A DNA stretch of 64,000 nucleotides from a virus. Below the pieces are notes generated by a model, which searched no databases, was not told where the DNA came from, and worked only from the letters and a program-made list of their open reading frames with translations. The stretch is taken from IMG/VR virus record IMGVR_UViG_3300025620_000004, positions 1 through 64,000 of that record. One strand, written 5' to 3'. Shown piece after piece: positions 1 through 64,000 of this stretch (position 1 is its first letter; every line of letters starts with the position of its first letter). The translations under genes were made by a program, and so were the position numbers.

Positions 1-570
1 ATCTTCTAGCGCGGTATGTGGCTCATCTGGCAGATCTAAGCCGTAGATAAATTTCGCCATCGTGTCAGCGGTCATTGATGGGTTGCGGAGTTTCGCAGTT
101 AAAAAGCCGTGAGTGTGGCAAAATTCGTGATATTCAGCAAGCGCACCGATCTGGCGTTTTGCGGCTTTCATTAGGCAAAAACGAGAATTGAAAACCCCAA
201 GATTGATGCGAGTGTTGCGGCATTTGCCAAGATCAAAAGCGATATTGTAAGCAGTCAGCGCAGGATTATAGCGAGCATTTACGCCAGCAAGCCATTGATT
301 GATTAGACCAACGCTAGAGATTGAACGCAAGCCAGACTCGAGCATATTATCGTAATTTTTTGCGCGTCTCTGTGCGGATTGCTCAGACCAGAAGGCAGAA
401 GGATCAGCAGAAGGATCAGAGAACAGCGGCATAGTACCAAAATGTCCGTGAACCATTGCCCCGAATTGCTCGACAATTTGCCCCTGTTTAGTCATAACAA
501 CCGCGCCAAAATCTGCAACAGTGCCGCGCTTGGTTGTCTCAGTGTCTACGATCAAGTAATAATGTCTCAT
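1..570 (-). CDS. DEDDh-type 3'-5' exonuclease, partial (cut by left edge)
   Basis: 190 codons are visible; the 3' end lies outside the window. The start is the ATG at 568-570, preceded by TAGGAG (581-586 on the complement). The translation begins MRHYYLIVDTETT. It shows the DnaQ/RNase T superfamily residues: D9 and E11 (DTE motif), D113 in NIAFDL, and HTALED at the window edge giving H185 and D190. These make the DEDDh active site of a 3'-5' exonuclease, which would act on single-stranded DNA or RNA ends or in proofreading. It is the most downstream visible gene of the leftward left-arm operon, 3 bp after the HAD gene. The family is clear; the substrate (RNase T, oligoribonuclease or DNA) is not. 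Confidence 0.8.
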   Translation of the reverse strand, partial: MRHYYLIVDTETTKRGTVADFGAVVMTKQGQIVEQFGAMVHGHFGTMPLFSDPSADPSAFWSEQSAQRRAKNYDNMLESGLRSISSVGLINQWLAGVNARYNPALTAYNIAFDLGKCRNTRINLGVFNSRFCLMKAAKRQIGALAEYHEFCHTHGFLTAKLRNPSMTADTMAKFIYGLDLPDEPHTALED

Positions 571-573
571 GGT

Positions 574-1050
574 TTACGCTCCTAATTGTGCGTTGAGTTT
601 TACAGCGTCACGGGTAATTATACCGAGTTTGTCAGCCATTGCAAGCACCGCTTTGTTATCGTCATAAAATACAGCGTTGCGAGTCCAACGGGCAACCGGT
701 ATTTTTAAGCCGCGAAAGTGACGCAATAAAAGGTCGCGCTTCATTTCCGCATCGCCTCGATTGTCGCCTTCAACGCGTGATAGTAGCGCATGAAACCGCA
801 AATCGTGAGCCGCTAAAAATACATGATCCCAAACAGAGAGAACGCGAGCAGTGCATACGATAACATTATCGCCTTTAGCATATGCAGAGCGCATCAGATC
901 AGCCAGAGGCAGGATTTTATCAGCCATGATTTTTTCTCTGGTGCAATTCTCGCGCCAGTTATCCAGATCAAGGGAACCATCTGCGCGGGTATGTTGGCGA
1001 TGGCTTGAGTCGATCACAGTGTGATCTAGGTCAAAGATATAATTAATCAT
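574..1050 (-). CDS. HAD-superfamily phosphatase (PseT phosphatase-like)
   Basis: About 158 residues. The start at 1050 (MINYIFDLDHT) has TTGGAG upstream and leaves a 4-bp gap after the preceding gene; a longer reading frame to 1083 lacks a good start. HAD motifs are present in order: I DLDHT (D7, D9), II VCTAR, a lysine near MKRDLL for motif III, and IV FYDDN. Size and spacing resemble phage 3' phosphatase domains such as the C-terminal half of T4 polynucleotide kinase. The kinase half is absent. It probably removes phosphate from nucleic-acid ends or nucleotides. Family assignment is firm and the substrate is inferred. Confidence 0.75.
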   Translation of the reverse strand: MINYIFDLDHTVIDSSHRQHTRADGSLDLDNWRENCTREKIMADKILPLADLMRSAYAKGDNVIVCTARVLSVWDHVFLAAHDLRFHALLSRVEGDNRGDAEMKRDLLLRHFRGLKIPVARWTRNAVFYDDNKAVLAMADKLGIITRDAVKLNAQLGA

Positions 1051-1054
1051 TTTT

Positions 1055-1246
1055 TTATGCTCCAAGGTTAGCGGCAAAGCCACCGATTGAGATTAGGTTT
1101 AAGATGGTCAAATTGTGCATTCTAGCGTTGACAGATTGAACAGTCAACAGCACCAGACCGCAGATCGCGACAGGTATTACCAGAGTGAAGGCAAAAATTG
1201 CCATCAGTACCGCGCCCAAGTATCCAGAGTAGTCGTATAAATTCAT
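1055..1246 (-). CDS. Small membrane protein, two predicted TM segments
   Basis: 63 residues starting MNLYDYSGYLGAV. A hydrophobic run at about 8-37 contains one long or two short transmembrane helices, and the C-terminus (about 45-63) is moderately hydrophobic. The leader ACTTACTAGGAT in front of the ATG is nearly repeated in front of the gene at 1302-1604. It sits 4 bp upstream of the HAD gene. I do not recognise a family. A phage-encoded inner-membrane protein acting early on the host is a guess from position only. Confidence 0.55.
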   Translation of the reverse strand: MNLYDYSGYLGAVLMAIFAFTLVIPVAICGLVLLTVQSVNARMHNLTILNLISIGGFAANLGA

Positions 1247-1301
1247 GATGATAAAATCCTAGTAAGTGAGTTAAGCCCTGATTATACAGGGCTAATCCAG
1301 T

Positions 1302-1604
1302 TTATGCAATAGATTGCAATAGTTTATTTAGAGCCGATCCGGTGGCCTTTTCTAGCCCATCAAGCGAATCAGTATCAACAGCCGCGCAGATTGCCGCGAC
1401 CATATCGGCCTTAGATGGAGCCGCTTTTTTCTTGGCCGGAGCCGGCTTCGAGATATATTCGAATCCTTCGCGCTTGGCTTTGGCAATGATCGAGCGGTAG
1501 CCGCGATCTAGTTGCGCACCAAGTGCTTTAGCTTTAGCCAGATCAAGAGGTTGAGCGGCTTCGATAGTTGCTACCATTTCGGCAGTGTAGTTAACGTCAG
1601 TCAT
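1302..1604 (-). CDS. Small helix-turn-helix-like protein with Ala/Lys-rich linker
   Basis: About 100 residues when started at ATG 1604 (MTDVNYTAEMVATIE), which has AGGAT upstream. The frame is open to 1670, but that extension has no ribosome site. Residues about 20-45 (LAKAKALGAQLDRGYRSIIAKAKREG) look like a small HTH in which a recognition helix ends in AKAKREGFEYI. A linker of Pro, Ala and Lys follows, then a second helical segment. The arrangement recalls the repeat units in the proteins at 57822-58547 and 61042-61485. It is possibly a DNA-binding regulator. Function is inferred from shape only. Confidence 0.55.
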   Translation of the reverse strand: MTDVNYTAEMVATIEAAQPLDLAKAKALGAQLDRGYRSIIAKAKREGFEYISKPAPAKKKAAPSKADMVAAICAAVDTDSLDGLEKATGSALNKLLQSIA

Positions 1605-1663
1605 AATTTTATATCCTAGTAAGTAATTGTAAAGAGATGTTATCTTATCATAGAGCGCAAGCA

Positions 1664-1825
1664 TTAGCAAGCCTCAATCAAAGAATTTAAAGAAAAAATT
1701 AGCGCGGCCATAACCGGAACCATAACCAGAGCCAGCCAGCCAACGCCACCAAGAAACGAGACAACGAACGCAACAGCCGCGCAAAGAATCAAAAAAACGT
1801 TTAAAACGATTGTAAATAATGCCAT
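1664..1825 (-). CDS. 53-residue hydrophobic membrane peptide
   Basis: ATG at 1823-1825, stop TAA at 1664-1666, with AGGAAG just upstream of the ATG. The peptide begins MALFTIVLNV and is almost wholly hydrophobic, with two TM-length stretches separated by a FLGGVGW turn. It is the first gene after the promoter at 1861-1888, so it would be the first product of the left-arm operon. No family is recognised. The size, start signal and promoter position support a real gene. Confidence 0.55.
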   Translation of the reverse strand: MALFTIVLNVFLILCAAVAFVVSFLGGVGWLALVMVPVMAALIFSLNSLIEAC

Positions 1826-1860
1826 GGTGAAGCCCTTCCTTATCTGTCTAATGAGGTGAT

Positions 1861-1888
1861 ATTATAGCAAATCTGGCGAGCCGGTCAA
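1861..1888 (-). promoter_or_regulatory. Sigma70-type promoter of the leftward left-arm operon
   Basis: On the minus strand, TTGACC (1888-1883) and TATAAT (1866-1861) are separated by 16 bp. The first downstream ATG is at 1825. It lacks the A-rich AATTC block seen in the other promoters of this genome, so it may belong to a different regulatory class. Confidence 0.7.
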
Positions 1889-1928
1889 GCATTTATTTAT
1901 TTCTTTTTAGAATAAAAAAGCATAAGCA

Positions 1929-1978
1929 TGGGGGCGGTTAGACGACTTGGTTATAAGCAGCGCGCCCGCGCTCCCCCA
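1929..1978. repeat. GC-rich nested inverted repeat
   Basis: TGGGGG (1929-1934) pairs with CCCCCA (1973-1978). Inside it, next to the right arm, AGCGCG (1959-1964) pairs with CGCGCT (1967-1972) across a CC loop. The island stands out in AT-rich surroundings and is intergenic. A structural element, terminator remnant, origin or cohesive-end site are all possible; the sequence alone does not decide. Confidence 0.5.
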
Positions 1979-2054
1979 CACGTATAACATTCTAATATTA
2001 TCAAAAACCAAAAGGGTGTATCAAAAAAATTGTCATAAAACTGTAACAATTGTA

Positions 2055-2063
2055 TGATATAAT
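2055..2063 (+). promoter_or_regulatory. Candidate extended -10 promoter
   Basis: TGATATAAT: TG one base before TATAAT (2058-2063). No TTGACA lies 16-18 bp upstream. It overlaps the ACAATTGT palindrome region and lies 41 bp before the ATG at 2104, so it could drive the first rightward gene under the control of a repressor or activator. Confidence 0.4.
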
Positions 2064-2103
2064 ATGCAAGTTACAAAAATTGTGACAAGCGAAGGAGAAT
2101 AAT

Positions 2104-2430
2104 ATGAAATTGAAGGAAATTTTATGGGGACCATGGCAACTTACTGTATATTTGATCGCGGGCACCATTCTGTTTGCAACATTACCAAGTGCAGATCCGT
2201 ATGTTGAGTACAAATACAAGCAAAGTCTCGACACAAGTTCAAAGACTTCCAAATATTTGCGAGTTGGATACAAGTTCAAAAATAATTTATATGTGGAAAG
2301 TGGCAACGACTCTGCGGAACTTGGGTATAAGAAAAAGTTTGGCAACCTAGTAGTGAAGGGTAAGATCGAAAGTACGAACGATTTTGACAAAAACGGTCTC
2401 GAAACAGAAATACGATATACTTTCAAGTAA
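2104..2430 (+). CDS. Membrane-anchored or exported protein, beta-rich
   Basis: 108 residues, with AAGGAG 7 nt before the ATG. N-terminal MKLKEILWGPWQL is followed by a single hydrophobic segment (about 13-28) that acts as an anchor or signal peptide. The remainder alternates polar and hydrophobic residues (YVEYKYKQS, YLRVGYKFK, YVESGN, AELGYKKKFG, LVVKGKIES, TEIRYTFK), the rhythm of short amphipathic beta strands as in small outer-membrane barrels. It ends in an aromatic-rich strand with a terminal Phe-Lys. It might insert in the host envelope. The family is unknown. Confidence 0.6.
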   Translation: MKLKEILWGPWQLTVYLIAGTILFATLPSADPYVEYKYKQSLDTSSKTSKYLRVGYKFKNNLYVESGNDSAELGYKKKFGNLVVKGKIESTNDFDKNGLETEIRYTFK

Positions 2431-2460
2431 TTCAACTACTTCAGGCGGAGAAAAAAGTTG

Positions 2461-2489
2461 TTGACAAACCTCTTCGCCTGAGGTATACT
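2461..2489 (+). promoter_or_regulatory. Promoter P1 with overlapping dyads
   Basis: TTGACA (2461-2466), 17-bp spacer, TATACT (2484-2489), A-rich upstream. The spacer contains the dyad ACCTC-7-GAGGT. A second repeat, TCAGGCG upstream and CGCCTGA in the spacer, brackets the -35 box. These are possible operators. An ATG lies at the expected transcription start (2496). Confidence 0.75.
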
Positions 2490-2495
2490 TACAAC

Positions 2496-2579
2496 ATGAA
2501 GAACTATTCTAGATATATTAAACGCAAATACGGATATCGCCTGCCCAGACTTGGTAGGCATGTCGATATTTATGTCTAA
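2496..2579 (+). CDS. Possible leaderless 27-residue basic peptide
   Basis: ATG at 2496 lies 7 nt after the -10 box of P1, so the RNA would begin at or next to the AUG. It reads MKNYSRYIKRKYGYRLPRLG and on to TAA at 2577. It is rich in Arg, Lys and Tyr and has no Shine-Dalgarno sequence. It could equally be an untranslated RNA, because GCCTGCC/GGTAGGC inside it can form a 7-bp hairpin. Weakly supported. Confidence 0.25.
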   Translation: MKNYSRYIKRKYGYRLPRLGRHVDIYV

Positions 2580-2602
2580 CACCCCCAACTCAAAAATAAT
2601 TC

Positions 2603-2631
2603 TTGACATCGCACATCACCTTCGGTATAAT
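2603..2631 (+). promoter_or_regulatory. Promoter P2
   Basis: Block AAAATAATTCTTGACA with TTGACA at 2603-2608, 17-bp spacer, TATAAT at 2626-2631. It belongs to the phage-wide promoter family and drives the exported-protein cluster beginning at 2677. Confidence 0.85.
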
Positions 2632-2676
2632 GTAAAAATAATGGAAACATAACCAACGTACTTCAATAGGCTTTAC

Positions 2677-3240
2677 ATGAACAGATTATTACTTATTTTT
2701 ACGCTTGTATTATCCGGTGCTTTATACGCCCAGGACGAAGATACAACAAATACAGACACAATTGTCACAGACTCAACGACAACCAGTGATATTAACAGCA
2801 CTACCACTACTACGTTGAAGTCCCCGCCTCCGTCGGCAATTACCCCGACGATGAATATTTCTAATTCAGATCTTTGTACGGTAGGAGTTGCGGGTGCAGT
2901 ACAGACCCAGATCCTAGGCATAAGCATGGGAACTACGACAAGAGATATGAATTGTGAGAAATTAAAGAATGCAAAGACTCTTTATGACATGGGCATGAAA
3001 GTAGCAGCGGTTTCAGTAATGTGTCAAGACAAGCGTGTATTTGACGCAATGATGATGGCAGGAACACCTTGCCCGTATGACGGTATGATCGGACCAGATG
3101 CGAAAGCAGGCTGGGAAACTCATAGAGAAGAAGAACCTCTAGAGGAGAAAGATGAAGATGCAATGGACGAGACTACCAAAAAGACACTCTTTGGCGTTGG
3201 CGGTATCCTTAGTTTGCTTGGCGCCCTCCTCATACTCTGA
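2677..3240 (+). CDS. Exported Thr-rich protein with C-terminal membrane anchor
   Basis: 187 residues. A signal peptide (MNRLLLIFTLVLSGALYAQ) is followed by a Thr/Ser/Asp-rich linker (about 20-60) and a cysteine-containing globular segment (about 65-140, with CTVGVAG, NCEKLKNAKTLYDMGMK, MCQDKRVF and TPCPYDGMIG). An acidic stretch and a hydrophobic tail (LFGVGGILSLLGALLIL) end the protein. It probably sits in the inner membrane with a periplasmic domain stabilised by disulfides. I recall similar Cys-patterned proteins in other marine phages, but their function is unknown. The 3' end overlaps the next gene by 89 nt in another frame. Confidence 0.65.
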   Translation: MNRLLLIFTLVLSGALYAQDEDTTNTDTIVTDSTTTSDINSTTTTTLKSPPPSAITPTMNISNSDLCTVGVAGAVQTQILGISMGTTTRDMNCEKLKNAKTLYDMGMKVAAVSVMCQDKRVFDAMMMAGTPCPYDGMIGPDAKAGWETHREEEPLEEKDEDAMDETTKKTLFGVGGILSLLGALLIL

Positions 3241-4018
3241 GGAAGTATACGGACAGGCACGAATATCAGCTTATGACTGGTACATGCAAAATGTACTGCC
3301 TCAGCAAGCTGGTTTAACCGTTTCATCTGTAATATATCGTTACCAAGCGATAAAAAACGTAGAAGATGACATGATTGTACACGTTTCAAACGAGAATGCA
3401 CTCGGAGACGGGTATATTTTTAGAGAAAGTGATGACTGGTCAGGATTACCTGGCAACAAGATTTACAAAGTAGTTGGTGTAGGAGATATTCCGATTGAAG
3501 CATGGGGTGACGGCTCGATCTCGGTCGAAGGATTCGGTACAGTAGCAAACCCATCAGTGGTGTACAGCTATAGGTATGATCCTTGCTTTGACCCACAATC
3601 AGATCCTTCGTGCCCTGACTACCAAATACCGTATGATCCTTCGTTAATACCTGACGTAGATGTGTATGACCCGCTTCAGGATGAGTTTGTTCTTGCAGAG
3701 ATGGAAAAGCAAGCGAAGATTGACGAAGAGGAAGAATACGAGCGCAAGATGCGCATCAAAAAAGTAAAAGTAAACCTAGAGAAGATGCTAGGTGGTATTA
3801 ATACTGGAGCAATGAGTGACCAAGCCGCAGCACAGGCTAACGCACTTTTTGCAATGAACTACATACCCCGCAGTTATACAGGGTCACTCAATGGTGGCGT
3901 GTATGCGGATACAGTAGTACTGGTAGATGGAAAGCTACCAGACAATGAAAAAGCAAGGAGAGTTGGGCTGGCTCAACAATTGCTTCATGAAGAAATGGTA
4001 GAGGCCCAATATGACTAA
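3152..4018 (+). CDS. Exported phage protein of unknown function
   Basis: 288 residues. Basic N-terminus (MKMQWTRLPKRH) then a hydrophobic core LALAVSLVCLAPSSYS and a probable cleavage site. The whole signal peptide is coded inside the 3' end of the previous gene in a different frame; there the upstream frame codes the acidic segment before its hydrophobic tail and then the tail. The mature part has an alpha/beta N-terminal region (YGQARISAYDWYMQ), a Pro/Asp-rich middle and a charged helical segment EMEKQAKIDEEEEYERKMR. Putatively periplasmic. No function is recognised. Confidence 0.65.
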   Translation: MKMQWTRLPKRHSLALAVSLVCLAPSSYSEEVYGQARISAYDWYMQNVLPQQAGLTVSSVIYRYQAIKNVEDDMIVHVSNENALGDGYIFRESDDWSGLPGNKIYKVVGVGDIPIEAWGDGSISVEGFGTVANPSVVYSYRYDPCFDPQSDPSCPDYQIPYDPSLIPDVDVYDPLQDEFVLAEMEKQAKIDEEEEYERKMRIKKVKVNLEKMLGGINTGAMSDQAAAQANALFAMNYIPRSYTGSLNGGVYADTVVLVDGKLPDNEKARRVGLAQQLLHEEMVEAQYD

Positions 4019-4064
4019 TAACACTACCACAGAGGCTTTAATGCCTAAATGGACATTCATATGA
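4011..4064 (+). CDS. Possible 17-residue coupling ORF
   Basis: ATG at 4011 has AGAGG (4000-4004) a suitable distance upstream. It overlaps the end of the previous gene and reads MTNNTTTEALMPKWTFI to a TGA at 4062, which overlaps the ATG (4061) of the next gene as ATGA. The peptide itself may not matter. The layout fits translational coupling, which would explain why the next gene has no good Shine-Dalgarno sequence. Confidence 0.3.
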   Translation: MTNNTTTEALMPKWTFI

Positions 4065-4552
4065 AAAAGCCTTTCATCCTGTTAGCCGCCTTAGTATCTA
4101 CTTCGGCACTCGCTAACGTACCCATCTTGGGAACAGTAGAGTCCAAATGTGTCATTCAAACTGATACGTCTGGAGTGTACGGTAACCCAAGTCCAAGCGA
4201 ACTAAGTACGTCTTCTGCGTCTGGTGGTGTAAAACCCATTATTCGTTACGACATCTTAGCAGCAGACCACTACAAAGCAATTGTCACCTACCCAGACTCT
4301 TTCTCCTCTAGTCCCGTATTAGAAGACGTAGTAAACTGGACAGGCGATGTAGTAGTGGGTCAAACCTCGGACGCAAGTATGTCAGAGTTTGAAACTAATA
4401 AAGTCGAGTATAACAATACAGTCGAGTTTGATCTAACGATCGCAGGTTCTGTATGGTTTGACGTTTCATCTACCGCAGACTATGGTTATGATAAATCTTT
4501 TCCAGCAGGGGATTACACAGCTATGGTAACGGCAGAATGTATCGCTCAATAA
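4061..4552 (+). CDS. Exported beta-rich protein
   Basis: 163 residues starting MKKPFILLAALVSTSALA, a textbook signal peptide. An in-frame ATG at 4049 would add four residues. The mature protein is Ser/Thr/Val-rich with many short beta segments (YKAIVTYP, VEFDLTIAGSVWFDV, YTAMVTAEC) and two Cys that could form a disulfide, suggesting a small immunoglobulin-like or jelly-roll periplasmic protein. It overlaps the next gene by 16 nt. No family is recognised. Confidence 0.6.
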   Translation: MKKPFILLAALVSTSALANVPILGTVESKCVIQTDTSGVYGNPSPSELSTSSASGGVKPIIRYDILAADHYKAIVTYPDSFSSSPVLEDVVNWTGDVVVGQTSDASMSEFETNKVEYNNTVEFDLTIAGSVWFDVSSTADYGYDKSFPAGDYTAMVTAECIAQ

Positions 4553-4998
4553 TACTTTTTGCTTTATTGTGTTTAGGTGGGTACGCAAGTGCCCATCAAT
4601 TTACTCCCACTTACCCAGACTTACAAACGTCATATGTAAGCGGAGTAAAGGTAGTTCGAATGAGTCTATTCAATAGTCGGCAAGAAATTGATTGGTACTC
4701 TATTGGTGTTTATGATCGAGACTGGAATAGTGTAGCTTTTGCCAGCACAAACAAACTCATCAATTTACCATACTTAGAAAGAAAAAACATAGAAGTGTAC
4801 ATAAGAGAAAGAGATGCAGAAAAAGTAGCATACATATGCTCTAAATCAAAAATCCTTTCAGGTACAAAAGATCCTTCTATCATAACCTCAAGAATATGTT
4901 CAAAAATAAAAAGTGAGAACGATGCGAATAATACTACTACTAGCTCTATGTCTGCTCTGCGGAGTAGCCTGGGCGGATTCGAGCTCTCTAAACCTTAA
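4537..4998 (+). CDS. Exported protein of unknown function
   Basis: 153 residues. Signal peptide MYRSIILFALLCLGGYASA, cleavage probably before HQFTP. The mature protein has a beta-rich N-terminal half (VKVVRMSLFNSRQEIDWYSIGVYDRDWNSV resembles fragments of fimbrial-chaperone-like beta domains) and a Lys/Ser-rich C-terminus with two Cys (CSKSK, ICSKI). It overlaps both neighbours, and its last 77 nt also code the signal peptide of the next gene in another frame. The chaperone resemblance is faint. Confidence 0.6.
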   Translation: MYRSIILFALLCLGGYASAHQFTPTYPDLQTSYVSGVKVVRMSLFNSRQEIDWYSIGVYDRDWNSVAFASTNKLINLPYLERKNIEVYIRERDAEKVAYICSKSKILSGTKDPSIITSRICSKIKSENDANNTTTSSMSALRSSLGGFELSKP

Positions 4999-5347
4999 TC
5001 TGCCTAGCTCGCCACAGAGCTACGCATCAGATAGAATTAGGGCAGGGCAGTTAGATTGTCAAAATGCGATTGGTTCAGCAACCAACGTAGAGTTTGGGGT
5101 TGTGGGTTTTATTGACAATCAATATCAAGACCCTTACAATAACACGCCCTATGACGCAACTATGCCTACAACACGAGCAAGTGACATAGGTGTATACGCA
5201 AAAATTACAATACCAATTGGTGCTCCAAAAGAACGCATCAATTGTAATACTCTTTACCAGTTAGAGTTAGAAAAGAAACGCATGGAAGTAATGAAGTTAA
5301 AACAAGAGATAGCGAATCTCAGGAACCTACAATTTGTAGAGGAGTAA
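4922..5347 (+). CDS. Exported protein with C-terminal coiled coil
   Basis: About 141 residues from ATG 4922 (MRIILLLALCLLCGVAWADS, signal peptide); a GTG at 4913 would add three residues. The mature N-terminal part is polar with a Cys pair (LDCQNAIG, RINCNTLY). The C-terminal 30 residues are a charged helix (LELEKKRMEVMKLKQEIANLR), probably a coiled coil. A periplasmic protein that oligomerises is likely. An o-spanin-like role is conceivable but there is no lipobox. The next gene starts 2 bp downstream. Confidence 0.6.
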   Translation: MRIILLLALCLLCGVAWADSSSLNLNLPSSPQSYASDRIRAGQLDCQNAIGSATNVEFGVVGFIDNQYQDPYNNTPYDATMPTTRASDIGVYAKITIPIGAPKERINCNTLYQLELEKKRMEVMKLKQEIANLRNLQFVEE

Positions 5348-5348
5348 C

Positions 5349-5807
5349 ATGGCAGAGTTTGAATTTGGAGGTATGACGTTTAAAGGCGGCAGAATGATGG
5401 TTATGCTTACAGCACTTTCCACACTTGGTGGTGCAGCATGGGCAGGCTTTGAATTTTACGCAGATTATATGGACATGAAAGAAATCGTCCAGAATATCGA
5501 CACAGATGCTATCGCAGCACGAAACCTTCAAATAGAGCAAAAGCTCGACGATGCTATTGAATACACACGAGACATTAAATCTGGGTTGAGAGATGATATA
5601 CTTTCAATCGAGAAGCAAGCAGATCGCGCGGAAGATAAAGTACGTGCTATGGAAACCGAAGTACGAGATATGATAGATAAAGCAAGCGAACGCTTTGAAA
5701 CTAAGCGCGACGCTATGAAAGCAGACTCGGAACAAGACATGGAAGATCTGGAAGATCGACTAGAAAAGAAACTACAGAGAGCCCTAGATAATCCACTCTC
5801 TGATTAA
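5349..5807 (+). CDS. Single-TM protein with long coiled coil (i-spanin-like shape)
   Basis: 152 residues. A short N-terminal tail, one TM segment (about 15-38, MMVMLTALSTLGGAAWAGFEF) and then over 100 residues of charged heptad-like helix (EQKLDDAIEYTRDIKSGLRDDILSIEKQ...). This is the shape of an inner-membrane spanin or of a membrane-tethered structural protein. I recall similar proteins beside terminase genes in marine phages, unassigned. No partner o-spanin is certain; the lipoprotein at 7703-7894 is a weak candidate. Confidence 0.6.
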   Translation: MAEFEFGGMTFKGGRMMVMLTALSTLGGAAWAGFEFYADYMDMKEIVQNIDTDAIAARNLQIEQKLDDAIEYTRDIKSGLRDDILSIEKQADRAEDKVRAMETEVRDMIDKASERFETKRDAMKADSEQDMEDLEDRLEKKLQRALDNPLSD

Positions 5808-5824
5808 CCTGAGAAAAAAATCTC

Positions 5825-5853
5825 TTGACAAAACAACCCTAACTGAGTATAAT
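5825..5853 (+). promoter_or_regulatory. Promoter P3, start point at the terS AUG
   Basis: TTGACA (5825-5830), 17 bp, TATAAT (5848-5853), with an A run upstream. The ATG of the next gene begins 8 nt after the -10 box, so the transcript is predicted to be leaderless or nearly so. Confidence 0.85.
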
Positions 5854-5860
5854 TTGAACC

Positions 5861-6322
5861 ATGGCAAAAGAATTAACTACAATTAGTCCTGAGGGACTGG
5901 AGATAGCGAATAGTTATCTTCAATACGGAAATATTCGGGCAGTATGCGAATATCTTCAAGTACCCGAACAGCGAGTAGTTGATGCGTTAAATACACGCGA
6001 AGTAAAGAAGTACATTGACACAGTGTACTTGGACATGGGCTACCGTAACAAGAACAACATTGGTTCCCTGTTAGACGAGATGATCGCATCTAAGTTAGAA
6101 GAAGCCCAGGAATCTGGCGTATACTCTAGCAAAGACTTAGCAGATCTATTACAAATGGCACATAAAATGCGTATAGACGAGATCAAGGCACAAGCCGACC
6201 TCGCTAAAGCAGAAGGTAGCAATATCAAAAACCAGACTAATGTACAGATTAATGAAGCTGTTCCATTCGGTCAAGGTAATTATGGTAAGCTAATGGATAA
6301 ACTACTCAATGGAACAGATTGA
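5861..6322 (+). CDS. terS: Probable terminase small subunit
   Basis: 153 residues. The N-terminal half has an HTH-like region (GNIRAVCEYLQVPEQRVVDALNTREVKKYIDTVY) of the type that binds the packaging site. It is followed by helical segments (about 65-115) for oligomerisation and a polar tail (VQINEAVPFGQGNYGKLMDKLL) that could contact the large subunit. It lies in the same transcription unit as the large terminase, although about 2.9 kb of small genes intervene. Assignment rests on size, fold pattern and position. Translation appears to start from a leaderless AUG at P3. Confidence 0.6.
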   Translation: MAKELTTISPEGLEIANSYLQYGNIRAVCEYLQVPEQRVVDALNTREVKKYIDTVYLDMGYRNKNNIGSLLDEMIASKLEEAQESGVYSSKDLADLLQMAHKMRIDEIKAQADLAKAEGSNIKNQTNVQINEAVPFGQGNYGKLMDKLLNGTD

Positions 6323-6515
6323 TCGAATAACTGAAATTGAAAAGAAGATGTACGCTCATGAAGTTCAGTGTGAAGAGCGTTGGAAAACTTGTTTTCAAAG
6401 ACTCGAAGATATGGAAACAGGACTCATGCGTATTGAGTCTAGAATGCTAACTATGGGTGGAACTATGATAATGTTCCTAGCGGGTGTTCTGGTCACCCTT
6501 CTTACTAAAATATAA
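6309..6515 (+). CDS. Coiled-coil, C-tail-anchored protein (XhlA-like shape)
   Basis: 68 residues. Residues 1-45 form a charged helix (MEQIDRITEIEKKMYAHEVQ...), and 46-68 form one TM segment (MLTMGGTMIMFLAGVLVTLLTKI). This is the layout of XhlA/BhlA accessory holins. It overlaps terS by 14 nt and its stop overlaps the next start. A lysis or membrane-accessory role is inferred from topology. Confidence 0.55.
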   Translation: MEQIDRITEIEKKMYAHEVQCEERWKTCFQRLEDMETGLMRIESRMLTMGGTMIMFLAGVLVTLLTKI

Positions 6516-6943
6516 TGTTAGCCGAAATAGCCGCAGCAAATGCTGCGTTTTCGGTCATCAAGCAAGCTCTTAGCAACGGAAAAGAAATCTTTGAAGTTGG
6601 AGAAGAAGCTACAAGATATTTTGATAATAAGTCTGTTGTAGCGAAGAAGTCGAACGCTCACGGCAACAAAGAAGAACTCTCAGCTTTCATGGAGTTACAG
6701 AAACTTAGAAAGCAAGAAGAATGGCTACGAGAGCATATGATTTATGCAGGCGACCCAGGAATCTGGGATGCGTGGCTCCAGTTTCAGTCCAATGCAAAAA
6801 GAGCTAGAGAAAAAGCGATTCGAGAAGAAAAGCAGCGTAAAGCAAAACAAATGGAATTCATCCTACTATGGATAAAAGTAGTAGCCGGTATCACAATATT
6901 GGTACCCGCTCTAGTATGGTTAATCGTAGGATTAGCCTCATAG
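6515..6943 (+). CDS. Conserved marine-phage membrane protein
   Basis: 142 residues. The N-terminal segment MLAEIAAANAAFSVIKQALSNGKE is followed by a charged helical region and GDPGIWDAWLQFQ. A highly basic helix (AKRAREKAIREEKQRKAKQ) and a C-terminal TM segment (FILLWIKVVAGITILVPALVWLIVGL) end it. From memory, this family recurs near terminase or lysis genes of marine phages. Its function is not known to me. The basic region before the membrane anchor would lie on the cytoplasmic side. Confidence 0.6.
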   Translation: MLAEIAAANAAFSVIKQALSNGKEIFEVGEEATRYFDNKSVVAKKSNAHGNKEELSAFMELQKLRKQEEWLREHMIYAGDPGIWDAWLQFQSNAKRAREKAIREEKQRKAKQMEFILLWIKVVAGITILVPALVWLIVGLAS

Positions 6944-6953
6944 GAGAAAGTCT

Positions 6954-7031
6954 ATGCCAAAAGGTAAAGGAACATACGGATCAACAGTCGGTCGACCAAA
7001 AAAGAAGAAGCCGAAGAAGAGAGGCAAGTAA
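6954..7031 (+). CDS. 25-residue Gly/Lys-rich basic peptide
   Basis: ATG at 6954 with AGGAGA upstream, TAA at 7029-7031. It starts MPKGKGTYGSTVGRPKKKK and ends in more Lys and Arg. I recall tiny proteins with this start as common in marine phages, often beside terminase and structural genes. Nucleic-acid binding is likely from charge. It is too short for most gene callers. Confidence 0.55.
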   Translation: MPKGKGTYGSTVGRPKKKKPKKRGK

Positions 7032-7032
7032 T

Positions 7033-7215
7033 ATGGAAATTTCAGAAAGACGCGGACGCTGGGTGCTTATTGATAATAATGGAAAGACTACTAAGCATGC
7101 TACAGAAGAAGAGGCCAAAAAAGCCGCTGGCTGGGTTCCTCCAGTAGAGGAGATTTTAGATGGCAGCAAAGAAAAGAAGGAAGACGGCAAAGAAAAAGCC
7201 GGTACCGACAAATAA
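7033..7215 (+). CDS. Small charged protein of unknown function
   Basis: 60 residues from the ATG at 7033 (MEISERRGRWVLIDNNGKTT), one base after the previous stop. The N-terminal part RGRWVLIDNNGKTTKHATEEEAKKAA looks like a short beta hairpin plus helix domain that reads a repeat or nucleic acid. The C-terminus is Lys/Glu/Asp-rich and disordered. Its last 56 nt overlap the next gene. No family is named with confidence. Confidence 0.5.
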   Translation: MEISERRGRWVLIDNNGKTTKHATEEEAKKAAGWVPPVEEILDGSKEKKEDGKEKAGTDK

Positions 7216-7348
7216 AAGACTCTATGCCTCTGTAAAAGCTACAGTAAAACGAAAGTTTAAAGTATACCCTTCCGCATATGCAAATGCCTTCCTAGTAAAA
7301 GAGTATAAGCGAAGAGGTGGTAAGTACCGAATGGGGGTCAAGAAATGA
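7160..7348 (+). CDS. DUF5872-like small basic protein
   Basis: 62 residues: a Lys/Arg-rich start (MAAKKRRKTAKKKPVPTNK), then a compact motif (LYASVKATVKRKFKVYPSAYANAFLVKEYKRRGGKY). From memory this matches the DUF5872 family found in many phages and large viruses. Its function is undetermined; charge suggests nucleic-acid or capsid contact. It overlaps both neighbours. Confidence 0.6.
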   Translation: MAAKKRRKTAKKKPVPTNKRLYASVKATVKRKFKVYPSAYANAFLVKEYKRRGGKYRMGVKK

Positions 7349-7617
7349 GTCTCAAGAAATGGTTCAAAGAAGAATGGGTAGACATCTCCCGTCCAAAGAA
7401 GGGCGGAGGTTACGCTAAGTGTGGTAGAGGCAAAGCAAAAAGCAGCAAGTACCCGAAGTGTGTGCCCAAAGCAAAAGCAGCTCGTATGACTGCAGCACAG
7501 AAAAAGTCTGCTATTAGAAGAAAAAGAAAAGCAGGCAACCCTGGTGGTAAACCCACTATGGTAAAAACATTCGTGAAAAAGAAGCGTAAAGCTACTATGA
7601 AGCGAAGAAAGAAATAG
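7345..7617 (+). CDS. DUF6321-like Lys-rich protein
   Basis: 90 residues. The ordered N-terminal half is KKWFKEEWVDISRPKKGGGY plus KYPKCVPKAKAARMT, with two or three Cys. The tail is almost all Lys and Arg. I recall the WVDISRPKKGGGY motif as a conserved phage family (DUF6321, moderate certainty). The two Cys motifs CGRGK and KCVP could bind metal. It overlaps the previous stop by 4 nt, so translation is coupled. Confidence 0.6.
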   Translation: MSLKKWFKEEWVDISRPKKGGGYAKCGRGKAKSSKYPKCVPKAKAARMTAAQKKSAIRRKRKAGNPGGKPTMVKTFVKKKRKATMKRRKK

Positions 7618-7702
7618 GGTGTCAAGTGGCACTCTTTGCTAGGCCCTTTCCTGATATATCGGACACATTTTTTACCAAGGGCAGGACAATACGGAGAAAC
7701 AG

Positions 7703-7894
7703 ATGAAGTATTTAGTTATAGTATCTGCACTACTACTCGGAGCTTGTGGAACCATGAATGCAGCCATTGACGGCACGCAGGCCATGGTAAACAATACTCT
7801 AAGCGGAGTAGGCAACACAGTAGCAGATATTACAGTAGCAGTCGGACAAGACGTCAAAGGTGTCGTCGATTCCGGCAAGCAAGACAAGGAGTAA
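7703..7894 (+). CDS. Small lipoprotein
   Basis: 63 residues: MKYLVIVSALLLGAC has a clear lipobox with Cys15 as the lipidated residue. The mature part is about 48 residues, Val/Gly/Asp-rich, without a proline-rich segment. It resembles entericidin-like small lipoproteins. An o-spanin role is possible by size but not supported by composition. It is preceded by CGGAGA and by an 85-bp gap that holds no clear signal. Confidence 0.6.
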   Translation: MKYLVIVSALLLGACGTMNAAIDGTQAMVNNTLSGVGNTVADITVAVGQDVKGVVDSGKQDKE

Positions 7895-7899
7895 TCTTT

Positions 7900-8208
7900 A
7901 TGCCAGCAAAGCGAAAAGCGAGGAAGAAAAAAGACTCAAGGTTAAAACGGGCAGGCGTTAGCGGTTATAATAAACCCAAACGTACTCCAGGCCACGCTAA
8001 AAAGTCTCACATCGTTGTAGCTAAGTCTGGCGGTAAAGTGAAAACAATTCGTTTCGGCCAGCAAGGAGCTAAAACGGCAGGGAAGCCGAAGGCTGGAGAA
8101 TCTGCAGCAGCAAAAGCAAAGCGTAAAAGTTTCAAAGCACGACACGCTAAGAATATCGCTAAAGGCAAAATGTCAGCAGCATATTGGGCGGATAAAGTAA
8201 AATGGTAG
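7900..8208 (+). CDS. Basic conserved marine-phage protein
   Basis: 102 residues, very rich in Lys and Arg. The core has a recognisable pattern (KSHIVVAKSGGKVKTIRFGQQGAKTAGKPK) and a conserved C-terminus ending SAAYWADKVKW. I recall this family from many marine phages, always next to terminase or portal genes. A DNA-binding or packaging role is plausible. The function is unproven. Confidence 0.6.
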   Translation: MPAKRKARKKKDSRLKRAGVSGYNKPKRTPGHAKKSHIVVAKSGGKVKTIRFGQQGAKTAGKPKAGESAAAKAKRKSFKARHAKNIAKGKMSAAYWADKVKW

Positions 8209-8519
8209 ACGACAAGAATTTTCATCCCGCAGACACTAATGGGGACGGAGAAGTTTCCGACGCCGAACAACAAATGTATATGGAATTCAAGCGCAAAGAA
8301 CTTGAAGACCAAGATGCACAGCGTGATGCAATGCGAAAGATGACATGGTTTTCCTTATCAGGAATGCTACTTTATCCTTTCGGCATATTCTGCACATCAT
8401 TATTCGGATTAGATAGCGCCGCTAAAATAATCGGTGATATTGCTCCCACTTACTTTGTAGCTATCGCAGCCCTGGTTTCAGCATTCTTTGGAGCCAACGC
8501 ATATGCAGGGAAGAAATAA
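8202..8519 (+). CDS. EF-hand membrane protein, candidate holin
   Basis: 105 residues. A perfect 12-residue EF-hand loop lies at 11-22 (DTNGDGEVSDAE, with D, N, D, S and E at calcium positions). A charged helix (about 23-46) and two TM segments (about 48-68 and 78-100) follow. Two TM helices, small size and the position in a cluster of membrane genes fit a holin. The calcium loop is unusual for one. The stop overlaps the next start. Confidence 0.55.
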   Translation: MVDDKNFHPADTNGDGEVSDAEQQMYMEFKRKELEDQDAQRDAMRKMTWFSLSGMLLYPFGIFCTSLFGLDSAAKIIGDIAPTYFVAIAALVSAFFGANAYAGKK

Positions 8520-9097
8520 TGGAAATGTTACTTGATTTAGCAATGACTTTTTGGCAGTGGACAGTACTCGCAGTACTGGTACTCATTGGTTTTATAGTAA
8601 ACAAAGTAGATAAAAAAGAAGAAACACTGGTAGGATTTAAATATAAGTTTATGCCAGTTATGTCACCTTTACCGATCAAAACAAAAGATAAAGGTTTTTG
8701 GAAAGGTATCCTAATGTGGTTACTCGGTACACGTAAGTGGAAAATCGAACAAGATTTTAACTATACTCTGAATGATGTAGAATATAAGATTCCTGCGGGG
8801 TTTGAGTTTGATGGAGCATCTGTTCCTAAGTTTCTCGCAACTTTCTTATCACCAGTAGGAGTACTGCTTATGGGTGGCCTAGTGCACGACTATGGGTACA
8901 AGTATGCAACTCTTATGAAGAAAGATGGAAGCGATATCGGTTATCATGATCAGAAGTTTATGGATGGAATCTTCCGAGACATCTGCATCGAAGTTAATGG
9001 TTTTCGAGTTCTTAACTACCTCGCATACTGGTCTTTACGTTTAGCAGGATTTGTAGCTTGGAACGGACATAAAAAGAGAGGCACTCATGTTGCATAA
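8519..9097 (+). CDS. DUF1353 family protein with N-terminal membrane anchor
   Basis: 192 residues. One TM helix (about 8-28), then a soluble domain with the DUF1353 signature: YKIPAGFEFDGASVPKF followed by GGLVHDYGYKY. The conserved His-Asp-Tyr and the later YHDQKFMD look like a catalytic or metal site. Phage DUF1353 proteins often sit near lysis or tail genes and have been suggested to be peptidases. No classical endolysin is visible in this window, so a lysis role deserves consideration (inference). Confidence 0.65.
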   Translation: MEMLLDLAMTFWQWTVLAVLVLIGFIVNKVDKKEETLVGFKYKFMPVMSPLPIKTKDKGFWKGILMWLLGTRKWKIEQDFNYTLNDVEYKIPAGFEFDGASVPKFLATFLSPVGVLLMGGLVHDYGYKYATLMKKDGSDIGYHDQKFMDGIFRDICIEVNGFRVLNYLAYWSLRLAGFVAWNGHKKRGTHVA

Positions 9098-9221
9098 ATT
9101 ACTAAAGAAAAAAGATGCATTAATACTTATAGGTGTTTCCACAGCAGTTCTACTGTTTGGAAATCTATTAGCCTGGGCTGGTTTAGCTTGGGGACTCTGG
9201 TCAATCATAAAAGAAGATTAA
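9087..9221 (+). CDS. 44-residue membrane protein
   Basis: ATG at 9087 with AGAGAGG upstream, TAA at 9219-9221, one base before the large terminase ATG. It starts MLHKLLKKKDALILIGVSTA and has a basic N-terminus and two closely spaced hydrophobic stretches. It may be a small holin or antiholin-like protein with the two preceding genes. Confidence 0.55.
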   Translation: MLHKLLKKKDALILIGVSTAVLLFGNLLAWAGLAWGLWSIIKED

Positions 9222-9222
9222 T

Positions 9223-10527
9223 ATGGCAGTAGAAGTAAGCCGCAGAGATATTATCTCTGACGAAATAGTTGAATTAAGATCTGAGACAAAGTTTCTAAAA
9301 CTTCCAATAGCTCCGTACTTGGAGCTATTGAATGTCACTCCCTTACCGTCGCAGATAGCAATTATCAATGCGATTAACGATCCTAAATATCGTTTTGTCT
9401 CTGCCGCAGTCTCGCGCAGACAGGGTAAAACCTACATAGCCAATATCATTGGACAGCTCGTGTCTTTGGTACCTGGCTCCAACATTCTAATAATGTCCCC
9501 CAACTACTCTTTGTCTCAGATCTCTTTCGATCTACAGAGAAATCTAATTAAACATTTTGATTTAGAGGTTACAAAAGATAACGCCAAGGATAAAGTTATC
9601 GAAATCTCTAATGGATCTACTGTAAGAATGGGTTCTGTTAATCAGGTCGATTCTTGTGTAGGTAGATCTTATGACCTTATCATCTTTGATGAGGCCGCAC
9701 TCGCTGACGGCAAGGACGCCTTCAACGTTGCACTTCGTCCTACTCTGGACAAGCCAAACTCCAAAGCAATCTTTATTTCCACACCACGGGGTCGTAACAA
9801 CTGGTTCTCTGAGTTCTTCTACAGAGGCTTTTCTGACGACTTCCCAGAATGGGCATCAATAAGAGCAACTTATCGAGACAACCCTCGTATGTCTGAGTCT
9901 GATATTTCAGAAGCGCGTAAGTCTATGTCAGAGGCTGAGTTTAAGCAAGAGTACGAAGCTGACTTTAATACTTATGAAGGACAGATCTGGAAGTTTAACT
10001 TTGAGACACAGGTGAAAGACCTGTCTCAGTTTGATACTAGTAAGATGGACGTCTTTGCGGGGTTGGACGTAGGTTTCAAAGATCCAACAGCAATGTGTGT
10101 AATTGCCTATGACTGGGATGATGACAAATACTATCTAGTGGATGAGTATATGAATAATGAGCGCACTACAGAACAGCACGCAGAAGAGATACAAAAACTC
10201 ATTAACAAATGGGATATAGACTATATCTATATTGATTCCGCAGCACAGCAAACTCGTTTTGACTTAGCGCAGAACTATGATATTAGTACTATTAACGCGA
10301 AGAAGTCTGTACTGGATGGCATTGGTCATGTGTCTGCAATTATTGATAATGATAAACTTTATGTGGACCAGGAGTGTAAACAATCGCTCATATGTCTAGA
10401 CTCTTATCAATGGGATCCTAACCCAAATCTAATAAGAGAAAAACCGAAGCACAACATGGCTTCGCACATGGCAGACGGTCTTCGCTACGCACTTTATTCA
10501 TTCCAAACCTCACAAGTGTCCTTCTAG
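9223..10527 (+). CDS. terL: Terminase large subunit
   Basis: 434 residues, near the usual length for this motor. ATPase domain: Walker A VSRRQGKT (63-70), Walker B DLIIFDEAA (151-159, catalytic Glu next to Asp), coupling motif STPRG (186-190). RNase H-like nuclease domain: D282 in LDVGFKDPT, D338 in YIDSAAQQ, D418 in MADGLRYAL. It packages DNA through the portal and cuts concatemers. The HNH gene follows after a promoter and may assist cleavage. Confidence 0.95.
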   Translation: MAVEVSRRDIISDEIVELRSETKFLKLPIAPYLELLNVTPLPSQIAIINAINDPKYRFVSAAVSRRQGKTYIANIIGQLVSLVPGSNILIMSPNYSLSQISFDLQRNLIKHFDLEVTKDNAKDKVIEISNGSTVRMGSVNQVDSCVGRSYDLIIFDEAALADGKDAFNVALRPTLDKPNSKAIFISTPRGRNNWFSEFFYRGFSDDFPEWASIRATYRDNPRMSESDISEARKSMSEAEFKQEYEADFNTYEGQIWKFNFETQVKDLSQFDTSKMDVFAGLDVGFKDPTAMCVIAYDWDDDKYYLVDEYMNNERTTEQHAEEIQKLINKWDIDYIYIDSAAQQTRFDLAQNYDISTINAKKSVLDGIGHVSAIIDNDKLYVDQECKQSLICLDSYQWDPNPNLIREKPKHNMASHMADGLRYALYSFQTSQVSF

Positions 10528-10550
10528 CGATACCTACTCAAAAATAGTTA

Positions 10551-10579
10551 TTGACAAGTCACCCCAAAGCCGATATAAT
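10551..10579 (+). promoter_or_regulatory. Promoter P4, head genes
   Basis: TTGACA (10551-10556), 17 bp, TATAAT (10574-10579); the upstream AAAAATAGTTA resembles the family block. It lies between the large terminase and the HNH gene and would start head-gene transcription. Confidence 0.85.
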
Positions 10580-10612
10580 TCTTTAAATGAAAAATCGAGG
10601 AACCAAAGGAAA

Positions 10613-10978
10613 ATGCCTAAGCTAAAACGCGATGTAGTAAAATATGTACGAGATAAGGCAAAGTCCAAGTATGCAAAGGGTTCCTCTTGTGAGATTTGTG
10701 GCGAAACAGAGCAGTTAGACTTTCACCACTTTTACAGTTTAACTCCTTTGTTGAATCAATGGTTAACAAAGAACAAACACAATCCTGAGTACATTCAGTC
10801 ACTTCGGGATGACTTTATAGAAGAGCATCATGCTGAGCTATATGACGACACAGTTACTCTGTGCCATACTCATCATTTAAAATTGCACTCAATTTACGGC
10901 AAAGACCCTGGGCTTGGAACAGCTAAAAAGCAGATGCGCTGGGTGGAGATTCAAAGAGAAAAACATGGCTTGGTATAA
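10613..10978 (+). CDS. HNH endonuclease next to terminase
   Basis: 121 residues, with AAAGGAAA before the ATG. HNH fold: zinc cysteines CEICG, DFHHFYSL with the catalytic His, then TLCHTHHLKLHSIYG, which carries the second zinc ligands and the final His. Small HNH proteins beside terminase and portal genes can be needed for cutting during packaging. That pairing is established for other phages and inferred here. It overlaps the portal start by 14 nt. Confidence 0.8.
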   Translation: MPKLKRDVVKYVRDKAKSKYAKGSSCEICGETEQLDFHHFYSLTPLLNQWLTKNKHNPEYIQSLRDDFIEEHHAELYDDTVTLCHTHHLKLHSIYGKDPGLGTAKKQMRWVEIQREKHGLV

Positions 10979-12164
10979 TCCTTTTGAGAAAAAACCTGTA
11001 GAAGTTGAAGAGAAGCTGAATCCTGCACAGCAGTTTTACGGCAACGATATTCAAACTTCTCGTGAGCCTACCTTTTCTTATGAGAGAGCTTACGAAGAGC
11101 TAGAAGTCGTAAATCGTGCAGTAAACATTATTGTAGATGATGCAGCCGAAATCCCTACACAAGTAGGCGGACAACATAAAGGCAATAGCATCATTAAAGG
11201 CATCAAACGTGCTAAAGTAGACTTACTTTTAAACCAAGAGCCTAATCCTTTCCAAGACATTAATACTTTCAAGCGTAACTTAATTATTGACTTTATACTT
11301 GATGGTAACATCTTTATCTACTATGATGGAGCACATCTCTATCACTTACCAGCAGACAAGATGACTATTCACGCTAGCTCGGATACTTACATTGAAAAGT
11401 TCACTTACAATGAGAAAGTAAATTATAAGCCTAGTGAGATTATACATATTAAAGAGAACTCCTTTTACTCAATTTATAGAGGTGTTCCACGTTTAAGCCC
11501 TGCTTTACGTACTATGCAACTTATGATGAAGATGCGTAAGTTCCAAGATAACTTCTTTAAGAATGGTGCTGTTCCAGGCTTGGTACTCAAGTCACCAAAC
11601 ACACTCTCTGAGAAGATTAAAGAACGTATGATGGTGTCGTGGCAGTCACGATATCAACCAGAAGCAGGCGGTCGTAGACCCCTTATTTTGGACGGTGGAA
11701 TTGAAGTAGATTCTATCTCAAATGTAAATTTTAAAGATCTTGATTTTCAAAATAGTATCGCAGACAATGAAAAGATAATTTTGAAGGCGCTCGGAGTACC
11801 TCCAATTATGATGGACTCTGGCAACAACGCCAACATTCGCCCAAATATGCGGATGTATTATCTTGAGACTATACTTCCTATAGTTCGAAAAATTAATTTT
11901 GCGTGCGAAAGATATTTCGGTTTCGAGTTAAAAGAAGACATCAGTGATATACCCGCTCTACAGCCTGAGCTGAGAGATGCATCCGCTTACTACACATCAC
12001 TAGTAAACGGTGGTATTATTACTGCCGCAGAAGCAAGAGAACGATTGGGTTTCGAAGCTATCGAAGGCACAGAAGAAATAAGAGTTCCTGCAAATATCGC
12101 AGGTTCTGCAACTAATCCCGATGAGGGCGGAAGACCAGAGGAAACAAACGAAGATGGCGAATAG
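10965..12164 (+). CDS. Portal protein (HK97-type)
   Basis: 399 residues from ATG 10965 (MAWYNPFEKKPVE). The longer frame to 10914 has no start signal, whereas 10965 follows an AAAGAGAAA stretch. Features of HK97-like portals are present: YERAYEELEVVNRAVNIIVDDAAEIP near the N-terminus, LLLNQEPNPFQDINTFKR, FILDGNIFIYY, a central RGVPRLSPAL segment, GVPPIMM in the clip/stem region and an acidic polar C-terminus. It forms the dodecameric DNA channel. Confidence 0.92.
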   Translation: MAWYNPFEKKPVEVEEKLNPAQQFYGNDIQTSREPTFSYERAYEELEVVNRAVNIIVDDAAEIPTQVGGQHKGNSIIKGIKRAKVDLLLNQEPNPFQDINTFKRNLIIDFILDGNIFIYYDGAHLYHLPADKMTIHASSDTYIEKFTYNEKVNYKPSEIIHIKENSFYSIYRGVPRLSPALRTMQLMMKMRKFQDNFFKNGAVPGLVLKSPNTLSEKIKERMMVSWQSRYQPEAGGRRPLILDGGIEVDSISNVNFKDLDFQNSIADNEKIILKALGVPPIMMDSGNNANIRPNMRMYYLETILPIVRKINFACERYFGFELKEDISDIPALQPELRDASAYYTSLVNGGIITAAEARERLGFEAIEGTEEIRVPANIAGSATNPDEGGRPEETNEDGE

Positions 12165-12465
12165 ACCACAAAGAATTAAACTATGTCGTGACTTAGCAAT
12201 GTATTTTGCTGAAAAAGGTAAGATTATGACCCAAGACGAGTATGTTAAGCAAACCGACAAACCCGTTATGTTAACAGGGATTCGCAACGTAGGAAGAAGT
12301 TATTCACGAGCAATTATTATGATGCAAAAAGCACATCCAGAACTTATGGAATTGATCGAGAAGAAAAAAGCAGAAGCAGCTAAACCTGTTCCTGCTCCAG
12401 CACCAAAGCCAGCACCAAAGGCCGCGGTCAAGCCTGCCCCTAAACCGGCAGTAAAAAAGGATTAA
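12154..12465 (+). CDS. Small helical protein with Pro/Ala/Lys tail
   Basis: 103 residues from ATG 12154, overlapping the portal by 11 nt. The N-terminal 70 residues form an HTH-like or helical domain (RIKLCRDLAMYFAEKGK, DEYVKQTDKPVMLTGIRNVGRSYSRAIIMMQ). The last about 35 residues are a low-complexity Pro-Ala-Lys tail (PAPAPKPAPKAAVKPAPK). It lies between portal and capsid, so it may be a head-assembly accessory. No family is recognised. Confidence 0.6.
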   Translation: MANRPQRIKLCRDLAMYFAEKGKIMTQDEYVKQTDKPVMLTGIRNVGRSYSRAIIMMQKAHPELMELIEKKKAEAAKPVPAPAPKPAPKAAVKPAPKPAVKKD

Positions 12466-12468
12466 GAT

Positions 12469-14448
12469 ATGAATAAAATCTTTAATCTGACGTCTACTTT
12501 CAAGACTCATGCAGAAGATGACGGCTCTGTAATGATTCGTGGAATGGCAAGCACGGCTGACTTTGATCGCGCGGGTGACTCCATTTCAGCAGAAGCATGG
12601 CAGAAGGGTGGACTAAAGAACTTTGAAAAGAATCCAATTATCCTGTTTAATCATGACTATGATAAACCAATTGGTCGAGCTACAGGTCTGAAGTCCGGAC
12701 CAGATGGCTTGGAGCTGGAATGTAAGATTAGTAAGGCCGCGCCTGCTAATGTTGCTCAACTAGTTAAAGACGGTGTTCTTGGGGCCTTTTCCGTAGGTTT
12801 CCGAGTCAAGGATGCTGATTATATTAAGGAAACCGACGGACTAATGATTAAGGACGCTGAATTATTCGAGGTATCAGTTGTATCTGTACCCTGCAATCAG
12901 TCAGCTACTTTTTCGCTCGCGAAGTCTTTCGACTCAGATGCTGAGTACGAAGAATTCAAAAAAACTTTCACAAATCGTGTAGATCTAGCAGGTCAGTCTC
13001 TGGCTAAGGATGAAGTTATTACTTCGGGAATAGCTAGTGACACACCTCAAAGCGCGGAGAAATCCGTAGATCAGGAGATCAAGATGGATAATCAAAACAT
13101 CGACTTGGAAGCTTTTGCAAAGAAGGTAGCTGAAGACACAGCTGCTAAGATTGCTATGAAGCAAGCCGAGCAAAAAGCAGCTGAGCAAGCAGAAGTAGAA
13201 AAAGCAGCTGAACAGGCTTCATTTATTGAAGCACAAGAAATCAAAGTTAAGACTGGTATTCAGTCTGGCGTTGAATCACTAATGAGCAACTTCGAAGCTA
13301 AGCTGACTGAAAAGGACGCTAAGATGGACGAAGTACTCGCATCATTCAAAACAGAACTAGAAGAGAAGTCTTCTGAAATCGAAGCTATGCGTAACAGCAA
13401 GCGTACTTTCGGTGACCGTTCTGAAAAAGGCGACGTTACTAAGTGGGGCAAAGACTTCATGCACGCTTCATTGCTTGGTACTATGACTGGCAAGGGCATG
13501 GACACTGATTTTGCTCGTGGCGTTATGGAAAAAGCTGGTATCGACTATGCTAGCAACGCTGGCGACATCGATCAAGAAGTTGCTCGTCAAATCGAAAAAG
13601 AAGTTACTCTAAACTTGCGTACAGCTGGTCTGTTCCGTGAGATTCAGGTGAATGGTGCTGCTACTGTAATGCCAATCCAGCCTGACGTAGAGGCCGCTAC
13701 TTTCCAAACTGGTGCAGCTGCAGCAGGTAACTTGGAAAACCGTGGTGCTTCAGACAACACTTTCAAGCCTTCACAGGTAATCTTGAACGCTTATCGTTTG
13801 ATTAGCCAGACTTTCATGGACAACAACGTAGATGAGCAAGTTCTTATCAACCTAATGCCTATGCTTGTTGACTCAGTAGCACGTGCTCACGCTCGCGCTG
13901 TTGATAACGCTATCATCAACGGTTCAGGTTCTATCACTGGTCTTGACGGCTATGCCGCAGCTAGTGGTTCAAGCATCGACCTCGATGGCGGTTCAATCGC
14001 CGCAGGTAACTCAGCTACATTGACTGCAGCTGGCCTCCTTACTGCTCGTAAAGCTATGGGTAAGTATGGTGTTAACCCTGCTGATGTTGCATACATCGTG
14101 TCACAAGCTCGTTACTTCGAACTTATCGAAGATGCAGGCTTCCAGGACGTTACTGATGTAGGTTCTGATCTGGCAACTAAGATCACTGGTCAAATCGGAT
14201 CTGTATTCGGTTCACCTGTAATCGTATCTGACAGCTTCGCTACTGAAGGTGCTGGTGTACCTGTAGCCTTCGCTGTTAACTCACGTAACTATGTTATCCC
14301 ACGTCTACGTGGCGTAACTGTTGAGACTGACTATGAAGTTGGTAATCAGCGCAACGTAGTAGTTGCTTCACAAGCCCTAGGCTTTGAAGAGCTAGTAGCC
14401 GGTGCGACTGGTAACGAACCTGTAGTTAAGATTGACTGCGTAGCTTAA
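12469..14448 (+). CDS. Fused prohead protease, scaffold and major capsid protein
   Basis: 659 residues. Residues 1-150 are an S78-type prohead protease: catalytic His62 in LFNHDYDKPIG and Ser108 in GAFSVGFR, with ELFEVSVVSVP after it. Residues about 160-305 are Ala/Glu/Lys-rich coiled coil (scaffold or delta domain). Residues about 310-659 are an HK97-fold capsid with typical segments such as AHARAVDNAIINGSGS and RGVTVETDYEV. Codon use becomes very regular in the capsid part, as in highly expressed genes. A strong internal start at 13084 should give scaffold-capsid without protease. The fused form would be the minor product (inference). Confidence 0.92.
   Translation: MNKIFNLTSTFKTHAEDDGSVMIRGMASTADFDRAGDSISAEAWQKGGLKNFEKNPIILFNHDYDKPIGRATGLKSGPDGLELECKISKAAPANVAQLVKDGVLGAFSVGFRVKDADYIKETDGLMIKDAELFEVSVVSVPCNQSATFSLAKSFDSDAEYEEFKKTFTNRVDLAGQSLAKDEVITSGIASDTPQSAEKSVDQEIKMDNQNIDLEAFAKKVAEDTAAKIAMKQAEQKAAEQAEVEKAAEQASFIEAQEIKVKTGIQSGVESLMSNFEAKLTEKDAKMDEVLASFKTELEEKSSEIEAMRNSKRTFGDRSEKGDVTKWGKDFMHASLLGTMTGKGMDTDFARGVMEKAGIDYASNAGDIDQEVARQIEKEVTLNLRTAGLFREIQVNGAATVMPIQPDVEAATFQTGAAAAGNLENRGASDNTFKPSQVILNAYRLISQTFMDNNVDEQVLINLMPMLVDSVARAHARAVDNAIINGSGSITGLDGYAAASGSSIDLDGGSIAAGNSATLTAAGLLTARKAMGKYGVNPADVAYIVSQARYFELIEDAGFQDVTDVGSDLATKITGQIGSVFGSPVIVSDSFATEGAGVPVAFAVNSRNYVIPRLRGVTVETDYEVGNQRNVVVASQALGFEELVAGATGNEPVVKIDCVA
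13073..13086 (+). promoter_or_regulatory. Internal ribosome binding site and ATG for scaffold-capsid product
   Basis: AGGAG (13073-13077), 6-nt spacer, ATG (13084-13086), in frame with the fusion at codon 206 (MDNQNIDLEAFAKK). This is the best Shine-Dalgarno in the region and lies just between protease and scaffold domains. It predicts a 454-residue HK97 gp5-like product ending at 14448. Confidence 0.7.
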
Positions 14449-14465
14449 TTTAAAAGCAAAACGAG

Positions 14466-14492
14466 AGGGGAGTTCGCTCCCCTTAAGTTTTT
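14466..14492 (+). terminator. Hairpin after capsid gene (partial terminator)
   Basis: AGGGGAG (14466-14472), TTCG loop, CTCCCCT (14477-14483), then TAAGTTTTT. It has a stable UUCG tetraloop and a short, interrupted U tract. It probably attenuates transcription after the abundant capsid mRNA and protects its 3' end. Confidence 0.7.
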
Positions 14493-14504
14493 AGTAATGG
14501 ACTT

Positions 14505-15089
14505 ATGGCAAATTTAATCACATTAGATGAATATAAAACCTCTGAAAACATTCAGAGCACAAAGGAAGATGCTCGCATCAATTCTTTAATTACTGCCGTA
14601 AGTCAATTAGTAAAAACTTACTGCGGAACAACGATTGTAGATCACTACTCTAGCGACAAAGCAGAAGAGTTTAGTATAAACTGGTCTACAAACTTCGTTC
14701 AACTTACAGAGAGTCCTTTTGTAAGTATTACTTCCGTACAAGAAAGAGAAGACTTCAGTAAAGCATATGCTACTGTACCTTCCACAGAATACTATGTAGA
14801 TGGTGGAACTGATAGTGTATATCGAGTTACCACAGACGGTACTAGAAAAAACTGGCCTACAGGCCCTGGTGCTGTAAAGATTACCTATAAAGCAGGATAC
14901 GCAGAGTGTCCTAAAGATTTACAACTTGCTGTTATTGATTTGATTACTTACTATGTAAAAGACGAGCATAAAGCGCGTCAGACACTTCAAGGCGCTAGCA
15001 TTCAAAACAACTCTTCTTCAAGTCAGAGAAACAATGTAGCGTTTCCTGATCATATTAAAAGAGTCTTGGATCTGTATAAGAACTTTTAA
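14505..15089 (+). CDS. Head-tail connector (HK97 gp6-like)
   Basis: 194 residues. The N-terminal part LITLDEYKTSENIQSTKEDARINSLITAVSQLVKTYCG matches the helical start of gp6-like connector proteins. The middle is beta-rich (VQLTESPFVSITSVQER, YYVDGGTDSVYRVTTDGTRKNWPTGPGAVKITYKAGY) and a terminal helix region follows (DLQLAVIDLITYYVKDEHKAR). It docks under the portal ring. Position right after the capsid gene agrees. The next gene starts at the stop codon. Confidence 0.8.
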   Translation: MANLITLDEYKTSENIQSTKEDARINSLITAVSQLVKTYCGTTIVDHYSSDKAEEFSINWSTNFVQLTESPFVSITSVQEREDFSKAYATVPSTEYYVDGGTDSVYRVTTDGTRKNWPTGPGAVKITYKAGYAECPKDLQLAVIDLITYYVKDEHKARQTLQGASIQNNSSSSQRNNVAFPDHIKRVLDLYKNF

Positions 15090-16393
15090 TGAGTAGACAG
15101 GCTTTTGACAGAAAATTCACAAAGCCTCTGCTTAGAAAATTGGATGCAGAAGCCCGTAAAGCTGTAACTCGTCAAAGAGGACAGCTTTTAATTTTAACAG
15201 ATACAAAAGAATTACAGCAGGTAATAGAAGCTTCCACAGGACATAAACCGAAAGCTGCTCACTTAGCACAAGCTTTAAAAGAAGCGCAGAAACACGCTAA
15301 AAAGCTACAAAGTAATTTTAAGACAAGAAATAAGAGAAGGTACAATGCAATAGTTGCTAAGTTACCAGAGATAAGATTACCTTATACTCTAAATACTGAT
15401 ATGTTCATAGTAAGTAGTTTTTCTAGATCCATTACTACTATTAAGAATACTATGTTAAAAACTTTAGTAGCAAGCGGAGCCATCTCAGATGCAGACTCAA
15501 AAACAGTATCTAAGAATCTTCACAAAGGTCACGGAGCAAGAGGTAATGCAGTTTCTCAGGTTCAGATAGCTTCCTCTGTTTCGGGATTAGACCCTGCAAC
15601 TAAGAAGCTCCTTCTGTATAACTTAGAAGGGCAATTTAGATCAGGCAACATAGATAGCATATCTCATAGAGAGATAAAAAGACTTATTACTGATGGGGAA
15701 CAGATAGTAACAAAGAAAGGTAAGCTTACAGCAAATTATGTTTCTGTTATTGCATTTCAATCAGGCACTGACAATATAAAAGACTCTGTAGAAGAGAAAG
15801 CAGTAAAAGCAGTATTTAGAAAATTTATAGGAGAACTCACTCCTGACCTTTTAGATATGAAAGGGTCTTCCACCTTAAAAGAGAAAACAGCGGCAGTACT
15901 TGTTGATAATTTTAAAGGTAAGAAAGGTATCAAAGTTAAAAGCAAGCCAGTAAAGCTTAAAACTAAAACTAAGAGTAAAGGCAAAGGTGCAAAAGTATCT
16001 GCCTCAGTAGCTTTAAGTTCAAAAAGACTAAAAAGTAAAAAGAAGAAGTCAAAAGCAAAAAGCTCGGCAGCTTCTCAACCTTTGGCAATGGTAGCAATGC
16101 TAAATAAGAAACTACCAGATACAGTTAGAAAAAATATGTCAACCCCTAGACTTGTTAATAGGACAGGAAGATTCGCAGATAGTGTAAAAGTAGTAGATGT
16201 GATGCCCACGCCCCAAGGGTTTCCTAGTTTTGGATATACATACCAAAAGAACCCTTATCAAGTATTTGAAGAAGGAGAAGGCACACCCCCTTGGGCAGAC
16301 GGAAACAGAGATCCAAGAGATCTGATTGACAAATCTATAAGAGAGATTGCGGCAGAGTTTGCAATCGGAAGATTTTACACTAGGAGAGTATAA
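15089..16393 (+). CDS. Neck or head-tail joining protein with basic linker
   Basis: 434 residues, much longer than simple head-closure proteins. The N-terminal 220 residues are mainly helical. A strongly basic, low-complexity Lys-rich linker spans about 270-330 (KVKSKPVKLKTKTKSKGKGAKV). The C-terminal domain (about 345-434) resembles HK97 gp10-like neck proteins: STPRLVNRTGRFADSVKVVDV, FGYTYQKNPYQVFE, DLIDKSIREIAAE. Its stop overlaps the next ATG. The Lys-rich linker could touch DNA at the exit channel (inference). Confidence 0.65.
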   Translation: MSRQAFDRKFTKPLLRKLDAEARKAVTRQRGQLLILTDTKELQQVIEASTGHKPKAAHLAQALKEAQKHAKKLQSNFKTRNKRRYNAIVAKLPEIRLPYTLNTDMFIVSSFSRSITTIKNTMLKTLVASGAISDADSKTVSKNLHKGHGARGNAVSQVQIASSVSGLDPATKKLLLYNLEGQFRSGNIDSISHREIKRLITDGEQIVTKKGKLTANYVSVIAFQSGTDNIKDSVEEKAVKAVFRKFIGELTPDLLDMKGSSTLKEKTAAVLVDNFKGKKGIKVKSKPVKLKTKTKSKGKGAKVSASVALSSKRLKSKKKKSKAKSSAASQPLAMVAMLNKKLPDTVRKNMSTPRLVNRTGRFADSVKVVDVMPTPQGFPSFGYTYQKNPYQVFEEGEGTPPWADGNRDPRDLIDKSIREIAAEFAIGRFYTRRV

Positions 16394-16845
16394 TGGGAAC
16401 AAGAGAATATACAACACGAAGACTTGGTATTATTGCTGCTCTTGTTGAGAGGTTAAAAGATATCGACGGGTCTGGTTCCTTTCTATCAGATGTGAATGAG
16501 AACGTTTCTCCTCGTTTAAAATTCTGGGATGAAGTAGAAGAATTTCCAGCAATACACTTAAATGCTGGATCAGAATCAAGAGAGTATCAAGGGGGCGGTT
16601 ATAAAGATAGATTTCTTTCGGTAACTCTTCGTTGTTATGTACAGGCAGAAGATGCAGTAGAAGCACTAGATGAACTACTAGAAGATGTAGAAACTGTATT
16701 AGAAGATAACTCTCGTTTAACGTATATTGATCGCACAGGTGCGGTTCAGTATACACAACAAATCACAATAATCAGTATAGATACTGACGAAGGTGTACTA
16801 GAACCTCTAGGAGTAGGAGAAATACTTATAGAAGTTCGTTACTAG
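16393..16845 (+). CDS. Tail terminator or tail completion protein
   Basis: 150 residues. The N-terminal helix TRRLGIIAALVERLKDIDG, a core LKFWDEVEEFPAIHLNAGSESREY, a central beta strand RFLSVTLRCYVQAED and a helix DAVEALDELLEDVETVL followed by strands are the pattern of lambda gpU-like tail terminators. Position between neck and tail tube agrees. A 64-bp gap with GGAGATT before the next ATG follows. Confidence 0.75.
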   Translation: MGTREYTTRRLGIIAALVERLKDIDGSGSFLSDVNENVSPRLKFWDEVEEFPAIHLNAGSESREYQGGGYKDRFLSVTLRCYVQAEDAVEALDELLEDVETVLEDNSRLTYIDRTGAVQYTQQITIISIDTDEGVLEPLGVGEILIEVRY

Positions 16846-16909
16846 AAAATGCAGGCACGAGCAAACGTTCACGTCCTAGCCTTTTCAAGATAATCATAGG
16901 AGATTAACT

Positions 16910-18022
16910 ATGGCAAATTCTTTACATTTAAGTCGCGAGGTAAAGGTCTATGTAAAATTTGGAACCAAATATTGGGAAATTCCAGTTTTAGATGGCTTCA
17001 GCTTCTCGCAAGCTACAAACACAGCAGAGGTAACCCTCAAAGAAATGGCAGGTGCTTCCAATGCTAATAGGCGAGCACGTAAGTTATTTACAGACTCGTT
17101 GGCTCCGGCAGAGTGGAGCTTCTCTACTTATGCGCGTCCGTTTACTCGTGACGTATCAAGTGCAGACGAGCATCACGCAGTAGAAGAAGTTCTTTGGGCA
17201 ATGATGGCAGGTGCAGAGCACGCTGAGTACGATGCTACTTCAGACAAGTGGACTGATGTTATCAATAATGCAGCTACTAAGGCAACTATTGACTTTGAAA
17301 GCTCTAACCTTTTGACCTTCCCAACAGCTACTATTTACTTTAAGTTCCCAGCAAATGGCGGCAGTGATCTTTGGTACGAATTAGAAGATGCTACAATTAA
17401 TGAGTGTCAGGCTGATTTTGATATTGACGGGATTGCTACTTTGAACTGGTCAGGAATGGCTAAGCAAATCAAAGAGCCTTCTAGCGCACCTACTGTTAGT
17501 ACTTTGGAAGTAACTGCTGGAGAGCTTACTAACACTGCTAACTTTATTCGTAACCGTTTAAGTACTCTTGCTCTTACTACTTCAGCAGCAGGTAACCTAC
17601 TTGCTACTTATAACTTAGTATTAACAGGCGGTAGTGTTACTATTACGAACAACGTTGAGTATGTAACTCCTTCTAGCTTAGGTATTGTAAATATTCCTCT
17701 AGGCCACGTAATGGGTACTCGTTCTGTTTCAGGTAGCGTAACTTGTTATCTAGACCATAATGCCGCAGCTTCTGCTGATCTTATGGAAGACTTACGTCTT
17801 GAAAGCGATAAAGAAACTAACTCGTTCTCTCTCAAGCTACAAGTAGGCGGAGCAGATGCTGCACCTGGTATTGAGTTCGAGTGTCCTAAAGCGCACTTGG
17901 AAATTCCAAGCCACACAGTTGAAGATGTTATTGGTATGGAGTTAAACTTCCACGCACTGCCAACAAGTATCTCTACTGCGGATGAAGTGAAAGTTCACTA
18001 TAAGGGCATTACTTCTCAGTAA
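16910..18022 (+). CDS. Major tail tube protein
   Basis: 370 residues. The N-terminal part is a tube-type beta domain: SREVKVYVKFGTKYWEIPVLDGFSFSQ, WSFSTYARPFT and AEVTLKEMAG. The second half (about 195-370) repeats a similar layout (LSTLALTTSAAGNLLATYNLVLTGGSVTITNNVEYV, GTRSVSGSVTCYL) and may be a second tube-like or decoration domain. Regular codon use suggests high expression. A promoter and a terminator follow directly. Confidence 0.85.
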   Translation: MANSLHLSREVKVYVKFGTKYWEIPVLDGFSFSQATNTAEVTLKEMAGASNANRRARKLFTDSLAPAEWSFSTYARPFTRDVSSADEHHAVEEVLWAMMAGAEHAEYDATSDKWTDVINNAATKATIDFESSNLLTFPTATIYFKFPANGGSDLWYELEDATINECQADFDIDGIATLNWSGMAKQIKEPSSAPTVSTLEVTAGELTNTANFIRNRLSTLALTTSAAGNLLATYNLVLTGGSVTITNNVEYVTPSSLGIVNIPLGHVMGTRSVSGSVTCYLDHNAAASADLMEDLRLESDKETNSFSLKLQVGGADAAPGIEFECPKAHLEIPSHTVEDVIGMELNFHALPTSISTADEVKVHYKGITSQ

Positions 18023-18045
18023 TAGAGGCATCAAAAAAATAATTC

Positions 18046-18074
18046 TTGACATAGGAGGTCATTTCGACTATACT
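18046..18074 (+). promoter_or_regulatory. Promoter P5, upstream of a terminator
   Basis: Block AAAATAATTCTTGACA with TTGACA at 18046-18051, 17-bp spacer, TATACT at 18069-18074. The predicted start (about 18081) is only about 13 nt before a strong terminator hairpin. The next gene begins at 18151. Confidence 0.85.
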
Positions 18075-18093
18075 ATGAAATAGAAAATCGAAG

Positions 18094-18123
18094 CAGGGGT
18101 GATTTTTCACCCCTGTTTTATTT
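18094..18123 (+). terminator. Strong intrinsic terminator after tail tube gene
   Basis: CAGGGGTGA (18094-18102), loop TTTT, TCACCCCTG (18107-18115), then TTTTATTT. A perfect 9-bp stem with a U tract. It lies downstream of promoter P5, not upstream, so RNA from P5 must pass it to reach the tail genes. Confidence 0.9.
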
Positions 18124-18150
18124 AGACAACTTTACAATAAAGGATATAAA

Positions 18151-18576
18151 ATGAACGAAACCCAACCAATTTCACTAGCGAGTCTTATGACCCCTAGTAA
18201 AACCGTAGCAATTGACTTCCCCGGCTTTAAAGGTATGTCAGTAGAATTGTGTTATTTAGCACGAGAAGAACTAGTAAAACTACGAAAGAAGTGTATAACT
18301 AACAAGTTCAATAAAAAGACTCATCAACCTGAAGAAATTCTAGATGAGGATAAATTCTTAGTAGAGTATTGCAAGGCAGTAATCAAAGGATGGTCAGGCC
18401 TGAAGTATCGTTACCTAGAAGAGCTTCTATTGGTAGATGTCTCGGCACTTGACGCAGATGATGTATTGCCTCACACACAAGAAAATTCCGAATTACTTAT
18501 GAAGAACTCTGGCGTATTTGATACATGGGTTACAGAGACTGTGAGTGAACTGGAAAATTTTACTGGAAACAAGTAA
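18151..18576 (+). CDS. Tail assembly chaperone (gpG equivalent)
   Basis: 141 residues, preceded by AAAGGAT. It is an acidic, helical protein (MNETQPISLASLMTPSKTVAIDFPG...) located between tube and tape-measure genes, the invariant place of tail chaperones. Near its end it carries a canonical -1 slippery site, A-AAT-TTT (18555-18561), which produces a longer fusion with the reading frame ending at 18989. The short form is the major product in other phages. Confidence 0.85.
   Translation: MNETQPISLASLMTPSKTVAIDFPGFKGMSVELCYLAREELVKLRKKCITNKFNKKTHQPEEILDEDKFLVEYCKAVIKGWSGLKYRYLEELLLVDVSALDADDVLPHTQENSELLMKNSGVFDTWVTETVSELENFTGNK
18555..18561 (+). promoter_or_regulatory. -1 ribosomal frameshift slippery heptamer
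   Basis: AAATTTT read as A AAT TTT in the gpG frame fits X XXY YYZ. After slipping, the ribosome continues with TAC TGG AAA CAA in a frame open without stops to 18989. The zero-frame stop (TAA, 18574) is 13 nt downstream. A weak CTGG/CCAG stem lies just after. Confidence 0.85.
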
Positions 18577-18989
18577 GCCAGATACGGGGTTTACTTGAAA
18601 GATTCGTAAAAGAAGACGATCAATCCATTGACATAGATAAATACTTATCTATATGTGAGCAACTTGGACAAGAGCCAGACCCCAATAAGATGCCGCTCGA
18701 GATCTCAGACTTTCCCTCTGAGGTCCAAGTGGCATTTTTTATATTCAGCTACCTTGAAGATAGATTCGAAGGAATGTCGGGACAGTACATGGGCAAATCC
18801 TGGAATAATTTACAGTACTTATTTGAGTTGTTCGATGTAGAAGATAAAGCAGAAGTTTTATACATAATGAAAATGTATGAAGGAATAATAGTCAAGCACT
18901 ACTCAGATAAAGCAGAAAGAAAAAGAAAGGCAGAGGAAAGAAAGTCTGCGAGCGGTGGAAAACAGTACACCCATAATGTGAAAGGCTAA
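18561..18989 (+). CDS. T extension of tail chaperone gpGT (made by -1 frameshift)
   Basis: 142 codons in the -1 frame from 18561, giving a predicted fusion of 137 + 142 = 279 residues. It includes ERFVKEDDQSIDIDKYLSICEQLGQ, EISDFPSEVQVAFFIFSYLEDRFEGM and a very basic C-terminus (SDKAERKRKAEERK). The first in-frame ATG (18690) has no good ribosome site, so this is not a free gene. The fusion would bind the tape measure and recruit tube subunits. Its stop overlaps the tape-measure ATG. Confidence 0.85.
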   Translation, partial: YWKQVSQIRGLLERFVKEDDQSIDIDKYLSICEQLGQEPDPNKMPLEISDFPSEVQVAFFIFSYLEDRFEGMSGQYMGKSWNNLQYLFELFDVEDKAEVLYIMKMYEGIIVKHYSDKAERKRKAEERKSASGGKQYTHNVKG

Positions 18990-21900
18990 TGGCAGATACA
19001 ATAACAGTAAAGTTTAAAGTCATGGAAGACGGTAGCTTAAAAGCTATTGGGAAAGATGCAACTAAAGCCGCAGCCGCACTCGATCAAACTTCAAAAAGTG
19101 CCAGAACTGCAGACCGTAATCTCAAAGGTGCTGCTCAGGCTTCTGCAAACGGTACAAAAAACTTTTCAAAAATGGCTCAAGGTATGGGTGGCTTAGTAGG
19201 CGCTTATGCAACTTTTGCAGCCAGTGTATTCGCTTTATCTGCCGCATTTAACTTTCTAAAGAATGCCGCAGACGTAGCCCTTCTCGAACAAAGTCAGGTT
19301 CAATTCGCTCAAAATAGTGGTATCGCTATGGAGAGTCTCACCAATAAACTAAGAGCAGCTTCCAAAGGAATGCTAGACTTTCAATCTGCCGCAGCAGCTT
19401 CCGCAATGGGACTGGCTAAAGGTTTTTCCTCTGAGCAGATGGATGAAATGGCAGAAGGAGCTCTTAAAGTTTCCAATGTTCTAGGACGAAACTTTACAGA
19501 TTCTTTTGATCGACTAACAAGAGGTGTGTCAAAAGCAGAGCCTGAACTTCTTGATGAATTGGGTATTACTCTCAAACTAGAAACCGCAAAAAGAAAATAT
19601 GCAGAATCTTTAGGTATTTCAGCAGACGCTCTTTCGTCTGCGGATGCTTCACAAGCAGTATACTTAGAGACTATGGAACAACTAAATAAGGTTGTGGGAG
19701 ACGCGGAAGGTCAAGCAAATCCCTTTATGCAGCTAGCCGCTACCTTCAATGATTTAGCCAAAACGCTTTCAGGTTTTATACTTCCTCCTTTCGAAGCTTT
19801 AGCAGGCTTTCTTAACGAAAATGCCGCAGTAGCTGCTCTATTCTTTGGAGCAATTGGTATGGGCATCATAAAGAATATGCCTTTTGTTGCAGAAGCAAAA
19901 GAAGCTATTTCATCTTTCTTCGATTCCCAGGAACAAAAAGCCGAAGAAGCTAAGTCCGCAATGGCAGCTTATGCAGAAGAAATCAAAAAGACTAAACAAG
20001 CAGCCGCCAGCTTACGAGAAGAAGGCGGAGCCGAAGTAAAATCAGGTGCTAGCAAAGCCGTAGAAGCTGGTTCCACTTCAAAAGTACTAGCAAGAGCAGC
20101 GTCTGGCGAAATGAAAGGAGCAGATAAATCTAATCTAAAGAAAGCTCTTAAGTCCGCGGAAGATCAGTATAAGAAACACGGAAAAATTACGAAAGGCATC
20201 TTTAAAGAAGTTGGTATAGATATTGCAAGAGAAATTGGAAATGGTTTAAAGAAAACAGAGACCCAAACACGAAGCACCGGTCAAAAGATAAAGGGGTTCT
20301 TTAAACGCATACAACTACGTTCAAAGGTTGTAGGTACAGCACTCAAAAGAGGTTTAGCAAATGGATTTAAAGCAGTAGGCAGAGCAGCCACTATGGCAGG
20401 CAAAGCTATGAACATGGCTATGAAAGGTACTGTTATTCTAGGAATTATTCAGATGATCTATGATATGATCATGGCAGTAGTAAACGCCCCTAGAACTATG
20501 CTTGATGGAATTATCAAAGGTATTAAATTTGCTCTAAAAATGATACAAGGTATGGCAAATATGGCTATTGGTCTTGTAAACTACTTAAAAGAGCAGCTCA
20601 ACAAAATACCTGGAGTTAAGCTGGAAATGTCTGAAGATTTTACTTTCGGAGATGACTTAGGAAAGAAAATAGAAGACGGCATTAAAAACTCAAGTATCTA
20701 TAAAATTGCAGATGAGCATCAAAAAGGTAGAGAAGAGGCCCTGGGTTATAAGGACGCTTTAGAGCAAATACGAGATAGTGCGAAAGACTTAGGAAAAGAG
20801 CTAAATACTATCGTTGCGGGTAAAGTATTTAATGTCGAAGATAAAGACTATGATCCTATGAAAGCAGATAGGGCTAAAGCTAATACTATGCAAAGCCTTC
20901 CTGTTCTGGATATGATGAGAGAGCTAGACGAGCTCAAACCTAGACTAGAGCAAAACGAGCTTGGTGAGATGATTCCTAAAGGAGATGCTGAGCTCTACTC
21001 ACAAGGTCTAAAGAAAATAGGACTTGAAATGAAGGGTTTGGAGAAAATATCTCCTGCATTTCATAAAGCTGTAATCTCTGGTAATAGTGCAGCGGTTCAG
21101 GAAATGACCGAGAATGCCGGGAAGTTTAACCGCAATATTGAAGAAGCCCATAATCAACTAGGTAATATGAGTTCTGCTCTTAAAGGAGCAAGCTCCGAGG
21201 CCGTACTAAGTTATGTAGAAAATATAGAAAAACTAGGAACCTCTGCAGAAGACGCAGGAAAGGCACTAGGACTAACCTCCGATGTTCAGGCAAAGATAGA
21301 TAAGAGATTCGAAGCAGCAGGTGGGGTCGATCAGTATATTGCAAATTTAAGAGCAGTAGAAGCAGAAGAAAAGCGTATTGCAAACGAAAAAAGTGTCAAT
21401 GCAATTGCCAAAGTCGATGCGGGTGCAAATTTAAACTCTGCTTTCGGGCAAAGAGAACAACTTGAAATAGGACATAAAGAAGCTATTCTTGCTTTAGATG
21501 AAAAGAGGGCCGCCCTAGCCAAACTACGGAATGAAGATGTTCTGATTATGGACAAGGTACAACAAGAAATACATCAAAAAGCAATGGAGCAAGGACAGAG
21601 AGAGATAGATCTTGCAGAAGCAAAACGAGACGCAGCTGAGAAGGCCGCAGACGAAATGGCTCAAATGGGTTTAAAGATTGGCGACTCTTTACAAAGTAAT
21701 ATGGAAAGTGCATTTAACTCCCTTATAGACGGAACTAAGTCCGCAAAACAAGCCTTTGCAGATATGGCCAAAGCAATTCTTGCAGATATTGCAAAAATGA
21801 TTACTAAAATGTTAGTAATGAAAATGCTAGAAAGTACTTTAGGAGGTACTAGTTTCGGTAGTTTCCTAGGAATAGACGGAGGCAGAAACGGTGGAGTATT

Positions 21901-22234
21901 TGAGGGAGGTAAAAAACAAAACAGCTATAGAAGTGGAGGTGTTGCAAAAGGGTCTCAAGGAGGATATCCCGCAATGCTACACGGTACAGAAGCAGTAGTA
22001 CCTCTACCTAACGGCAGATCTATACCTGTTGAAATGAAGAATTCTGGAGGAAACGTTTCAAACGTAACTGTAAATGTTTCAACCGAAGCGGGTAATACAA
22101 GTTCTCAAACAGGGCAAAACGATGGTGGAATGGATCAAGAGCGTCTAGGAAAAGCCATCGCAGTTGCCGTACAAAATGAATTACAGAATCAAAAACGATC
22201 GGGCGGTATACTTAACCCATATGGAGTAGCATAA
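18989..22234 (+). CDS. Tape measure protein
   Basis: 1081 residues, the usual place and composition: Ala/Lys/Glu-rich helix with hydrophobic segments at about 65-90, 272-292 and 480-510 that could insert into the host membrane during DNA entry. By the rule of about 1.5 Angstrom per residue the tail would be about 160 nm long (inference). The C-terminus (QNSYRSGGVAKGSQGGYPAMLHGTEAVVPLPNGRSIPV) is the type seen at the tail-tip end of lambda-like tape measures. No lysozyme domain is evident. Confidence 0.92.
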   Translation: MADTITVKFKVMEDGSLKAIGKDATKAAAALDQTSKSARTADRNLKGAAQASANGTKNFSKMAQGMGGLVGAYATFAASVFALSAAFNFLKNAADVALLEQSQVQFAQNSGIAMESLTNKLRAASKGMLDFQSAAAASAMGLAKGFSSEQMDEMAEGALKVSNVLGRNFTDSFDRLTRGVSKAEPELLDELGITLKLETAKRKYAESLGISADALSSADASQAVYLETMEQLNKVVGDAEGQANPFMQLAATFNDLAKTLSGFILPPFEALAGFLNENAAVAALFFGAIGMGIIKNMPFVAEAKEAISSFFDSQEQKAEEAKSAMAAYAEEIKKTKQAAASLREEGGAEVKSGASKAVEAGSTSKVLARAASGEMKGADKSNLKKALKSAEDQYKKHGKITKGIFKEVGIDIAREIGNGLKKTETQTRSTGQKIKGFFKRIQLRSKVVGTALKRGLANGFKAVGRAATMAGKAMNMAMKGTVILGIIQMIYDMIMAVVNAPRTMLDGIIKGIKFALKMIQGMANMAIGLVNYLKEQLNKIPGVKLEMSEDFTFGDDLGKKIEDGIKNSSIYKIADEHQKGREEALGYKDALEQIRDSAKDLGKELNTIVAGKVFNVEDKDYDPMKADRAKANTMQSLPVLDMMRELDELKPRLEQNELGEMIPKGDAELYSQGLKKIGLEMKGLEKISPAFHKAVISGNSAAVQEMTENAGKFNRNIEEAHNQLGNMSSALKGASSEAVLSYVENIEKLGTSAEDAGKALGLTSDVQAKIDKRFEAAGGVDQYIANLRAVEAEEKRIANEKSVNAIAKVDAGANLNSAFGQREQLEIGHKEAILALDEKRAALAKLRNEDVLIMDKVQQEIHQKAMEQGQREIDLAEAKRDAAEKAADEMAQMGLKIGDSLQSNMESAFNSLIDGTKSAKQAFADMAKAILADIAKMITKMLVMKMLESTLGGTSFGSFLGIDGGRNGGVFEGGKKQNSYRSGGVAKGSQGGYPAMLHGTEAVVPLPNGRSIPVEMKNSGGNVSNVTVNVSTEAGNTSSQTGQNDGGMDQERLGKAIAVAVQNELQNQKRSGGILNPYGVA

Positions 22235-22632
22235 TGACTGTAGGTTTTAAATACTTAGGAGCAAACTACGCAATTCCTGATAAAGGATTAAACAGGCAGA
22301 GTAAGCACAATGTTAATGTTGCAAAGTTTGGAGACGGTTATGAGCAACGAATAGTTAGAGGCTTAAACTCTATAGGAGAAACATATAACCTACAATTTCA
22401 ACACAGAGAGAAAGAGTTCATTGACGATGTTGTTAATTTTTTAGACGGCAAAAAAGGTGTAACACCTTTTTCTCTAATTATTCCAGATTCAAATGTAACT
22501 TCTGACCCTGCAGGTGATGCAGGTGTAGGAGAAAAAGAAATTAAAGTAGTTTCTGATACGTATACAACTACATATTTGTACGGAAACTTTTATTCATTAA
22601 CCGTTAGCGTAAGGCGAGTATACGAAGCATGA
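22234..22632 (+). CDS. Tail tip protein, lambda gpM-like
   Basis: 132 residues. VAKFGDGYEQRIVRGLNSIGETYNLQFQHR and GVTPFSLIIPD followed by YSLTVSVRRVYEA are the pattern of the phage minor tail M family. In lambda this protein forms the ring just above the tip. It overlaps the tape-measure stop and the next start. Confidence 0.85.
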   Translation: MTVGFKYLGANYAIPDKGLNRQSKHNVNVAKFGDGYEQRIVRGLNSIGETYNLQFQHREKEFIDDVVNFLDGKKGVTPFSLIIPDSNVTSDPAGDAGVGEKEIKVVSDTYTTTYLYGNFYSLTVSVRRVYEA

Positions 22633-23783
22633 CCAATTTAATAGCAACAGACGTACAAGGCACTACAGTCGATAGTGGCGTTGTTAGTCTCTTCGAAATA
22701 ACACTACTTCATAGTGGTAATACTTTTTACTTTTGTGAAGGTATTGGAGACGACCTTGAAGATATACAGATGAGGGACAAAGAAGTTCCTTCAAATATAC
22801 GTACCTATAAAGCTATTCCTATGCAGATTGAAGGCGTAGAAGTTAGCGCGACGGGTGCTTCTGCACGACCAACAATAACAATAGCCAATGTCAGCTCCCT
22901 TCTGAAAGATACTGTAGGTGTCACAGATTATGATGAAGTAGTGGGCGCAACAGTTGTTCGTAGACAAACGATGCAAAAATATCTTTACGGAGAGTCTGGA
23001 GACGCCAACCCTCCGATAGAGATGCCTACTTTAAAATACAGAGTTGATAGAGTTGCTAGCGAAAATCAATTAGCAGTACAGTTTGAGCTAGCCGCTGTAT
23101 ACGACCTGGAAGGTGTAACTATACCTCGACGTGTAGTCGTAGGTAAGTTCTGCAGTTGGATGTATCAAGGACAAGCTTTGGAACAGAATGGGGGTTGTGT
23201 CTGGAGAGCAGATAGTGTTGTACGAGCAAGATCCTCCACAATACCTTCTTCCTCTCCGTATAACTATAATATATTCTATAACGCAAAAGATCAGCCTTTA
23301 CTAACTCAGACTCTTTTAAATGGAGTATCGAACTGGGCTTCCGGGGCCGCCATAACACAAGGATCTTATAGAAAGTACAATAATAAATGGTATAGAGCAC
23401 AAATAGGGCATACTAGCAGCGGCAGTAATGACCCCGAAGAAAATGATGGAACTTGGGTAGAAGCACTAGGATATTCCACCTATAGCTCCTCTACTACTTA
23501 TGCAGAGGGGGCTTTAGTCAAGGCCGATGTCACTACTGTTAATAGTGTAGTTATAACCACGGTATGGAAGTCTTTACACTCGGGCAATATAAATAATGCT
23601 CCTGCTCTTAACTCTCCGCATTGGATTAGAGAAGAAATGTGTGGAAAAACTTTACATTCTTGTAAGTGTAGGTACGGGGCGACTTTAATAGGAGATAACT
23701 CAAGCGGTGTAAAAATAGATGCAAGAACAGACAGCTCTGCTGTTTTACCTTTTGGCGGTTTCCCTGGCACATTGAAGTTTTGA
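22629..23783 (+). CDS. Tail tip protein, lambda gpL-like, with carbohydrate-binding-like insert
   Basis: 384 residues, well over the about 230 of lambda gpL. The N-terminal 160 residues are gpL-like (LFEITLLHSG, IEGVEVSATGASARPTITIANVS). Cysteines C175, C190, C338 and one of C345/C347 are the likely Fe-S ligands of the gpL C-terminal domain. Between C190 and C338 is an insert of about 140 residues with two modules shaped like CBM5/12 chitin-binding units: W236...YRKYNNKWYRAQ...W276 and Y285...WKSLHSGN...W332. The insert may bind surface glycans (inference). Confidence 0.75.
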   Translation: MTNLIATDVQGTTVDSGVVSLFEITLLHSGNTFYFCEGIGDDLEDIQMRDKEVPSNIRTYKAIPMQIEGVEVSATGASARPTITIANVSSLLKDTVGVTDYDEVVGATVVRRQTMQKYLYGESGDANPPIEMPTLKYRVDRVASENQLAVQFELAAVYDLEGVTIPRRVVVGKFCSWMYQGQALEQNGGCVWRADSVVRARSSTIPSSSPYNYNIFYNAKDQPLLTQTLLNGVSNWASGAAITQGSYRKYNNKWYRAQIGHTSSGSNDPEENDGTWVEALGYSTYSSSTTYAEGALVKADVTTVNSVVITTVWKSLHSGNINNAPALNSPHWIREEMCGKTLHSCKCRYGATLIGDNSSGVKIDARTDSSAVLPFGGFPGTLKF

Positions 23784-23785
23784 TT

Positions 23786-24484
23786 ATGTTACAGTTTTTA
23801 GATGAAATAGAAGAACATTTTAAGGAGAATTATCCGCGAGAAGGGTGTGGTTTGCTAGCTGTCGTTAAGGGTGAATTACAGTGGTTTCCTTGTACTAATG
23901 TTGCGGAACATGAAGACGATTTCATACTGGATTCCACAGAGTATTTAAACATATCACGAAAAAGTGATATAGTAGGAATAGTCCACAGTCACCCTGATGC
24001 AAGTTGTGACCCTAGCGAGTCAGACATAAAGCACTGTAATGCTATAGGAGTTCCTTACTACATATTTAGTTATCCTAGTATGGATGTTCACATACAACAG
24101 CCTGAGAAAGAATCTAAACCTCTTTACGGTAGAGACTATGAGTTTGGTGTCTCTGATTGTTTTGAAGCAATGAGAGACTATCTAGCTTCACAAAATATAG
24201 AAATACCTTCTCGTGCCGCTTTCGAAGACGATTGGTGGGAGAAGAAATTAGACTACTTTACAGACGAAATAATTCAAGATTATGGGTATAAGCCCGTAGA
24301 AGGAAATATGGAAAAGAACGATGTTATTATATTCACAGTAAATGCCTCTGTAGGTAATCACTGTGGAGTTTATTTAGGGGAAGATATTTTTTATCACCAC
24401 GCAGACAAAAGATTATCATGCAGAGAAAATCTGTATCCATTTTGGAAAAAGTACATAACAGGAGTGTATCGCCATGATGCGTAA
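23786..24484 (+). CDS. Tail assembly protein, gpK-like (JAB + NlpC/P60)
   Basis: 232 residues from ATG 23786. A JAMM/MPN metallopeptidase domain comes first: Glu in PREGCGLL, then VHSHPDASCDPSESD (HxHP...SxxD zinc motif). An NlpC/P60 domain follows: catalytic Cys in VSDCFEAMRDYL, His in GNHCGVYLGEDIFYHHA. This is the same two-domain order as lambda gpK. It may trim the tail tip or cut peptidoglycan during entry. No other cell-wall hydrolase is recognisable in this window. Confidence 0.85.
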   Translation: MLQFLDEIEEHFKENYPREGCGLLAVVKGELQWFPCTNVAEHEDDFILDSTEYLNISRKSDIVGIVHSHPDASCDPSESDIKHCNAIGVPYYIFSYPSMDVHIQQPEKESKPLYGRDYEFGVSDCFEAMRDYLASQNIEIPSRAAFEDDWWEKKLDYFTDEIIQDYGYKPVEGNMEKNDVIIFTVNASVGNHCGVYLGEDIFYHHADKRLSCRENLYPFWKKYITGVYRHDA

Positions 24485-25205
24485 CGTATATTTACAAGGA
24501 GAACTAGGCGAACAGTTTGGTTCTGTTTTTAGAATAAATGCGACTAATTATACTGAAGTATTCAAATGCATTAATGCGAATAGACCCGATTTTTTGGCTT
24601 ATGTCAGAGAATGCCATGAAAATGATGTAAGCTTTGCTGTAGATACTGCGGGCGAGCAAGCAGGTGAAGAGGATCTTTTAGTGCCTTTGAAAGAGGGGGA
24701 CGTAACTATAGCAATTGTTCCTGCAGGATCTAAATCTGCATTCGGAAAGATACTTGCAGCTATTGCTATAGTAGCTGTTATGTTTATGTTTCCAGCAGTT
24801 TTTGGTACGACAACTTTTGGAGCAGGAGGCATGGGACCAGGATTTGCATCTTTAGCAAACGGTCTCAGTGCAGTTGGTATGGCAACAGCGGCAGTTGCAC
24901 TAAATCTAGCAATGGCAGGCATTAGTCAAATGATGGCTCCAGACCCTTCTGTAGACGGAGAAGGTCCGGAAAACTATGCTTTCAATGGAAATGCTCAAAA
25001 CATGCAGGAAGGCGATCCTATTCCCATACTCTACGGGAGACTAAGAGTACCAGGCAGACCTATAAGTATAAATATTCAGAACGCATCAGGGTATAGAAGA
25101 AATACAGGGGCTATTTTTGGAGGAGACGGATCAATAACAACCACCTCTAGTAATACAATATCACATCATAAAAAGACAGGCTCTAAAAAAGCCCACGAAC
25201 GGTAG
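24474..25205 (+). CDS. Tail assembly protein, lambda gpI-like
   Basis: 243 residues. A ubiquitin-like N-terminus (VYLQGELGEQFGSVFRINATNYTEVFKCINANRPDF) and two hydrophobic segments (about 95-115, KILAAIAIVAVMFMFPAVFG; about 125-155) match the lambda tail I family. The C-terminus has the conserved NMQEGDPIPILYGRLRVPGRPIS and then a Ser/Thr-rich tail. In lambda gpI helps assemble the tip and is absent from the virion. Confidence 0.8.
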   Translation: MMRNVYLQGELGEQFGSVFRINATNYTEVFKCINANRPDFLAYVRECHENDVSFAVDTAGEQAGEEDLLVPLKEGDVTIAIVPAGSKSAFGKILAAIAIVAVMFMFPAVFGTTTFGAGGMGPGFASLANGLSAVGMATAAVALNLAMAGISQMMAPDPSVDGEGPENYAFNGNAQNMQEGDPIPILYGRLRVPGRPISINIQNASGYRRNTGAIFGGDGSITTTSSNTISHHKKTGSKKAHER

Positions 25206-25214
25206 GAGATAAAA

Positions 25215-28200
25215 ATGAGACATGGCGGAAATGGCGGTGGTGGTGCCGGCACAGGTAACAGTGGTAATTCCAATCCAGGAGGTACAGGCACATCTAGCAA
25301 TAATGCTGCTACAATTAGTACAAGCGCTAGCGATGCGCAGCTTGTTTCTATTACAGATGTTATTTCAGAAGGCCCCATACTAGGTTTAGTAGACGGTTCG
25401 GCTTCTGTATTCCTGAATAATGACAGAATTCACGAAGTATCTGCGGCAGGGCAACGTGTATCTCATGGCCCTATGACTATCACTCTTACTAATGGGTCTA
25501 CTTCAGCAACAATTAATAATGCAACTTCTACCACTCCCTTGACTGCAAATGCCTCGCTAGGAGCACAACTATTAATACGAGGAGGAAATTTAACAGAAAC
25601 AAGTGTAACAAGTAGTTATGATACTAGACATAAAGTAAGTTTATCTACTTCTTCAAGTACTTTTACTCAAACTATGGTTACCGCAGTTGGTCAACGAGCA
25701 AGACCAGATAGTTTAGTTCCTGGGCGTATTAAACCGACGGGTAGCAGTACTACTCCTGACGGCCTTCCTATAGAAGGTTTTATATGGCGTAGAGTTAGCG
25801 GTACCGAGGCTCTTTGGAGATCAGGTGCTTTCGGTGATTATAACGATTTCAGGCTCGATGACGCAACGTACAAGCTAGAACTAGATAAAATAGTAAATAT
25901 AAATGCAGGAGGTATTAATGGCTCCTCTATAACACTTGCAAGTGCTTGGGACGGAATATCGGGGACATATAGCTGGGATAAAATAAGTGTAGTTAATATG
26001 GATATTTCTGAGGTAGGCAGTAGAGCTTCTCAGCGAGTACAAGGTGGTACTGTTAATTTCAGACCAGGCACATTAAACCAAACTCCCATGCGCAGCGGTG
26101 GCGAAACTGCAATTAGTAGAACTATTGGCGAACAAATGGAGGTGGGAACTGCTCGATTTTTAGTGGGCAGTGGTAACTGCGGTCTCACAGAAGCTCAGCT
26201 TCTAGAAGTGGACAAACTAAGATGGCGTATTACTTATCCTGCAGGATTTAAAGCAATCAGCGGTAAAGGCAATGATAAAACTACTTACATAAGGTATAGA
26301 ATAAGTATAGCAATAAAAGAGGAAGGAGACTCTGATTTCGGAGGTTTTACTATTATTAGAAATCCTCTAACTCATAGTGGTAACTATACTAACTCTAAAA
26401 CTTTTGAAAGCGACTTAAATCTTGAAAGATTTCGCCCTTTCACAGACTTCAAACTAAAATTAGAAAGACTAGATACAGATGACGACCCCGGTTTTAAATC
26501 TGTAGGACAAACTTACAAAGACTGGACAAATGTTACTGCAGGTAGTCTTACAGGCGTGACTTCTATTCTAAATGAAAAACTTAACCATCCTTATACTGCT
26601 ATGGCTGATGTTTCTTTTAGCACGAAGCAGTATCAAGGTATACCTCAAAGAACTTATGATCTATACGGTAAAATGGTTAGAGTGCCTTCAAACTATGTTA
26701 CAAGAGAAGAAGCAACCAATGGAGTAGCTTCTTATAATAGAAATACAAGTACTGGAGTCATTACTAGCAATTACCAAGACTGGGACGGGGATTTTCGAGA
26801 TGAATTAGTTTATAGTAACAACCCTGCTTGGATTTACTATGACATTCTTACTAATAATAGATACGGTTTGGGTTCCTTCATTAAAGAAGTGGATATAGAT
26901 AAGTATGCTCTTTACCGCGTTGCAAGATATTGTGACGGCTTAGTTCCCGATGGAAAAGGAGGACTAGAGCCTAGGTTTACATTAAATACCTACTTGACAA
27001 AAGGGGCAAATAGTTATAAAGTTCTCAAAGACTTAGCAACTAACTTTTTAGGTTTGCTTTACTACTTAGATGGACAGCTTTATACCTCTCTTGATGCTCC
27101 AGCAGCTCCGGTCTATACATTCAATAAAACTAATGTAATAGATGGTACATTTAGCTACGAGAGTTCTTCGGAGAAAACTAGAAGCAATCAAATTATTGTA
27201 AACTGGAATGACCCAACAAAAGACTATAAGATGGAGCCTTTAATCGTTGAAGATGAGCGAAATATAGTCAATACAGGCAGAATTATATCTGAAACTGCAG
27301 TTGCTTTCGGCTGTACTTCAGAAGGGCAAGCTACACGATACGGTAAATGGAAACTATGGACAGCAGCAAATCAGAAAGAGATAGCTACTTTTTCAGCAAG
27401 CCTAGAAGGTGCATTTGTAGCTCCTGGCGATATAATCAATATCCAAGATGCGGATAGATATGCTGTAAGACTGGGCGGACGAGTTTCAAATACAGGAACT
27501 CTTAGCACTACTACTATACCTTTAGACTCTACTGTTCTTTTGAATTCAGGATCTACATATACTTTAAGCTTGGTTTATCCTAAGCCTGCTGCATTCACTA
27601 GAGAAGCTGTTACTATAAGCGGAGTTAGTTATGAAGCAGGAGATTTAATACATCAAGCGTATGTTGATGGCTCTTTAACAGTAATTGATACTAAAGAAAA
27701 GTCTGTAAACGCTAAAGTATCTGCATCTTCCGGAGCCGAACCTTTAACACTTGACTTCAATGCCAATCTACGAACAGAAACAAAAGATATAACTTCTAGT
27801 CAAATTGGAAGTTCTGTAACTTCTATCACTGTGACCTCTGCATTTACAGAGGCTCCTACTAGAGAATCCTTGTGGGTTCTTCAAGAGACAAAAACTGGAT
27901 TACAGGTAAAAGGGTCTAAAAAAGAATACAAAGTTTTATCTATCTCTGAAAACTCTGGCAATGTCTACGATATAACGTGTATTGAACATTATGACAGCAA
28001 GTGGACTTCTGTAGAAGAAGATTTTACTACATACATACAAGGAGATTTAGAGCCCTCTCTACTAAGCACAGATGTTGTTCCGCCTGTCGAAAACTTGATA
28101 GCAAGAAGTCACGGCAGAGATAATGGTACAGCCCATGAAACCTTACTTGTTTCTTGGGATCCACCAGGGGCAGGACAAGCTTACGTTAGAAACAGTACCG

Positions 28201-31200
28201 GAGGTAGACATAATCAAACGGTTAGTCAAGAATACGAATACTTACTTGGATATATCGTAGAACACAATTTACCCGAATATGAAAATCCTATGAGGGTAGG
28301 CAGGGACACAACTGAACTTTTATTTTCGGATTTAGTCCCAGACGACTATACAATAACGGTAAGAACAGTTAATGCGATAGATAATGTATCAGAAGCAATT
28401 AGTGTTCAAACAACTATAACTGATCGTTTCCAGGATGCTATACCCAGATTCCCCTTAGGTCTTCCCTATGGTGGTACGTCTAATGTTGCTATAAAAACCA
28501 TAAACAGTACTTCTGGCGATTCAGACTACGGATTATTTGAGTTGGCAAAAAGTGTTTACATCTTTAGTCCTGAACAAACAAACGGGTTCGGTATAAACCA
28601 GACTTCAACAGCAGCTTCTACATATCAACAAGATGTATCAGGAATTGCGGAAACAGCTGCAGTAGCTTCTTCAGAGTCTGGTACTTTTATTGACAGGCAT
28701 TATTATGTATCTTTAAACTCAGCTGTAGCCACTGATAACCTCACACTACTTAAATATAATAAAACACCAAATCACCGTGTTCCATATTGGTATGATGCGG
28801 GGAACGGTAGTAATACAACTGGTTTAACGAATCTTACAGGTACTATAAGTGTATCGGGTTCTACTGTTACAGGTTCTGGTACAAGTTTTACTTCTGAACT
28901 AGTAGTAGGAGCACTTCTACAAACAACATCTACTGCAGCAGCTATAGTTACCTCGGTAGTTAGTGACACAGCCGTTTATATTGATAGAATTTTACCAGAC
29001 GGATCGGGTATAACCGCTCAGACTAACAATCATAGATTTGATTTTGATAATGAAACTATTATAGCCAAAGTTTACGCTACAGATAATGGAGCAGCCAATA
29101 AAGTATTTTCGATGGAGCCTTATATGTCGTTGGACGCAAATGTCCAAGCACAACAAGGTGTTACCAGAACTCTATACTACAGAGCTACTAATAATGGAGC
29201 AGCCGGCACTATTAATACTACTACAGGTACTTTTGACGACCCTGCAACTGGAGCAGCCACAGGGTGGCAGTTAGCAAATCCTGGACTACAAGCCAATGGC
29301 GATATTATTTATGCTATAACTCGTATCTTTACCAACGATGGTCTAGCCCCTCAAGAGGCTAGTTGGTCAACCGCTTCTATTGTTGCAAGACGACAAGATG
29401 GTGCGGCAGGTAATGCTGCAAAAGTAGTATCTTTGCGCGCTAGTAAATCAGTTATAGAGTATGCTGCAGATGGTACTACTGGCTCAGGTCAAACTATTAC
29501 TTTAACTGCGGAATCAAAAAACTTCGATGATGGATACTTCAGGTTCACAGCAGATGATGGCTCTTTTACTACAATAGACTGGGTTGATGGTACTACCGCA
29601 AATACCAAAACAGCCACGTATAGTATACCTACAAGCTACAATGCAGACCCTATTACTTTTACTGTACAGGTTAAAGAGGGTAGCTCTGGCTCCGAAGAAG
29701 CTAGAGATGTTCTTACTATTCCTTCAATTAAGCCAGGTGTTGACGCAATAGATGCACTAACTGTAGTTATGACAAACGAAGCTCATGCAATTCCTAGAGC
29801 TTCGGCAACGGCTACACCTGACTTCACAGGCTCAGGAAATACTATTAGAGTCTTCGAGGGGACAACAGAACTAGACCACGATAATACAGGCACCGCTGCC
29901 AGTCATTATAAAGTTGTTACTACAGGCTCTACTAACTGTACTCCAGGTAATTTAACTGGTGAAGGTTCTAATGTTCTTTCGGCAACCTTTGACCAGATCA
30001 CGGGAATAACAGGAAATACGGCACTCGTAAAATATACTATAACAGGTAAGCGAGCAGACGGAACAGCTTTCTCCCTTGTTAGATTCCAGTCTTTAACTAG
30101 AACAACGGACGGAGCTCCTGGTAATCCCGCTGTAGATGAAAAAACAGTCATTGTATACAAGAAGTTTGCCGCAGGAGTATCAGCGCCTACAGCAATTACA
30201 TTTACTTCTGGCAATAATGCAACAGATCAAACCCACTCGAATCCTACAAATGAGCTAGACGGTTGGACTATTGCTTATCCTTCTATAAGTGTTGAAGGCG
30301 ATCGAGTTTATTCAGGACAAAGAACCTTCACATTAACTGGAGGCGATAGCTCTTGGACTTTCAACGGACTAGTTGCAGAAATAAAGACAGGGCCTAGAAC
30401 AGCTACAATACAGTTGCATTATTCTGCTGCTGTGACTGATGGAAGTACTCCTGCAAAGCCAACTACTTCCAATACTCACACATTTAATTTTGCAGCTAGT
30501 ACTTTTGGGACTATAAAAACAGGATGGCAGCATGGAGCACCAACGTATGCTTCGGGTAACTCTAATAAATACTACTACTCTTTTGCGACTATTACCGAGT
30601 CTTCTTTTGGAGGTTCTCAGACTATAACTTTCGGTAATACAACTCAAGCTATAGGATTCTCCGGCTTAGTTACCTTTACTTCAGCAGGTGTGTTAGAGGA
30701 CGACCAATATTCGATTACGCCTCTTACTACTCACCAAGATGTAAGTAGTTTTATGGAGGCAGCAGATGTCGCAGACCATATTGGTGGAGCCAACACCTCA
30801 ACTATTGATGGAGGTAAGATCAACGCAGGCAGCTCTGTTACAGTAGGAACTAGCGGAACTAACCGAGCAGGCTTATCAGGAGTAGGAACTGCAGAAACCG
30901 ATATTAGAGTTTTTTCGGGAGCAGCTTTTGCCAACAGAGCAACAGCACCTTTTAGAGTAACACAGGCAGGTGAATTTAGGTCTTCTACTGGTATTATAGG
31001 CGGATTTACGTTCGGTGATGATGCCATGACCACTAGCCAAGACACTATATTAAGACTTGGTTCTGATCTCGGAAATAACATAGATCAAAGTGTGACTTTA
31101 TCTTCCAGGTCTGAAGATGATTATGTTATTTATGCAGGTCATGCTCCTACAGATGATGATCCAGTGACTACAGACGCTCCTCCTCCTTTTGGTGTAGAAA

Positions 31201-32735
31201 AGAACGGTAATGTAACTATGCGGTCTTATCAGCTTACTGATACTGCAGGCGCTATTGTATTTGACTCAGAAAACTTATTAGGTGGACCCGTACTAGCTCA
31301 GATTCAGAACTTGGTAGGGAATTTTACAGATAGTGTTACTACCTCTATTCACGCTTCCGGTCATATCAAAGTAGAACTAGGGGCTGCTCAAAACGTACAA
31401 ATTGGTTATGAAGTACCTCTAGGAAATCCCTATGTGAGTGACGTATCTACAAGTGTAGCTGACGTTATGAATGCGTTACCTTCAGCCATTAAAGTAAATG
31501 TTGAGTACTCTACTAATAATGGAGCATCTTGGAGTTTATTTGGTGCTCAAACTTTTAGTAGACTATCTAGTACAGACGCCAATGCTACTACAAGCGCCTC
31601 TCAGTATCTTGTTCATGGAGATTCTTATGATGCTCGCTCGGGCGGTACCAGATACGTAGCACATATTGTTAGTAATAAAGGAGCAGTATCTGCAACAGGC
31701 GGCTTAAAAGGCACTATAACAGGTTCAGGAAATTTATCAGCAGGTACTTACTTATTTAGAATAGATGATACTTCAGGTACTTCCGGTAATTCAGGAATTG
31801 TATGGACTGCCGGGTCTTATACTGGCTATGGCTATACCTTCCATAAGTATGGTAGCGGCTCCTCGAACGACCCTGCTCAGGCTTTTGCAAAAAATGCAGA
31901 TAGAGTGTACATTGTAGGTTCTAGTTCTTCGACAGGAGGTACAGCAGGTGCTGGTTATACTATTAATACAAATACTAGTCCACCTCACGTTAAAGATTCT
32001 ACTTTTAATATAGAGTATATGCCTATTACAGGAGGTACTTTTACAGGTGCGCTTAACTGGGGAACAGACACTGCCAGCATAAACTATGGTAACTACGGTA
32101 CGGGTACTGATGTTTTTAGCGTGAATCTAGGTAGCAACTCTAACGGGATAGTATTTGGACTGAATGGTAATGCCTTGCAATTGCAGGACAATCTTAGTGC
32201 ACATCATTCATTTGATAATAATGGAGACATTAGGTTCACAGGAGACTTAAAACAGCTCGACGATGGAGATACTAAGATATCTTTCACCAACGACAAAATA
32301 AGTTTTCTAGCCGGTAATGCTACAATGATGGAGTTAGTTGAAGTAAGCACAGGATATGATTACGTTAGACTAGGAAATACTGGTGATGGCAATGATACCA
32401 TTACGTTTAATCTATCAGCAGGCTCAGGTGTCTTTACAGGAAATGTAACAGCTTACTCAGATATAAGTCTTAAAGAAAATATAGAAGTTATTGATAATGC
32501 CGTAGATAAAGTCAGTAAACTAAGAGGTGTTACTTTTGACCGAATCGATAAAGAAGCCATTCCCAGACAAACGGGACTTATCGCTCAAGAACTAGAAAAA
32601 GTGTTGCCTGAAGCTGTGGAAACTAATGAGCTATCAGGTATAAAGTCGGTAGCTTATGGCAATGTCGTAGGTCTTTTAGTAGAAGCAATTAAAGAACTCA
32701 AAGAAGAAATCGAAGAGTTAAAAAGGAGTAAATAA
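25215..32735 (+). CDS. Central tail fibre / host specificity protein (gpJ-like) with S74 chaperone
   Basis: 2506 residues, twice lambda gpJ. A Gly-rich start, then J-like core segments: ISEGPILGLVDGSASVFLNNDRI, NNPAWIYYDILTNNRYGLG, EIDKYALYRVARYCDG (approximate), and fibronectin-type material at about 950-1080. The distal part (about 1080-2400) is beta-rich with repeated Thr/Ser/Gly turns. The end is an intramolecular chaperone (peptidase S74): SDISLKENI near residue 2415 with the Ser-Lys dyad, then TGLIAQELEKVLPEAV and a coiled-coil tail. It should trimerise, fold and be cleaved. It probably recognises the receptor. Confidence 0.9.
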   Translation: MRHGGNGGGGAGTGNSGNSNPGGTGTSSNNAATISTSASDAQLVSITDVISEGPILGLVDGSASVFLNNDRIHEVSAAGQRVSHGPMTITLTNGSTSATINNATSTTPLTANASLGAQLLIRGGNLTETSVTSSYDTRHKVSLSTSSSTFTQTMVTAVGQRARPDSLVPGRIKPTGSSTTPDGLPIEGFIWRRVSGTEALWRSGAFGDYNDFRLDDATYKLELDKIVNINAGGINGSSITLASAWDGISGTYSWDKISVVNMDISEVGSRASQRVQGGTVNFRPGTLNQTPMRSGGETAISRTIGEQMEVGTARFLVGSGNCGLTEAQLLEVDKLRWRITYPAGFKAISGKGNDKTTYIRYRISIAIKEEGDSDFGGFTIIRNPLTHSGNYTNSKTFESDLNLERFRPFTDFKLKLERLDTDDDPGFKSVGQTYKDWTNVTAGSLTGVTSILNEKLNHPYTAMADVSFSTKQYQGIPQRTYDLYGKMVRVPSNYVTREEATNGVASYNRNTSTGVITSNYQDWDGDFRDELVYSNNPAWIYYDILTNNRYGLGSFIKEVDIDKYALYRVARYCDGLVPDGKGGLEPRFTLNTYLTKGANSYKVLKDLATNFLGLLYYLDGQLYTSLDAPAAPVYTFNKTNVIDGTFSYESSSEKTRSNQIIVNWNDPTKDYKMEPLIVEDERNIVNTGRIISETAVAFGCTSEGQATRYGKWKLWTAANQKEIATFSASLEGAFVAPGDIINIQDADRYAVRLGGRVSNTGTLSTTTIPLDSTVLLNSGSTYTLSLVYPKPAAFTREAVTISGVSYEAGDLIHQAYVDGSLTVIDTKEKSVNAKVSASSGAEPLTLDFNANLRTETKDITSSQIGSSVTSITVTSAFTEAPTRESLWVLQETKTGLQVKGSKKEYKVLSISENSGNVYDITCIEHYDSKWTSVEEDFTTYIQGDLEPSLLSTDVVPPVENLIARSHGRDNGTAHETLLVSWDPPGAGQAYVRNSTGGRHNQTVSQEYEYLLGYIVEHNLPEYENPMRVGRDTTELLFSDLVPDDYTITVRTVNAIDNVSEAISVQTTITDRFQDAIPRFPLGLPYGGTSNVAIKTINSTSGDSDYGLFELAKSVYIFSPEQTNGFGINQTSTAASTYQQDVSGIAETAAVASSESGTFIDRHYYVSLNSAVATDNLTLLKYNKTPNHRVPYWYDAGNGSNTTGLTNLTGTISVSGSTVTGSGTSFTSELVVGALLQTTSTAAAIVTSVVSDTAVYIDRILPDGSGITAQTNNHRFDFDNETIIAKVYATDNGAANKVFSMEPYMSLDANVQAQQGVTRTLYYRATNNGAAGTINTTTGTFDDPATGAATGWQLANPGLQANGDIIYAITRIFTNDGLAPQEASWSTASIVARRQDGAAGNAAKVVSLRASKSVIEYAADGTTGSGQTITLTAESKNFDDGYFRFTADDGSFTTIDWVDGTTANTKTATYSIPTSYNADPITFTVQVKEGSSGSEEARDVLTIPSIKPGVDAIDALTVVMTNEAHAIPRASATATPDFTGSGNTIRVFEGTTELDHDNTGTAASHYKVVTTGSTNCTPGNLTGEGSNVLSATFDQITGITGNTALVKYTITGKRADGTAFSLVRFQSLTRTTDGAPGNPAVDEKTVIVYKKFAAGVSAPTAITFTSGNNATDQTHSNPTNELDGWTIAYPSISVEGDRVYSGQRTFTLTGGDSSWTFNGLVAEIKTGPRTATIQLHYSAAVTDGSTPAKPTTSNTHTFNFAASTFGTIKTGWQHGAPTYASGNSNKYYYSFATITESSFGGSQTITFGNTTQAIGFSGLVTFTSAGVLEDDQYSITPLTTHQDVSSFMEAADVADHIGGANTSTIDGGKINAGSSVTVGTSGTNRAGLSGVGTAETDIRVFSGAAFANRATAPFRVTQAGEFRSSTGIIGGFTFGDDAMTTSQDTILRLGSDLGNNIDQSVTLSSRSEDDYVIYAGHAPTDDDPVTTDAPPPFGVEKNGNVTMRSYQLTDTAGAIVFDSENLLGGPVLAQIQNLVGNFTDSVTTSIHASGHIKVELGAAQNVQIGYEVPLGNPYVSDVSTSVADVMNALPSAIKVNVEYSTNNGASWSLFGAQTFSRLSSTDANATTSASQYLVHGDSYDARSGGTRYVAHIVSNKGAVSATGGLKGTITGSGNLSAGTYLFRIDDTSGTSGNSGIVWTAGSYTGYGYTFHKYGSGSSNDPAQAFAKNADRVYIVGSSSSTGGTAGAGYTINTNTSPPHVKDSTFNIEYMPITGGTFTGALNWGTDTASINYGNYGTGTDVFSVNLGSNSNGIVFGLNGNALQLQDNLSAHHSFDNNGDIRFTGDLKQLDDGDTKISFTNDKISFLAGNATMMELVEVSTGYDYVRLGNTGDGNDTITFNLSAGSGVFTGNVTAYSDISLKENIEVIDNAVDKVSKLRGVTFDRIDKEAIPRQTGLIAQELEKVLPEAVETNELSGIKSVAYGNVVGLLVEAIKELKEEIEELKRSK

Positions 32736-33349
32736 TGGCACTACCAGCGGCAGGGAATAGTCTATCTTTAAATCAAATTCATATAGAGGCAGGAGGTACT
32801 TCTGGTACCACTTGCTCTTTAAATGATAGCGACATTAGAGGGCTAACACCCGGGTCAGGTTATACTATCCCTACAGGAGATCAAACTGCTATTGATATTG
32901 GTGATTTTTTCGAGGCATCTTCAACTAATCCTAATATACATACTTTAACAGCAGGTTTCCAACAAACTACATTTAGCTCCAGGTCGGGAGGCTCTTCTAC
33001 ATATACAAACTACTACGGATATATGCCTTTTTATGGCAGCCCGACTTCGCAGAACGGTACTTTAAGTCCTACTACTTTTGCTCTGAAAAGCGGAGCGACT
33101 ATTTTAGGAATCTACAAAAACACTAGCACCGCCAGCACGAGCCTTAATAATAAGTTATTTTTAAGAGTAAATGGTGCACAAGCAAATAGTGGATGGACTT
33201 CTATGAATATTGTTCAGGGTTCTTTAAATCTGACTTTTTATAGGACTTCTGCCACCCATGTGTCTGGTGCTAGTTACTCATATTGGCAGTGGTCTACTAC
33301 CGCCTCCCTATTCCCCAACGGAACAAGTTCGACAATTACTTTTGCATAG
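32735..33349 (+). CDS. Accessory tail fibre protein
   Basis: 204 residues. The N-terminal module ALPAAGNSLSLNQIHIEAGG with LNDSDIRGL recurs, from memory, in tail-fibre genes of marine phages and probably attaches to the J-like protein. The rest is Ser/Thr/Tyr-rich beta structure, possibly a binding head. The start overlaps the preceding stop. Confidence 0.6.
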   Translation: MALPAAGNSLSLNQIHIEAGGTSGTTCSLNDSDIRGLTPGSGYTIPTGDQTAIDIGDFFEASSTNPNIHTLTAGFQQTTFSSRSGGSSTYTNYYGYMPFYGSPTSQNGTLSPTTFALKSGATILGIYKNTSTASTSLNNKLFLRVNGAQANSGWTSMNIVQGSLNLTFYRTSATHVSGASYSYWQWSTTASLFPNGTSSTITFA

Positions 33350-33358
33350 GAAAATATA

Positions 33359-33598
33359 ATGATTGAATATACAACAAGAACAGAAGATTCTGTAGTCTTT
33401 GCTTGCTTCACACATGAAGGGTTAAACTTAGAAGTACCTATAACCGATATAGAAGAGGAGCAGGTACAAGCTTTTTTAGCTTTTACATTAGATGATATAA
33501 AGAATACTCTAGCACAAGACGAGTTTTTAGAAGATGAAGAAAATCAAGAAAAAGGATTTTGGTGGAATGACTACGAAAATAGAGTAGACTGGGAATAA
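33359..33598 (+). CDS. Small acidic protein of unknown function
   Basis: 79 residues, very acidic (Asp and Glu in IEEEQVQ, LDDIKN, DEFLEDEENQE). A beta-rich start (YTTRTEDSVVFACFTHEGLNLEVPI) is followed by a helix and ends with WWNDYENRVDWE. It sits between two fibre genes and just before promoter P6. It may be a chaperone or small virion protein. No family is recognised. Confidence 0.5.
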   Translation: MIEYTTRTEDSVVFACFTHEGLNLEVPITDIEEEQVQAFLAFTLDDIKNTLAQDEFLEDEENQEKGFWWNDYENRVDWE

Positions 33599-33616
33599 CC
33601 ATGAAAAAAATAATTC

Positions 33617-33645
33617 TTGACATAACACCCCAAGTTAGCTATAAT
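33617..33645 (+). promoter_or_regulatory. Promoter P6, accessory fibre operon
   Basis: Block AAAATAATTCTTGACA with TTGACA at 33617-33622, 17-bp spacer, TATAAT at 33640-33645. A mini-ORF, ATG GAG GAA ATC AAA TGA, starts at the expected +1 (33652); its TGA overlaps the next ATG and its GGAGG serves as ribosome site. Confidence 0.88.
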
Positions 33646-33665
33646 TCTGTAATGGAGGAAATCAA

Positions 33666-34004
33666 ATGAGTGCAGCCCGCTACAACCTAGTTATTGACCA
33701 AGGTTCCGACTTTGCCATTAACTTTACTGTTAAAGACAACGGATCAGTTAAAAACCTGACAGGCTATTCTGCGCGTGCTCAAATGAGAACTTCAAAGACA
33801 GCTTCCTCAGTTGCGGCTACTTTTAATTGCGCTATTAATACTCCAGCAAACGGAACAATTACAATGTCTTTAGCAAATTCAGTGAGCAGCCCGTTAACCG
33901 CAGGTACTTACGTTTATGATTTAGAAATCTTCACCGCTAACAATGCCAGTGTAACTAGATTAATTCAAGGGTCTGTAGACCTCACTCAAGAGGTTACCCG
34001 ATAA
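33666..34004 (+). CDS. Immunoglobulin-like virion protein
   Basis: 112 residues. YNLVIDQGSDFAINFTVKDN, YSARAQMRTSK, NGTITMSLAN and AGTYVYDLEIFTANNASVTRLIQGSVDL form an ordered series of beta strands, the layout of small Ig-like baseplate or fibre proteins known in many phages. It is the first gene after P6 and overlaps the next ATG. Probably a base for the following fibre proteins. Confidence 0.6.
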   Translation: MSAARYNLVIDQGSDFAINFTVKDNGSVKNLTGYSARAQMRTSKTASSVAATFNCAINTPANGTITMSLANSVSSPLTAGTYVYDLEIFTANNASVTRLIQGSVDLTQEVTR

Positions 34005-34369
34005 TGGCAATTACAATTACCGCAACGCCTATACAGAACGGCATCGAAGTTACGGGTGGAAGTACAACTATTACCGCAGCAGGAGTAGCTATTGCAAATA
34101 CTAATGCAACAGCAATGGGTATTTCCAGTGTATCAGGTTTAAGTGCTACAAACGTGCAGACTGCTATTGAAGAACTTGCAGGTTCTACGTTCCAACAAGA
34201 CAACACACCAACGGGGTCTCAAGTCAATGAAGGGGACACATGGTACGATACAGATGATAATCAATATAAAATATATCGCGAGACAAGCACCGGAGTATAT
34301 CAGTGGGTACCTATAATGGTAGGTTCAGCCTCTGGAGATTCTGATACACTTGACGCAGGAGCCTTTTAA
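34004..34369 (+). CDS. Fibre-associated protein
   Basis: 121 residues. A repetitive beta N-terminus (ITITATPIQNGIEVTGGSTTITAAG) is followed by SGLSATNVQTAIEEL, a motif frequent in phage fibre proteins. A small compact C-terminal domain follows (GDTWYDTDDNQYKIYRETSTGVYQWVPIM), which resembles a fibre collar or tip. It ends in DTLDAGAF, similar to the AIDGGTF end of the next protein. Confidence 0.55.
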   Translation: MAITITATPIQNGIEVTGGSTTITAAGVAIANTNATAMGISSVSGLSATNVQTAIEELAGSTFQQDNTPTGSQVNEGDTWYDTDDNQYKIYRETSTGVYQWVPIMVGSASGDSDTLDAGAF

Positions 34370-34390
34370 GGCTAATCCCGGAGATCCTAA

Positions 34391-35419
34391 ATGGCTCAAA
34401 CAATTCAAATCAAGCGTAGTACTAGTACTACAACCCCCTCAAGCCTTACTGCAGGTGAATTAGCATATTCAGGTAAGTCAGACAGTAATAAACTATTTAT
34501 CGGACACCCCGACGGCACTACAGGTGTTGTTGCTATTGGTGGTCAATATTACACAGGCATTATTGATGGTGCCGCAAGTGCGAACACTGCAAGTAAATTA
34601 GTACTGCGAGACGGTTCAGGAAACTTCAGTGCTGGTACAATTACAGCTACTTTAACAGGTGATGTTACTGGTAACGCAGATACTGCCACAGCTCTTGCTT
34701 CAGGCAGAACGATTGCAATCACAGGGGACTTAGCGTATACTTCTCCTAGCTTTACAGGTGCTGGCAATGTTACCGCAGCAGGTACTCTTGCAACAGTAAA
34801 CTCAGACGTAGGATCTTATGGTACTGCAACGGCAATTCCTGCAATCACTGTAAATGCAAAAGGTCTTGTTACAGCGGTTAGTACTAATAGTATTTCTTCT
34901 AGTTTTACTCTAGCGGCAGACAGCGGCACCAACGATACTTTCAATAATGGTGAAACTTTAACACTTACAGGCGGAACAGGTGTTGCCACAACTGTTAGTA
35001 ACAATGCGGTTTCTTTTGCAATCGGACAGGCAGTTGCTACCACCTCTAATGTAACATTCAATAATGTTCAGGTAGACGGTACTCTAACTTCTGATGACAT
35101 TACTTCTACAAATATCTCGGTTGCTGGTAATGCTACAATTACGGGTAATCTTACAGTTGAAGGTACTACAACTACTGTTGATTCTACTACTGTTGCCATT
35201 GGTGATAACATCATGGTTCTTAACAAAGACGAAACAGGTACTCCTTCTGCAAATGCTGGTATCGAAGTTGAACGAGGAACTGCGACAAATGTATCGCTTC
35301 TTTGGAACGAAGGCAACGATAACTGGACTGTGAGCAATGGAAGTGCAACTTCCGTAATATTAACTGCCGCAAACTTTGGAAGCACTTATACAGGTGCAAT
35401 TGACGGCGGTACATTCTAA
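34391..35419 (+). CDS. Tail fibre protein with MTD-like N-terminal module
   Basis: 342 residues. The N-terminal module QTIQIKRSTSTTTPSSLTAGELAYS plus NKLFIGHPDG resembles the N-terminal domain of major tropism determinant proteins. The middle is Thr/Ala/Gly/Asn-rich beta repeat (GDVTGNADTATALASGR, TLATVNSDVGSYGTATAIPAITVNAKGLVTA). The end has paired strands (NISVAGNATITGNLTVEGTTTTVDSTTVAIGDN). No reverse transcriptase or variable repeat is present, so no diversity-generating element is claimed. Confidence 0.7.
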   Translation: MAQTIQIKRSTSTTTPSSLTAGELAYSGKSDSNKLFIGHPDGTTGVVAIGGQYYTGIIDGAASANTASKLVLRDGSGNFSAGTITATLTGDVTGNADTATALASGRTIAITGDLAYTSPSFTGAGNVTAAGTLATVNSDVGSYGTATAIPAITVNAKGLVTAVSTNSISSSFTLAADSGTNDTFNNGETLTLTGGTGVATTVSNNAVSFAIGQAVATTSNVTFNNVQVDGTLTSDDITSTNISVAGNATITGNLTVEGTTTTVDSTTVAIGDNIMVLNKDETGTPSANAGIEVERGTATNVSLLWNEGNDNWTVSNGSATSVILTAANFGSTYTGAIDGGTF

Positions 35420-35437
35420 AATAAATTTTAATCTCTA

Positions 35438-35449
35438 GCGTATATACGC
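35438..35449. repeat. 12-bp perfect palindrome
   Basis: GCGTATATACGC in the 48-bp gap between two fibre genes. It is too short and AU-rich in the centre to terminate well. A protein binding site or RNA stem is possible. Confidence 0.35.
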
Positions 35450-35467
35450 AAGTTATAGGAGAGCCAC

Positions 35468-35698
35468 ATGGCACAAACGATCAAATTAAAGCGCTCGTCT
35501 ACGGCGGGCTCTATTCCTACTCATTCACAACTAGAGTTAGGCGAAGTTGCTATCAATACTGCGGACGGTCGTATGTATATGAAAGACGGAGCTAACGCCA
35601 TTGTCTGGGTAAATAAAACTTCTGAAATTACAGGAACCACTCCGCAAGCATCGGACGGAACAAATAAGCCCGTAGGGTATGTTTGGTATGTAGTCTAA
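35468..35698 (+). CDS. Short fibre adaptor with MTD-like N-terminal module
   Basis: 76 residues, essentially only the module QTIKLKRSSTAGSIPTHSQLELGEVAINTADGRMYMKDGANAIVWVN, a second copy of the type that starts the previous protein. It is preceded by TAGGAGAG. It may cap or anchor the giant repeat protein encoded 1 bp downstream. Confidence 0.65.
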   Translation: MAQTIKLKRSSTAGSIPTHSQLELGEVAINTADGRMYMKDGANAIVWVNKTSEITGTTPQASDGTNKPVGYVWYVV

Positions 35699-35699
35699 G

Positions 35700-38600
35700 A
35701 TGACTATTAAGGTTTGGAATGGTTCCGCAGTACAAGAACCAGAGCAAATAGTAGTTAAAGCTGCAGCGGGAACGTTGCGGTTTGTAAACTATGTCGTACA
35801 GAAAGTTACAGATGGAAGTCTGAATACTGTATGGAATGCTATTTACAATACAAGCCGATCTACCGATACCTCTAGAAGCTCTACAACTACTTTTACGACT
35901 ACCTTTGACACTAGTGCAAGTACCAATATTAATACTACTACGGGATTTGATACAATCAGAGGTACTACCAGAAGCACAAGTAGCACGTTTACTACTGCGT
36001 ATGATACTTCTGCTGTTACTTCCAAGTCTACTACTACCGCTTACAGTACCACATTCGGTACAACTGCAAGTACAACCACTACTTATGTGAGTAACTTCGA
36101 TACAACTCGTGGTACTACAGTAAATACCACTACCTCTTTCAATACTACTTTTGCTACATCGAAAGATACTACTACTGCGTTTACCACTACTTTTGACACT
36201 GCTACTAGTGTGGCTACTACTACTGCGTTTACAACAACGTTTGAGACTACTCGCGCCACTGCGGTAGATACCACCACTACATTTACTACGACTTTCGCAA
36301 CTAGTAAAACAACTAATACAGTATTTACTACTACGTTTAATACTACTACTACTCGTACTACCACTACTGCGTATACGACTACTTTCAACACGAGTAAAAC
36401 TACTCTACGAAATACCACGACCACGTACACTACTAGCTTTAATACTACAAAAAGCACTGTTACTACGTTCAATACTGAATTTGCTACAGGTACGAGCAGA
36501 GCTACCACAACCACGTATACTACTACGTTTAACACTACTAGATCTACCACGATAGATACTACTACTGCTTATACTACGACTTTTAATACTACTCGATCTA
36601 CAACGATAGATACGACTACTACGTTTAATACTACGACTACTCGTAGTACTACGACTACGTATACAACTAATTTTAATACTTCAAGAGGTACTTCTAAGTC
36701 TACTACTGTAAACACTACTACGACTTTTGATACTTCTCGAAGCACTTCTAAATCTACAACTACTGTATTCAATACTCAGACTTCAAGAGGTACAGATAGA
36801 GCAACCACTACGACCTTTAATACTTCTCGAAGCACAAGCAGGGGCACCAGTAAGTCTACCACTACTACATTCCTAACAGGAACCTCACGTAGTACAACAA
36901 CAGCTTTTGTTACTCAAACAAGTAAGTCAACCTCCAGAGCAACAACGTCTGTATACGATACTAGTAGAGGTACTTCCCGAGTTACTAGTAAAGCCACTAC
37001 TACTGCTTTTGCTACGGGTACAAGCCGAAGCACTACTACAGCATATGCTACGTCGAGAGGCACAAGTCGTGCTACCAGTAGAGGTACTACTACAGTATTC
37101 GGAACAACTACAAGCCGAGGAACAACGACAGCCTTTAACACGACGACTACTTTTACTACAACTCGTGCCTCCAACACTGTATATGCCACAAGCAGAACTA
37201 CCGGTACTTCGAGAAGCACAACAACAGCTTTTGCTACCGCTACAAGTCGAAGCACTGGAGAAAGTAGAAGCACAACTACTACGTTTAATACAAGTAGAGG
37301 TACAACTTTTGGTACCACTACTGTATTTGTTACAGCTACTTCAAGAGGTACTGGCGAAAGTAGGGGTACTACTACGAGTCGAGGAACGGCTACGAGTCGT
37401 ACAACATCTTTCAATACCACTACTTCTTTTGGTACTACGACTGCGTATACTACTACAAGTTCATTTACTACAACTTTTGCTACCACGACTGCATACACAA
37501 CTACAACTGCATTTACCACAACTTTTAGTACCACGACTGCGTATACAACTACAACCTCGTTTACGACTGCATTCGGCACTACTACAGCGTACACAACTAC
37601 TACTTCGTATACAACTACTACTACATTTGGTACTACTACTGCATATACTACATACTATACAGCTAGTACGAGCAGAGGTACTACTACGTCTCGTGGTACG
37701 TCTCGTGGTACGTCTCGTGGTACAAGCCGAAGCACTACTACTGCCTTTGTGGGGCAGACTGCCTATGCTAGTTTAGTAGTACGAACTACTACGTTTACTA
37801 CGTATTATAATACCGCGTATACTACATACTACTATTCTCGTAGCCATACAAGCAGGGGTACTTTAAGAGCAACCAGTAGAAGCACAAGTAGAACTACCAC
37901 ATTCTATCAAGATGTAAGACATGATACGGCAAAAAGTCGAGGAACAACCACTGCTTTCACTACTAGTTATACTACCTACTGGAGTACAACTTTTGGTACT
38001 ACCACTACTTTCGGTACTGCGAAAAGTCGCGCAACAAGCCGTAGTACTGCTACAAGTAGAGGTACAGGAGAATCTCGAGGAACAGGGGAGTCCAGGAGCA
38101 CTACTACTTCTCGCGGTACAAATAGAGCAACAGCAGAATCTAGAGGCACTGCTACAAGCAGAGGCACTTCTAGAGCAACAGCAGAATCCAGAAGTACTGC
38201 TACAAGCAGAGGCACTTCTAGAGGTACAGGAGAGTCCAGAAGCACTACTACAAGCAGGGCAACAGGAACTAGTCGTACAACTACATTTACTACAACTACT
38301 TCTTTCGGTACAACCACAGCGTATACAACAACTACTACGTTTGGCACTGCCACAAGTAGAGGTACTACTACGAGTCGTACTACTACGTTCGGAACCAATA
38401 GAAGTACAACTACAGCGTATACAACAACTACTACGTTTAATACAATTACCAGTAAAGCTACTACTACTGCTTTTGGTACGACTACTACTTTTGACACAAG
38501 TAAGAGTACTACCACAACCTATAACACAAATAGGGCAACAGGAACGAGTCGAGGTACTACTACTGCTTTTGTTACAGCAACGAGTAAAAGTACAACCACA

Positions 38601-39926
38601 GCGTATACTACATCTTTTACTACTACTTTCGGTACTAGTAAAAGCACTACTACTTCGTTTAATACTACAACTACTCGTAGTACAACGACTACGTATACCA
38701 CTGCGTTTTCTACAACTTTTAATACGTCGTTAAGTACAACTACTACATTTACTACTACATTTGGCACTACGACTACTAGGGCTACAACGACTGCGTTTAA
38801 TACTAATACTACGCTTGCTACTACAACTGCTTATACTACTACGTTTACTACTACTTTTGCAACAAGTAAAAGTACTACTACCGCGTTTACTACTACTTTT
38901 GCGACAGCTACAAGTAAAAGTACAACTACTACTTTCAATACTACGTTCGCTACAAGCAAAAGTACTGGCTGTGTGTATACTACTGCATATACTACTACAT
39001 TTGGTACCAGTAATATAACATCAAAGGCAACTACGACAGCATTCCTAACCGCTACTAGTAAAACAACTACTAGTACGTATACTACTACTTTTGCCACAAG
39101 TAAAGGTACTTCGAAAACGACCACTAGTACATATACTACTATATTTAATACTAGTAATGTAACCGATAAATCAACTACTACGGCGTTTAATACTACTACA
39201 TCTCGTTCTACTACGAAAGACACTACTACTACGTTTATAACTAGTAGAACTACTACGAATGAAACTGGTTGCACCTATACTACTACTTTCGCAACGAGCC
39301 GAGGTACAACTAAAGACACAACTACTGCATTCTCTACTGCCACATCCAGAACTACTAATTTTGATACTACAACTGTATTTGATAGTTCCAGAAGTACAAC
39401 AAAGAGCACTAGTAGCCAGTATACCACTGTCTTTAATACTAACCGAGGCACTAGCAAGTCCACTACCTCTGTATTTAATACTGCAACCAGTAGAGGCACT
39501 GATCATCAGACAAGCACCGTATATGATACAACAGGAGGAACTTCTAGAGTTACTTCGAGTGCATTTGTTACTGTATTTAATACGACTGTAACTACGGATA
39601 AAAGTACCACTACAGCATTCGATACCTCCAGAGCCACTACTAAAAGCACTACCAGTAATTATACTACTACGTTTGCTACTTCTAAGAGCACGCAAGTTAC
39701 TACAACTACTGCATTCTCTACAGTTTATAATACTACTCGTAGTACTACTACTACGCGTACAACTACTTTTGAAACGAGCAAATCGACTTCAAGAGCTACC
39801 ACTACTACGTTCGGAACAAACACAGTTGTTTATGAGCGTATCACAAGTACAGGAGTTGAGACCGAGGTTTCATCTTCTTCTGCACACAACTCACGATATT
39901 GGGATGGATCACAATGGACGGAATAA
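35700..39926 (+). CDS. Giant Thr/Ser repeat protein, probable fibre or adhesin
   Basis: 1408 residues. An ordered start (about 1-50, MTIKVWNGSAVQEPEQIVVK...) and a short ordered end (VVYERITSTGVETEVSSS...SRYWDGSQWTE) flank about 1300 residues of low complexity. In a 50-residue sample I counted about 60 percent Thr or Ser; the rest is mostly Phe, Tyr, Arg, Lys, Ala, Asn and Gly, with few acidic residues. Units such as TSRG, TSRS, TTTA and F/Y-TTT-F recur with a period of four and, in places, sixteen residues. Codons for Thr vary freely, so the protein pattern is conserved more than the DNA. Two glycosyltransferase-like genes follow. Function is inferred. Confidence 0.75.
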   Translation: MTIKVWNGSAVQEPEQIVVKAAAGTLRFVNYVVQKVTDGSLNTVWNAIYNTSRSTDTSRSSTTTFTTTFDTSASTNINTTTGFDTIRGTTRSTSSTFTTAYDTSAVTSKSTTTAYSTTFGTTASTTTTYVSNFDTTRGTTVNTTTSFNTTFATSKDTTTAFTTTFDTATSVATTTAFTTTFETTRATAVDTTTTFTTTFATSKTTNTVFTTTFNTTTTRTTTTAYTTTFNTSKTTLRNTTTTYTTSFNTTKSTVTTFNTEFATGTSRATTTTYTTTFNTTRSTTIDTTTAYTTTFNTTRSTTIDTTTTFNTTTTRSTTTTYTTNFNTSRGTSKSTTVNTTTTFDTSRSTSKSTTTVFNTQTSRGTDRATTTTFNTSRSTSRGTSKSTTTTFLTGTSRSTTTAFVTQTSKSTSRATTSVYDTSRGTSRVTSKATTTAFATGTSRSTTTAYATSRGTSRATSRGTTTVFGTTTSRGTTTAFNTTTTFTTTRASNTVYATSRTTGTSRSTTTAFATATSRSTGESRSTTTTFNTSRGTTFGTTTVFVTATSRGTGESRGTTTSRGTATSRTTSFNTTTSFGTTTAYTTTSSFTTTFATTTAYTTTTAFTTTFSTTTAYTTTTSFTTAFGTTTAYTTTTSYTTTTTFGTTTAYTTYYTASTSRGTTTSRGTSRGTSRGTSRSTTTAFVGQTAYASLVVRTTTFTTYYNTAYTTYYYSRSHTSRGTLRATSRSTSRTTTFYQDVRHDTAKSRGTTTAFTTSYTTYWSTTFGTTTTFGTAKSRATSRSTATSRGTGESRGTGESRSTTTSRGTNRATAESRGTATSRGTSRATAESRSTATSRGTSRGTGESRSTTTSRATGTSRTTTFTTTTSFGTTTAYTTTTTFGTATSRGTTTSRTTTFGTNRSTTTAYTTTTTFNTITSKATTTAFGTTTTFDTSKSTTTTYNTNRATGTSRGTTTAFVTATSKSTTTAYTTSFTTTFGTSKSTTTSFNTTTTRSTTTTYTTAFSTTFNTSLSTTTTFTTTFGTTTTRATTTAFNTNTTLATTTAYTTTFTTTFATSKSTTTAFTTTFATATSKSTTTTFNTTFATSKSTGCVYTTAYTTTFGTSNITSKATTTAFLTATSKTTTSTYTTTFATSKGTSKTTTSTYTTIFNTSNVTDKSTTTAFNTTTSRSTTKDTTTTFITSRTTTNETGCTYTTTFATSRGTTKDTTTAFSTATSRTTNFDTTTVFDSSRSTTKSTSSQYTTVFNTNRGTSKSTTSVFNTATSRGTDHQTSTVYDTTGGTSRVTSSAFVTVFNTTVTTDKSTTTAFDTSRATTKSTTSNYTTTFATSKSTQVTTTTAFSTVYNTTRSTTTTRTTTFETSKSTSRATTTTFGTNTVVYERITSTGVETEVSSSSAHNSRYWDGSQWTE
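35850..39815 (+). repeat. Degenerate 12-nt tandem repeat array (four-codon units)
   Basis: The coding DNA of the Thr/Ser protein is built from degenerate 12-nt units. Exact DNA copies occur locally, for example ACGTCTCGTGGT three times at 37686-37721. Unit length is a multiple of three, so slippage changes protein length without breaking the frame. The array borders are approximate. Confidence 0.7.
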
Positions 39927-40051
39927 CCCTCAAAGAATTAAACCACAAAATAGAAACAACTTTAGAAATAGTCATGGAGCACTTCGTAGAAATGGAAGAG
40001 CGAATGGAAGATTTAGAGACTCAGCTTGAGGAATTACAGGATGGGGCTTAA
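39914..40051 (+). CDS. 45-residue coiled-coil protein
   Basis: ATG at 39914, TAA at 40049-40051, overlapping the ends of both neighbours. It begins MDGITLKELNHKIETTLEIV and continues as one acidic helix with heptad-like spacing. The position between the repeat protein and the glycosyltransferase-like genes suggests a small chaperone or adaptor. No family is recognised. Confidence 0.5.
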   Translation: MDGITLKELNHKIETTLEIVMEHFVEMEERMEDLETQLEELQDGA

Positions 40052-40913
40052 AAGACTAGCAGATAAAGATGAGCTAGGAAATAAGGCAGCACACTTCTTT
40101 AAGTCTGGTAATATAATGCGTACAGACGAAAACGATGAAGTTACAAAACTGAAAGAGCTGCTTCCTGCCCGAGGAAACTGGGGAACACCTTTAGAATACG
40201 ATGTCTGGTACGATATTGCGGAAGAAGAAATTGCTGGGTATACGTACACCGATTGTTTTTCTAAATGTATAATGATACGTGTCGCGTCTTACGAGAAAGC
40301 AAATCGTACAATGAGACTAGCAGCCAAAGAGCCTATAAGCGAAGAAGGTTTAGCTATTTTTAACGAACTCCGTGATAATAGTCACGATAAGTATAAACTT
40401 AGCAAAAGAAAACAAAAGCAGCATAAGTTTGTAATCTTTCTCCCAGGTACTAATATCATAGACAAAGTTTTAAATTACGATAAAGCTAAAAGGGCAGTGG
40501 CACAAGGTGCTGTACTAAAATGCCATCCTTTAACAGCTCCCGGAATGGTAGCATATCTCAAATCAGAGTTTGGTAGAGAGAATGTTATAGACAAGAAACT
40601 GTCTGGCCATAAACTTCTGGATGAGGCTGATATTGTAGGTTGTTGTAGCAACTCTGAAATGGGCTTGCTTGCAATTGCGAAAGGGAAAACAGTATACACT
40701 TTTGACTCAAAACCTGATTTACAGACTACTTACGGAGCAATCTACAGAGCAATCTGGGGTAAGGATGATATGCCTAGCGTGAATAGATTTAAGAGATTAC
40801 TTTCCTCAAAGTATTCCGGTATCATTCCTTACTTTATAGACAACCCGCAAGAAAGAATAAACTATTATTTTAATTTTTGGAAAGCAAACCCCCATGCAAT
40901 ACCTCGTAATTGA
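40041..40913 (+). CDS. Putative GT-B glycosyltransferase
   Basis: 290 residues from ATG 40041, with GAGGAA upstream; the frame is open from 40026. The C-terminal half has the pattern of GT-B transferases of the capsule type: KFVIFLPGTN, KCHPLTAPGMVAYLKSEFG, then LLDEADIVGCCSNSEMGLLAIAKGKTVYTFD, where HP and S-E-x-G-L-x-A-x-x-K-G-K are the sugar-nucleotide site features. The N-terminal half is less clear. It overlaps the next gene by 20 nt. With that neighbour it could glycosylate the Thr/Ser protein or modify host glycans. Fold inferred from pattern, not searched. Confidence 0.5.
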   Translation: MGLKRLADKDELGNKAAHFFKSGNIMRTDENDEVTKLKELLPARGNWGTPLEYDVWYDIAEEEIAGYTYTDCFSKCIMIRVASYEKANRTMRLAAKEPISEEGLAIFNELRDNSHDKYKLSKRKQKQHKFVIFLPGTNIIDKVLNYDKAKRAVAQGAVLKCHPLTAPGMVAYLKSEFGRENVIDKKLSGHKLLDEADIVGCCSNSEMGLLAIAKGKTVYTFDSKPDLQTTYGAIYRAIWGKDDMPSVNRFKRLLSSKYSGIIPYFIDNPQERINYYFNFWKANPHAIPRN

Positions 40914-41601
40914 AAATGAGTTTACAGCCCTTACTGTAAACTCTATAAAACAAAACATGCCTGATGCAAAATACGTGACTGCCCCTATGGGAGAGGGCAG
41001 GATTCAGACAGCTTTAAAACTGTGCACAGAGCCTACTATGGTAGTTACAGGCGGTATTATACTCAATATAAAAGAAGGAGATTTACCAGACCCTAAAGTG
41101 CTGGAAACTAAACACTTGGCAATGAGTAGAGAAGCAGTTTTTGCAGATCACCCTAGATGGAACCGGAACTATGAACTCATAAAAAGTCGTTTGCATGACG
41201 GAGTTGTGGATATGTCTATTTTTATTATTAACCCTGTAAAATGGAAAAAGATACCTAAAAAAGATATTAATTTTTTACTTGGAAAAAAGATATTGTATAT
41301 GCCAAGATATATGAATCATAGAGATGATCCAACACTAGGAACTTGTATGGGTGGAAAAGATATACTGGCATATGCGTCTTTGGGAGAGGACGCCTCTGTG
41401 CATAACTATCTTACTCACCTATACTCAGGAAAAGCTAGTGTAAGAGAGACGTTTGGATGTTGTTTTGATAAGCTACTACCCTATACGGAAGGTTTAGACG
41501 AAAGAGAAAAAGAGATAGTAGAAAAACTAGGTAATCTTACAAAGGTAAGGGTAGGAAAGTTAAGGCAGATGATGATAGACAGAAAAAAAGCCCCTGATTA
41601 A
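40894..41601 (+). CDS. Putative glycosyltransferase-like protein (GT-A type?)
   Basis: 235 residues. The N-terminal part QYLVIENEFTALTVNSIKQNMPDAKYVTAPMGEGRIQTALKLC followed by TMVVTGGIILNI has the rhythm of a GT-A domain (nucleotide-sugar strand, then a helix, then a central hydrophobic strand), but no classical DxD is seen there. The C-terminal half contains several conserved-looking clusters (HPRWNRNYELIKSRLHDG, YMPRYMNHRDDPTLGTC). Its stop codon is in the loop of the terminator that ends the rightward arm. Confidence 0.4.
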   Translation: MQYLVIENEFTALTVNSIKQNMPDAKYVTAPMGEGRIQTALKLCTEPTMVVTGGIILNIKEGDLPDPKVLETKHLAMSREAVFADHPRWNRNYELIKSRLHDGVVDMSIFIINPVKWKKIPKKDINFLLGKKILYMPRYMNHRDDPTLGTCMGGKDILAYASLGEDASVHNYLTHLYSGKASVRETFGCCFDKLLPYTEGLDEREKEIVEKLGNLTKVRVGKLRQMMIDRKKAPD

Positions 41602-41613
41602 AGGGGCTTTCTT
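41587..41613. terminator. Bidirectional terminator between converging arms
   Basis: AAAGCCCCT (41587-41595), loop GATTAA, AGGGGCTTT (41602-41610). Runs of A on the left and TTTCTT on the right give U tracts in both directions. It ends the rightward late arm and the leftward arm that finishes at 41616. Confidence 0.88.
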
Positions 41614-41615
41614 CG

Positions 41616-42092
41616 TTATGGATGTACTGGAAAAGTAATCTGTGCTTGTAGCATTTCTGCTATGCTTTCCACCTGCTCTTCCGTTGCCCAGACAATACCT
41701 AAATTGAACTGAATAACTCCAGGTTTGATACCTGCTTTAGTACACATATTCTCAAAAGCTAAGGCATACTTGCACACTGCCTCTGGAAACTCGTCAACTA
41801 GATTAATTTCTTCTATATTGACTCTTATGTCCATTAGACCTTCTCTTTTGAAAGTCTGTATTTCTGGACAATCTTCGTTAATATACAGTGCATCTTTCTT
41901 TGCATCTGCTCTATTAAACTCAGAGTTACCAAAGTTAGGGAAAGATAGTGAAATGTCTGGAAACCAGATATTACTACCAAAACTCTCTACTCTATCATTT
42001 TGCTCCACGTTATTTCTGGCAAGATCATCAAGCATACCTAAGTAGCTTAACTCACTACCAAAACGAGGGTCTTGTTCTTGTTGTTCACTCAT
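41616..42092 (-). CDS. Acidic protein of unknown function
   Basis: 158 residues, AAGGAAT upstream. The N-terminal 70 residues are polar and probably disordered with GSNIWFPDISLSFPNFGNSEF. The C-terminal part looks like a small alpha/beta domain (MDIRVNIEEINLV, EAVCKYALAFENMCTKAG, GVIQFNLGIVWATEEQVESIAEMLQ). It is the last gene of the leftward arm, 11 bp after the ribonucleotide reductase. No family is recognised. Confidence 0.55.
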   Translation of the reverse strand: MSEQQEQDPRFGSELSYLGMLDDLARNNVEQNDRVESFGSNIWFPDISLSFPNFGNSEFNRADAKKDALYINEDCPEIQTFKREGLMDIRVNIEEINLVDEFPEAVCKYALAFENMCTKAGIKPGVIQFNLGIVWATEEQVESIAEMLQAQITFPVHP

Positions 42093-42103
42093 TTTTATAT
42101 TCC

Positions 42104-43984
42104 TTATACGATCTCACAAGCACCGCCAACACAGGCGAGTTCTTGAGATCCAGTTGTGTTATCTTCTTTCTCAAACTGAGCTAAATCTTCCCAGTTTACA
42201 TTTTGTGGCATAGCCGCCACAAGCTTTTGGTACTCTTCTTCATTTATATCTTCGTATGGAGCTTGCTGATAAGTGTGATCACTTGTCGGAAGCAAACTAA
42301 TACCAGAACATAGATCAAAATTATCCCAAATCCACTGTGATACTTGCAAGTATTCACTATCAGTATAGTATACAGTCACACTCGGTTTGTGCTCACACCA
42401 GTGATTCTGATAAGCTTTCCATAACCTTAGCTGATGCATTGCACCTACGTCTCGTACACAAGTACTTGCTTCTGGAGACTTAACAGGAAAGCTAAAGACT
42501 ACAGAAGTAGGAGACATTACATCTTGTTCCATGGGAAACCCTGCTTGTTCCATATAGAGAGCAAGTGGGTCTTTTTTGTCTGAACGTACTCTCCGAATGT
42601 AATGCTTAGAGAAGCGAGGATGTATACCGGAAGCACTATCAACAAGCTGAGACACAGTACCAGATGGCTTAACACACGTAATAGCGACAGACTGATTAAC
42701 ACCAAGCCTTTCAGCCCATTCTTTATTTGTTTCAATACTAACATCTCTCATCTCCTCTAGCCATTCTGGCAGTATGTCTGAGTCAGGGTTTCCTAGGACT
42801 GCATGATCCATGATACCTGTTAGACTTACTCCCAACAATGCTTCTTCTTCAGTGTTACGCTTCCAACGCACTCGCAGATATCTAAAGTCTGTTAAAGTAG
42901 ACTGTAGTGTACCAATGATTGTTGCTTTGCGTACTTTTTCTTTTAATGTTTCTAACGTGTCGTCTGCTCGTACAACTACTTCTGACAAGTTACAAAACTC
43001 GTTGCTTCGTAGAATAATCTCGGAACAAGGGTTAGTACCAAAATCATGCTCAGGGTCACGACGACCATTACGACCTGCAATTTTCTGTGCCGCTACGCGA
43101 CTGAACAACCCACGCTCACCAGATTTAGACTCATATAGATTCTTCATCTCGGTCAAGAACGCTTCGAAGTCAGGCTTTTCTGTATATGCTACAGAATTGT
43201 TTGCAAGCCTACGCTGGCCTTGGTCAATCCACCACTGACCTGATTTAGCTTTTGACATACGCTGATCTGAAAGATTAGAAAGACTAATCAAAGCTGACCT
43301 ACGAACGCCACCAACTACTACAATATCAGCAATCTTACAGCAGACATCATGACACTCAATACTTGTAAGTTTACGTCCCTTTGCTTTCTGGAATATTTCT
43401 ACACAGAAACGGAACAAGTCTTGCAAAGGCTCTGGGCCACTTGCTCTACCACCAAAAGTTTTAAGTCTAGCACCTGCTGGACGTACTCGGCTCATATCCC
43501 ACTGAGGTAATTTACCTGCATAAAGCATGGCAATCAACTCACGAAAGGCACTCGCCCATCCTAGCTTACTATCGCTTACTACGATTGTAGAACTTGTTTT
43601 GTGGAATGTTTCTGCTACTTCTGGTAGCTTATTGATGAAGTTACGTTCTACACTAAAGCCTACGCCTGTGCCACACATCAATACATACATCAGCTCGTCA
43701 AAAGCTCGTGGATGGTCGATATGCAAATAGCTACAGTTAAAGCCTGCTACGTTATCACGTTTCAACGCTTCACCTGCTGTCATCATACAACGCATAGAAG
43801 GCATAACTTCTAAAGCATTAATGGCATTCCAGATTTCTTGACCACTTTCGTCGTCTAACTGTTCTCTTTCTTTAAAGAAATCAACATAGCGACTACAGGT
43901 TTCATCCCATGTTTCTCTGCGGCCTTCGTCCTCTAGCCATCGTGCGTATCTGCTTTTATGAATAAAACTTTGATACTGATCCAT
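42104..43984 (-). CDS. nrdJ: Adenosylcobalamin-dependent ribonucleoside triphosphate reductase (class II)
   Basis: 626 residues, monomeric RTPR type. The active-site set is complete: C84 (FNCSY), C320 and E322 (NPCSE), C331 (FCNLSE) with the same 11-residue spacing as C408/C419 of the Lactobacillus enzyme. A C-terminal CVGGAC pair with spacing 5 reduces the active site. It makes dNTPs from NTPs and needs B12 from the host or environment but no oxygen or radical-activating partner. It sits at the 3' end of the recombination operon and works with ThyX and the DUF5664 protein further upstream. Confidence 0.93.
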   Translation of the reverse strand: MDQYQSFIHKSRYARWLEDEGRRETWDETCSRYVDFFKEREQLDDESGQEIWNAINALEVMPSMRCMMTAGEALKRDNVAGFNCSYLHIDHPRAFDELMYVLMCGTGVGFSVERNFINKLPEVAETFHKTSSTIVVSDSKLGWASAFRELIAMLYAGKLPQWDMSRVRPAGARLKTFGGRASGPEPLQDLFRFCVEIFQKAKGRKLTSIECHDVCCKIADIVVVGGVRRSALISLSNLSDQRMSKAKSGQWWIDQGQRRLANNSVAYTEKPDFEAFLTEMKNLYESKSGERGLFSRVAAQKIAGRNGRRDPEHDFGTNPCSEIILRSNEFCNLSEVVVRADDTLETLKEKVRKATIIGTLQSTLTDFRYLRVRWKRNTEEEALLGVSLTGIMDHAVLGNPDSDILPEWLEEMRDVSIETNKEWAERLGVNQSVAITCVKPSGTVSQLVDSASGIHPRFSKHYIRRVRSDKKDPLALYMEQAGFPMEQDVMSPTSVVFSFPVKSPEASTCVRDVGAMHQLRLWKAYQNHWCEHKPSVTVYYTDSEYLQVSQWIWDNFDLCSGISLLPTSDHTYQQAPYEDINEEEYQKLVAAMPQNVNWEDLAQFEKEDNTTGSQELACVGGACEIV

Positions 43985-44805
43985 TATACCATTCTCTCCT
44001 CAATATTGGACACATTGTCCTTGCCTATTGCGTCATCGCAATATGTTACTAAATCCATCAACTCATAGTTCTTTAGCAGTACTTCTGCGTTTTCATTCAA
44101 TTCTTGTATGTACTTGTATTTGCCCTCGATGGGTATACAATCATAAATTGACATGGCATCGCCATACTGTTCTATAAGTTGTTGTGCTCTTTTCGGCCCT
44201 ATGCCGTTGATTCCTGGGACATTATCACCTTTATCTCCTGTTAAACACTTGAAAGAGATATACTCTTCTGGTTTAACTTCGTAGTGCTCATGCCAGTTAT
44301 CTATTGTTACCTCTTTTCGAGTAACGTAAGAAAATCTACTTACACCGTCCTGAATCAATAAGTCCCAGTCTCGGTCACTAGATACCAGCCAGATATTTTC
44401 TAATCCGTACTGTTTTCTTTGCTTTACAAGGTGGGCAGCAAGATCATCTGCCTCTACACCTTTGTAGCGAAGAACGTCATAGCTTTCTGACAGTAATTCT
44501 AGTGTTTCTTCGTACTCTTCAAAGAAGTCAATAAATGCTTGCTTCTCTGCTTCAGTTTGTTCAGCATACTTATCTTTTCGATTCTGCTTGTACTCTGGTA
44601 ATATCTCTTTTCTATAACTAGATGATCCCCAATCTGCGGTAATAATAACCTTACCACAATTGTAAGATGTTGCTAGAGATCTTACTGTTTCTACATACTG
44701 ATGTCTAAAATCTGTTCTGCCTTGATGCTTCCACCGAAAAGCTAAGTTTAGTGCATCTACTATGAGTACACCATCTTGGTTGCGTTCGTTAAAATTAAAA
44801 GCCAC
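43984..44805 (-). CDS. 5'-3' exonuclease / flap endonuclease (T5 exonuclease-like)
   Basis: 273 residues with a GTG start and GGAG upstream. PIN-like nuclease: DALNLAFRW, ITADWGSSSYRKEILPEYKQNRK, the VEADDLAAHL acidic cluster and SSDRDWDLLI. The helix-three-turn-helix DNA-binding segment is GDKGDNVPGINGIGPKRAQQLIEQYG. It removes RNA primers and flaps. The phage PolA lacks this domain, so this is its separate partner. The stop overlaps the reductase start. Confidence 0.92.
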   Translation of the reverse strand: MAFNFNERNQDGVLIVDALNLAFRWKHQGRTDFRHQYVETVRSLATSYNCGKVIITADWGSSSYRKEILPEYKQNRKDKYAEQTEAEKQAFIDFFEEYEETLELLSESYDVLRYKGVEADDLAAHLVKQRKQYGLENIWLVSSDRDWDLLIQDGVSRFSYVTRKEVTIDNWHEHYEVKPEEYISFKCLTGDKGDNVPGINGIGPKRAQQLIEQYGDAMSIYDCIPIEGKYKYIQELNENAEVLLKNYELMDLVTYCDDAIGKDNVSNIEERMV

Positions 44806-45241
44806 CTATCCACTCCGTCTTTTCTGTTTTTAACCAATCATCTGCTAGTAGTACATAACAATTCAAAAAACGAATATACAGATACTCATCTGTGCCTTCT
44901 GGTTTGTTTTCTGTTACTACAAATACTTTAGATCGGTCATATTTAAAGAATAACAAGGGCTTTTGATCGCCACCTGCTGCTTGTATTACAATCTTCTTCC
45001 ACCATCTGATAATGTTATTTGTTTTCGGTTGTGTGAATATCTTATCAGTCAGCGGTGAGTCTTTATAATTTTTTACCTCTATACAATAATGATTTCTCTG
45101 ATTAGGGACATATAAGTCCCCTTTCAGATATTCAAGAGCACCCGAGGCAGGCACTCTCTCAAATTTCAGTCCGGTCGCTTCCCTCAGCATGTCCCTCACC
45201 AGGTACTCGCCTCTCGCTCCCTTCGCTCTCGAATCTACCAT
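44795..45241 (-). CDS. PD-(D/E)XK nuclease, Holliday junction resolvase-like
   Basis: 148 residues. SRAKGARGEYLVRDMLREATGLKFERVPASGALEYLKGDLYVP...YCIEVKNYKD follows the Hjc-type pattern: KGxxGE, RxPxSG, GDL, ExK. The catalytic set is E12, D42, E56, K58 (approximate). It would resolve recombination or replication junctions before packaging. It overlaps the exonuclease by 11 nt, and its first 83 nt overlap a 57-codon ORF in another frame. Confidence 0.75.
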   Translation of the reverse strand: MVDSRAKGARGEYLVRDMLREATGLKFERVPASGALEYLKGDLYVPNQRNHYCIEVKNYKDSPLTDKIFTQPKTNNIIRWWKKIVIQAAGGDQKPLLFFKYDRSKVFVVTENKPEGTDEYLYIRFLNCYVLLADDWLKTEKTEWIGGF

Positions 45242-45332
45242 CTTCGTCCTCTTCGTTCTTCTTGGGATCTGATCTTACTTGTTCCCAGTGATTTTGTTGT
45301 GCCCACCACATTCTTCGTCTACCTGCGCTCAT
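45159..45332 (-). CDS. 57-residue charged protein, overlapping resolvase start
   Basis: ATG at 45330-45332 with GGAGTAAGG directly upstream, TGA at 45159-45161. It starts MSAGRRRMWWAQQNHWEQVR and continues as a Glu/Arg/Gly-rich tail. The first half is unique; the second half overlaps the resolvase in another frame. The excellent ribosome site and 2-bp spacing from the SbcC-like gene support translation, at least as a coupling element. Confidence 0.45.
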   Translation of the reverse strand: MSAGRRRMWWAQQNHWEQVRSDPKKNEEDEDGRFESEGSERRVPGEGHAEGSDRTEI

Positions 45333-45334
45333 CC

Positions 45335-47125
45335 TTACTCCAATACGCTAGTGTTTCCATCCTTGACTACTTCGATCTTCTCTAACAGTGGGTGAGACCA
45401 ACCATGAGAAACTAGATAAGTATTCATATCTTCTCGTAGTAGAACTTCTACTATGCGCTCCTTTCCGGCATCATCAAGAACACTAATAACTTCATCTAAA
45501 AACAATACATTGATTTTAGACTTCGATATACTACTCATTAATCTACGAATAGCTATCAAAGTAGCAGTATTTACTCTCGCCAACTCGCCAGATGAAAGTG
45601 CTAGAATATCTACTACATTACCATTATCAGTAATTTCTACATTTAATTTATCGTTTGATACGACAAACTCTAGTGTAAACCTGCCGTCAGAGAGTTCAGC
45701 CAAGTACTCATTTGCTAACTCTTCGAGTTCTCCGACTAAGTTTTCAATCTTGTATGCAAGTAAACCATTTGTACTAAAAGACTTTTTCAGAATGTCAAGT
45801 TCTGTTTCTAGTTTTTGGTTGCCTGCTAGTTTGCCATCGTATTCTTCTTGCTGTTCAACGAACTCTGCTGTCTGCTCTTGTATTACTTGAATACGAGTAT
45901 TGAGTCTTGTTCGTCTTTCATTCTCTGCTGCATTTTCTGCCAATTGGGTTCTGGCTTCGGATAATACGCTCTTTAGTTCCGCGATTTTTGAATCTACTTC
46001 AGACTCCTCCAGTATAGCACTTGGCAGAGATTTGTCGTACGAGCGATATAAGTCTTCCCAATTCTTTCGGTCTTTCTCATTCTGCTCAAAGATTGCATTG
46101 TTTGCTTTAATCTCATGAATTTGAGGACGAATCTTCATAGCTCTGCCATGAGCTTCATCACGCTTCACACGCTCCACTCCAATCATTGCTTTCTCGGAAG
46201 AAACATCAATAGGTTGCTTACAAGTGGGACACTCATCAGAAATTTTCTCTAATCTGTCCAGAGTCCGTTGAGCACCCGTAGCGACTGCTTGTAAAGACCC
46301 TAACTCTTCTTGTAAATCATCGTAAGATTGCCAAGAAATTGTACTAGAAGAAATAGCACCGATGTCTATCTTGTCCAGCATTGTTTTATATTCATTATTC
46401 TCTCGAATTTTTTTATTTTTTTCAGAGATATTTTCCTTCTCTGTCATCCAATAACGTAAAGACTCTTCATCTTTGGATGTATTAATTTCTAAATCGAGCA
46501 TGGGTAGTATGTTGGTATCACTCAATTTATTTGTTTCTAACCATTTTTCTACTGTTGCAAGTTTCCCCGCTATTGTAGATGACGTATTCGATACCTCTCT
46601 AGAAGCAGATTTGAATATTTCAAATAACTCAACATACTTTTCTAGGTGCAGAAGATCAATAAGAAACTTCTTACGATTCGCATCTGTAGCAGTTAGAAAC
46701 TGTAAACTCGCATTAGTATTTTGATATACTAACTGCGAAAAGGTTTTAAAGTCAACTCCGAGAATCTCTTGTAGAGTCTTGTACGTATTCGTAGCTGTGT
46801 GGCTAGATATATCTGTACCATTCTTTTCAAGTTTAACTTTTATATTTGTTTTGCGATTAACGGTGATCTGATAACTATCTTCATCTTTCGTAAAAGACAA
46901 AGAGATGTTATAACCATCATTCACATAACGATTAGGAATGTCTGCTTTTTTGATACCCTTAGAGTTCTTGTTATACAGTGCTTCCTCAATGATTAACGGG
47001 ATGGAGGACTTCCCCATCCCGTTAGTACCAAGGATTTGTGTAACAGTGTTATCGTCTAATTGTAACTCATTACCAGAACCATAACTAAAGCAGTTATCCC
47101 ATCTCAATGTTTGTAGTGTAATCAT
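45335..47125 (-). CDS. SbcC/Rad50-like recombination ATPase (T4 gp46-like)
   Basis: 596 residues. Walker A GTNGMGKS (33-40), long coiled coils, zinc hook CPTC in the centre, ABC signature LSSGELARV, Walker B NVLFLDEV and a C-terminal YLVSHGWSH switch. It pairs with the SbcD/Mre11-like nuclease encoded just upstream (overlap 32 nt) to process DNA ends for recombination-dependent replication or host DNA breakdown. Confidence 0.93.
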   Translation of the reverse strand: MITLQTLRWDNCFSYGSGNELQLDDNTVTQILGTNGMGKSSIPLIIEEALYNKNSKGIKKADIPNRYVNDGYNISLSFTKDEDSYQITVNRKTNIKVKLEKNGTDISSHTATNTYKTLQEILGVDFKTFSQLVYQNTNASLQFLTATDANRKKFLIDLLHLEKYVELFEIFKSASREVSNTSSTIAGKLATVEKWLETNKLSDTNILPMLDLEINTSKDEESLRYWMTEKENISEKNKKIRENNEYKTMLDKIDIGAISSSTISWQSYDDLQEELGSLQAVATGAQRTLDRLEKISDECPTCKQPIDVSSEKAMIGVERVKRDEAHGRAMKIRPQIHEIKANNAIFEQNEKDRKNWEDLYRSYDKSLPSAILEESEVDSKIAELKSVLSEARTQLAENAAENERRTRLNTRIQVIQEQTAEFVEQQEEYDGKLAGNQKLETELDILKKSFSTNGLLAYKIENLVGELEELANEYLAELSDGRFTLEFVVSNDKLNVEITDNGNVVDILALSSGELARVNTATLIAIRRLMSSISKSKINVLFLDEVISVLDDAGKERIVEVLLREDMNTYLVSHGWSHPLLEKIEVVKDGNTSVLE

Positions 47126-48053
47126 TGTATGTTCCTATGATGTCTGGTATTTTATCAGGGTTAATTTCTAGTATGTACGTTAGATACTCTACTAGCTCTT
47201 CTTGCACGGACATATCTTTATCCATGATAAGAGATGCCTCTGACTTACGTTTTACTACTTTTTTATCTAGCAATTCCGAGTTCTTTACTCCAGCTAGATC
47301 TTGCATATCTCCTTCTACTTCATAGATCGTGTGATCAAAATCAGTAGGAGTCATATCTTCACTACTTGTAACTGTTTTACGAATTAACTGTGGAAGTCTA
47401 AACTCTTCCCACATCCAACTCCAGTCCTGTTCGTTAATAAGCAAGTAACCTGTTTTTACTTTACTTCTATGAAAGGAAGTAGTCATAGGACTACCAGGAT
47501 ATACAATATTGCGTTGACAGTTGCTATGGGCGTGTAGGTCGCCTGCAAATACAACAGGGAAGTCTTCAAACAGGTCTAAGTCGACTTCGGGTTTAACGTG
47601 TGGCGGTATTTCTCCTCTAACGTGAGTGAATAAAGGCCGGCTCGTATCAAAATGATCTATGGCACCTTTCTTATGCAAATCTGCGTAAGGTAGGATACTG
47701 AAACCTAGGTCATGGTCTACATAAGACACATCTACAATATGAATAAGAGGATTAATATCTCTACTTACTTGCTTTAGCTGAGTAAAGAAAGTCTTATTCT
47801 TTTTAGTAGCTTCATGGTTTCCATCATAAATAATAGTTGGAACCTTTACTCCACGAATAAACCTGAAGTAGAGTTCCAACTCTTCCATATTCGGAAGACG
47901 ATCAAAGAGATCGCCTCCGATTATGTGCATATTACATTCTTTTTCTAGTTCGTAAACTTGGTCAAAGAACATTTGATAACGGTTTGTAGCCCACTTTACT
48001 GGGACGTTCTTTTGTCCCAGCTTGATGTGCCAGTCTGCCGTAAAGAGAATCAT
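47094..48053 (-). CDS. SbcD/Mre11-like nuclease (T4 gp47-like)
   Basis: 319 residues. Calcineurin-type phosphoesterase motifs are in order: FTADWHIK (D6, H8), GGDLFDR, YDGNHE, and AGDLHAHSN near residue 170. The C-terminal 80 residues are the cap that contacts the SbcC partner. The start overlaps the stop of the ssDNA-binding protein gene by 4 nt. Confidence 0.93.
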   Translation of the reverse strand: MILFTADWHIKLGQKNVPVKWATNRYQMFFDQVYELEKECNMHIIGGDLFDRLPNMEELELYFRFIRGVKVPTIIYDGNHEATKKNKTFFTQLKQVSRDINPLIHIVDVSYVDHDLGFSILPYADLHKKGAIDHFDTSRPLFTHVRGEIPPHVKPEVDLDLFEDFPVVFAGDLHAHSNCQRNIVYPGSPMTTSFHRSKVKTGYLLINEQDWSWMWEEFRLPQLIRKTVTSSEDMTPTDFDHTIYEVEGDMQDLAGVKNSELLDKKVVKRKSEASLIMDKDMSVQEELVEYLTYILEINPDKIPDIIGTYNDYTTNIEMG

Positions 48054-48676
48054 CCTACATTGAACTCCGCGTCAAGAGCTTCATCATCAGTCTCGTCACC
48101 ATGGTTACGAACTCGATCAAGCAACTCTTTCTGTGCGTCAGGAGTAGGACGTGTCATTACGTCATCCATAGACTTTAGGTCAGCAATAGCTTCACGCTCT
48201 TCGTCTGTAAGAGCACGAGGCTTGCACTTTAGTGCTTGCAACTGATACTCTACGTTGTATGGCAGAGGGCCAGTCTTAACTCGCTTGAAACAAATGTCCC
48301 AGCCAGTATCAGGGTCAGTAGGATCGCCTAGATCTTCTGCGGCAGTAATGATTTGCTCCCACAGCTTCTTCTTGAGGTTTACTACTTTTACTTCACCGTT
48401 GTCGATGCACTGAGTAGCGTAGCTCCAGCCACACTTCAGATCAGGGTAGTATTCACGAACCCAGTCTTTCTCGACATTGTTGAATCGCTCAGAGTTTCTA
48501 TCAAAAGATAGGCACTCCATAGGAATGTTTTTACCGTTCTCGCCATTGATCCAGTAAACATAGCGTGCAAGAATGTCGCCAACTACGCGCATCTTGTTGT
48601 CGCCATCTTTATACTGAAAAGTTGAGATTGAGGATTTTTGGGCTCCGCCCGTTTGCTTATTGAATGATAATGCCAT
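48050..48676 (-). CDS. Single-stranded DNA-binding protein (putative)
   Basis: 208 residues. Basic N-terminus (MALSFNKQTGGAQKSS), OB-fold-like centre (DNKMRVVGDILARYVYWINGENGKNIPMECLSF, CGWSYATQCIDNGEVKVVNL) and an acidic C-terminal tail (NHGDETDDEALDAEFNVG) of the kind that recruits replication partners. No zinc motif of T4 gp32 is obvious. It sits between the SbcCD pair and an uncharacterised gene. The call rests on layout and tail. Confidence 0.65.
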   Translation of the reverse strand: MALSFNKQTGGAQKSSISTFQYKDGDNKMRVVGDILARYVYWINGENGKNIPMECLSFDRNSERFNNVEKDWVREYYPDLKCGWSYATQCIDNGEVKVVNLKKKLWEQIITAAEDLGDPTDPDTGWDICFKRVKTGPLPYNVEYQLQALKCKPRALTDEEREAIADLKSMDDVMTRPTPDAQKELLDRVRNHGDETDDEALDAEFNVG

Positions 48677-49077
48677 TAGTGTATAGTCTCCAGTTGGACT
48701 TCTTCATAGATGAACGTTATTTCGTCCGGTAATACTATGAGTAGCCTATTGTCGTTGATTTCATCTAGATGCACAGGACAATGTAGTGAATCTAGCGTAG
48801 TTTTTTGTGTTGCAAAATATTCCGCTGTACTTCTAAGAGAAGCCAGTGCGTAATATATGCAAAGTTCTTTTTGTGTGTACTTATAAGAATTGTAAAGAAG
48901 CATTTCTCCATGAAGAAGAAAACTATCGCCTGTAAAGTCTTTATAAGAATATTTATAGATAGGGTCGTACTTGTTACGTGGGATCTGACTGTTTACCAGC
49001 ATTTCCATTATCATGTTACAAGTAGCAATATTTCCTTGCGCCGTATCAAAAACCTTCTTCCAATCAAATAAGAGCAC
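48676..49077 (-). CDS. Replication-operon protein of unknown function
   Basis: 133 residues if started at the GTG at 49077, with AAGGAAG upstream. However, this ribosome site lies in the spacer of promoter M1, whose predicted RNA starts near 49072, inside the gene. RNA from M1 would need an internal start such as the ATG at 49014, while readthrough RNA could use the GTG. Mostly helical (KYSYKDFTGDSFLLHGEMLLYNSYKY, ELCIYYALASLRSTAEYF). Adjacent to the ssDNA-binding gene, so a helicase-loader or mediator role is conceivable. Confidence 0.55.
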   Translation of the reverse strand: MLLFDWKKVFDTAQGNIATCNMIMEMLVNSQIPRNKYDPIYKYSYKDFTGDSFLLHGEMLLYNSYKYTQKELCIYYALASLRSTAEYFATQKTTLDSLHCPVHLDEINDNRLLIVLPDEITFIYEEVQLETIH

Positions 49078-49078
49078 T

Positions 49079-49107
49079 ATTATACTTCCTTTTTACCATT
49101 TTGTCAA
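49079..49107 (-). promoter_or_regulatory. Promoter M1, recombination/reductase operon
   Basis: Minus strand AAAATAATTCTTGACA (TTGACA 49107-49102), 17-bp spacer, TATAAT (49084-49079). Same family as the rightward promoters. The spacer includes AAGGAAG, which could serve as ribosome site for the GTG at 49077 on longer transcripts. Confidence 0.85.
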
Positions 49108-49118
49108 GAATTATTTTT

Positions 49119-50402
49119 CTAAAGGTACTTCATGTCCCAACCCTGCTTCATATAGAACCCAACACGATTGGAGGCTTGTTTTCGAGCCGTATTTCCTTTC
49201 AGATGTATATCTATAATAACAGGGTCGATTTTACCTTCTTTTTTCCGAATCACTCGTCCACAAAGCTGTGTCAGTAGTGGTTCATTATTTACAGGGGTTG
49301 CCAGTATAAGACAGCTAAGTGTGTCTACTGATATACCTTCTGAGAAGATAGCCTGTGTTCCATAAAGAACGTTTTTATCTCCGTAGAGTATTTCCTCTAC
49401 GAGTGTTTCTCTATCTTCATGCGATACGTCACCAGTAACGCATATTGATTTGTCTCCTGTAAGTTCGGAACAAGCCTTCAAAAAGCTCACTCTATCACTT
49501 ACTACTAAGACTTTGTGTCCTTTAGCGGCATAAGCTGCGGCTAAAAGTGCTATTGTATGTCTATACTCTTCATCATTTGCTAGCTTTGTAACTCTGTTAG
49601 CCCAGGGGATTCTAGCTCCATCCATGAATCGTATCTCTGACGGTACAATATGTACTGTAGGGGTCATATAGTTTTCTTTCGGTGGCTTGAAAAGAGTATT
49701 ACCAAAGTAATCTCTGAACACAACGTGTTTTCCATCCTTTCTTTCTATAGTACCCGACAGACCTATCTTATATCTACAGTAATTTGTATCTAAAATTTTA
49801 CTAAAGGTCGGACTGCTAACATGATGCATCTCATCTAGTATAACTGTGCCAAACTCTTTACGAATCTTGTCTACGTTTCGGTATAAAGTCTGTGTATTCC
49901 CAATGACGATAGGAGCATCAAGATCAAACTGACCACTACCTATGATGCCTGGTTTAATTCCATAGACTTTCTCTACTTCTTTTGCCCACTGATTACGCAG
50001 AGGGACAGTATGGGTAACAACAAGCGTCTTCTGACCAAGTTTACCAGCAATAGCTAAACCTGTAAATGTCTTACCCCAACTCACCCATGCGTTAATTATG
50101 GCGTTGTCTTCGATTTCGTCATAGACCTTCTTTTGACTAGCTCGAAGATCGAACTTAAACTCGGGGAATTCTACAGGCTTGTTTACTCGCCTATCGACTA
50201 TTTCGTAATTTGATGGTATTAAATCCGTACGTCCGATAGGTAATGAGACTAACCCATTACGAATAATGCCCATATTCTTAATCACCTCAGGTGGATCAAG
50301 AGGATTGTGCGTAGGAATAGTATAGGTGAGCTCTTTGTCGATTCTCTCCTGTACTTCTTCGGTACAATCCATGTATATTCTGTGACTTATAACTGCCTTC
50401 AC
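49119..50402 (-). CDS. SF2 DNA helicase (UvsW/RadD-like)
   Basis: 427 residues. Helicase motifs: Q-region FDLRASQKKVYDEI, motif I with an unusual AWVSWGKTFTG, motif Ia VVTHTVPLRNQW, motif II LDEMHH, motif III GLSGT, motif VI LTQLCGRVIRKK. It probably branch-migrates recombination intermediates and converts replication from origin-dependent to recombination-dependent modes, as known for T4 UvsW. It overlaps the upstream gene by 4 nt. Confidence 0.9.
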   Translation of the reverse strand: MKAVISHRIYMDCTEEVQERIDKELTYTIPTHNPLDPPEVIKNMGIIRNGLVSLPIGRTDLIPSNYEIVDRRVNKPVEFPEFKFDLRASQKKVYDEIEDNAIINAWVSWGKTFTGLAIAGKLGQKTLVVTHTVPLRNQWAKEVEKVYGIKPGIIGSGQFDLDAPIVIGNTQTLYRNVDKIRKEFGTVILDEMHHVSSPTFSKILDTNYCRYKIGLSGTIERKDGKHVVFRDYFGNTLFKPPKENYMTPTVHIVPSEIRFMDGARIPWANRVTKLANDEEYRHTIALLAAAYAAKGHKVLVVSDRVSFLKACSELTGDKSICVTGDVSHEDRETLVEEILYGDKNVLYGTQAIFSEGISVDTLSCLILATPVNNEPLLTQLCGRVIRKKEGKIDPVIIDIHLKGNTARKQASNRVGFYMKQGWDMKYL

Positions 50403-50926
50403 GAAGTCGCCTCTTTCAAGGCAGCTTTAACGGCCTGCACTGACATATAGTTTTCAGGTACTTGCATACATATGTGTGGAATCTCTAAGTCTTGTATCAT
50501 AATACTAAGAAGAGTATCCGCCACAGTAGTCCAACGCATACTAGGAACACCGCGCAATGCTACGCCTCCGAGATCCATTGTGGTAATCTTACATTGTTTC
50601 TCGGGACAATTCCAGTGTAAGTTGTTAGCATAGTGATTCAAAGCTGCTTTCTGCGCGGCATACATATACCCTTTGGATATATTCGGTTGGGCGGCACGAG
50701 AAGATATGTTAAAAATTATCCTCTTAGGATCAAATCTCCACTCATTGAATACATACTCTAGCAGCTCTACTTGCTTGAAGCCAACGTGTGCATAGTTTAT
50801 GAAACACCCATACTCATTAATATCTACTCTACCTTCGAGTATATCTTCAATGCGACAAGTGTCAATGGGTATAAGGTGGTTAAGGGCAGAGTAAAGTGTA
50901 CTAGTCCCGGTTATTAATGTTTTCAT
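50399..50926 (-). CDS. SDR-type oxidoreductase-like protein
   Basis: 175 residues, short for a short-chain dehydrogenase. It begins MKTLITGTSTLYSALN where the dinucleotide-binding loop should be, but the TGxxxGxG glycines are mostly missing. It keeps FNISSRAAQ (Ser75) and YMYAAQKAALNHYA with Y89 and K93 as YxxxK. Redox activity with a divergent cofactor site, or a degenerate role, are both possible. It overlaps the radical SAM gene by 26 nt, so the two are probably co-translated and work in one pathway. Confidence 0.65.
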   Translation of the reverse strand: MKTLITGTSTLYSALNHLIPIDTCRIEDILEGRVDINEYGCFINYAHVGFKQVELLEYVFNEWRFDPKRIIFNISSRAAQPNISKGYMYAAQKAALNHYANNLHWNCPEKQCKITTMDLGGVALRGVPSMRWTTVADTLLSIMIQDLEIPHICMQVPENYMSVQAVKAALKEATS

Positions 50927-51818
50927 AGTGCTCCTTTACTAGATTAAACGATGGTTTTCCAAATAAAGAACCATCTACGCTACATTTATTGCAGGGAGAC
51001 ATAGATCTGTCACCCTTCATTAGTTTTTTACGAATCTTGGTCATAGGCTTACTGAACCATACATCGTATAGAGAATCTTGTAATAGATTGCCTACTACGT
51101 GCTCTCTGCCCCAATCATTACTACAGAACAGTACATCACCATTCCAATCGACAAACATTTTATAGAACGGGTAGTGACAAGGCTTACCTTGTAGTGCAGT
51201 AACACTACTCTCCTCTACTCCTACCCAATCCATAACTCCGCTTCGATTGTTCAGAATTAAACCATGCTTTTCAAAATCACCCCAATGCATACGGTACTTA
51301 TAGTTTGCTTTAGGAATATCTTTCATAATTACATCAAAGTGTTCCATCTGCTCAATACCATCATACAAGTTGATATACAATATGTCGAGACCCCGTTGCG
51401 AGATCAAATCTTCAGCGTACTCTTTAGTCAGCCTATCTCCATTAGTATTGCACTCTATAGTAGCATCGGGTAGATACTCTCTAAAGGCTGATACTATTTC
51501 TGGAAACTGAGGGTTAAGTAGATTCTCTCCGAACCCGCTGAGAGATATTTTGCCTCTAAAATCATTGTTAGCAAGTTCTTTCGCAATAGTAGCAGCACCT
51601 TTTACAGTCATATGAAGGTTTCGGTTAGGAAACACTTCTGGATCGTGTCGAGGGCAGAATACACACGTTCTATTACACAATTCTGTAGTATTAATCTCTA
51701 CAGTAAGTATAGAACGTAGGGGTGAGTCTTTTGTATTCCTTGACCAGTGTGCGGCTTCTTGGTTTCTTCTGTGTTCCAAGAAGTCGTACTGGTCTACTGC
51801 TACTGTGGGTATTTTCAT
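50901..51818 (-). CDS. Radical SAM enzyme with SPASM-like C-terminus
   Basis: 305 residues. The cluster motif CxxxCxxC is C48, C52, C55 (ELCNRTCVFCPRH). TIM-barrel segments follow (GKISLSGFGENLLNP, ATIECNTNGDRL, LDILYINLYDG). The C-terminal cysteines CSNDWGREHVVGNLL and CNKC suit an auxiliary Fe-S cluster (SPASM/twitch). Substrate unknown. The pair with the SDR-like protein between the helicase and PhoH genes may modify a nucleotide, a peptide or a sugar. Confidence 0.85.
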   Translation of the reverse strand: MKIPTVAVDQYDFLEHRRNQEAAHWSRNTKDSPLRSILTVEINTTELCNRTCVFCPRHDPEVFPNRNLHMTVKGAATIAKELANNDFRGKISLSGFGENLLNPQFPEIVSAFREYLPDATIECNTNGDRLTKEYAEDLISQRGLDILYINLYDGIEQMEHFDVIMKDIPKANYKYRMHWGDFEKHGLILNNRSGVMDWVGVEESSVTALQGKPCHYPFYKMFVDWNGDVLFCSNDWGREHVVGNLLQDSLYDVWFSKPMTKIRKKLMKGDRSMSPCNKCSVDGSLFGKPSFNLVKEHYENINNRD

Positions 51819-52474
51819 AGTTCTAGTTCATTCTTAGCAATAATATAAGTTTTGACAAAATCAGACCGCACAATGTCCTCTACTTCAAACTCAATGAAGG
51901 TAAAGAGACCCATACGCTTTAGAACTTGGAAGAAGTCTTTTATACCGTTTCCTCTCAAATCTGCCTGCCGAAAGTCTCCACAAAACATAATTCTACAGTT
52001 CTCACCCATACGAGTAATAATAGAATCTAGTTCATGAAAAGACATATTTTGACACTCATCAATAAGAATAACTGCATCTCTGAGTGTAATTCCTCGTATA
52101 AATGAAGTGGTCATAAACTCTACTAAATTTTTCTGTTTCAGTATTTCATAGGCATCGCCTCTACCGAACAGATCATTAGCAATATCTTTATAAGGCTCTT
52201 CATAAACAGAGGCTTTTTCCTTTTCTGTACCGGGCAAGAATCCAATATCTCTTGTAGGTACAGCACTTCGTATAATTACTAGCTTTTGAAAGGCTCCTTT
52301 TGCCATATCATCGTATGCTAGGTACGAGGATATAAACGTTTTACCTGTGCCTGCAAGTCCATGCAGAACAAGGTGTTTATTAGATTCAAATGCTTTTAGC
52401 TGGTTACGTGTTAAAGGTTCTATTTCTTGCAGCTCAAAGTTGACTCCTGCAAGAGTTTTTCTTCGTTTTCCCAT
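51815..52474 (-). CDS. phoH: PhoH-like ATPase
   Basis: 219 residues from ATG 52474 (MGKRRKTLAGVNFELQ); the frame is open much further but overlaps the upstream gene. ATPase motifs: GLAGTGKT (Walker A), VPTRDIGFLPGTEKEK, LIDECQN (Walker B) and FCGDFRQ. PhoH-like proteins are widespread in marine phages and bacteria. RNA helicase or nuclease-associated roles are proposed. It overlaps the radical SAM start by 4 nt. Confidence 0.88.
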   Translation of the reverse strand: MGKRRKTLAGVNFELQEIEPLTRNQLKAFESNKHLVLHGLAGTGKTFISSYLAYDDMAKGAFQKLVIIRSAVPTRDIGFLPGTEKEKASVYEEPYKDIANDLFGRGDAYEILKQKNLVEFMTTSFIRGITLRDAVILIDECQNMSFHELDSIITRMGENCRIMFCGDFRQADLRGNGIKDFFQVLKRMGLFTFIEFEVEDIVRSDFVKTYIIAKNELEL

Positions 52475-52475
52475 A

Positions 52476-52973
52476 TTATACTTTCTTTCTGGTATCTTTG
52501 AGTTTCGTTTCCGAATACTCATACAGCACCCACGGAAGTCCATGTAAGTGCAAAATCCCCGCCCAAAGCATTCCATCTTCGGGAGGGCGTGGAACGGTAA
52601 AAGGAGTTTTATGTCCTTGTACCCATACAAGTGAAGCTACATCTTTCTTCTCCACTCTTTTAATTCTCAAGTATTTTAGTTGTGCAAAGCGTGTTTTTTC
52701 GTACACAAAAGGCTTTCCTGTATTGTCTATGAAGTACTTCTTACTTTGTTTGAGTATACCGTTGTATGAAGTCAACATCCTCTTGAGTTGCAGAAGATTC
52801 TTATGTGCTGTTTGCATACGCCTAGCCCCAAGAGTTCGTCCCTCTTTATTTCTATCATCTACTATCTTATCTTCAAGAAAAAGGAGTCCATCATGCAACT
52901 CCCAATTTCCTGAAGGTAATAAAAATACAGGATACTCTACACTGGTACGTATGTTACGATATGTAATCACCAT
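52476..52973 (-). CDS. Conserved phage protein of unknown function
   Basis: 165 residues from ATG 52973 (MVITYRNIRTSVEYPVFLLPSGNWEL), overlapping the polymerase by 20 nt. A charged helical middle (GARRMQTAHKNLLQLKRMLTSYNGILKQ) and a C-terminal domain with MLWAGILHLHGLPWVLYEYSE. I recall similar proteins next to polymerase genes in marine phages, unassigned. Co-expression with PolA suggests a replication accessory. Confidence 0.6.
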   Translation of the reverse strand: MVITYRNIRTSVEYPVFLLPSGNWELHDGLLFLEDKIVDDRNKEGRTLGARRMQTAHKNLLQLKRMLTSYNGILKQSKKYFIDNTGKPFVYEKTRFAQLKYLRIKRVEKKDVASLVWVQGHKTPFTVPRPPEDGMLWAGILHLHGLPWVLYEYSETKLKDTRKKV

Positions 52974-55233
52974 ATTTCTTCTCGAACTTTCCGCCTGAGT
53001 AATCTTCATGAACAATCTCAAAGTCACAGCCTACTGGAGCACCAGGTATAGAGATACCTCTGTCCATCTGTATCAAGTTTGCTAGTTTTTCCATGTACTC
53101 TTCAACTTCTTGATCTGGTACTTCTGCTAGAATGGAATCGTGTACGAGCGCGAAAATACGAGCCTTCTTGCCGTTTGCTTTGATCCATTCATTCATGTCT
53201 ATTGCGCCTAGAAGGTTAATATCAGAAGCAGCAGACTGCACCAGAAAATTAAGACCAGACCTAACGCTATGACTCTGGATGCCTTTGTCTGTCGATGCGA
53301 CATTTGGTAATCTCCTCTTTCTTCCGAAGAAGCTGTAAATGAAACCATTCTGTTGAATGAACTTCTGGTTCTCTTCAATCCATGATTTTAACTTATGAAA
53401 CTCTTTGAAGTAATCATCAATTACTTCCTGAGCCTCGTTTCTAGTGAAAGGTTTACCACTGTCTTTTGTGACTTGCTCACTAATCTTATTTGCTCCGGCA
53501 CCATACATGATACCAAAGGTTACGGCTTTAGCCGCCTGACGTTGCATACTGTATAGTTCTGCTACTTCGCTTACTTCACAAGGTAGCTTAAATACTTTGT
53601 GTGCAATCGCACTGTGGAAGTTGCCTCCAGACTTGAAGACATCCATAAGTGCTTTGTCTTTTGCGAGCACAGCAGCTACATATACCTCTGCTGTGGTCAA
53701 ATCCATTGCTACAATTTTATGTCCAGGAGCGGCTTTAATGCATCCCTTAACAATGGGATTATCTCTGGGTAGTTGTTGCATATTAAGCTTGCCACTAGAG
53801 CTAAGCCGCCCACTAGTTGTGCCGTGAAGGTTAAAACCTGTCCGTAAGCGACTATCTCTGTCCAACTGCGGAAAGATTTTGTCCAGATAAGTATTTTTAA
53901 TTTTAGACTTTTGTCGGATAGCAAGGATAAGTCCGGGGACTTCGGATTGCTCCGCCAACTCTTGAAGAACTTCCGCATCTGTTGAATTCGCGCCCGTTCC
54001 AGTCTTTTTTCCAGTAGGAGTAAGGCCGATGAAGTCAAATAGTAAACTACGAAGCTGAACAGTACTGTTAGGATTAAAATCTTTTCCATTAATTTGCTCA
54101 AATTTACTGATGGCAGGATGTTTGTATAGCTCCGCTACTGCTTCGTCAATCTCGTCTTGCATGAGAGATTGAGACTTGAGCAAACGCTGCTTATCAAACG
54201 GTACGCCATTGTCTTGGATGTCCGTTAGAAAACGGCAACCAGGAATTAGTATGTTATCATACACTTTTGCTAGACGTTTGTTCTGCTTAATCTTTACAAA
54301 CTTCTCGTAGAGAAGGAAAGTACAAGCAGCATCCATACCAGCGTACAGTTTCATAACGTCAAAAGGAATATCACCCCAGTTGAAGTCATTTTTGAGAATA
54401 CCATGCTGTTTACGATAGTTATCAATCCACTCGTACATTGGCTTCTCATAGTCCCCATACTTAGTGTACTTCATAGACAACTGCTTTAGACCGTGAGTAC
54501 CAGGGTTCTCATCAATCAAGTAGTGTAGAAGCATTGTATCTTCAAAGCTAGGGAATTTAAAGTTAAAGTGGTACTCGAAGAACGCCATATCGAACTTGGC
54601 ATTATGGAATACTACTGTTTTCTTGTCAAATAACTCTTGCAATAAACGCTCTGTCTCTTCGTCAAAGCATTCTGTATCTATGTATGCACCCCTATCAGCT
54701 TCATAACTAAGACTAATGCCAAGCATGTGGCCGTCACGTGGATAAAGTCCGGTTGTCTCCGAGTCAAGAGCAACGTAAGGAAGAGGGGCGTCAATAGCAG
54801 CACGTATAAAAGCATTGGCTTCCTCTGTATCTTGTATACCCCACGCATTGTATTCAGTAATTACTACGTCTTGTTTATCGCCAGTGATGTACTCTATAAT
54901 ACTTTGCTTGGAGTCGTCCCATGTGCGTTGTGCTTCGGGCTTAAACGCAAGCATGGCAGGGTTAATGACAGGCAGGAACTTCTCTTCGACTTTCTTGCCA
55001 GAATATTCTGTGACCGAATTCACAGAGGTAAAGTACTTGAGTGCATCACTACCGACTAGAATAAGCCAGTCGTACGCGTCTACATCAATCTCGATGTCGC
55101 AGTCTCGTTTAAGTACTTTTTTGATGCCTGGGTCTGAACAGAGTTGATACTGATCAAACTCAAACTCATCATCGAATTCTTTCTTAAAATTTGTTCTACT
55201 TGGTTTAGTTTCTACTAATGCAACTTTAGGCAT
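52954..55233 (-). CDS. polA: Family A DNA polymerase with 3'-5' exonuclease domain
   Basis: 759 residues. An N-terminal about 120-residue domain of unusual type (WLILVGSDALKYF, LPVINPAMLAFKPEAQR) is followed by a proofreading exonuclease (D157 and E159 in ALDSETTGL; later HNAKFDMAF) and the polymerase: motif A D511 (VAMDLTTAEVYVA), motif B R565/K569/F573/Y577 (RQAAKAVTFGIMYG), motif C H698-D699-S700. F573 equals F762 of E. coli Pol I. The third motif has HDS in place of the usual HDE. The replicative polymerase of the phage. Confidence 0.95.
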   Translation of the reverse strand: MPKVALVETKPSRTNFKKEFDDEFEFDQYQLCSDPGIKKVLKRDCDIEIDVDAYDWLILVGSDALKYFTSVNSVTEYSGKKVEEKFLPVINPAMLAFKPEAQRTWDDSKQSIIEYITGDKQDVVITEYNAWGIQDTEEANAFIRAAIDAPLPYVALDSETTGLYPRDGHMLGISLSYEADRGAYIDTECFDEETERLLQELFDKKTVVFHNAKFDMAFFEYHFNFKFPSFEDTMLLHYLIDENPGTHGLKQLSMKYTKYGDYEKPMYEWIDNYRKQHGILKNDFNWGDIPFDVMKLYAGMDAACTFLLYEKFVKIKQNKRLAKVYDNILIPGCRFLTDIQDNGVPFDKQRLLKSQSLMQDEIDEAVAELYKHPAISKFEQINGKDFNPNSTVQLRSLLFDFIGLTPTGKKTGTGANSTDAEVLQELAEQSEVPGLILAIRQKSKIKNTYLDKIFPQLDRDSRLRTGFNLHGTTSGRLSSSGKLNMQQLPRDNPIVKGCIKAAPGHKIVAMDLTTAEVYVAAVLAKDKALMDVFKSGGNFHSAIAHKVFKLPCEVSEVAELYSMQRQAAKAVTFGIMYGAGANKISEQVTKDSGKPFTRNEAQEVIDDYFKEFHKLKSWIEENQKFIQQNGFIYSFFGRKRRLPNVASTDKGIQSHSVRSGLNFLVQSAASDINLLGAIDMNEWIKANGKKARIFALVHDSILAEVPDQEVEEYMEKLANLIQMDRGISIPGAPVGCDFEIVHEDYSGGKFEKKYGDYIS

Positions 55234-56053
55234 ATAATTTACTCTTTAGTGTTTGTACTGATTTCATGGGTAGTGCTCCTGGATCAGTGTCCTTGAGCGC
55301 CACGTTTCTACTAGCTAAGCCTACTCGCTCTGCCATCTCTTTTACTTCTCTTGCGGCATTCTGTCCTGCGTCATCTCCATCAAAGAATATAATTACTTCT
55401 TCTACACCTTGTATAGAAAGCATACGTAACTTATCTTCATTGATGTTCTTTGTTCCAAAGCAACACACTGCATTGTCTAATCCTTTGTCATGCAGATTGA
55501 TCATATCATAGATACCTTCTACTAGAATAACAGAGCCTTGTATCGGCTCTACTACAGGGTAGAGAGGCATCTTCGCACCCGCAGGCGAGATCATGTACTT
55601 GGGTGTACCACCAGTGGTGTGACGACCATTAAATGCTACAATTCGACCTGATATATCTCGCACTGGAAATACAATGCGACCAATATGGTCAGGATCATGA
55701 TGTTGAAAAGCTTCAAACCTTTTGTATGTTTCAGGTTTGATTTCTCTCCAACTACCCGTATAGGGTATAATATTTTTGGGAAAAGACAAACCAACCGACT
55801 CAGACCTCTTCTCTCTAATTTTCTTTTTTAGTAATTCTCGTCTTAGTTGTAGTTGGTTTGCCTTTTCCCCAAAATGGGTAAAAATGTTTCCTTTATATCC
55901 ACAGGAAAAACACTGAAATACTCCAGTGATCTTATCAATCCGCATACTAGGATTTCTATCCGCGTGCTCAGGATTGAGACAGCTAACAATAGCGTCTGCG
56001 CCTTTGGGTATAAAATAAACATCTCTTGATGTTAATAGTTCTTCTACTGTCAC
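55226..56053 (-). CDS. DnaG-type DNA primase
   Basis: 275 residues, compact. CHC2-type zinc finger: SCLNPEHADRNPSMRID then FQCFSCGYKGNIF (C-H-C-C). TOPRIM domain: SVILVEGIYDMINLHDKG with the catalytic Glu, and IIFFDGDDAGQNAAREV with the DxD. The helicase-binding domain of bacterial DnaG is absent. It works with the DnaB-like helicase upstream in the same arm. The start overlaps the preceding stop by 4 nt and the stop overlaps the polymerase start. Confidence 0.92.
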   Translation of the reverse strand: MTVEELLTSRDVYFIPKGADAIVSCLNPEHADRNPSMRIDKITGVFQCFSCGYKGNIFTHFGEKANQLQLRRELLKKKIREKRSESVGLSFPKNIIPYTGSWREIKPETYKRFEAFQHHDPDHIGRIVFPVRDISGRIVAFNGRHTTGGTPKYMISPAGAKMPLYPVVEPIQGSVILVEGIYDMINLHDKGLDNAVCCFGTKNINEDKLRMLSIQGVEEVIIFFDGDDAGQNAAREVKEMAERVGLASRNVALKDTDPGALPMKSVQTLKSKLYA

Positions 56054-56328
56054 CTACCGATGTCCTTGATGTTTTCTTTACTGATTACTTGGTACGCACC
56101 TTTGTTATAGGCAGGTGCAATCGTATACTTACTATCTAGCTTTGGCTTTTCTACTAACTCTGTATTATGGCCGCCCTGATCGTAAGACTTGTACTCAGGA
56201 GTCTCTCTACGATACGTAGTAGTCTCTTGTAAAGGCTGAAATTTGGGTGTATAACGCTTAGACTTAGGCAAAGGCTTTCGCTTTCTACCTGAGCTAGTGT
56301 GTCGTAAACTACCGAATGTAAGTGCCAT
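56050..56328 (-). CDS. Small basic protein before primase
   Basis: 92 residues from ATG 56328 (MALTFGSLRHTSSGRKRKPLPKSKRYTPKFQ) with AGGGG upstream; the frame extends to 56385 but that part covers promoter M2. Rich in Lys, Arg, Pro and Tyr, probably mostly disordered and DNA-binding. No family is recognised. First gene of the primase-polymerase operon. Confidence 0.55.
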   Translation of the reverse strand: MALTFGSLRHTSSGRKRKPLPKSKRYTPKFQPLQETTTYRRETPEYKSYDQGGHNTELVEKPKLDSKYTIAPAYNKGAYQVISKENIKDIGR

Positions 56329-56356
56329 ATGCTTTATCCCCTTTAAGTATCCGTAT

Positions 56357-56385
56357 ATTATACGCAAAAGAAGATAAAAAGTCAA
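56357..56385 (-). promoter_or_regulatory. Promoter M2, primase-polymerase operon
   Basis: Minus strand TTGACT (56385-56380), 17-bp spacer, TATAAT (56362-56357); upstream AAATATTTC is A/T-rich. It lies between the helicase stop and the ATG at 56328. Confidence 0.8.
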
Positions 56386-56394
56386 GAAATATTT

Positions 56395-57765
56395 TTATAG
56401 ATCATCAATATCTTCGCCAGTCTTGTGCGAGGAATCATCTTTCTCTTTAGGAGTCATTGCAGTTTCTGGGCCAATCTTTAGGCTATCCCAGTCTACTTTA
56501 GAACTAAAAGAGTTCATAGAAGCAGATCGCATTTTTACACAGTTGAAAGTGATACACTCATCTTCATGATCCCAAGTTTCTAGGGCATAGGCGGCATCTG
56601 CCGCATCAAGAATACCTTTAGCGAATCGAGCTTCACCAGTTGCGTCTGTTTGATAGGGAGATATTACAGTACAGTCATACTCTTGTGCCATTGATTTCAA
56701 TGCTTTACTTACTTCAATCTGTTCAGTCCAATCGTACTGACCTCCACGAGAAGGTAGACTCGACCGCTTTACCTGATTAATATAGTCAACAATAATAACA
56801 CCAACATTCAGAGGTTTAACTTTTTTGTCAAGCTCTGCACGAATCTTGGAGAGAGTGAGAGATGCATCATACACTACGTCCAACTGCTGAGTCGGGAGAA
56901 GCTCGCAGGTGTTTTTTAGGGATGTATGCAACTTCTCAAAGTTACGATGTTGTCTATACTCCTTCAAGCGGTCTTGTCCATCAACATAACGACCTGCCCA
57001 CCACGTAGCAACTTTCTCCCACTCGGTAACACTCAGATTCTGAGTACGGAGGCGAGAAAAAGGAACTTCTGTAGCGATAGCACAGCATCGTTGAAGGATC
57101 GACCGACTATCCATCTCAATAGTGAAATACATAGCCGATCTACCTGAAGCGTAAACACTGGTTGCAATGTTTGCACAAATGACAGATTTACCAGCACCCC
57201 GTTTACCACCGAACATAACAAGATCTCTAGGAGAAAACTTTATGTCGTGGTCGTACTCTTCATTGAGTCCGAGGGCCATATACCTGGCTAAATCTTCTTC
57301 TGGCTCAAACAAGTCAATACGTTGCATACTTTCTTGTGGGTCTTCGAGATCAACCTTATCTTCAACGTCTAGGACGATCTGATGTAGGTGGTTTACTGAT
57401 TCCTGAGCATTTTCAAATGCAACAGAATTCTCAATATAATCTTCGAGTGAGTCCAGAATTTCTTTTTGAGTGTATTCGTTCTTCAGATACTCAAGAAGCA
57501 TCTGAGGGTCTGCATCGACCTCGACTGCTTCTACTGCGTAGAGTTTCTCTCGAGTAGCTGAATCACGAATCTCAAACTTTAGATCTTCAATCGTAGGCAT
57601 TCTATGGAACTCTTCGCAATGCTTATCAATAATCTTATACAGACTATGATACTCAGTTGCAAAGTACTGCTTGTGCGCTACACTCCAGGTCTGAAAGTCC
57701 TGTAGCGTAAGCACTTGCTTAATAAGCGCACTAGCGATGTTCAATTGAAAGTCTCCCGATTTCAA
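56395..57765 (-). CDS. DnaB-like replicative helicase
   Basis: 456 residues if begun at TTG 57765; TTG 57744 (LNIASALIKQV) has GGGAG 8 nt upstream and may be the true start. An N-terminal helical domain is followed by a RecA-type core: GGKRGAGKSVICANI (Walker A), MYFTIEMDS, a Walker B strand in VGVIIVDYINQV, and CTVISPYQTD. The C-terminus is acidic. It unwinds DNA ahead of the phage polymerase and stimulates the primase. Confidence 0.9.
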   Translation of the reverse strand: MKSGDFQLNIASALIKQVLTLQDFQTWSVAHKQYFATEYHSLYKIIDKHCEEFHRMPTIEDLKFEIRDSATREKLYAVEAVEVDADPQMLLEYLKNEYTQKEILDSLEDYIENSVAFENAQESVNHLHQIVLDVEDKVDLEDPQESMQRIDLFEPEEDLARYMALGLNEEYDHDIKFSPRDLVMFGGKRGAGKSVICANIATSVYASGRSAMYFTIEMDSRSILQRCCAIATEVPFSRLRTQNLSVTEWEKVATWWAGRYVDGQDRLKEYRQHRNFEKLHTSLKNTCELLPTQQLDVVYDASLTLSKIRAELDKKVKPLNVGVIIVDYINQVKRSSLPSRGGQYDWTEQIEVSKALKSMAQEYDCTVISPYQTDATGEARFAKGILDAADAAYALETWDHEDECITFNCVKMRSASMNSFSSKVDWDSLKIGPETAMTPKEKDDSSHKTGEDIDDL

Positions 57766-57773
57766 ATCTAAAA

Positions 57774-57802
57774 TGTAGGGTAGACCCCGAAGAGCCTACC
57801 CT
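57774..57802 (-). terminator. Intrinsic terminator with UUCG loop
   Basis: On the minus strand AGGGTAG (57802-57796), an inner wobble stem closed by C-UUCG-G, and CTACCCT (57783-57777), then ACATTTTAG. It ends the ligase/HTH transcript before the helicase gene. No new promoter is seen behind it, so helicase expression may depend on readthrough. Confidence 0.75.
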
Positions 57803-57821
57803 TAGTGTGTACTAAGAAGGA

Positions 57822-58547
57822 TTAAGCTGAAGCTTTTTCTTTCTTAGAAGCGCCATCATAGTCAGCGGCTGAAAGGCCACGACGAGTGAGCATAGTCTTA
57901 ACGCCACGGGCGGTCTTACCAATTTGCTCTGCGATAGCTTCGACAGTCTGGCTACCAATGTCAGCGATGTCAGCCAAAGGATCTTCTTTAGAGGAACCTT
58001 TAGTAACTTCCTGCTTAGGGATAGCGTCAATGTCGCCTGAACGAAGCAAGCTAAGAGCTTTACCACGAACAGAGTTTACTGAACGATCAAGAGCGTCAGC
58101 GATAGCTTCTACGAAAGCGCCATCGTTAACCATCTGAACGAAAGTAGCTTCTTCAGCTTCAGAGTACGTGCGTACAGCTTCAACTTTAGGAGCAGGCTTA
58201 ACGTGTCCAGTTAATTCCATAGACAAAATCTTGCCTTGGATTGACTTAGCTGAGAAAGCGCCATCTTCAAAGTGAGAAGCGATTTCAGCATAAGTGTAAG
58301 TGCCGCTGTTGTCAGAAACAAAAGCTGCAAGGGTAGCTTCTTGTGCATCAGTAAATGCGCGTGAAGCATTGGCAGAAGCCAACTCTACGTCGTAGCCCAT
58401 CTTGCGCAATTTGCTAGAGATAGAACGTGTAGAGGTTTCAAGCTGGTCTGCTGCTTCTGCAACAGTAGCTTGGGATACGGGGCTTTCGCCACCGACAAAA
58501 TCAGTGAGAGCAGTAGTACGCTCGTCAGTCCACTTAGGTAGTGCCAT
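57822..58547 (-). CDS. Multi-HTH protein, abundant nucleoid- or regulator-like
   Basis: 241 residues from ATG 58547 (MALPKWTDERTTAL), GGAG upstream. It consists of about four repeats of a roughly 55-residue helical unit: W/F-T-D/E-x-x, then ...ATVAEAADQLETSTRSISSKLRKMG, YAEIASHFEDGAFSAKSIQGKILSM, FVEAIADALDRSVNSVRGKALSLL, AIAEQIGKTARGVKTMLTRRG. Each has the look of a Myb/HTH DNA-binding unit. Even, optimal-looking codon use suggests high expression. Relatives in this window: 61042-61485 and 1302-1604. Probably binds DNA; role unknown. Confidence 0.65.
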   Translation of the reverse strand: MALPKWTDERTTALTDFVGGESPVSQATVAEAADQLETSTRSISSKLRKMGYDVELASANASRAFTDAQEATLAAFVSDNSGTYTYAEIASHFEDGAFSAKSIQGKILSMELTGHVKPAPKVEAVRTYSEAEEATFVQMVNDGAFVEAIADALDRSVNSVRGKALSLLRSGDIDAIPKQEVTKGSSKEDPLADIADIGSQTVEAIAEQIGKTARGVKTMLTRRGLSAADYDGASKKEKASA

Positions 58548-58551
58548 GATA

Positions 58552-59301
58552 TTATTCTCCAATAAAATCTAAAAGGTTAGTTATGATTTGAACGCCAGCA
58601 TCTCTGGCCTTCTTAGTTTTAGCAGATTCAATTCCGCTTTCGTTTACCAGGATAGTGACATCCCTAGTCAAGCTTGTCTTGACTGCATAACCAAGCTCTT
58701 GTAGTTTGTTATGAGCCTCGGCTTTCGTTTTGTAACTATTCAGTTTACCACTGATACAAATCGTGCCGTGGGTTATGTTTGTTGTTTGATTCTTTTCAAA
58801 CTTAAAGCTAAAAGGTAGTAATGATACTTGGTAATACTCATTCTCAAGCCATTCGCACAAATTAGCAGTTGACTTCTCACCCAGTCCAGCCTGTCGGCAC
58901 ATATCGTAGTCTATATCTTCGATGTCTTCGCAGACTTTGGATAGCTTTTCCGATGCTGATTTACCAATGAGAGGTATACTAAATGCAGGTAGCAACACGT
59001 TAAGTGGAGCACCGCGAGAGCGTTGCAACTCATCTACTAACTTTACAGCAAGTCTCTCTGAGCCTAGTGACTCGGCAATATCTTCTACGCTTCTATCATA
59101 AAGTTCCTCTAGGGAGACAATATCTAGTTTAGCAATAGTAGCAGGGCCGAGACCTTTGATCTTCAGAGTCTTTGCAAAGTGTTCGATGAGTTTTGCAACT
59201 TTCTCACCACATTGTGGATTTCTACAATACAGAAGATGATTCACACTTTCTAACACCGAACTACAACTAGGGCAGTTTGTTGGGGCTTCGATAATGGTCA
59301 T
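58552..59301 (-). CDS. NAD-dependent DNA ligase, C-terminal subunit (Zn finger, HhH, BRCT)
   Basis: 249 residues, AGAGGAA before the ATG. A four-cysteine zinc finger (CPSC, CRNPQC), helix-hairpin-helix repeats (IKGLGPATIAKL, IPLIGKSASEKLSKV, GLGEKSTANLCEWLE) and a terminal BRCT domain (ICISGKLNSYKTKAEAHNKLQELGY, DVTILVNES). It lacks the adenylation site, which is in the separate upstream ORF at 59381-60301. It has its own promoter (M3). Phage T5 also has a two-part ligase. Confidence 0.88.
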   Translation of the reverse strand: MTIIEAPTNCPSCSSVLESVNHLLYCRNPQCGEKVAKLIEHFAKTLKIKGLGPATIAKLDIVSLEELYDRSVEDIAESLGSERLAVKLVDELQRSRGAPLNVLLPAFSIPLIGKSASEKLSKVCEDIEDIDYDMCRQAGLGEKSTANLCEWLENEYYQVSLLPFSFKFEKNQTTNITHGTICISGKLNSYKTKAEAHNKLQELGYAVKTSLTRDVTILVNESGIESAKTKKARDAGVQIITNLLDFIGE

Positions 59302-59327
59302 CGTGATTCCTCTGAAATTGAAATAGT

Positions 59328-59356
59328 ATTATACGGACTTTTAAGGTTTCTGTCAA
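59328..59356 (-). promoter_or_regulatory. Promoter M3, between ligase halves
   Basis: Minus strand AAAATAATTCTTGACA (TTGACA 59356-59351), 17-bp spacer, TATAAT (59333-59328). The following leader (CTATTTCAATTTCAGAGGAAT) resembles those after M4 and M5. Confidence 0.88.
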
Positions 59357-59380
59357 GAATTATTTTTTTGCAGGTAGCAA

Positions 59381-60301
59381 TCAATCTAATCTCCTGACAA
59401 TCCGAGGTATGATCTCGCCAGAGCGGATAACCTCTACCTTACAACCTATCTCAAGATCAAGGTCGCGTATGTACTCAATATTGTGCAGAGTTGCTCTCGA
59501 TACCGTAGCATCTCCCACGACCACAGGGTCGAGAATAGCCACTGGACTTACAACTCCGCTCTTACCCAACTGCCATACTACATCCAACAGCGTGGTCTCC
59601 ACTCCAGACACCTGCTCTTTCAGAGCAAAAGCACCTCGTGGGTGTTTAGCGGTGTAACCTAACGCATCGAACTTTGCATTTGACTTGAGACGATATACTT
59701 TGCCATCCTGAGGATAGGCATCTGCTTTAAAGCGAGTAACCACATTTAGACCCATCTTATGCAATAGCTCAAGAGCACAAGCATAATTAGAAGTCCAACT
59801 TGGTGTAACATCGTATGCTACAAATACTAAGGGACGAGTTTTAAACTCTTCTAAATCATTAAGACCTAGCGACCCCGAAGCAAAATTACGAGAATTAGGT
59901 ACACTACTTGGAGCAACAACTTCGCCAGTAATCTGCATGAGTCCAGTATCATTGCACTCATTAGGAACTAACTGACGCATCTTATCTGTAATATCACGAC
60001 CCTGAATGCCGTCTCCACGAGTGAGAGCGAGTTCAAGGTTGCCGTCAACATATAGAAGAGATACTGCCGCACCATCTAACTTAGGGGTAACAATACATTC
60101 ATCAATAGGCAGAGGAGCATCGTTGATGTCAAAGCACTTCTGAAGAGAGTACATCTGGTACGCGTGCTTTACGGCATCTGTAACAGTGTAACCCACTTTA
60201 GTATAGTTGTGCTTAGCTGCTAGAAGATCGAACTCCGCATCAGAGATAGCGGGAGTACCTTCATAGTACAACTGACTCATTCTGTCTAAAAAGCTCTGCA
60301 T
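59381..60301 (-). CDS. NAD-dependent DNA ligase, N-terminal subunit (adenylation + OB)
   Basis: 306 residues, AGGAG before the ATG. The adenylation motif is TPKLDGAAVS (the KxDG lysine takes AMP). The domain continues with LALTRGDGIQGRDIT, QITGEVVAP, RNFASGSLG and AFALKEQVSGVETTLLDVVWQLGKSG. It ends inside the OB fold (EVIRSGEIIPRIVRRLD). The NAD-binding Ia domain is reduced to a short start. The zinc-HhH-BRCT half is a separate gene, so the active ligase is presumably a heterodimer. Confidence 0.9.
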   Translation of the reverse strand: MQSFLDRMSQLYYEGTPAISDAEFDLLAAKHNYTKVGYTVTDAVKHAYQMYSLQKCFDINDAPLPIDECIVTPKLDGAAVSLLYVDGNLELALTRGDGIQGRDITDKMRQLVPNECNDTGLMQITGEVVAPSSVPNSRNFASGSLGLNDLEEFKTRPLVFVAYDVTPSWTSNYACALELLHKMGLNVVTRFKADAYPQDGKVYRLKSNAKFDALGYTAKHPRGAFALKEQVSGVETTLLDVVWQLGKSGVVSPVAILDPVVVGDATVSRATLHNIEYIRDLDLEIGCKVEVIRSGEIIPRIVRRLD

Positions 60302-60326
60302 GGTATTCTCCTAAATAAGAAAGTAT

Positions 60327-60355
60327 ATTATACGGAACTTCAGCAAGATTGTCAA
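60327..60355 (-). promoter_or_regulatory. Promoter M4, ligase N-terminal subunit
   Basis: Minus strand TTGACA (60355-60350), 17-bp spacer, TATAAT (60332-60327), with AAATAGTTC upstream. The downstream leader TTTAGGAGAATACCAT is shared with the gene behind M5. Confidence 0.85.
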
Positions 60356-60358
60356 GAA

Positions 60359-60658
60359 CTATTTATACATATCCTGAATTAGATCTGAAAAGTGTTCTTC
60401 GATCAAACTTTTTGATTCTGCAAGAGATAGTATCTCTACTAACCCTGCGAACATCTCTCTTGAGTTGGAGAGATCTAAAGGCATTGCAACTCCTTCTGGG
60501 GTAGGTTTCCACTCCTCGTCAAAGTCCATATAGTATTTACGCAAGTGCATATACTCTACGTCTCTGAACGTATTTATGGTAAGTCTTATCTGTACTTCTT
60601 TTACTTTATCATAGTGTATAACACGAGAGTATGCTTCAGGAGCTTGGTGTAAGTCCAT
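60359..60658 (-). CDS. PC4-like ssDNA-binding protein (putative)
   Basis: 99 residues. VQIRLTINTFRDVEYMHLRKYYMDFDEEWKPTPEGVAMPL follows the transcriptional coactivator PC4 pattern (R-x-T/S-x-x-x-F-R/K...Y-x-x-I/L-R-K/E-Y-Y...W/x-P-x-x-x-G). PC4-like proteins bind single-stranded DNA as dimers and occur in phages such as T5. A role in replication or transcription near the ligase gene is plausible. The start overlaps the preceding stop. Confidence 0.6.
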   Translation of the reverse strand: MDLHQAPEAYSRVIHYDKVKEVQIRLTINTFRDVEYMHLRKYYMDFDEEWKPTPEGVAMPLDLSNSREMFAGLVEILSLAESKSLIEEHFSDLIQDMYK

Positions 60659-60930
60659 TATCGCCTACCTTCATTCTTGAGAATGGAGGACAGCGGGACT
60701 ACACTAGACACATTCGCAGGTCTGAGTAATCGGTATGAGTCAGTATCCCAACAGAAGAAAAGAAGAGTGTCGTCAGTTTCCTTGGCTCTATTCTTCTTTT
60801 TCTGGATATAGGGAGTTGTGAAGTCTAATGTACAAACATTGTACTTTAGCTTTTTGGAGTGTTCGCTACGATAAGTAATAACGGCATCCCCATAGTCGTG
60901 CACTAATCGTGCCAGTTCTTGCTTTTTCAC
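60658..60930 (-). CDS. Conserved small phage protein
   Basis: About 90 residues from a GTG at 60930 with AGGAG 5 nt upstream; the frame is open to a TTG at 60957. It contains VKKQELARLVHDYGDAVITYRSEHSKKLKYNVCTLDF and, near the end, FFCWDTDSYRLLRPANVSSVVPLSSIL, a motif I recall from many marine phages with no assigned role. It may bind nucleic acid. Co-transcribed with the PC4-like gene. Confidence 0.6.
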   Translation of the reverse strand: MKKQELARLVHDYGDAVITYRSEHSKKLKYNVCTLDFTTPYIQKKKNRAKETDDTLLFFCWDTDSYRLLRPANVSSVVPLSSILKNEGRR

Positions 60931-61004
60931 TTTAGCTCCTTGGTAGTAATTCAGCAATCTTTATTGTGAATCTACTTACTGCGAGGTGCTTTTGTTAGGT
61001 ACAA

Positions 61005-61033
61005 GAAAACCCCGCTAGACGAATCTAGCAGGG
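61005..61033 (-). terminator. Intrinsic terminator after HTH gene
   Basis: On the minus strand CCCTGCTAGA (61033-61024), loop TTCG, TCTAGCGGG (61019-61011) with one bulged base, then GTTTTCTTG. It lies between the HTH gene (ends 61042) and the next gene (starts about 60930), whose expression must come from readthrough. Confidence 0.82.
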
Positions 61034-61041
61034 TATCGGAC

Positions 61042-61485
61042 TTATGCTTCGTTAATAGCTACTAAAATCGAAGTAAAGTACTGAGATGCTTTACCAGTAA
61101 GTTTGGCAATAATCTCTTCATCTACAGGCTGTCCGGCATCGCTAAGAGCTGCAATGAGCGCCTCAGCTGCTGCTGCTTTAGATACTCGCGTACCTCCACC
61201 TGTAGCTCCACCGCTAGCTTTAGCGGCAGGGGTTTTCTTAACATAAACGCCAGCTTTTGTTAAGATCATACGAACACCATTAGGTGACTCGTCTAATTCT
61301 TCTGCAATGTCTTTTACGATCTCCATGCTGGTTTCTGGAGTTGGTTCTGCTTCTTCATACAGGCTTACTGCCTGTGCTTTTTTGTCGTCGTCCCAAGCCA
61401 CTTTTCGTGTCCTCTTGTTAGGGTTTTTGTTTCCTGGGCAATCGCCCAGAGCTTGTAGTTGTTGAGTATAGAATCGGTCGCCCAA
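61042..61485 (-). CDS. Helix-turn-helix-like protein with Ala/Gly linker
   Basis: 147 residues if the TTG at 61485 is used (MGDRFYTQQ), with AGGAG 8 nt upstream. One basic segment (NKRTRKVAWDDDKKAQAV) is followed by an HTH-like unit (MEIVKDIAEELDESPNGVRMILTKAGVYV), an Ala/Gly/Thr linker and a second helical unit (AAAAEALIAALSDAGQPVDEEIIAKLTGKASQYFTSILV). The HTH unit matches the repeat of 57822-58547. Probably a DNA-binding phage protein. Confidence 0.6.
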   Translation of the reverse strand: MGDRFYTQQLQALGDCPGNKNPNKRTRKVAWDDDKKAQAVSLYEEAEPTPETSMEIVKDIAEELDESPNGVRMILTKAGVYVKKTPAAKASGGATGGGTRVSKAAAAEALIAALSDAGQPVDEEIIAKLTGKASQYFTSILVAINEA

Positions 61486-61511
61486 TGGTATTCTCCTAAA
61501 TTTGAAATGAT

Positions 61512-61541
61512 ATTATACGCGGATTTTAACCATCTTGTCAA
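61512..61541 (-). promoter_or_regulatory. Promoter M5, HTH gene
   Basis: Minus strand AAAATAATTCTTGACA (TTGACA 61541-61536), 18-bp spacer, TATAAT (61517-61512). It directly follows the IscU stop and is the only family member with an 18-bp spacer. Confidence 0.85.
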
Positions 61542-61544
61542 GAA

Positions 61545-61925
61545 TTATTTTTTCTTATCTCTTACATTTTGTACGGCACTTTTTATTGCGTCTTCTGCTA
61601 ATACTGAGCAGTGTATCTTTACGGGTGGCAAGGCTAACTCTTCTGCTATCTGAGTATTCTTGAGCAACTCTGCCTCGCCTAAAGTCTTTCCTTTTACCCA
61701 TTCGGTGAGTAGAGACGAAGAAGCTATAGCCGACCCACATCCATAAGTTTTAAACTTTGCATTTACTATAACATCATTCTCGTCTACCTGTATCTGTAGA
61801 CGCATAACATCTCCACAGGCAGGAGCTCCTACCATTCCTGTACCTACTAAAGGATTACTATCATCTAGTATTCCTACGTTTCTAGGGTTTTCGTAGTGGT
61901 CTATTACTTTTTCACTATATGCCAT
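61545..61925 (-). CDS. iscU: Fe-S cluster assembly scaffold IscU
   Basis: 126 residues, full length. It starts MAYSEKVIDHYENPRNVG, which I recall as identical to the E. coli start. Cluster ligands C37 (APACGD, with D39), C63 (YGCGSAIASSS) and C106 (KIHCS, with H105) are all present, as is the LPPVK motif (99-103) that the HscA chaperone recognises. It would assemble 2Fe-2S clusters with host IscS/HscA, perhaps for phage Fe-S enzymes such as the radical SAM protein and the gpL-like tail tip. Likely acquired from a gammaproteobacterial host. Confidence 0.95.
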   Translation of the reverse strand: MAYSEKVIDHYENPRNVGILDDSNPLVGTGMVGAPACGDVMRLQIQVDENDVIVNAKFKTYGCGSAIASSSLLTEWVKGKTLGEAELLKNTQIAEELALPPVKIHCSVLAEDAIKSAVQNVRDKKK

Positions 61926-61926
61926 A

Positions 61927-62643
61927 TTATAATCTCTCTAGGTTTACTCCGTACTTTTGTAGATGCTCTAGCTTACACAACTCGTAAGCAGGTGCATACG
62001 CAGAGAAACCGCCTTGTGTCACATTCGAAAAGAAGTTATCATCGTCTTGTACTTTTTGTCGAACATACACTGAGTATGCAGGACAGCCATATTTCTTTTC
62101 ATAATCAACCATAGCCATACCTTTTTTAGTAGCAAGGTACTCAGCTGTTAGTCTATGTTTTACTTCTACTGCCGCATGATAAGTGGCAGACCATGCAATC
62201 TCACCCTCTGCAAAGTCGTCAGACATACACTCGTCAGGGTAGTAGTGTGCAGTTAGTCTTTCGTCTTTTCCTGCGGGTCTTTGCGGGACTCCAACTCTTT
62301 CAAGAAGAGATCGTACAAAGGAAGCACTTCTGAAGAGGAGCTTTGAGATATCTGTGATAGTATCTCCTCCGAGGTAGTTTTCGCACGCAAGAGCGATCTC
62401 TGCATCACTCGCAGGACGGCCTCGCAGACCTTGTTTACGCTTTTTAACATACGCTTTCGTCTCCTCATAATCCTCGATAATCTTAGTTAGCCTAGTTGTA
62501 TTATAGGCTATGTTAAGAATATCACACGCTTCCTTCTTTGTTATAGGTTTTTCCGAAGAACTGGGGTTTAGCAGCATAATAACTTTCTGGATGTTTGCTG
62601 CTGACAGGTTCTCGTAACTTTTCTTCTTTACTCTCTTCGCCAT
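61927..62643 (-). CDS. HTH-containing phage protein of unknown function
   Basis: 238 residues, with GGAG 7 nt before the ATG. Basic start (MAKRVKKKSYENLSAANIQKV), a first HTH-like region (ITKKEACDILNIAYNTTRLTKIIEDY), a second (DAEIALACENYLGGDTITDISKLLFRSASFVRSLLERVGVP) and a C-terminal domain (AWSATYHAAVEVKHRLTAEYLATKKGM). It could be a transcription or replication regulator. The first 122 nt overlap the end of the DUF5664 gene in another frame. Confidence 0.6.
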   Translation of the reverse strand: MAKRVKKKSYENLSAANIQKVIMLLNPSSSEKPITKKEACDILNIAYNTTRLTKIIEDYEETKAYVKKRKQGLRGRPASDAEIALACENYLGGDTITDISKLLFRSASFVRSLLERVGVPQRPAGKDERLTAHYYPDECMSDDFAEGEIAWSATYHAAVEVKHRLTAEYLATKKGMAMVDYEKKYGCPAYSVYVRQKVQDDDNFFSNVTQGGFSAYAPAYELCKLEHLQKYGVNLERL

Positions 62644-62947
62644 TCTCTAACTCCAATTCTAGTTTAAACATCAAGCAGCAAATAGCGTGTGCTAGATGTG
62701 ATAAATTTGTTTCTGGATCTTGTAGTTCTCCGTCCAGATGGGAGAATATGTGCCGTAGTGCACCGCCGCTGTATCTATTCTGTGCATCTTCTAGTTTACG
62801 CCAGTTTTCTTCATCGTACTTGGCCGCACCAAAAGTCAGTACTTTTGCTACTTCTACTGTAGCTTTGGGAGGCAGGAGATACATCTTCGGCTTTTCACTA
62901 TCAAACTTTCTGCCTACCATACCTTTCAAGTCCTTGATATCAGTCAT
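62522..62947 (-). CDS. DUF5664-type dATP/dGTP diphosphohydrolase-like protein
   Basis: 141 residues from ATG 62947, AAGGA upstream, overlapping ThyX by 8 nt. GRKFDSEKPKMYLLPPKATVEVAKVLTFGAAKYDEENWRKL, then RYSGGALRHIFSHLDGELQDPE and LSHLAHAICCLMF match the DUF5664/MazG-related phage family, where GE..DPE and H..H are the metal-binding acids. Relatives include enzymes that hydrolyse dATP or dGTP. It probably adjusts the dNTP pool. A Glu-rich tail follows, which overlaps the next gene. Confidence 0.75.
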   Translation of the reverse strand: MTDIKDLKGMVGRKFDSEKPKMYLLPPKATVEVAKVLTFGAAKYDEENWRKLEDAQNRYSGGALRHIFSHLDGELQDPETNLSHLAHAICCLMFKLELELENGEESKEEKLREPVSSKHPESYYAAKPQFFGKTYNKEGSV

Positions 62948-63587
62948 GTACAAAGTCCTTAATCAGAGGAAACATTGGATTAATCTCATAAGCACAGGCT
63001 CGTGCAATATCCATATGCTCTTTCTGAGTACCAGGAGTTGTACGCACATCAATGAAGTGAATCCACGATCGTACTGTTCCGTGCATATACAAACGAGTCT
63101 TTGTCAGACCTTCGGGAAGTACAGTTCTTGCCTGCTCTTTTGCAATACCATGTTCGATTGCCCACTTATAAACATTAGACGCAGTATCAATAACTCGTTT
63201 CTGTTGAGCAATCCAATGCTGCTGTAGTAATGCATCATCAGTTTCAATACTGTTCTGACGATTCTTTGTATCCTGTAGACGAGTTTCTCGTAGTTCATAT
63301 GGCCACCCTTCTAATGCCGCAGGGTCGGCATAGCGTTGGCTAAACTCCTGAAAAGCAAAACTACGATGGCGTACTATCTGGTGAGCGATGTCACGAGTAG
63401 TGTTGATCTCCATAGTAATACCACACATCTCAAAAGGAGACCAGTGTTTATGCTTGATTAGATACTCTACTAGCTTACGAGAAGTAAGTTCATTACTCTG
63501 ATTAGCTGGGTTAGACACTCTAGCCATGTATGCAATATCTGCAATTAAATCAGGCGAAGATGTCGATATAAGTTTTACGTTGCTCAT
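62940..63587 (-). CDS. thyX: Flavin-dependent thymidylate synthase ThyX
   Basis: 215 residues. The signature RHRSFAFQEFSQRYA (73-87) is the flavin/dUMP-binding motif of ThyX. Other segments: HWSPFEMCGITMEI and RTVLPEGLTKTRLYMHGTVRSWIHFIDVR. It methylates dUMP using methylene-tetrahydrofolate and FAD without needing dihydrofolate reductase. It overlaps neighbours on both sides (4 and 8 nt), consistent with one transcript. Confidence 0.95.
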   Translation of the reverse strand: MSNVKLISTSSPDLIADIAYMARVSNPANQSNELTSRKLVEYLIKHKHWSPFEMCGITMEINTTRDIAHQIVRHRSFAFQEFSQRYADPAALEGWPYELRETRLQDTKNRQNSIETDDALLQQHWIAQQKRVIDTASNVYKWAIEHGIAKEQARTVLPEGLTKTRLYMHGTVRSWIHFIDVRTTPGTQKEHMDIARACAYEINPMFPLIKDFVHD

Positions 63588-64000
63588 TTGGCGGTGATCC
63601 TTTTGTCGTAGTCTGCATAGTCCTCATTCCACCAGTCAGGTTTCGCTCTATGCGACCAGGTGGCGAAGGTGGCTTTATCCAGATGGTAGTAGTCCCTGTA
63701 AGATTGTATAGGGTTGTCATAGTCTTTAAGTTCATCAGGCATTGCTAGTCCGAATTGTGTGAATCCTCGTCGTGGTAGATTCCGTGGCTCTGGTAGCTTG
63801 TTAACCACTTCCACAATCGACTTGTGTTGTTTCGCATAGCGGTAGTGATATTCATCATTAAGAGCGTTACCATAACAGTGTGTCCATTCAAAATTGTCTA
63901 GAGATGAGCGTACCCAAATAGTGCAAGGGTGGTTGTACATCATCGGTAGATACGGGGTTAGGGGTCGTTCTTCCATTGGAAGATGTTTAATGTCTTTCTT
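63584..64000 (-). CDS. Conserved phage protein, partial (pyrimidine dimer glycosylase-like), cut by right edge
   Basis: 139 codons visible; the frame runs on to the window edge, and the ATG at 63976 is probably not the start because family members have an N-terminal part before YNHPCTIWVRSS. Motifs: NHPCTIWVRSSLDNFEW, EYHYRYAKQHKS, LAMPDELKDYD, SYRDYYHLDKATFATW. From memory such proteins are common in marine phages and distantly resemble pyrimidine-dimer DNA glycosylases. Activity is not proven by sequence. Confidence 0.55.
   Translation of the reverse strand, partial: KKDIKHLPMEERPLTPYLPMMYNHPCTIWVRSSLDNFEWTHCYGNALNDEYHYRYAKQHKSIVEVVNKLPEPRNLPRRGFTQFGLAMPDELKDYDNPIQSYRDYYHLDKATFATWSHRAKPDWWNEDYADYDKRITAK

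Follow-up and report, generated by a model that had tools for sequence, protein, structure and literature searches.

A giant Thr/Ser-rich repeat protein, encoded in the tail region of a siphophage-type virus, is bound by a near-absolute genomic linkage, extending across many phage lineages, to a neighboring gene (A) whose product is a predicted glycosyltransferase. Comparative sequence analysis suggests that, in many unrelated phages, sugars are attached to a fiber of the phage's own particle: A, together with a second predicted transferase (B) where it is present, probably glycosylates the Thr array of a virion fiber, the sugar perhaps being a CMP-ulosonic one, for instance Kdo. As far as is known, only a few phage groups glycosylate their virions, and a search of the accessible, incomplete literature found neither the arrays nor A described.

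Organization of the locus

The window, i.e. the whole stretch of 64,000 nucleotides that was analyzed, is part of a virus record of 72,864 bases. The features relevant to the locus are:

25215..32735, + strand: J-like tail tip protein of siphophage type, 2506 aa, which sets the tail-region context
33666..34004, + strand: 112-aa protein like the L-shaped tail fiber assembly protein (phrog_3304, E 2.9e-20)
34391..35419, + strand: 342-aa structural protein (phrog_697, structural protein)
35468..35698, + strand: 76-aa tail-fiber-type N-terminal protein, directly 5' of the array gene (PHROG tail-fiber matches, E 2e-10 to 1e-5)
35700..39926, + strand: Thr/Ser array protein, 1408 aa
39914..40051, + strand: cc, predicted coiled coil, 45 aa, kept in 72/72 A-anchored loci
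40041..40913, + strand: A, predicted GT-B-type glycosyltransferase (fold model and invariant KxHP motif)
40894..41601, + strand: B, predicted GT-A-fold glycosyltransferase, 235 aa (fold model)

The gene order runs from the J-like tip through small structural and tail-fiber genes to the array, cc, A and B, and is followed by replication genes on the other strand, including a ribonucleotide-reductase-like gene (read from its translation). The transferase-like genes A and B sit inside the phage structural module. The gapless succession of a 45-residue coiled coil and two overlapping genes reported in the initial annotation holds to the nucleotide: the ATG of cc (39914) lies inside the end of the array gene (stop 39924-39926), that of A (40041) overlaps the stop of cc (40049-40051), and that of B (40894) overlaps the stop of A (40911-40913).

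The 76-aa protein directly upstream of the array ends in ...GYVWYVV, as do upstream genes of several distant relatives. A shared tail, P[TS].G.GK..G[YFH]VWYVV, is seen in the pre-array genes of distant groups (window 35468-35698; L028, L031, L034, L091), hinting that the conserved ...VWYVV terminus may be a docking peptide between the upstream fiber protein and the array protein.

The array: an ordered repeat under selection at the protein level

The earlier picture of a giant Thr/Ser-rich protein of 1408 residues, with few acidic residues, many Arg/Lys and short ordered ends, was fully borne out. The protein contains 600 Thr and 184 Ser (together 55.7%), 142 Phe/Tyr, 123 Arg/Lys, 44 Asp/Glu and a single Pro, and T+S makes up 54-63% of most 100-residue windows along it. 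It comprises a conserved N-terminal domain of ~57 aa (MTIKVWNGSA...WNAIY), an array of ~1310 aa and a C-terminal domain of ~35 aa (VVYERIT...RYWDGSQWTE), with both ends kept in relatives. A search of the array against the PDB gave no match.

The repeat unit of the array is T-x-[FYWRK]-x-T. When the distances between successive F/Y/W/R/K residues were counted, leaving out adjacent pairs, 245 of 254 proved to be even, mostly 4 or 6, and Thr occupied position -2 relative to the bulky residue in 87% of cases and position +2 in 91%. The regular spacing of Phe/Tyr remarked upon previously is thus real but had been understated: the units are of four and six residues, almost always even, and carry Thr at -2/+2. 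Pooled over 91 arrays, 8523 of 9027 spacings are even, a count for which the binomial P is not literal because the repeats share ancestry. When residue classes are autocorrelated, even lags give mostly positive and odd lags mostly negative values, up to lag 39. The same parity governs insertions and deletions, measured in residues: 93 of 103 indels between homologous arrays are of even length, including 44/47 in six non-overlapping pairs, in which no sequence is used twice, and all 12 indels between the window array and its counterpart in L014 are even, six of them being of exactly two residues. In the arrays of Caulobacter phages the parity rule is weak, and Thr at -2/+2 is still kept there.

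An array of this kind could be an ordinary, unmodified low-complexity spacer generated by DNA slippage, with its linkage to A reflecting shared module transfer only. DNA tandem repeats with periods of 12-96 would fit such an origin and are recognizable in parts of the array only. Against it, the dN/dS of the array relative to relatives (0.16-0.17), taken together with the even-length indels and the Thr at -2/+2, implies selection on the array at the protein level, and the pairing with A documented below persists across unrelated phage families; we regard slippage as a very improbable explanation. The array is an ordered repeat under protein-level selection, and not random low complexity. The even spacing and even-length indels point to a selected β-strand-type fiber, for which the simplest account would be a strand-like backbone with bulky residues and Thr on one face and small residues on the other. 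On this account the parity rule, with almost only even-length indels over 1300 residues, would be a clean evolutionary signature of an unsolved β-fiber fold.

In one relative a 1517-aa array ORF (L318:9271-13824) ends in a non-array segment of intein-like appearance (...IIADGIITHNTGK) with no Pfam match, and is followed by a second array that runs off the contig end.

A and B: predicted glycosyltransferases

A matches only PHROG families of unknown function (phrog_26179 among them), and reaches no Pfam family at the cut-off, the Capsule_synth match being sub-threshold. Since sequence and profile searches of both A and B against PDB chains gave no match, their folds were predicted, and in both cases the models favored the earlier proposal of glycosyltransferase-like proteins. 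The AlphaFold2 model of A (pLDDT 87) recovered the GT-B proteins KpsC (GT107) and WbbB (GT99) as the best PDB folds in Foldseek searches (E 2e-4, probability 1.00), at a TM of 0.30-0.44 that marks the match as remote.

Homologues of A diverge to about 20% identity, and were grouped into 35 clusters below 70% identity. Ten residues are invariant in 35/35 clusters (numbered from the 40038 codon): D55, K118, Y119, G137, N139, K161, H163, P164, E207 and G261. Among these, K161-x-H163-P164 conforms in all 35 clusters to the (K/R)xHP motif, the CMP-binding motif common to sialyltransferases and retaining Kdo transferases (PMC12887879). QxxxD, the catalytic nucleophile motif of the retaining Kdo transferases (PMC10148158, PMC9587256, PMC12887879), is absent from A in the 35 clusters, which have G137 and L/I/F/V141 after the strand and no Asp; for this reason A was not assigned to GT99 or GT107. 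A looks like a sugar transferase that uses CMP-activated sugars, and its conserved residues would be compatible with an inverting mechanism in which [YF]-D55 serves as base. Its dN/dS of 0.05-0.08 indicates strong purifying selection.

The model of B (pLDDT 84) matched the GT-A proteins LH3, UGGT, GT6 and XXYLT1 in Foldseek searches of the PDB; in BFVD the matches were GT8/GT34 proteins, with a best E of 1.6e-9. Among viral proteins B is matched best by the unnamed A0A142EZR9, which has 250 residues, as does AAY80_003 of Stenotrophomonas phage DLP_6. The DXD metal-binding motif is not found in B, which has V-x-[SG]-G-x-x-L at that position of the alignment; metal-independent GT-A enzymes exist. 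B evolves with a dN/dS of 0.08-0.15.

The lack of DXD in B and of QxxxD in A would suit a role in which A, B and cc are fiber assembly factors built on glycosyltransferase-derived folds, binding the array with no transfer of sugar, and the small coiled coil and overlapping genes do resemble the layouts of fiber chaperones. Nevertheless, the invariance of K-x-H-P, D55, K118-Y119 and E207 at about 20% identity is what is expected of a kept active site, and A is under strong purifying selection; hence, we consider a purely assembly-related role rather unlikely, and favor A as an active transferase.

The initial annotation had envisaged two dedicated transferases. This stands for A, which is linked to the array, but B is not universal: profile searches failed to detect it in KVP40, in Caulobacter phages and in many of the contigs with an array, and profile comparison showed no homology between B and the gene after A in KVP40-like phages. 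Because B was not found in so many array contigs, the core of the system is the pair of array and A, and not two transferases.

Linkage of the array and A

In tblastn searches against phage records the array gave no match, low complexity being masked, and for this reason the array ends, A and a DNA pattern were used as queries. Linkage was surveyed from three anchors: 1) the array N-terminus; 2) A; 3) a DNA pattern for TTTFNT..R.T, which is independent of A. From the first anchor, every locus with adequate downstream sequence has cc-A-B, except L061, in which A was not found in the 10 kb downstream of the array (370 bp upstream were covered).

From the second anchor (72 loci), the array lies within 6 kb in 65, comprising 64 identified by score and L178 by profile and inspection; the latter had been array-free by score, a status rejected when inspection revealed an array. 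The coiled coil is present in all 72 of these loci and B in 71, the remaining locus being truncated. The loci with no nearby array are six terminase-side modules and L156, which has only 374 bases upstream. The terminase-side cc-A-B modules had also been taken as array-free, wrongly so for three contigs with an array elsewhere; the other three are fragments that contain no array. From the third anchor, 80 loci were recovered on 77 contigs, all 80 being true arrays, and A is present on 71 of the 77 contigs. In five of the six contigs without A the array runs off the contig end or lies at most 110 bases from it, and the sixth is L061. The array is directly 5' of A on the same strand in 59/61 loci, with a median gap of 58 bases. 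The prospect that homologous repeat proteins might occur mostly without these neighbors, which would have undermined the original proposal, is contradicted by these counts.

The array-A linkage is near-absolute across many phage lineages. Because array and A persist together while the N-terminal parts of the array proteins, the phage families and the gene order change, modification of the array by A would be the most economical reading.

Phage-encoded transferases that modify receptors are known in general, and A and B could likewise act on host LPS, capsule or another cell glycan, in receptor masking or superinfection exclusion, with fiber and receptor modification being co-selected. The closest folds of A, KpsC and WbbB, indeed make bacterial surface glycans (PMC10148158, PMC9587256). 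However, A tracks the Thr array whatever the N-terminal part or phage group, even when the two are many kilobases apart, and ordinary tail fibers that lack the array recruited no A in this survey, with the exception of DLP_6; a host-glycan target is accordingly judged quite unlikely, and the array itself remains our preferred acceptor for A.

Two variations in layout were observed. In L056, L057, L068 and L073 a single cc-A-B module lies between two different arrays, as though two fibers were served by the same enzymes, and in L198, L207 and L258 two long arrays stand in tandem near A.

Phyletic distribution

The array-A pair spans marine siphophages and other IMG/VR phage groups. Among 50,697 phage records, A is found only in Vibrio, Caulobacter and Stenotrophomonas phages, all with Gram-negative hosts. 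KVP40 (Straboviridae; 0254-0255-0256) and its relatives encode an array, a 72-aa coiled coil and A; Lullwater and BL198 (Autographiviridae) have a tail fiber, an array and A, the Lullwater pair being gp41-gp42; and in Cr30 a short Thr/Tyr-rich protein precedes A. The pair is also present in D479 and F86, which, like the phages just named, are cultured and unrelated, and a profile search of genome contigs with the alignment of A yielded one phage-like contig with the pair in an Alteromonadales MAG. The exception is DLP_6, where cc and A are accompanied by a third gene and no Thr array adjoins them.

Nearly all genes of these loci are annotated as hypothetical. Depositors labeled the array gene of some KVP40-related phages 'cell wall mannoprotein', and in Vibrio phage F86 the gene for the array protein of 185 aa (L105:4113-4670) was overlooked by the depositors, who annotated two tiny ORFs in its place.

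Other candidate sugar-related and tailoring genes near the module

In the genome under study, at about 64.2-65.6 kb and just outside the window, a GT29-like ORF (L097:1246-2034, - strand) overlaps a GT8-like ORF (L097:1970-2602, - strand); the former contains the motif VGNS...VRFGKG, of sialyltransferase type. The L092 homologue of the GT29-like ORF matches Pfam Glyco_transf_29 (E 7e-5). Such a gene occurs in 5 of the 24 A-bearing IMG/VR contigs searched, and its only match in the 50,697 phage records is in DLP_6, which also bears A. It was rejected as a core member, being absent from the complete records of KVP40, Lullwater and Cr30.

Within the window, a radical SAM/SPASM protein (50901-51818, - strand) adjoins an SDR-like ORF (50399-50926, - strand), and homologues in L092 and L094 adjoin the genes of GT29-like and GT8-like type, which hints at a second cluster concerned with sugars or with peptide modification. 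Genes like those for JmjC/cupin proteins and 2OG-Fe(II) oxygenases are met repeatedly close to the module in several phages (L094:7140-7880, L096:5198-5899, L188:8824-9315) and may encode further tailoring enzymes. In one array-module contig a SecB homologue (Pfam E 2e-20) lies directly 3' of B (L096:5902-6333, - strand).

Relationship to known glycosylation systems

The Ser-rich repeat adhesins of Gram-positive bacteria are huge Ser/Thr-rich proteins with dedicated transferases, GtfA and GtfB, encoded alongside. The likeness to a long Ser/Thr-rich repeat protein beside transferase-like genes is functional only: no part is homologous, the transferases belong to other families, and the phage loci have neither an LPXTG anchor nor accessory secretion genes, with the array ending in RYWDGSQWTE and having tail and replication genes as neighbors. 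The phage protein is instead a Thr array with two-residue alternation in a phage tail context, and its homologous phages infect Gram-negatives. In flagellin O-glycosylation (Maf, FlmG), a CMP-activated nonulosonic acid is put on Thr/Ser of a filament protein; a CMP-activated ulosonic sugar on Thr/Ser of a filament is likewise proposed for the array, although Maf and FlmG belong to a bacterial flagellin system. In mycobacteriophages, phage transferases have been suggested to glycosylate a structural protein, which in the case of Maravista is the capsid protein (PMC11256854). Both cases have phage-encoded transferases thought to act on a structural protein, but the array system has other hosts and other transferases, and its proposed acceptor is the Thr array in the tail-fiber region.

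The retaining β-Kdo transferases KpsC (GT107) and WbbB (GT99) are the best, though remote, PDB matches of A and have the (K/R)xHP CMP-binding motif in common with it. A differs from them in the missing QxxxD, in its short N-terminal part, in being phage-encoded and in its neighborhood, which is that of a protein array and not of capsule or O-antigen genes. KxHP is also common to A, the sialyltransferases and the inverting Kdo transferases with an HP motif (e.g. KpsS, with a YE catalytic motif), and profile comparison of A with these enzymes gave no sequence match. The invariant [YF]-D55 of A, far upstream of KxHP, may be the counterpart of the YE base reported for KpsS1 and KrkA (PMC12887879). 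The array-A system would work like other pairings of dedicated transferases with Ser/Thr-rich surface proteins, and no part of it belongs to them.

A model for glycosylation of the fiber

For catalysis, acceptor, donor, virion location and benefit we infer the following scheme: 1) The array would form a long β-type fiber of T-x-[aromatic or basic]-x-T units in the tail-fiber region, probably a virion fiber. 2) A, from the same operon, would act in the cytoplasm, ahead of assembly or in its course, and move sugar onto the hydroxyls of Thr (and Ser) in the array. 3) Its donor would most likely be a CMP-activated ulosonic acid such as CMP-Kdo. 4) The tiny coiled coil probably serves to tether the array or to present it. 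5) B, in phages that encode it, probably attaches a further sugar. 6) The outcome would be a long fiber with heavy glycosylation, which alters adsorption or provides a shield for the particle. Kdo or another ulosonic acid is favored because of the KxHP motif, the nearest folds and the CMP-Kdo present in Gram-negative hosts; a hexose may be added instead. The remote fold match of A, the missing QxxxD in A and DXD in B, the case of DLP_6 and the weak parity in Caulobacter phages all count against glycosylation.

A more specific formulation, which we advance tentatively and hold somewhat short of an even chance, is that T-x-bulky-x-T acts as a sequon on Thr-array β-fibers, and that a new transferase family with CMP-ulosonates (Kdo or sialic-type) as donors would O-glycosylate these fibers from the CMP-Kdo pool of Gram-negative hosts, in a widespread and undescribed phage system. 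If true, this would be a phage-encoded ulosonic-acid O-glycosylation of a virion protein. If the glycosylation model is right, sugar-coated phage fibers would be widespread in the sea, and cultured phages would already offer the means to test the donor, the sequon and the role of such a fiber.
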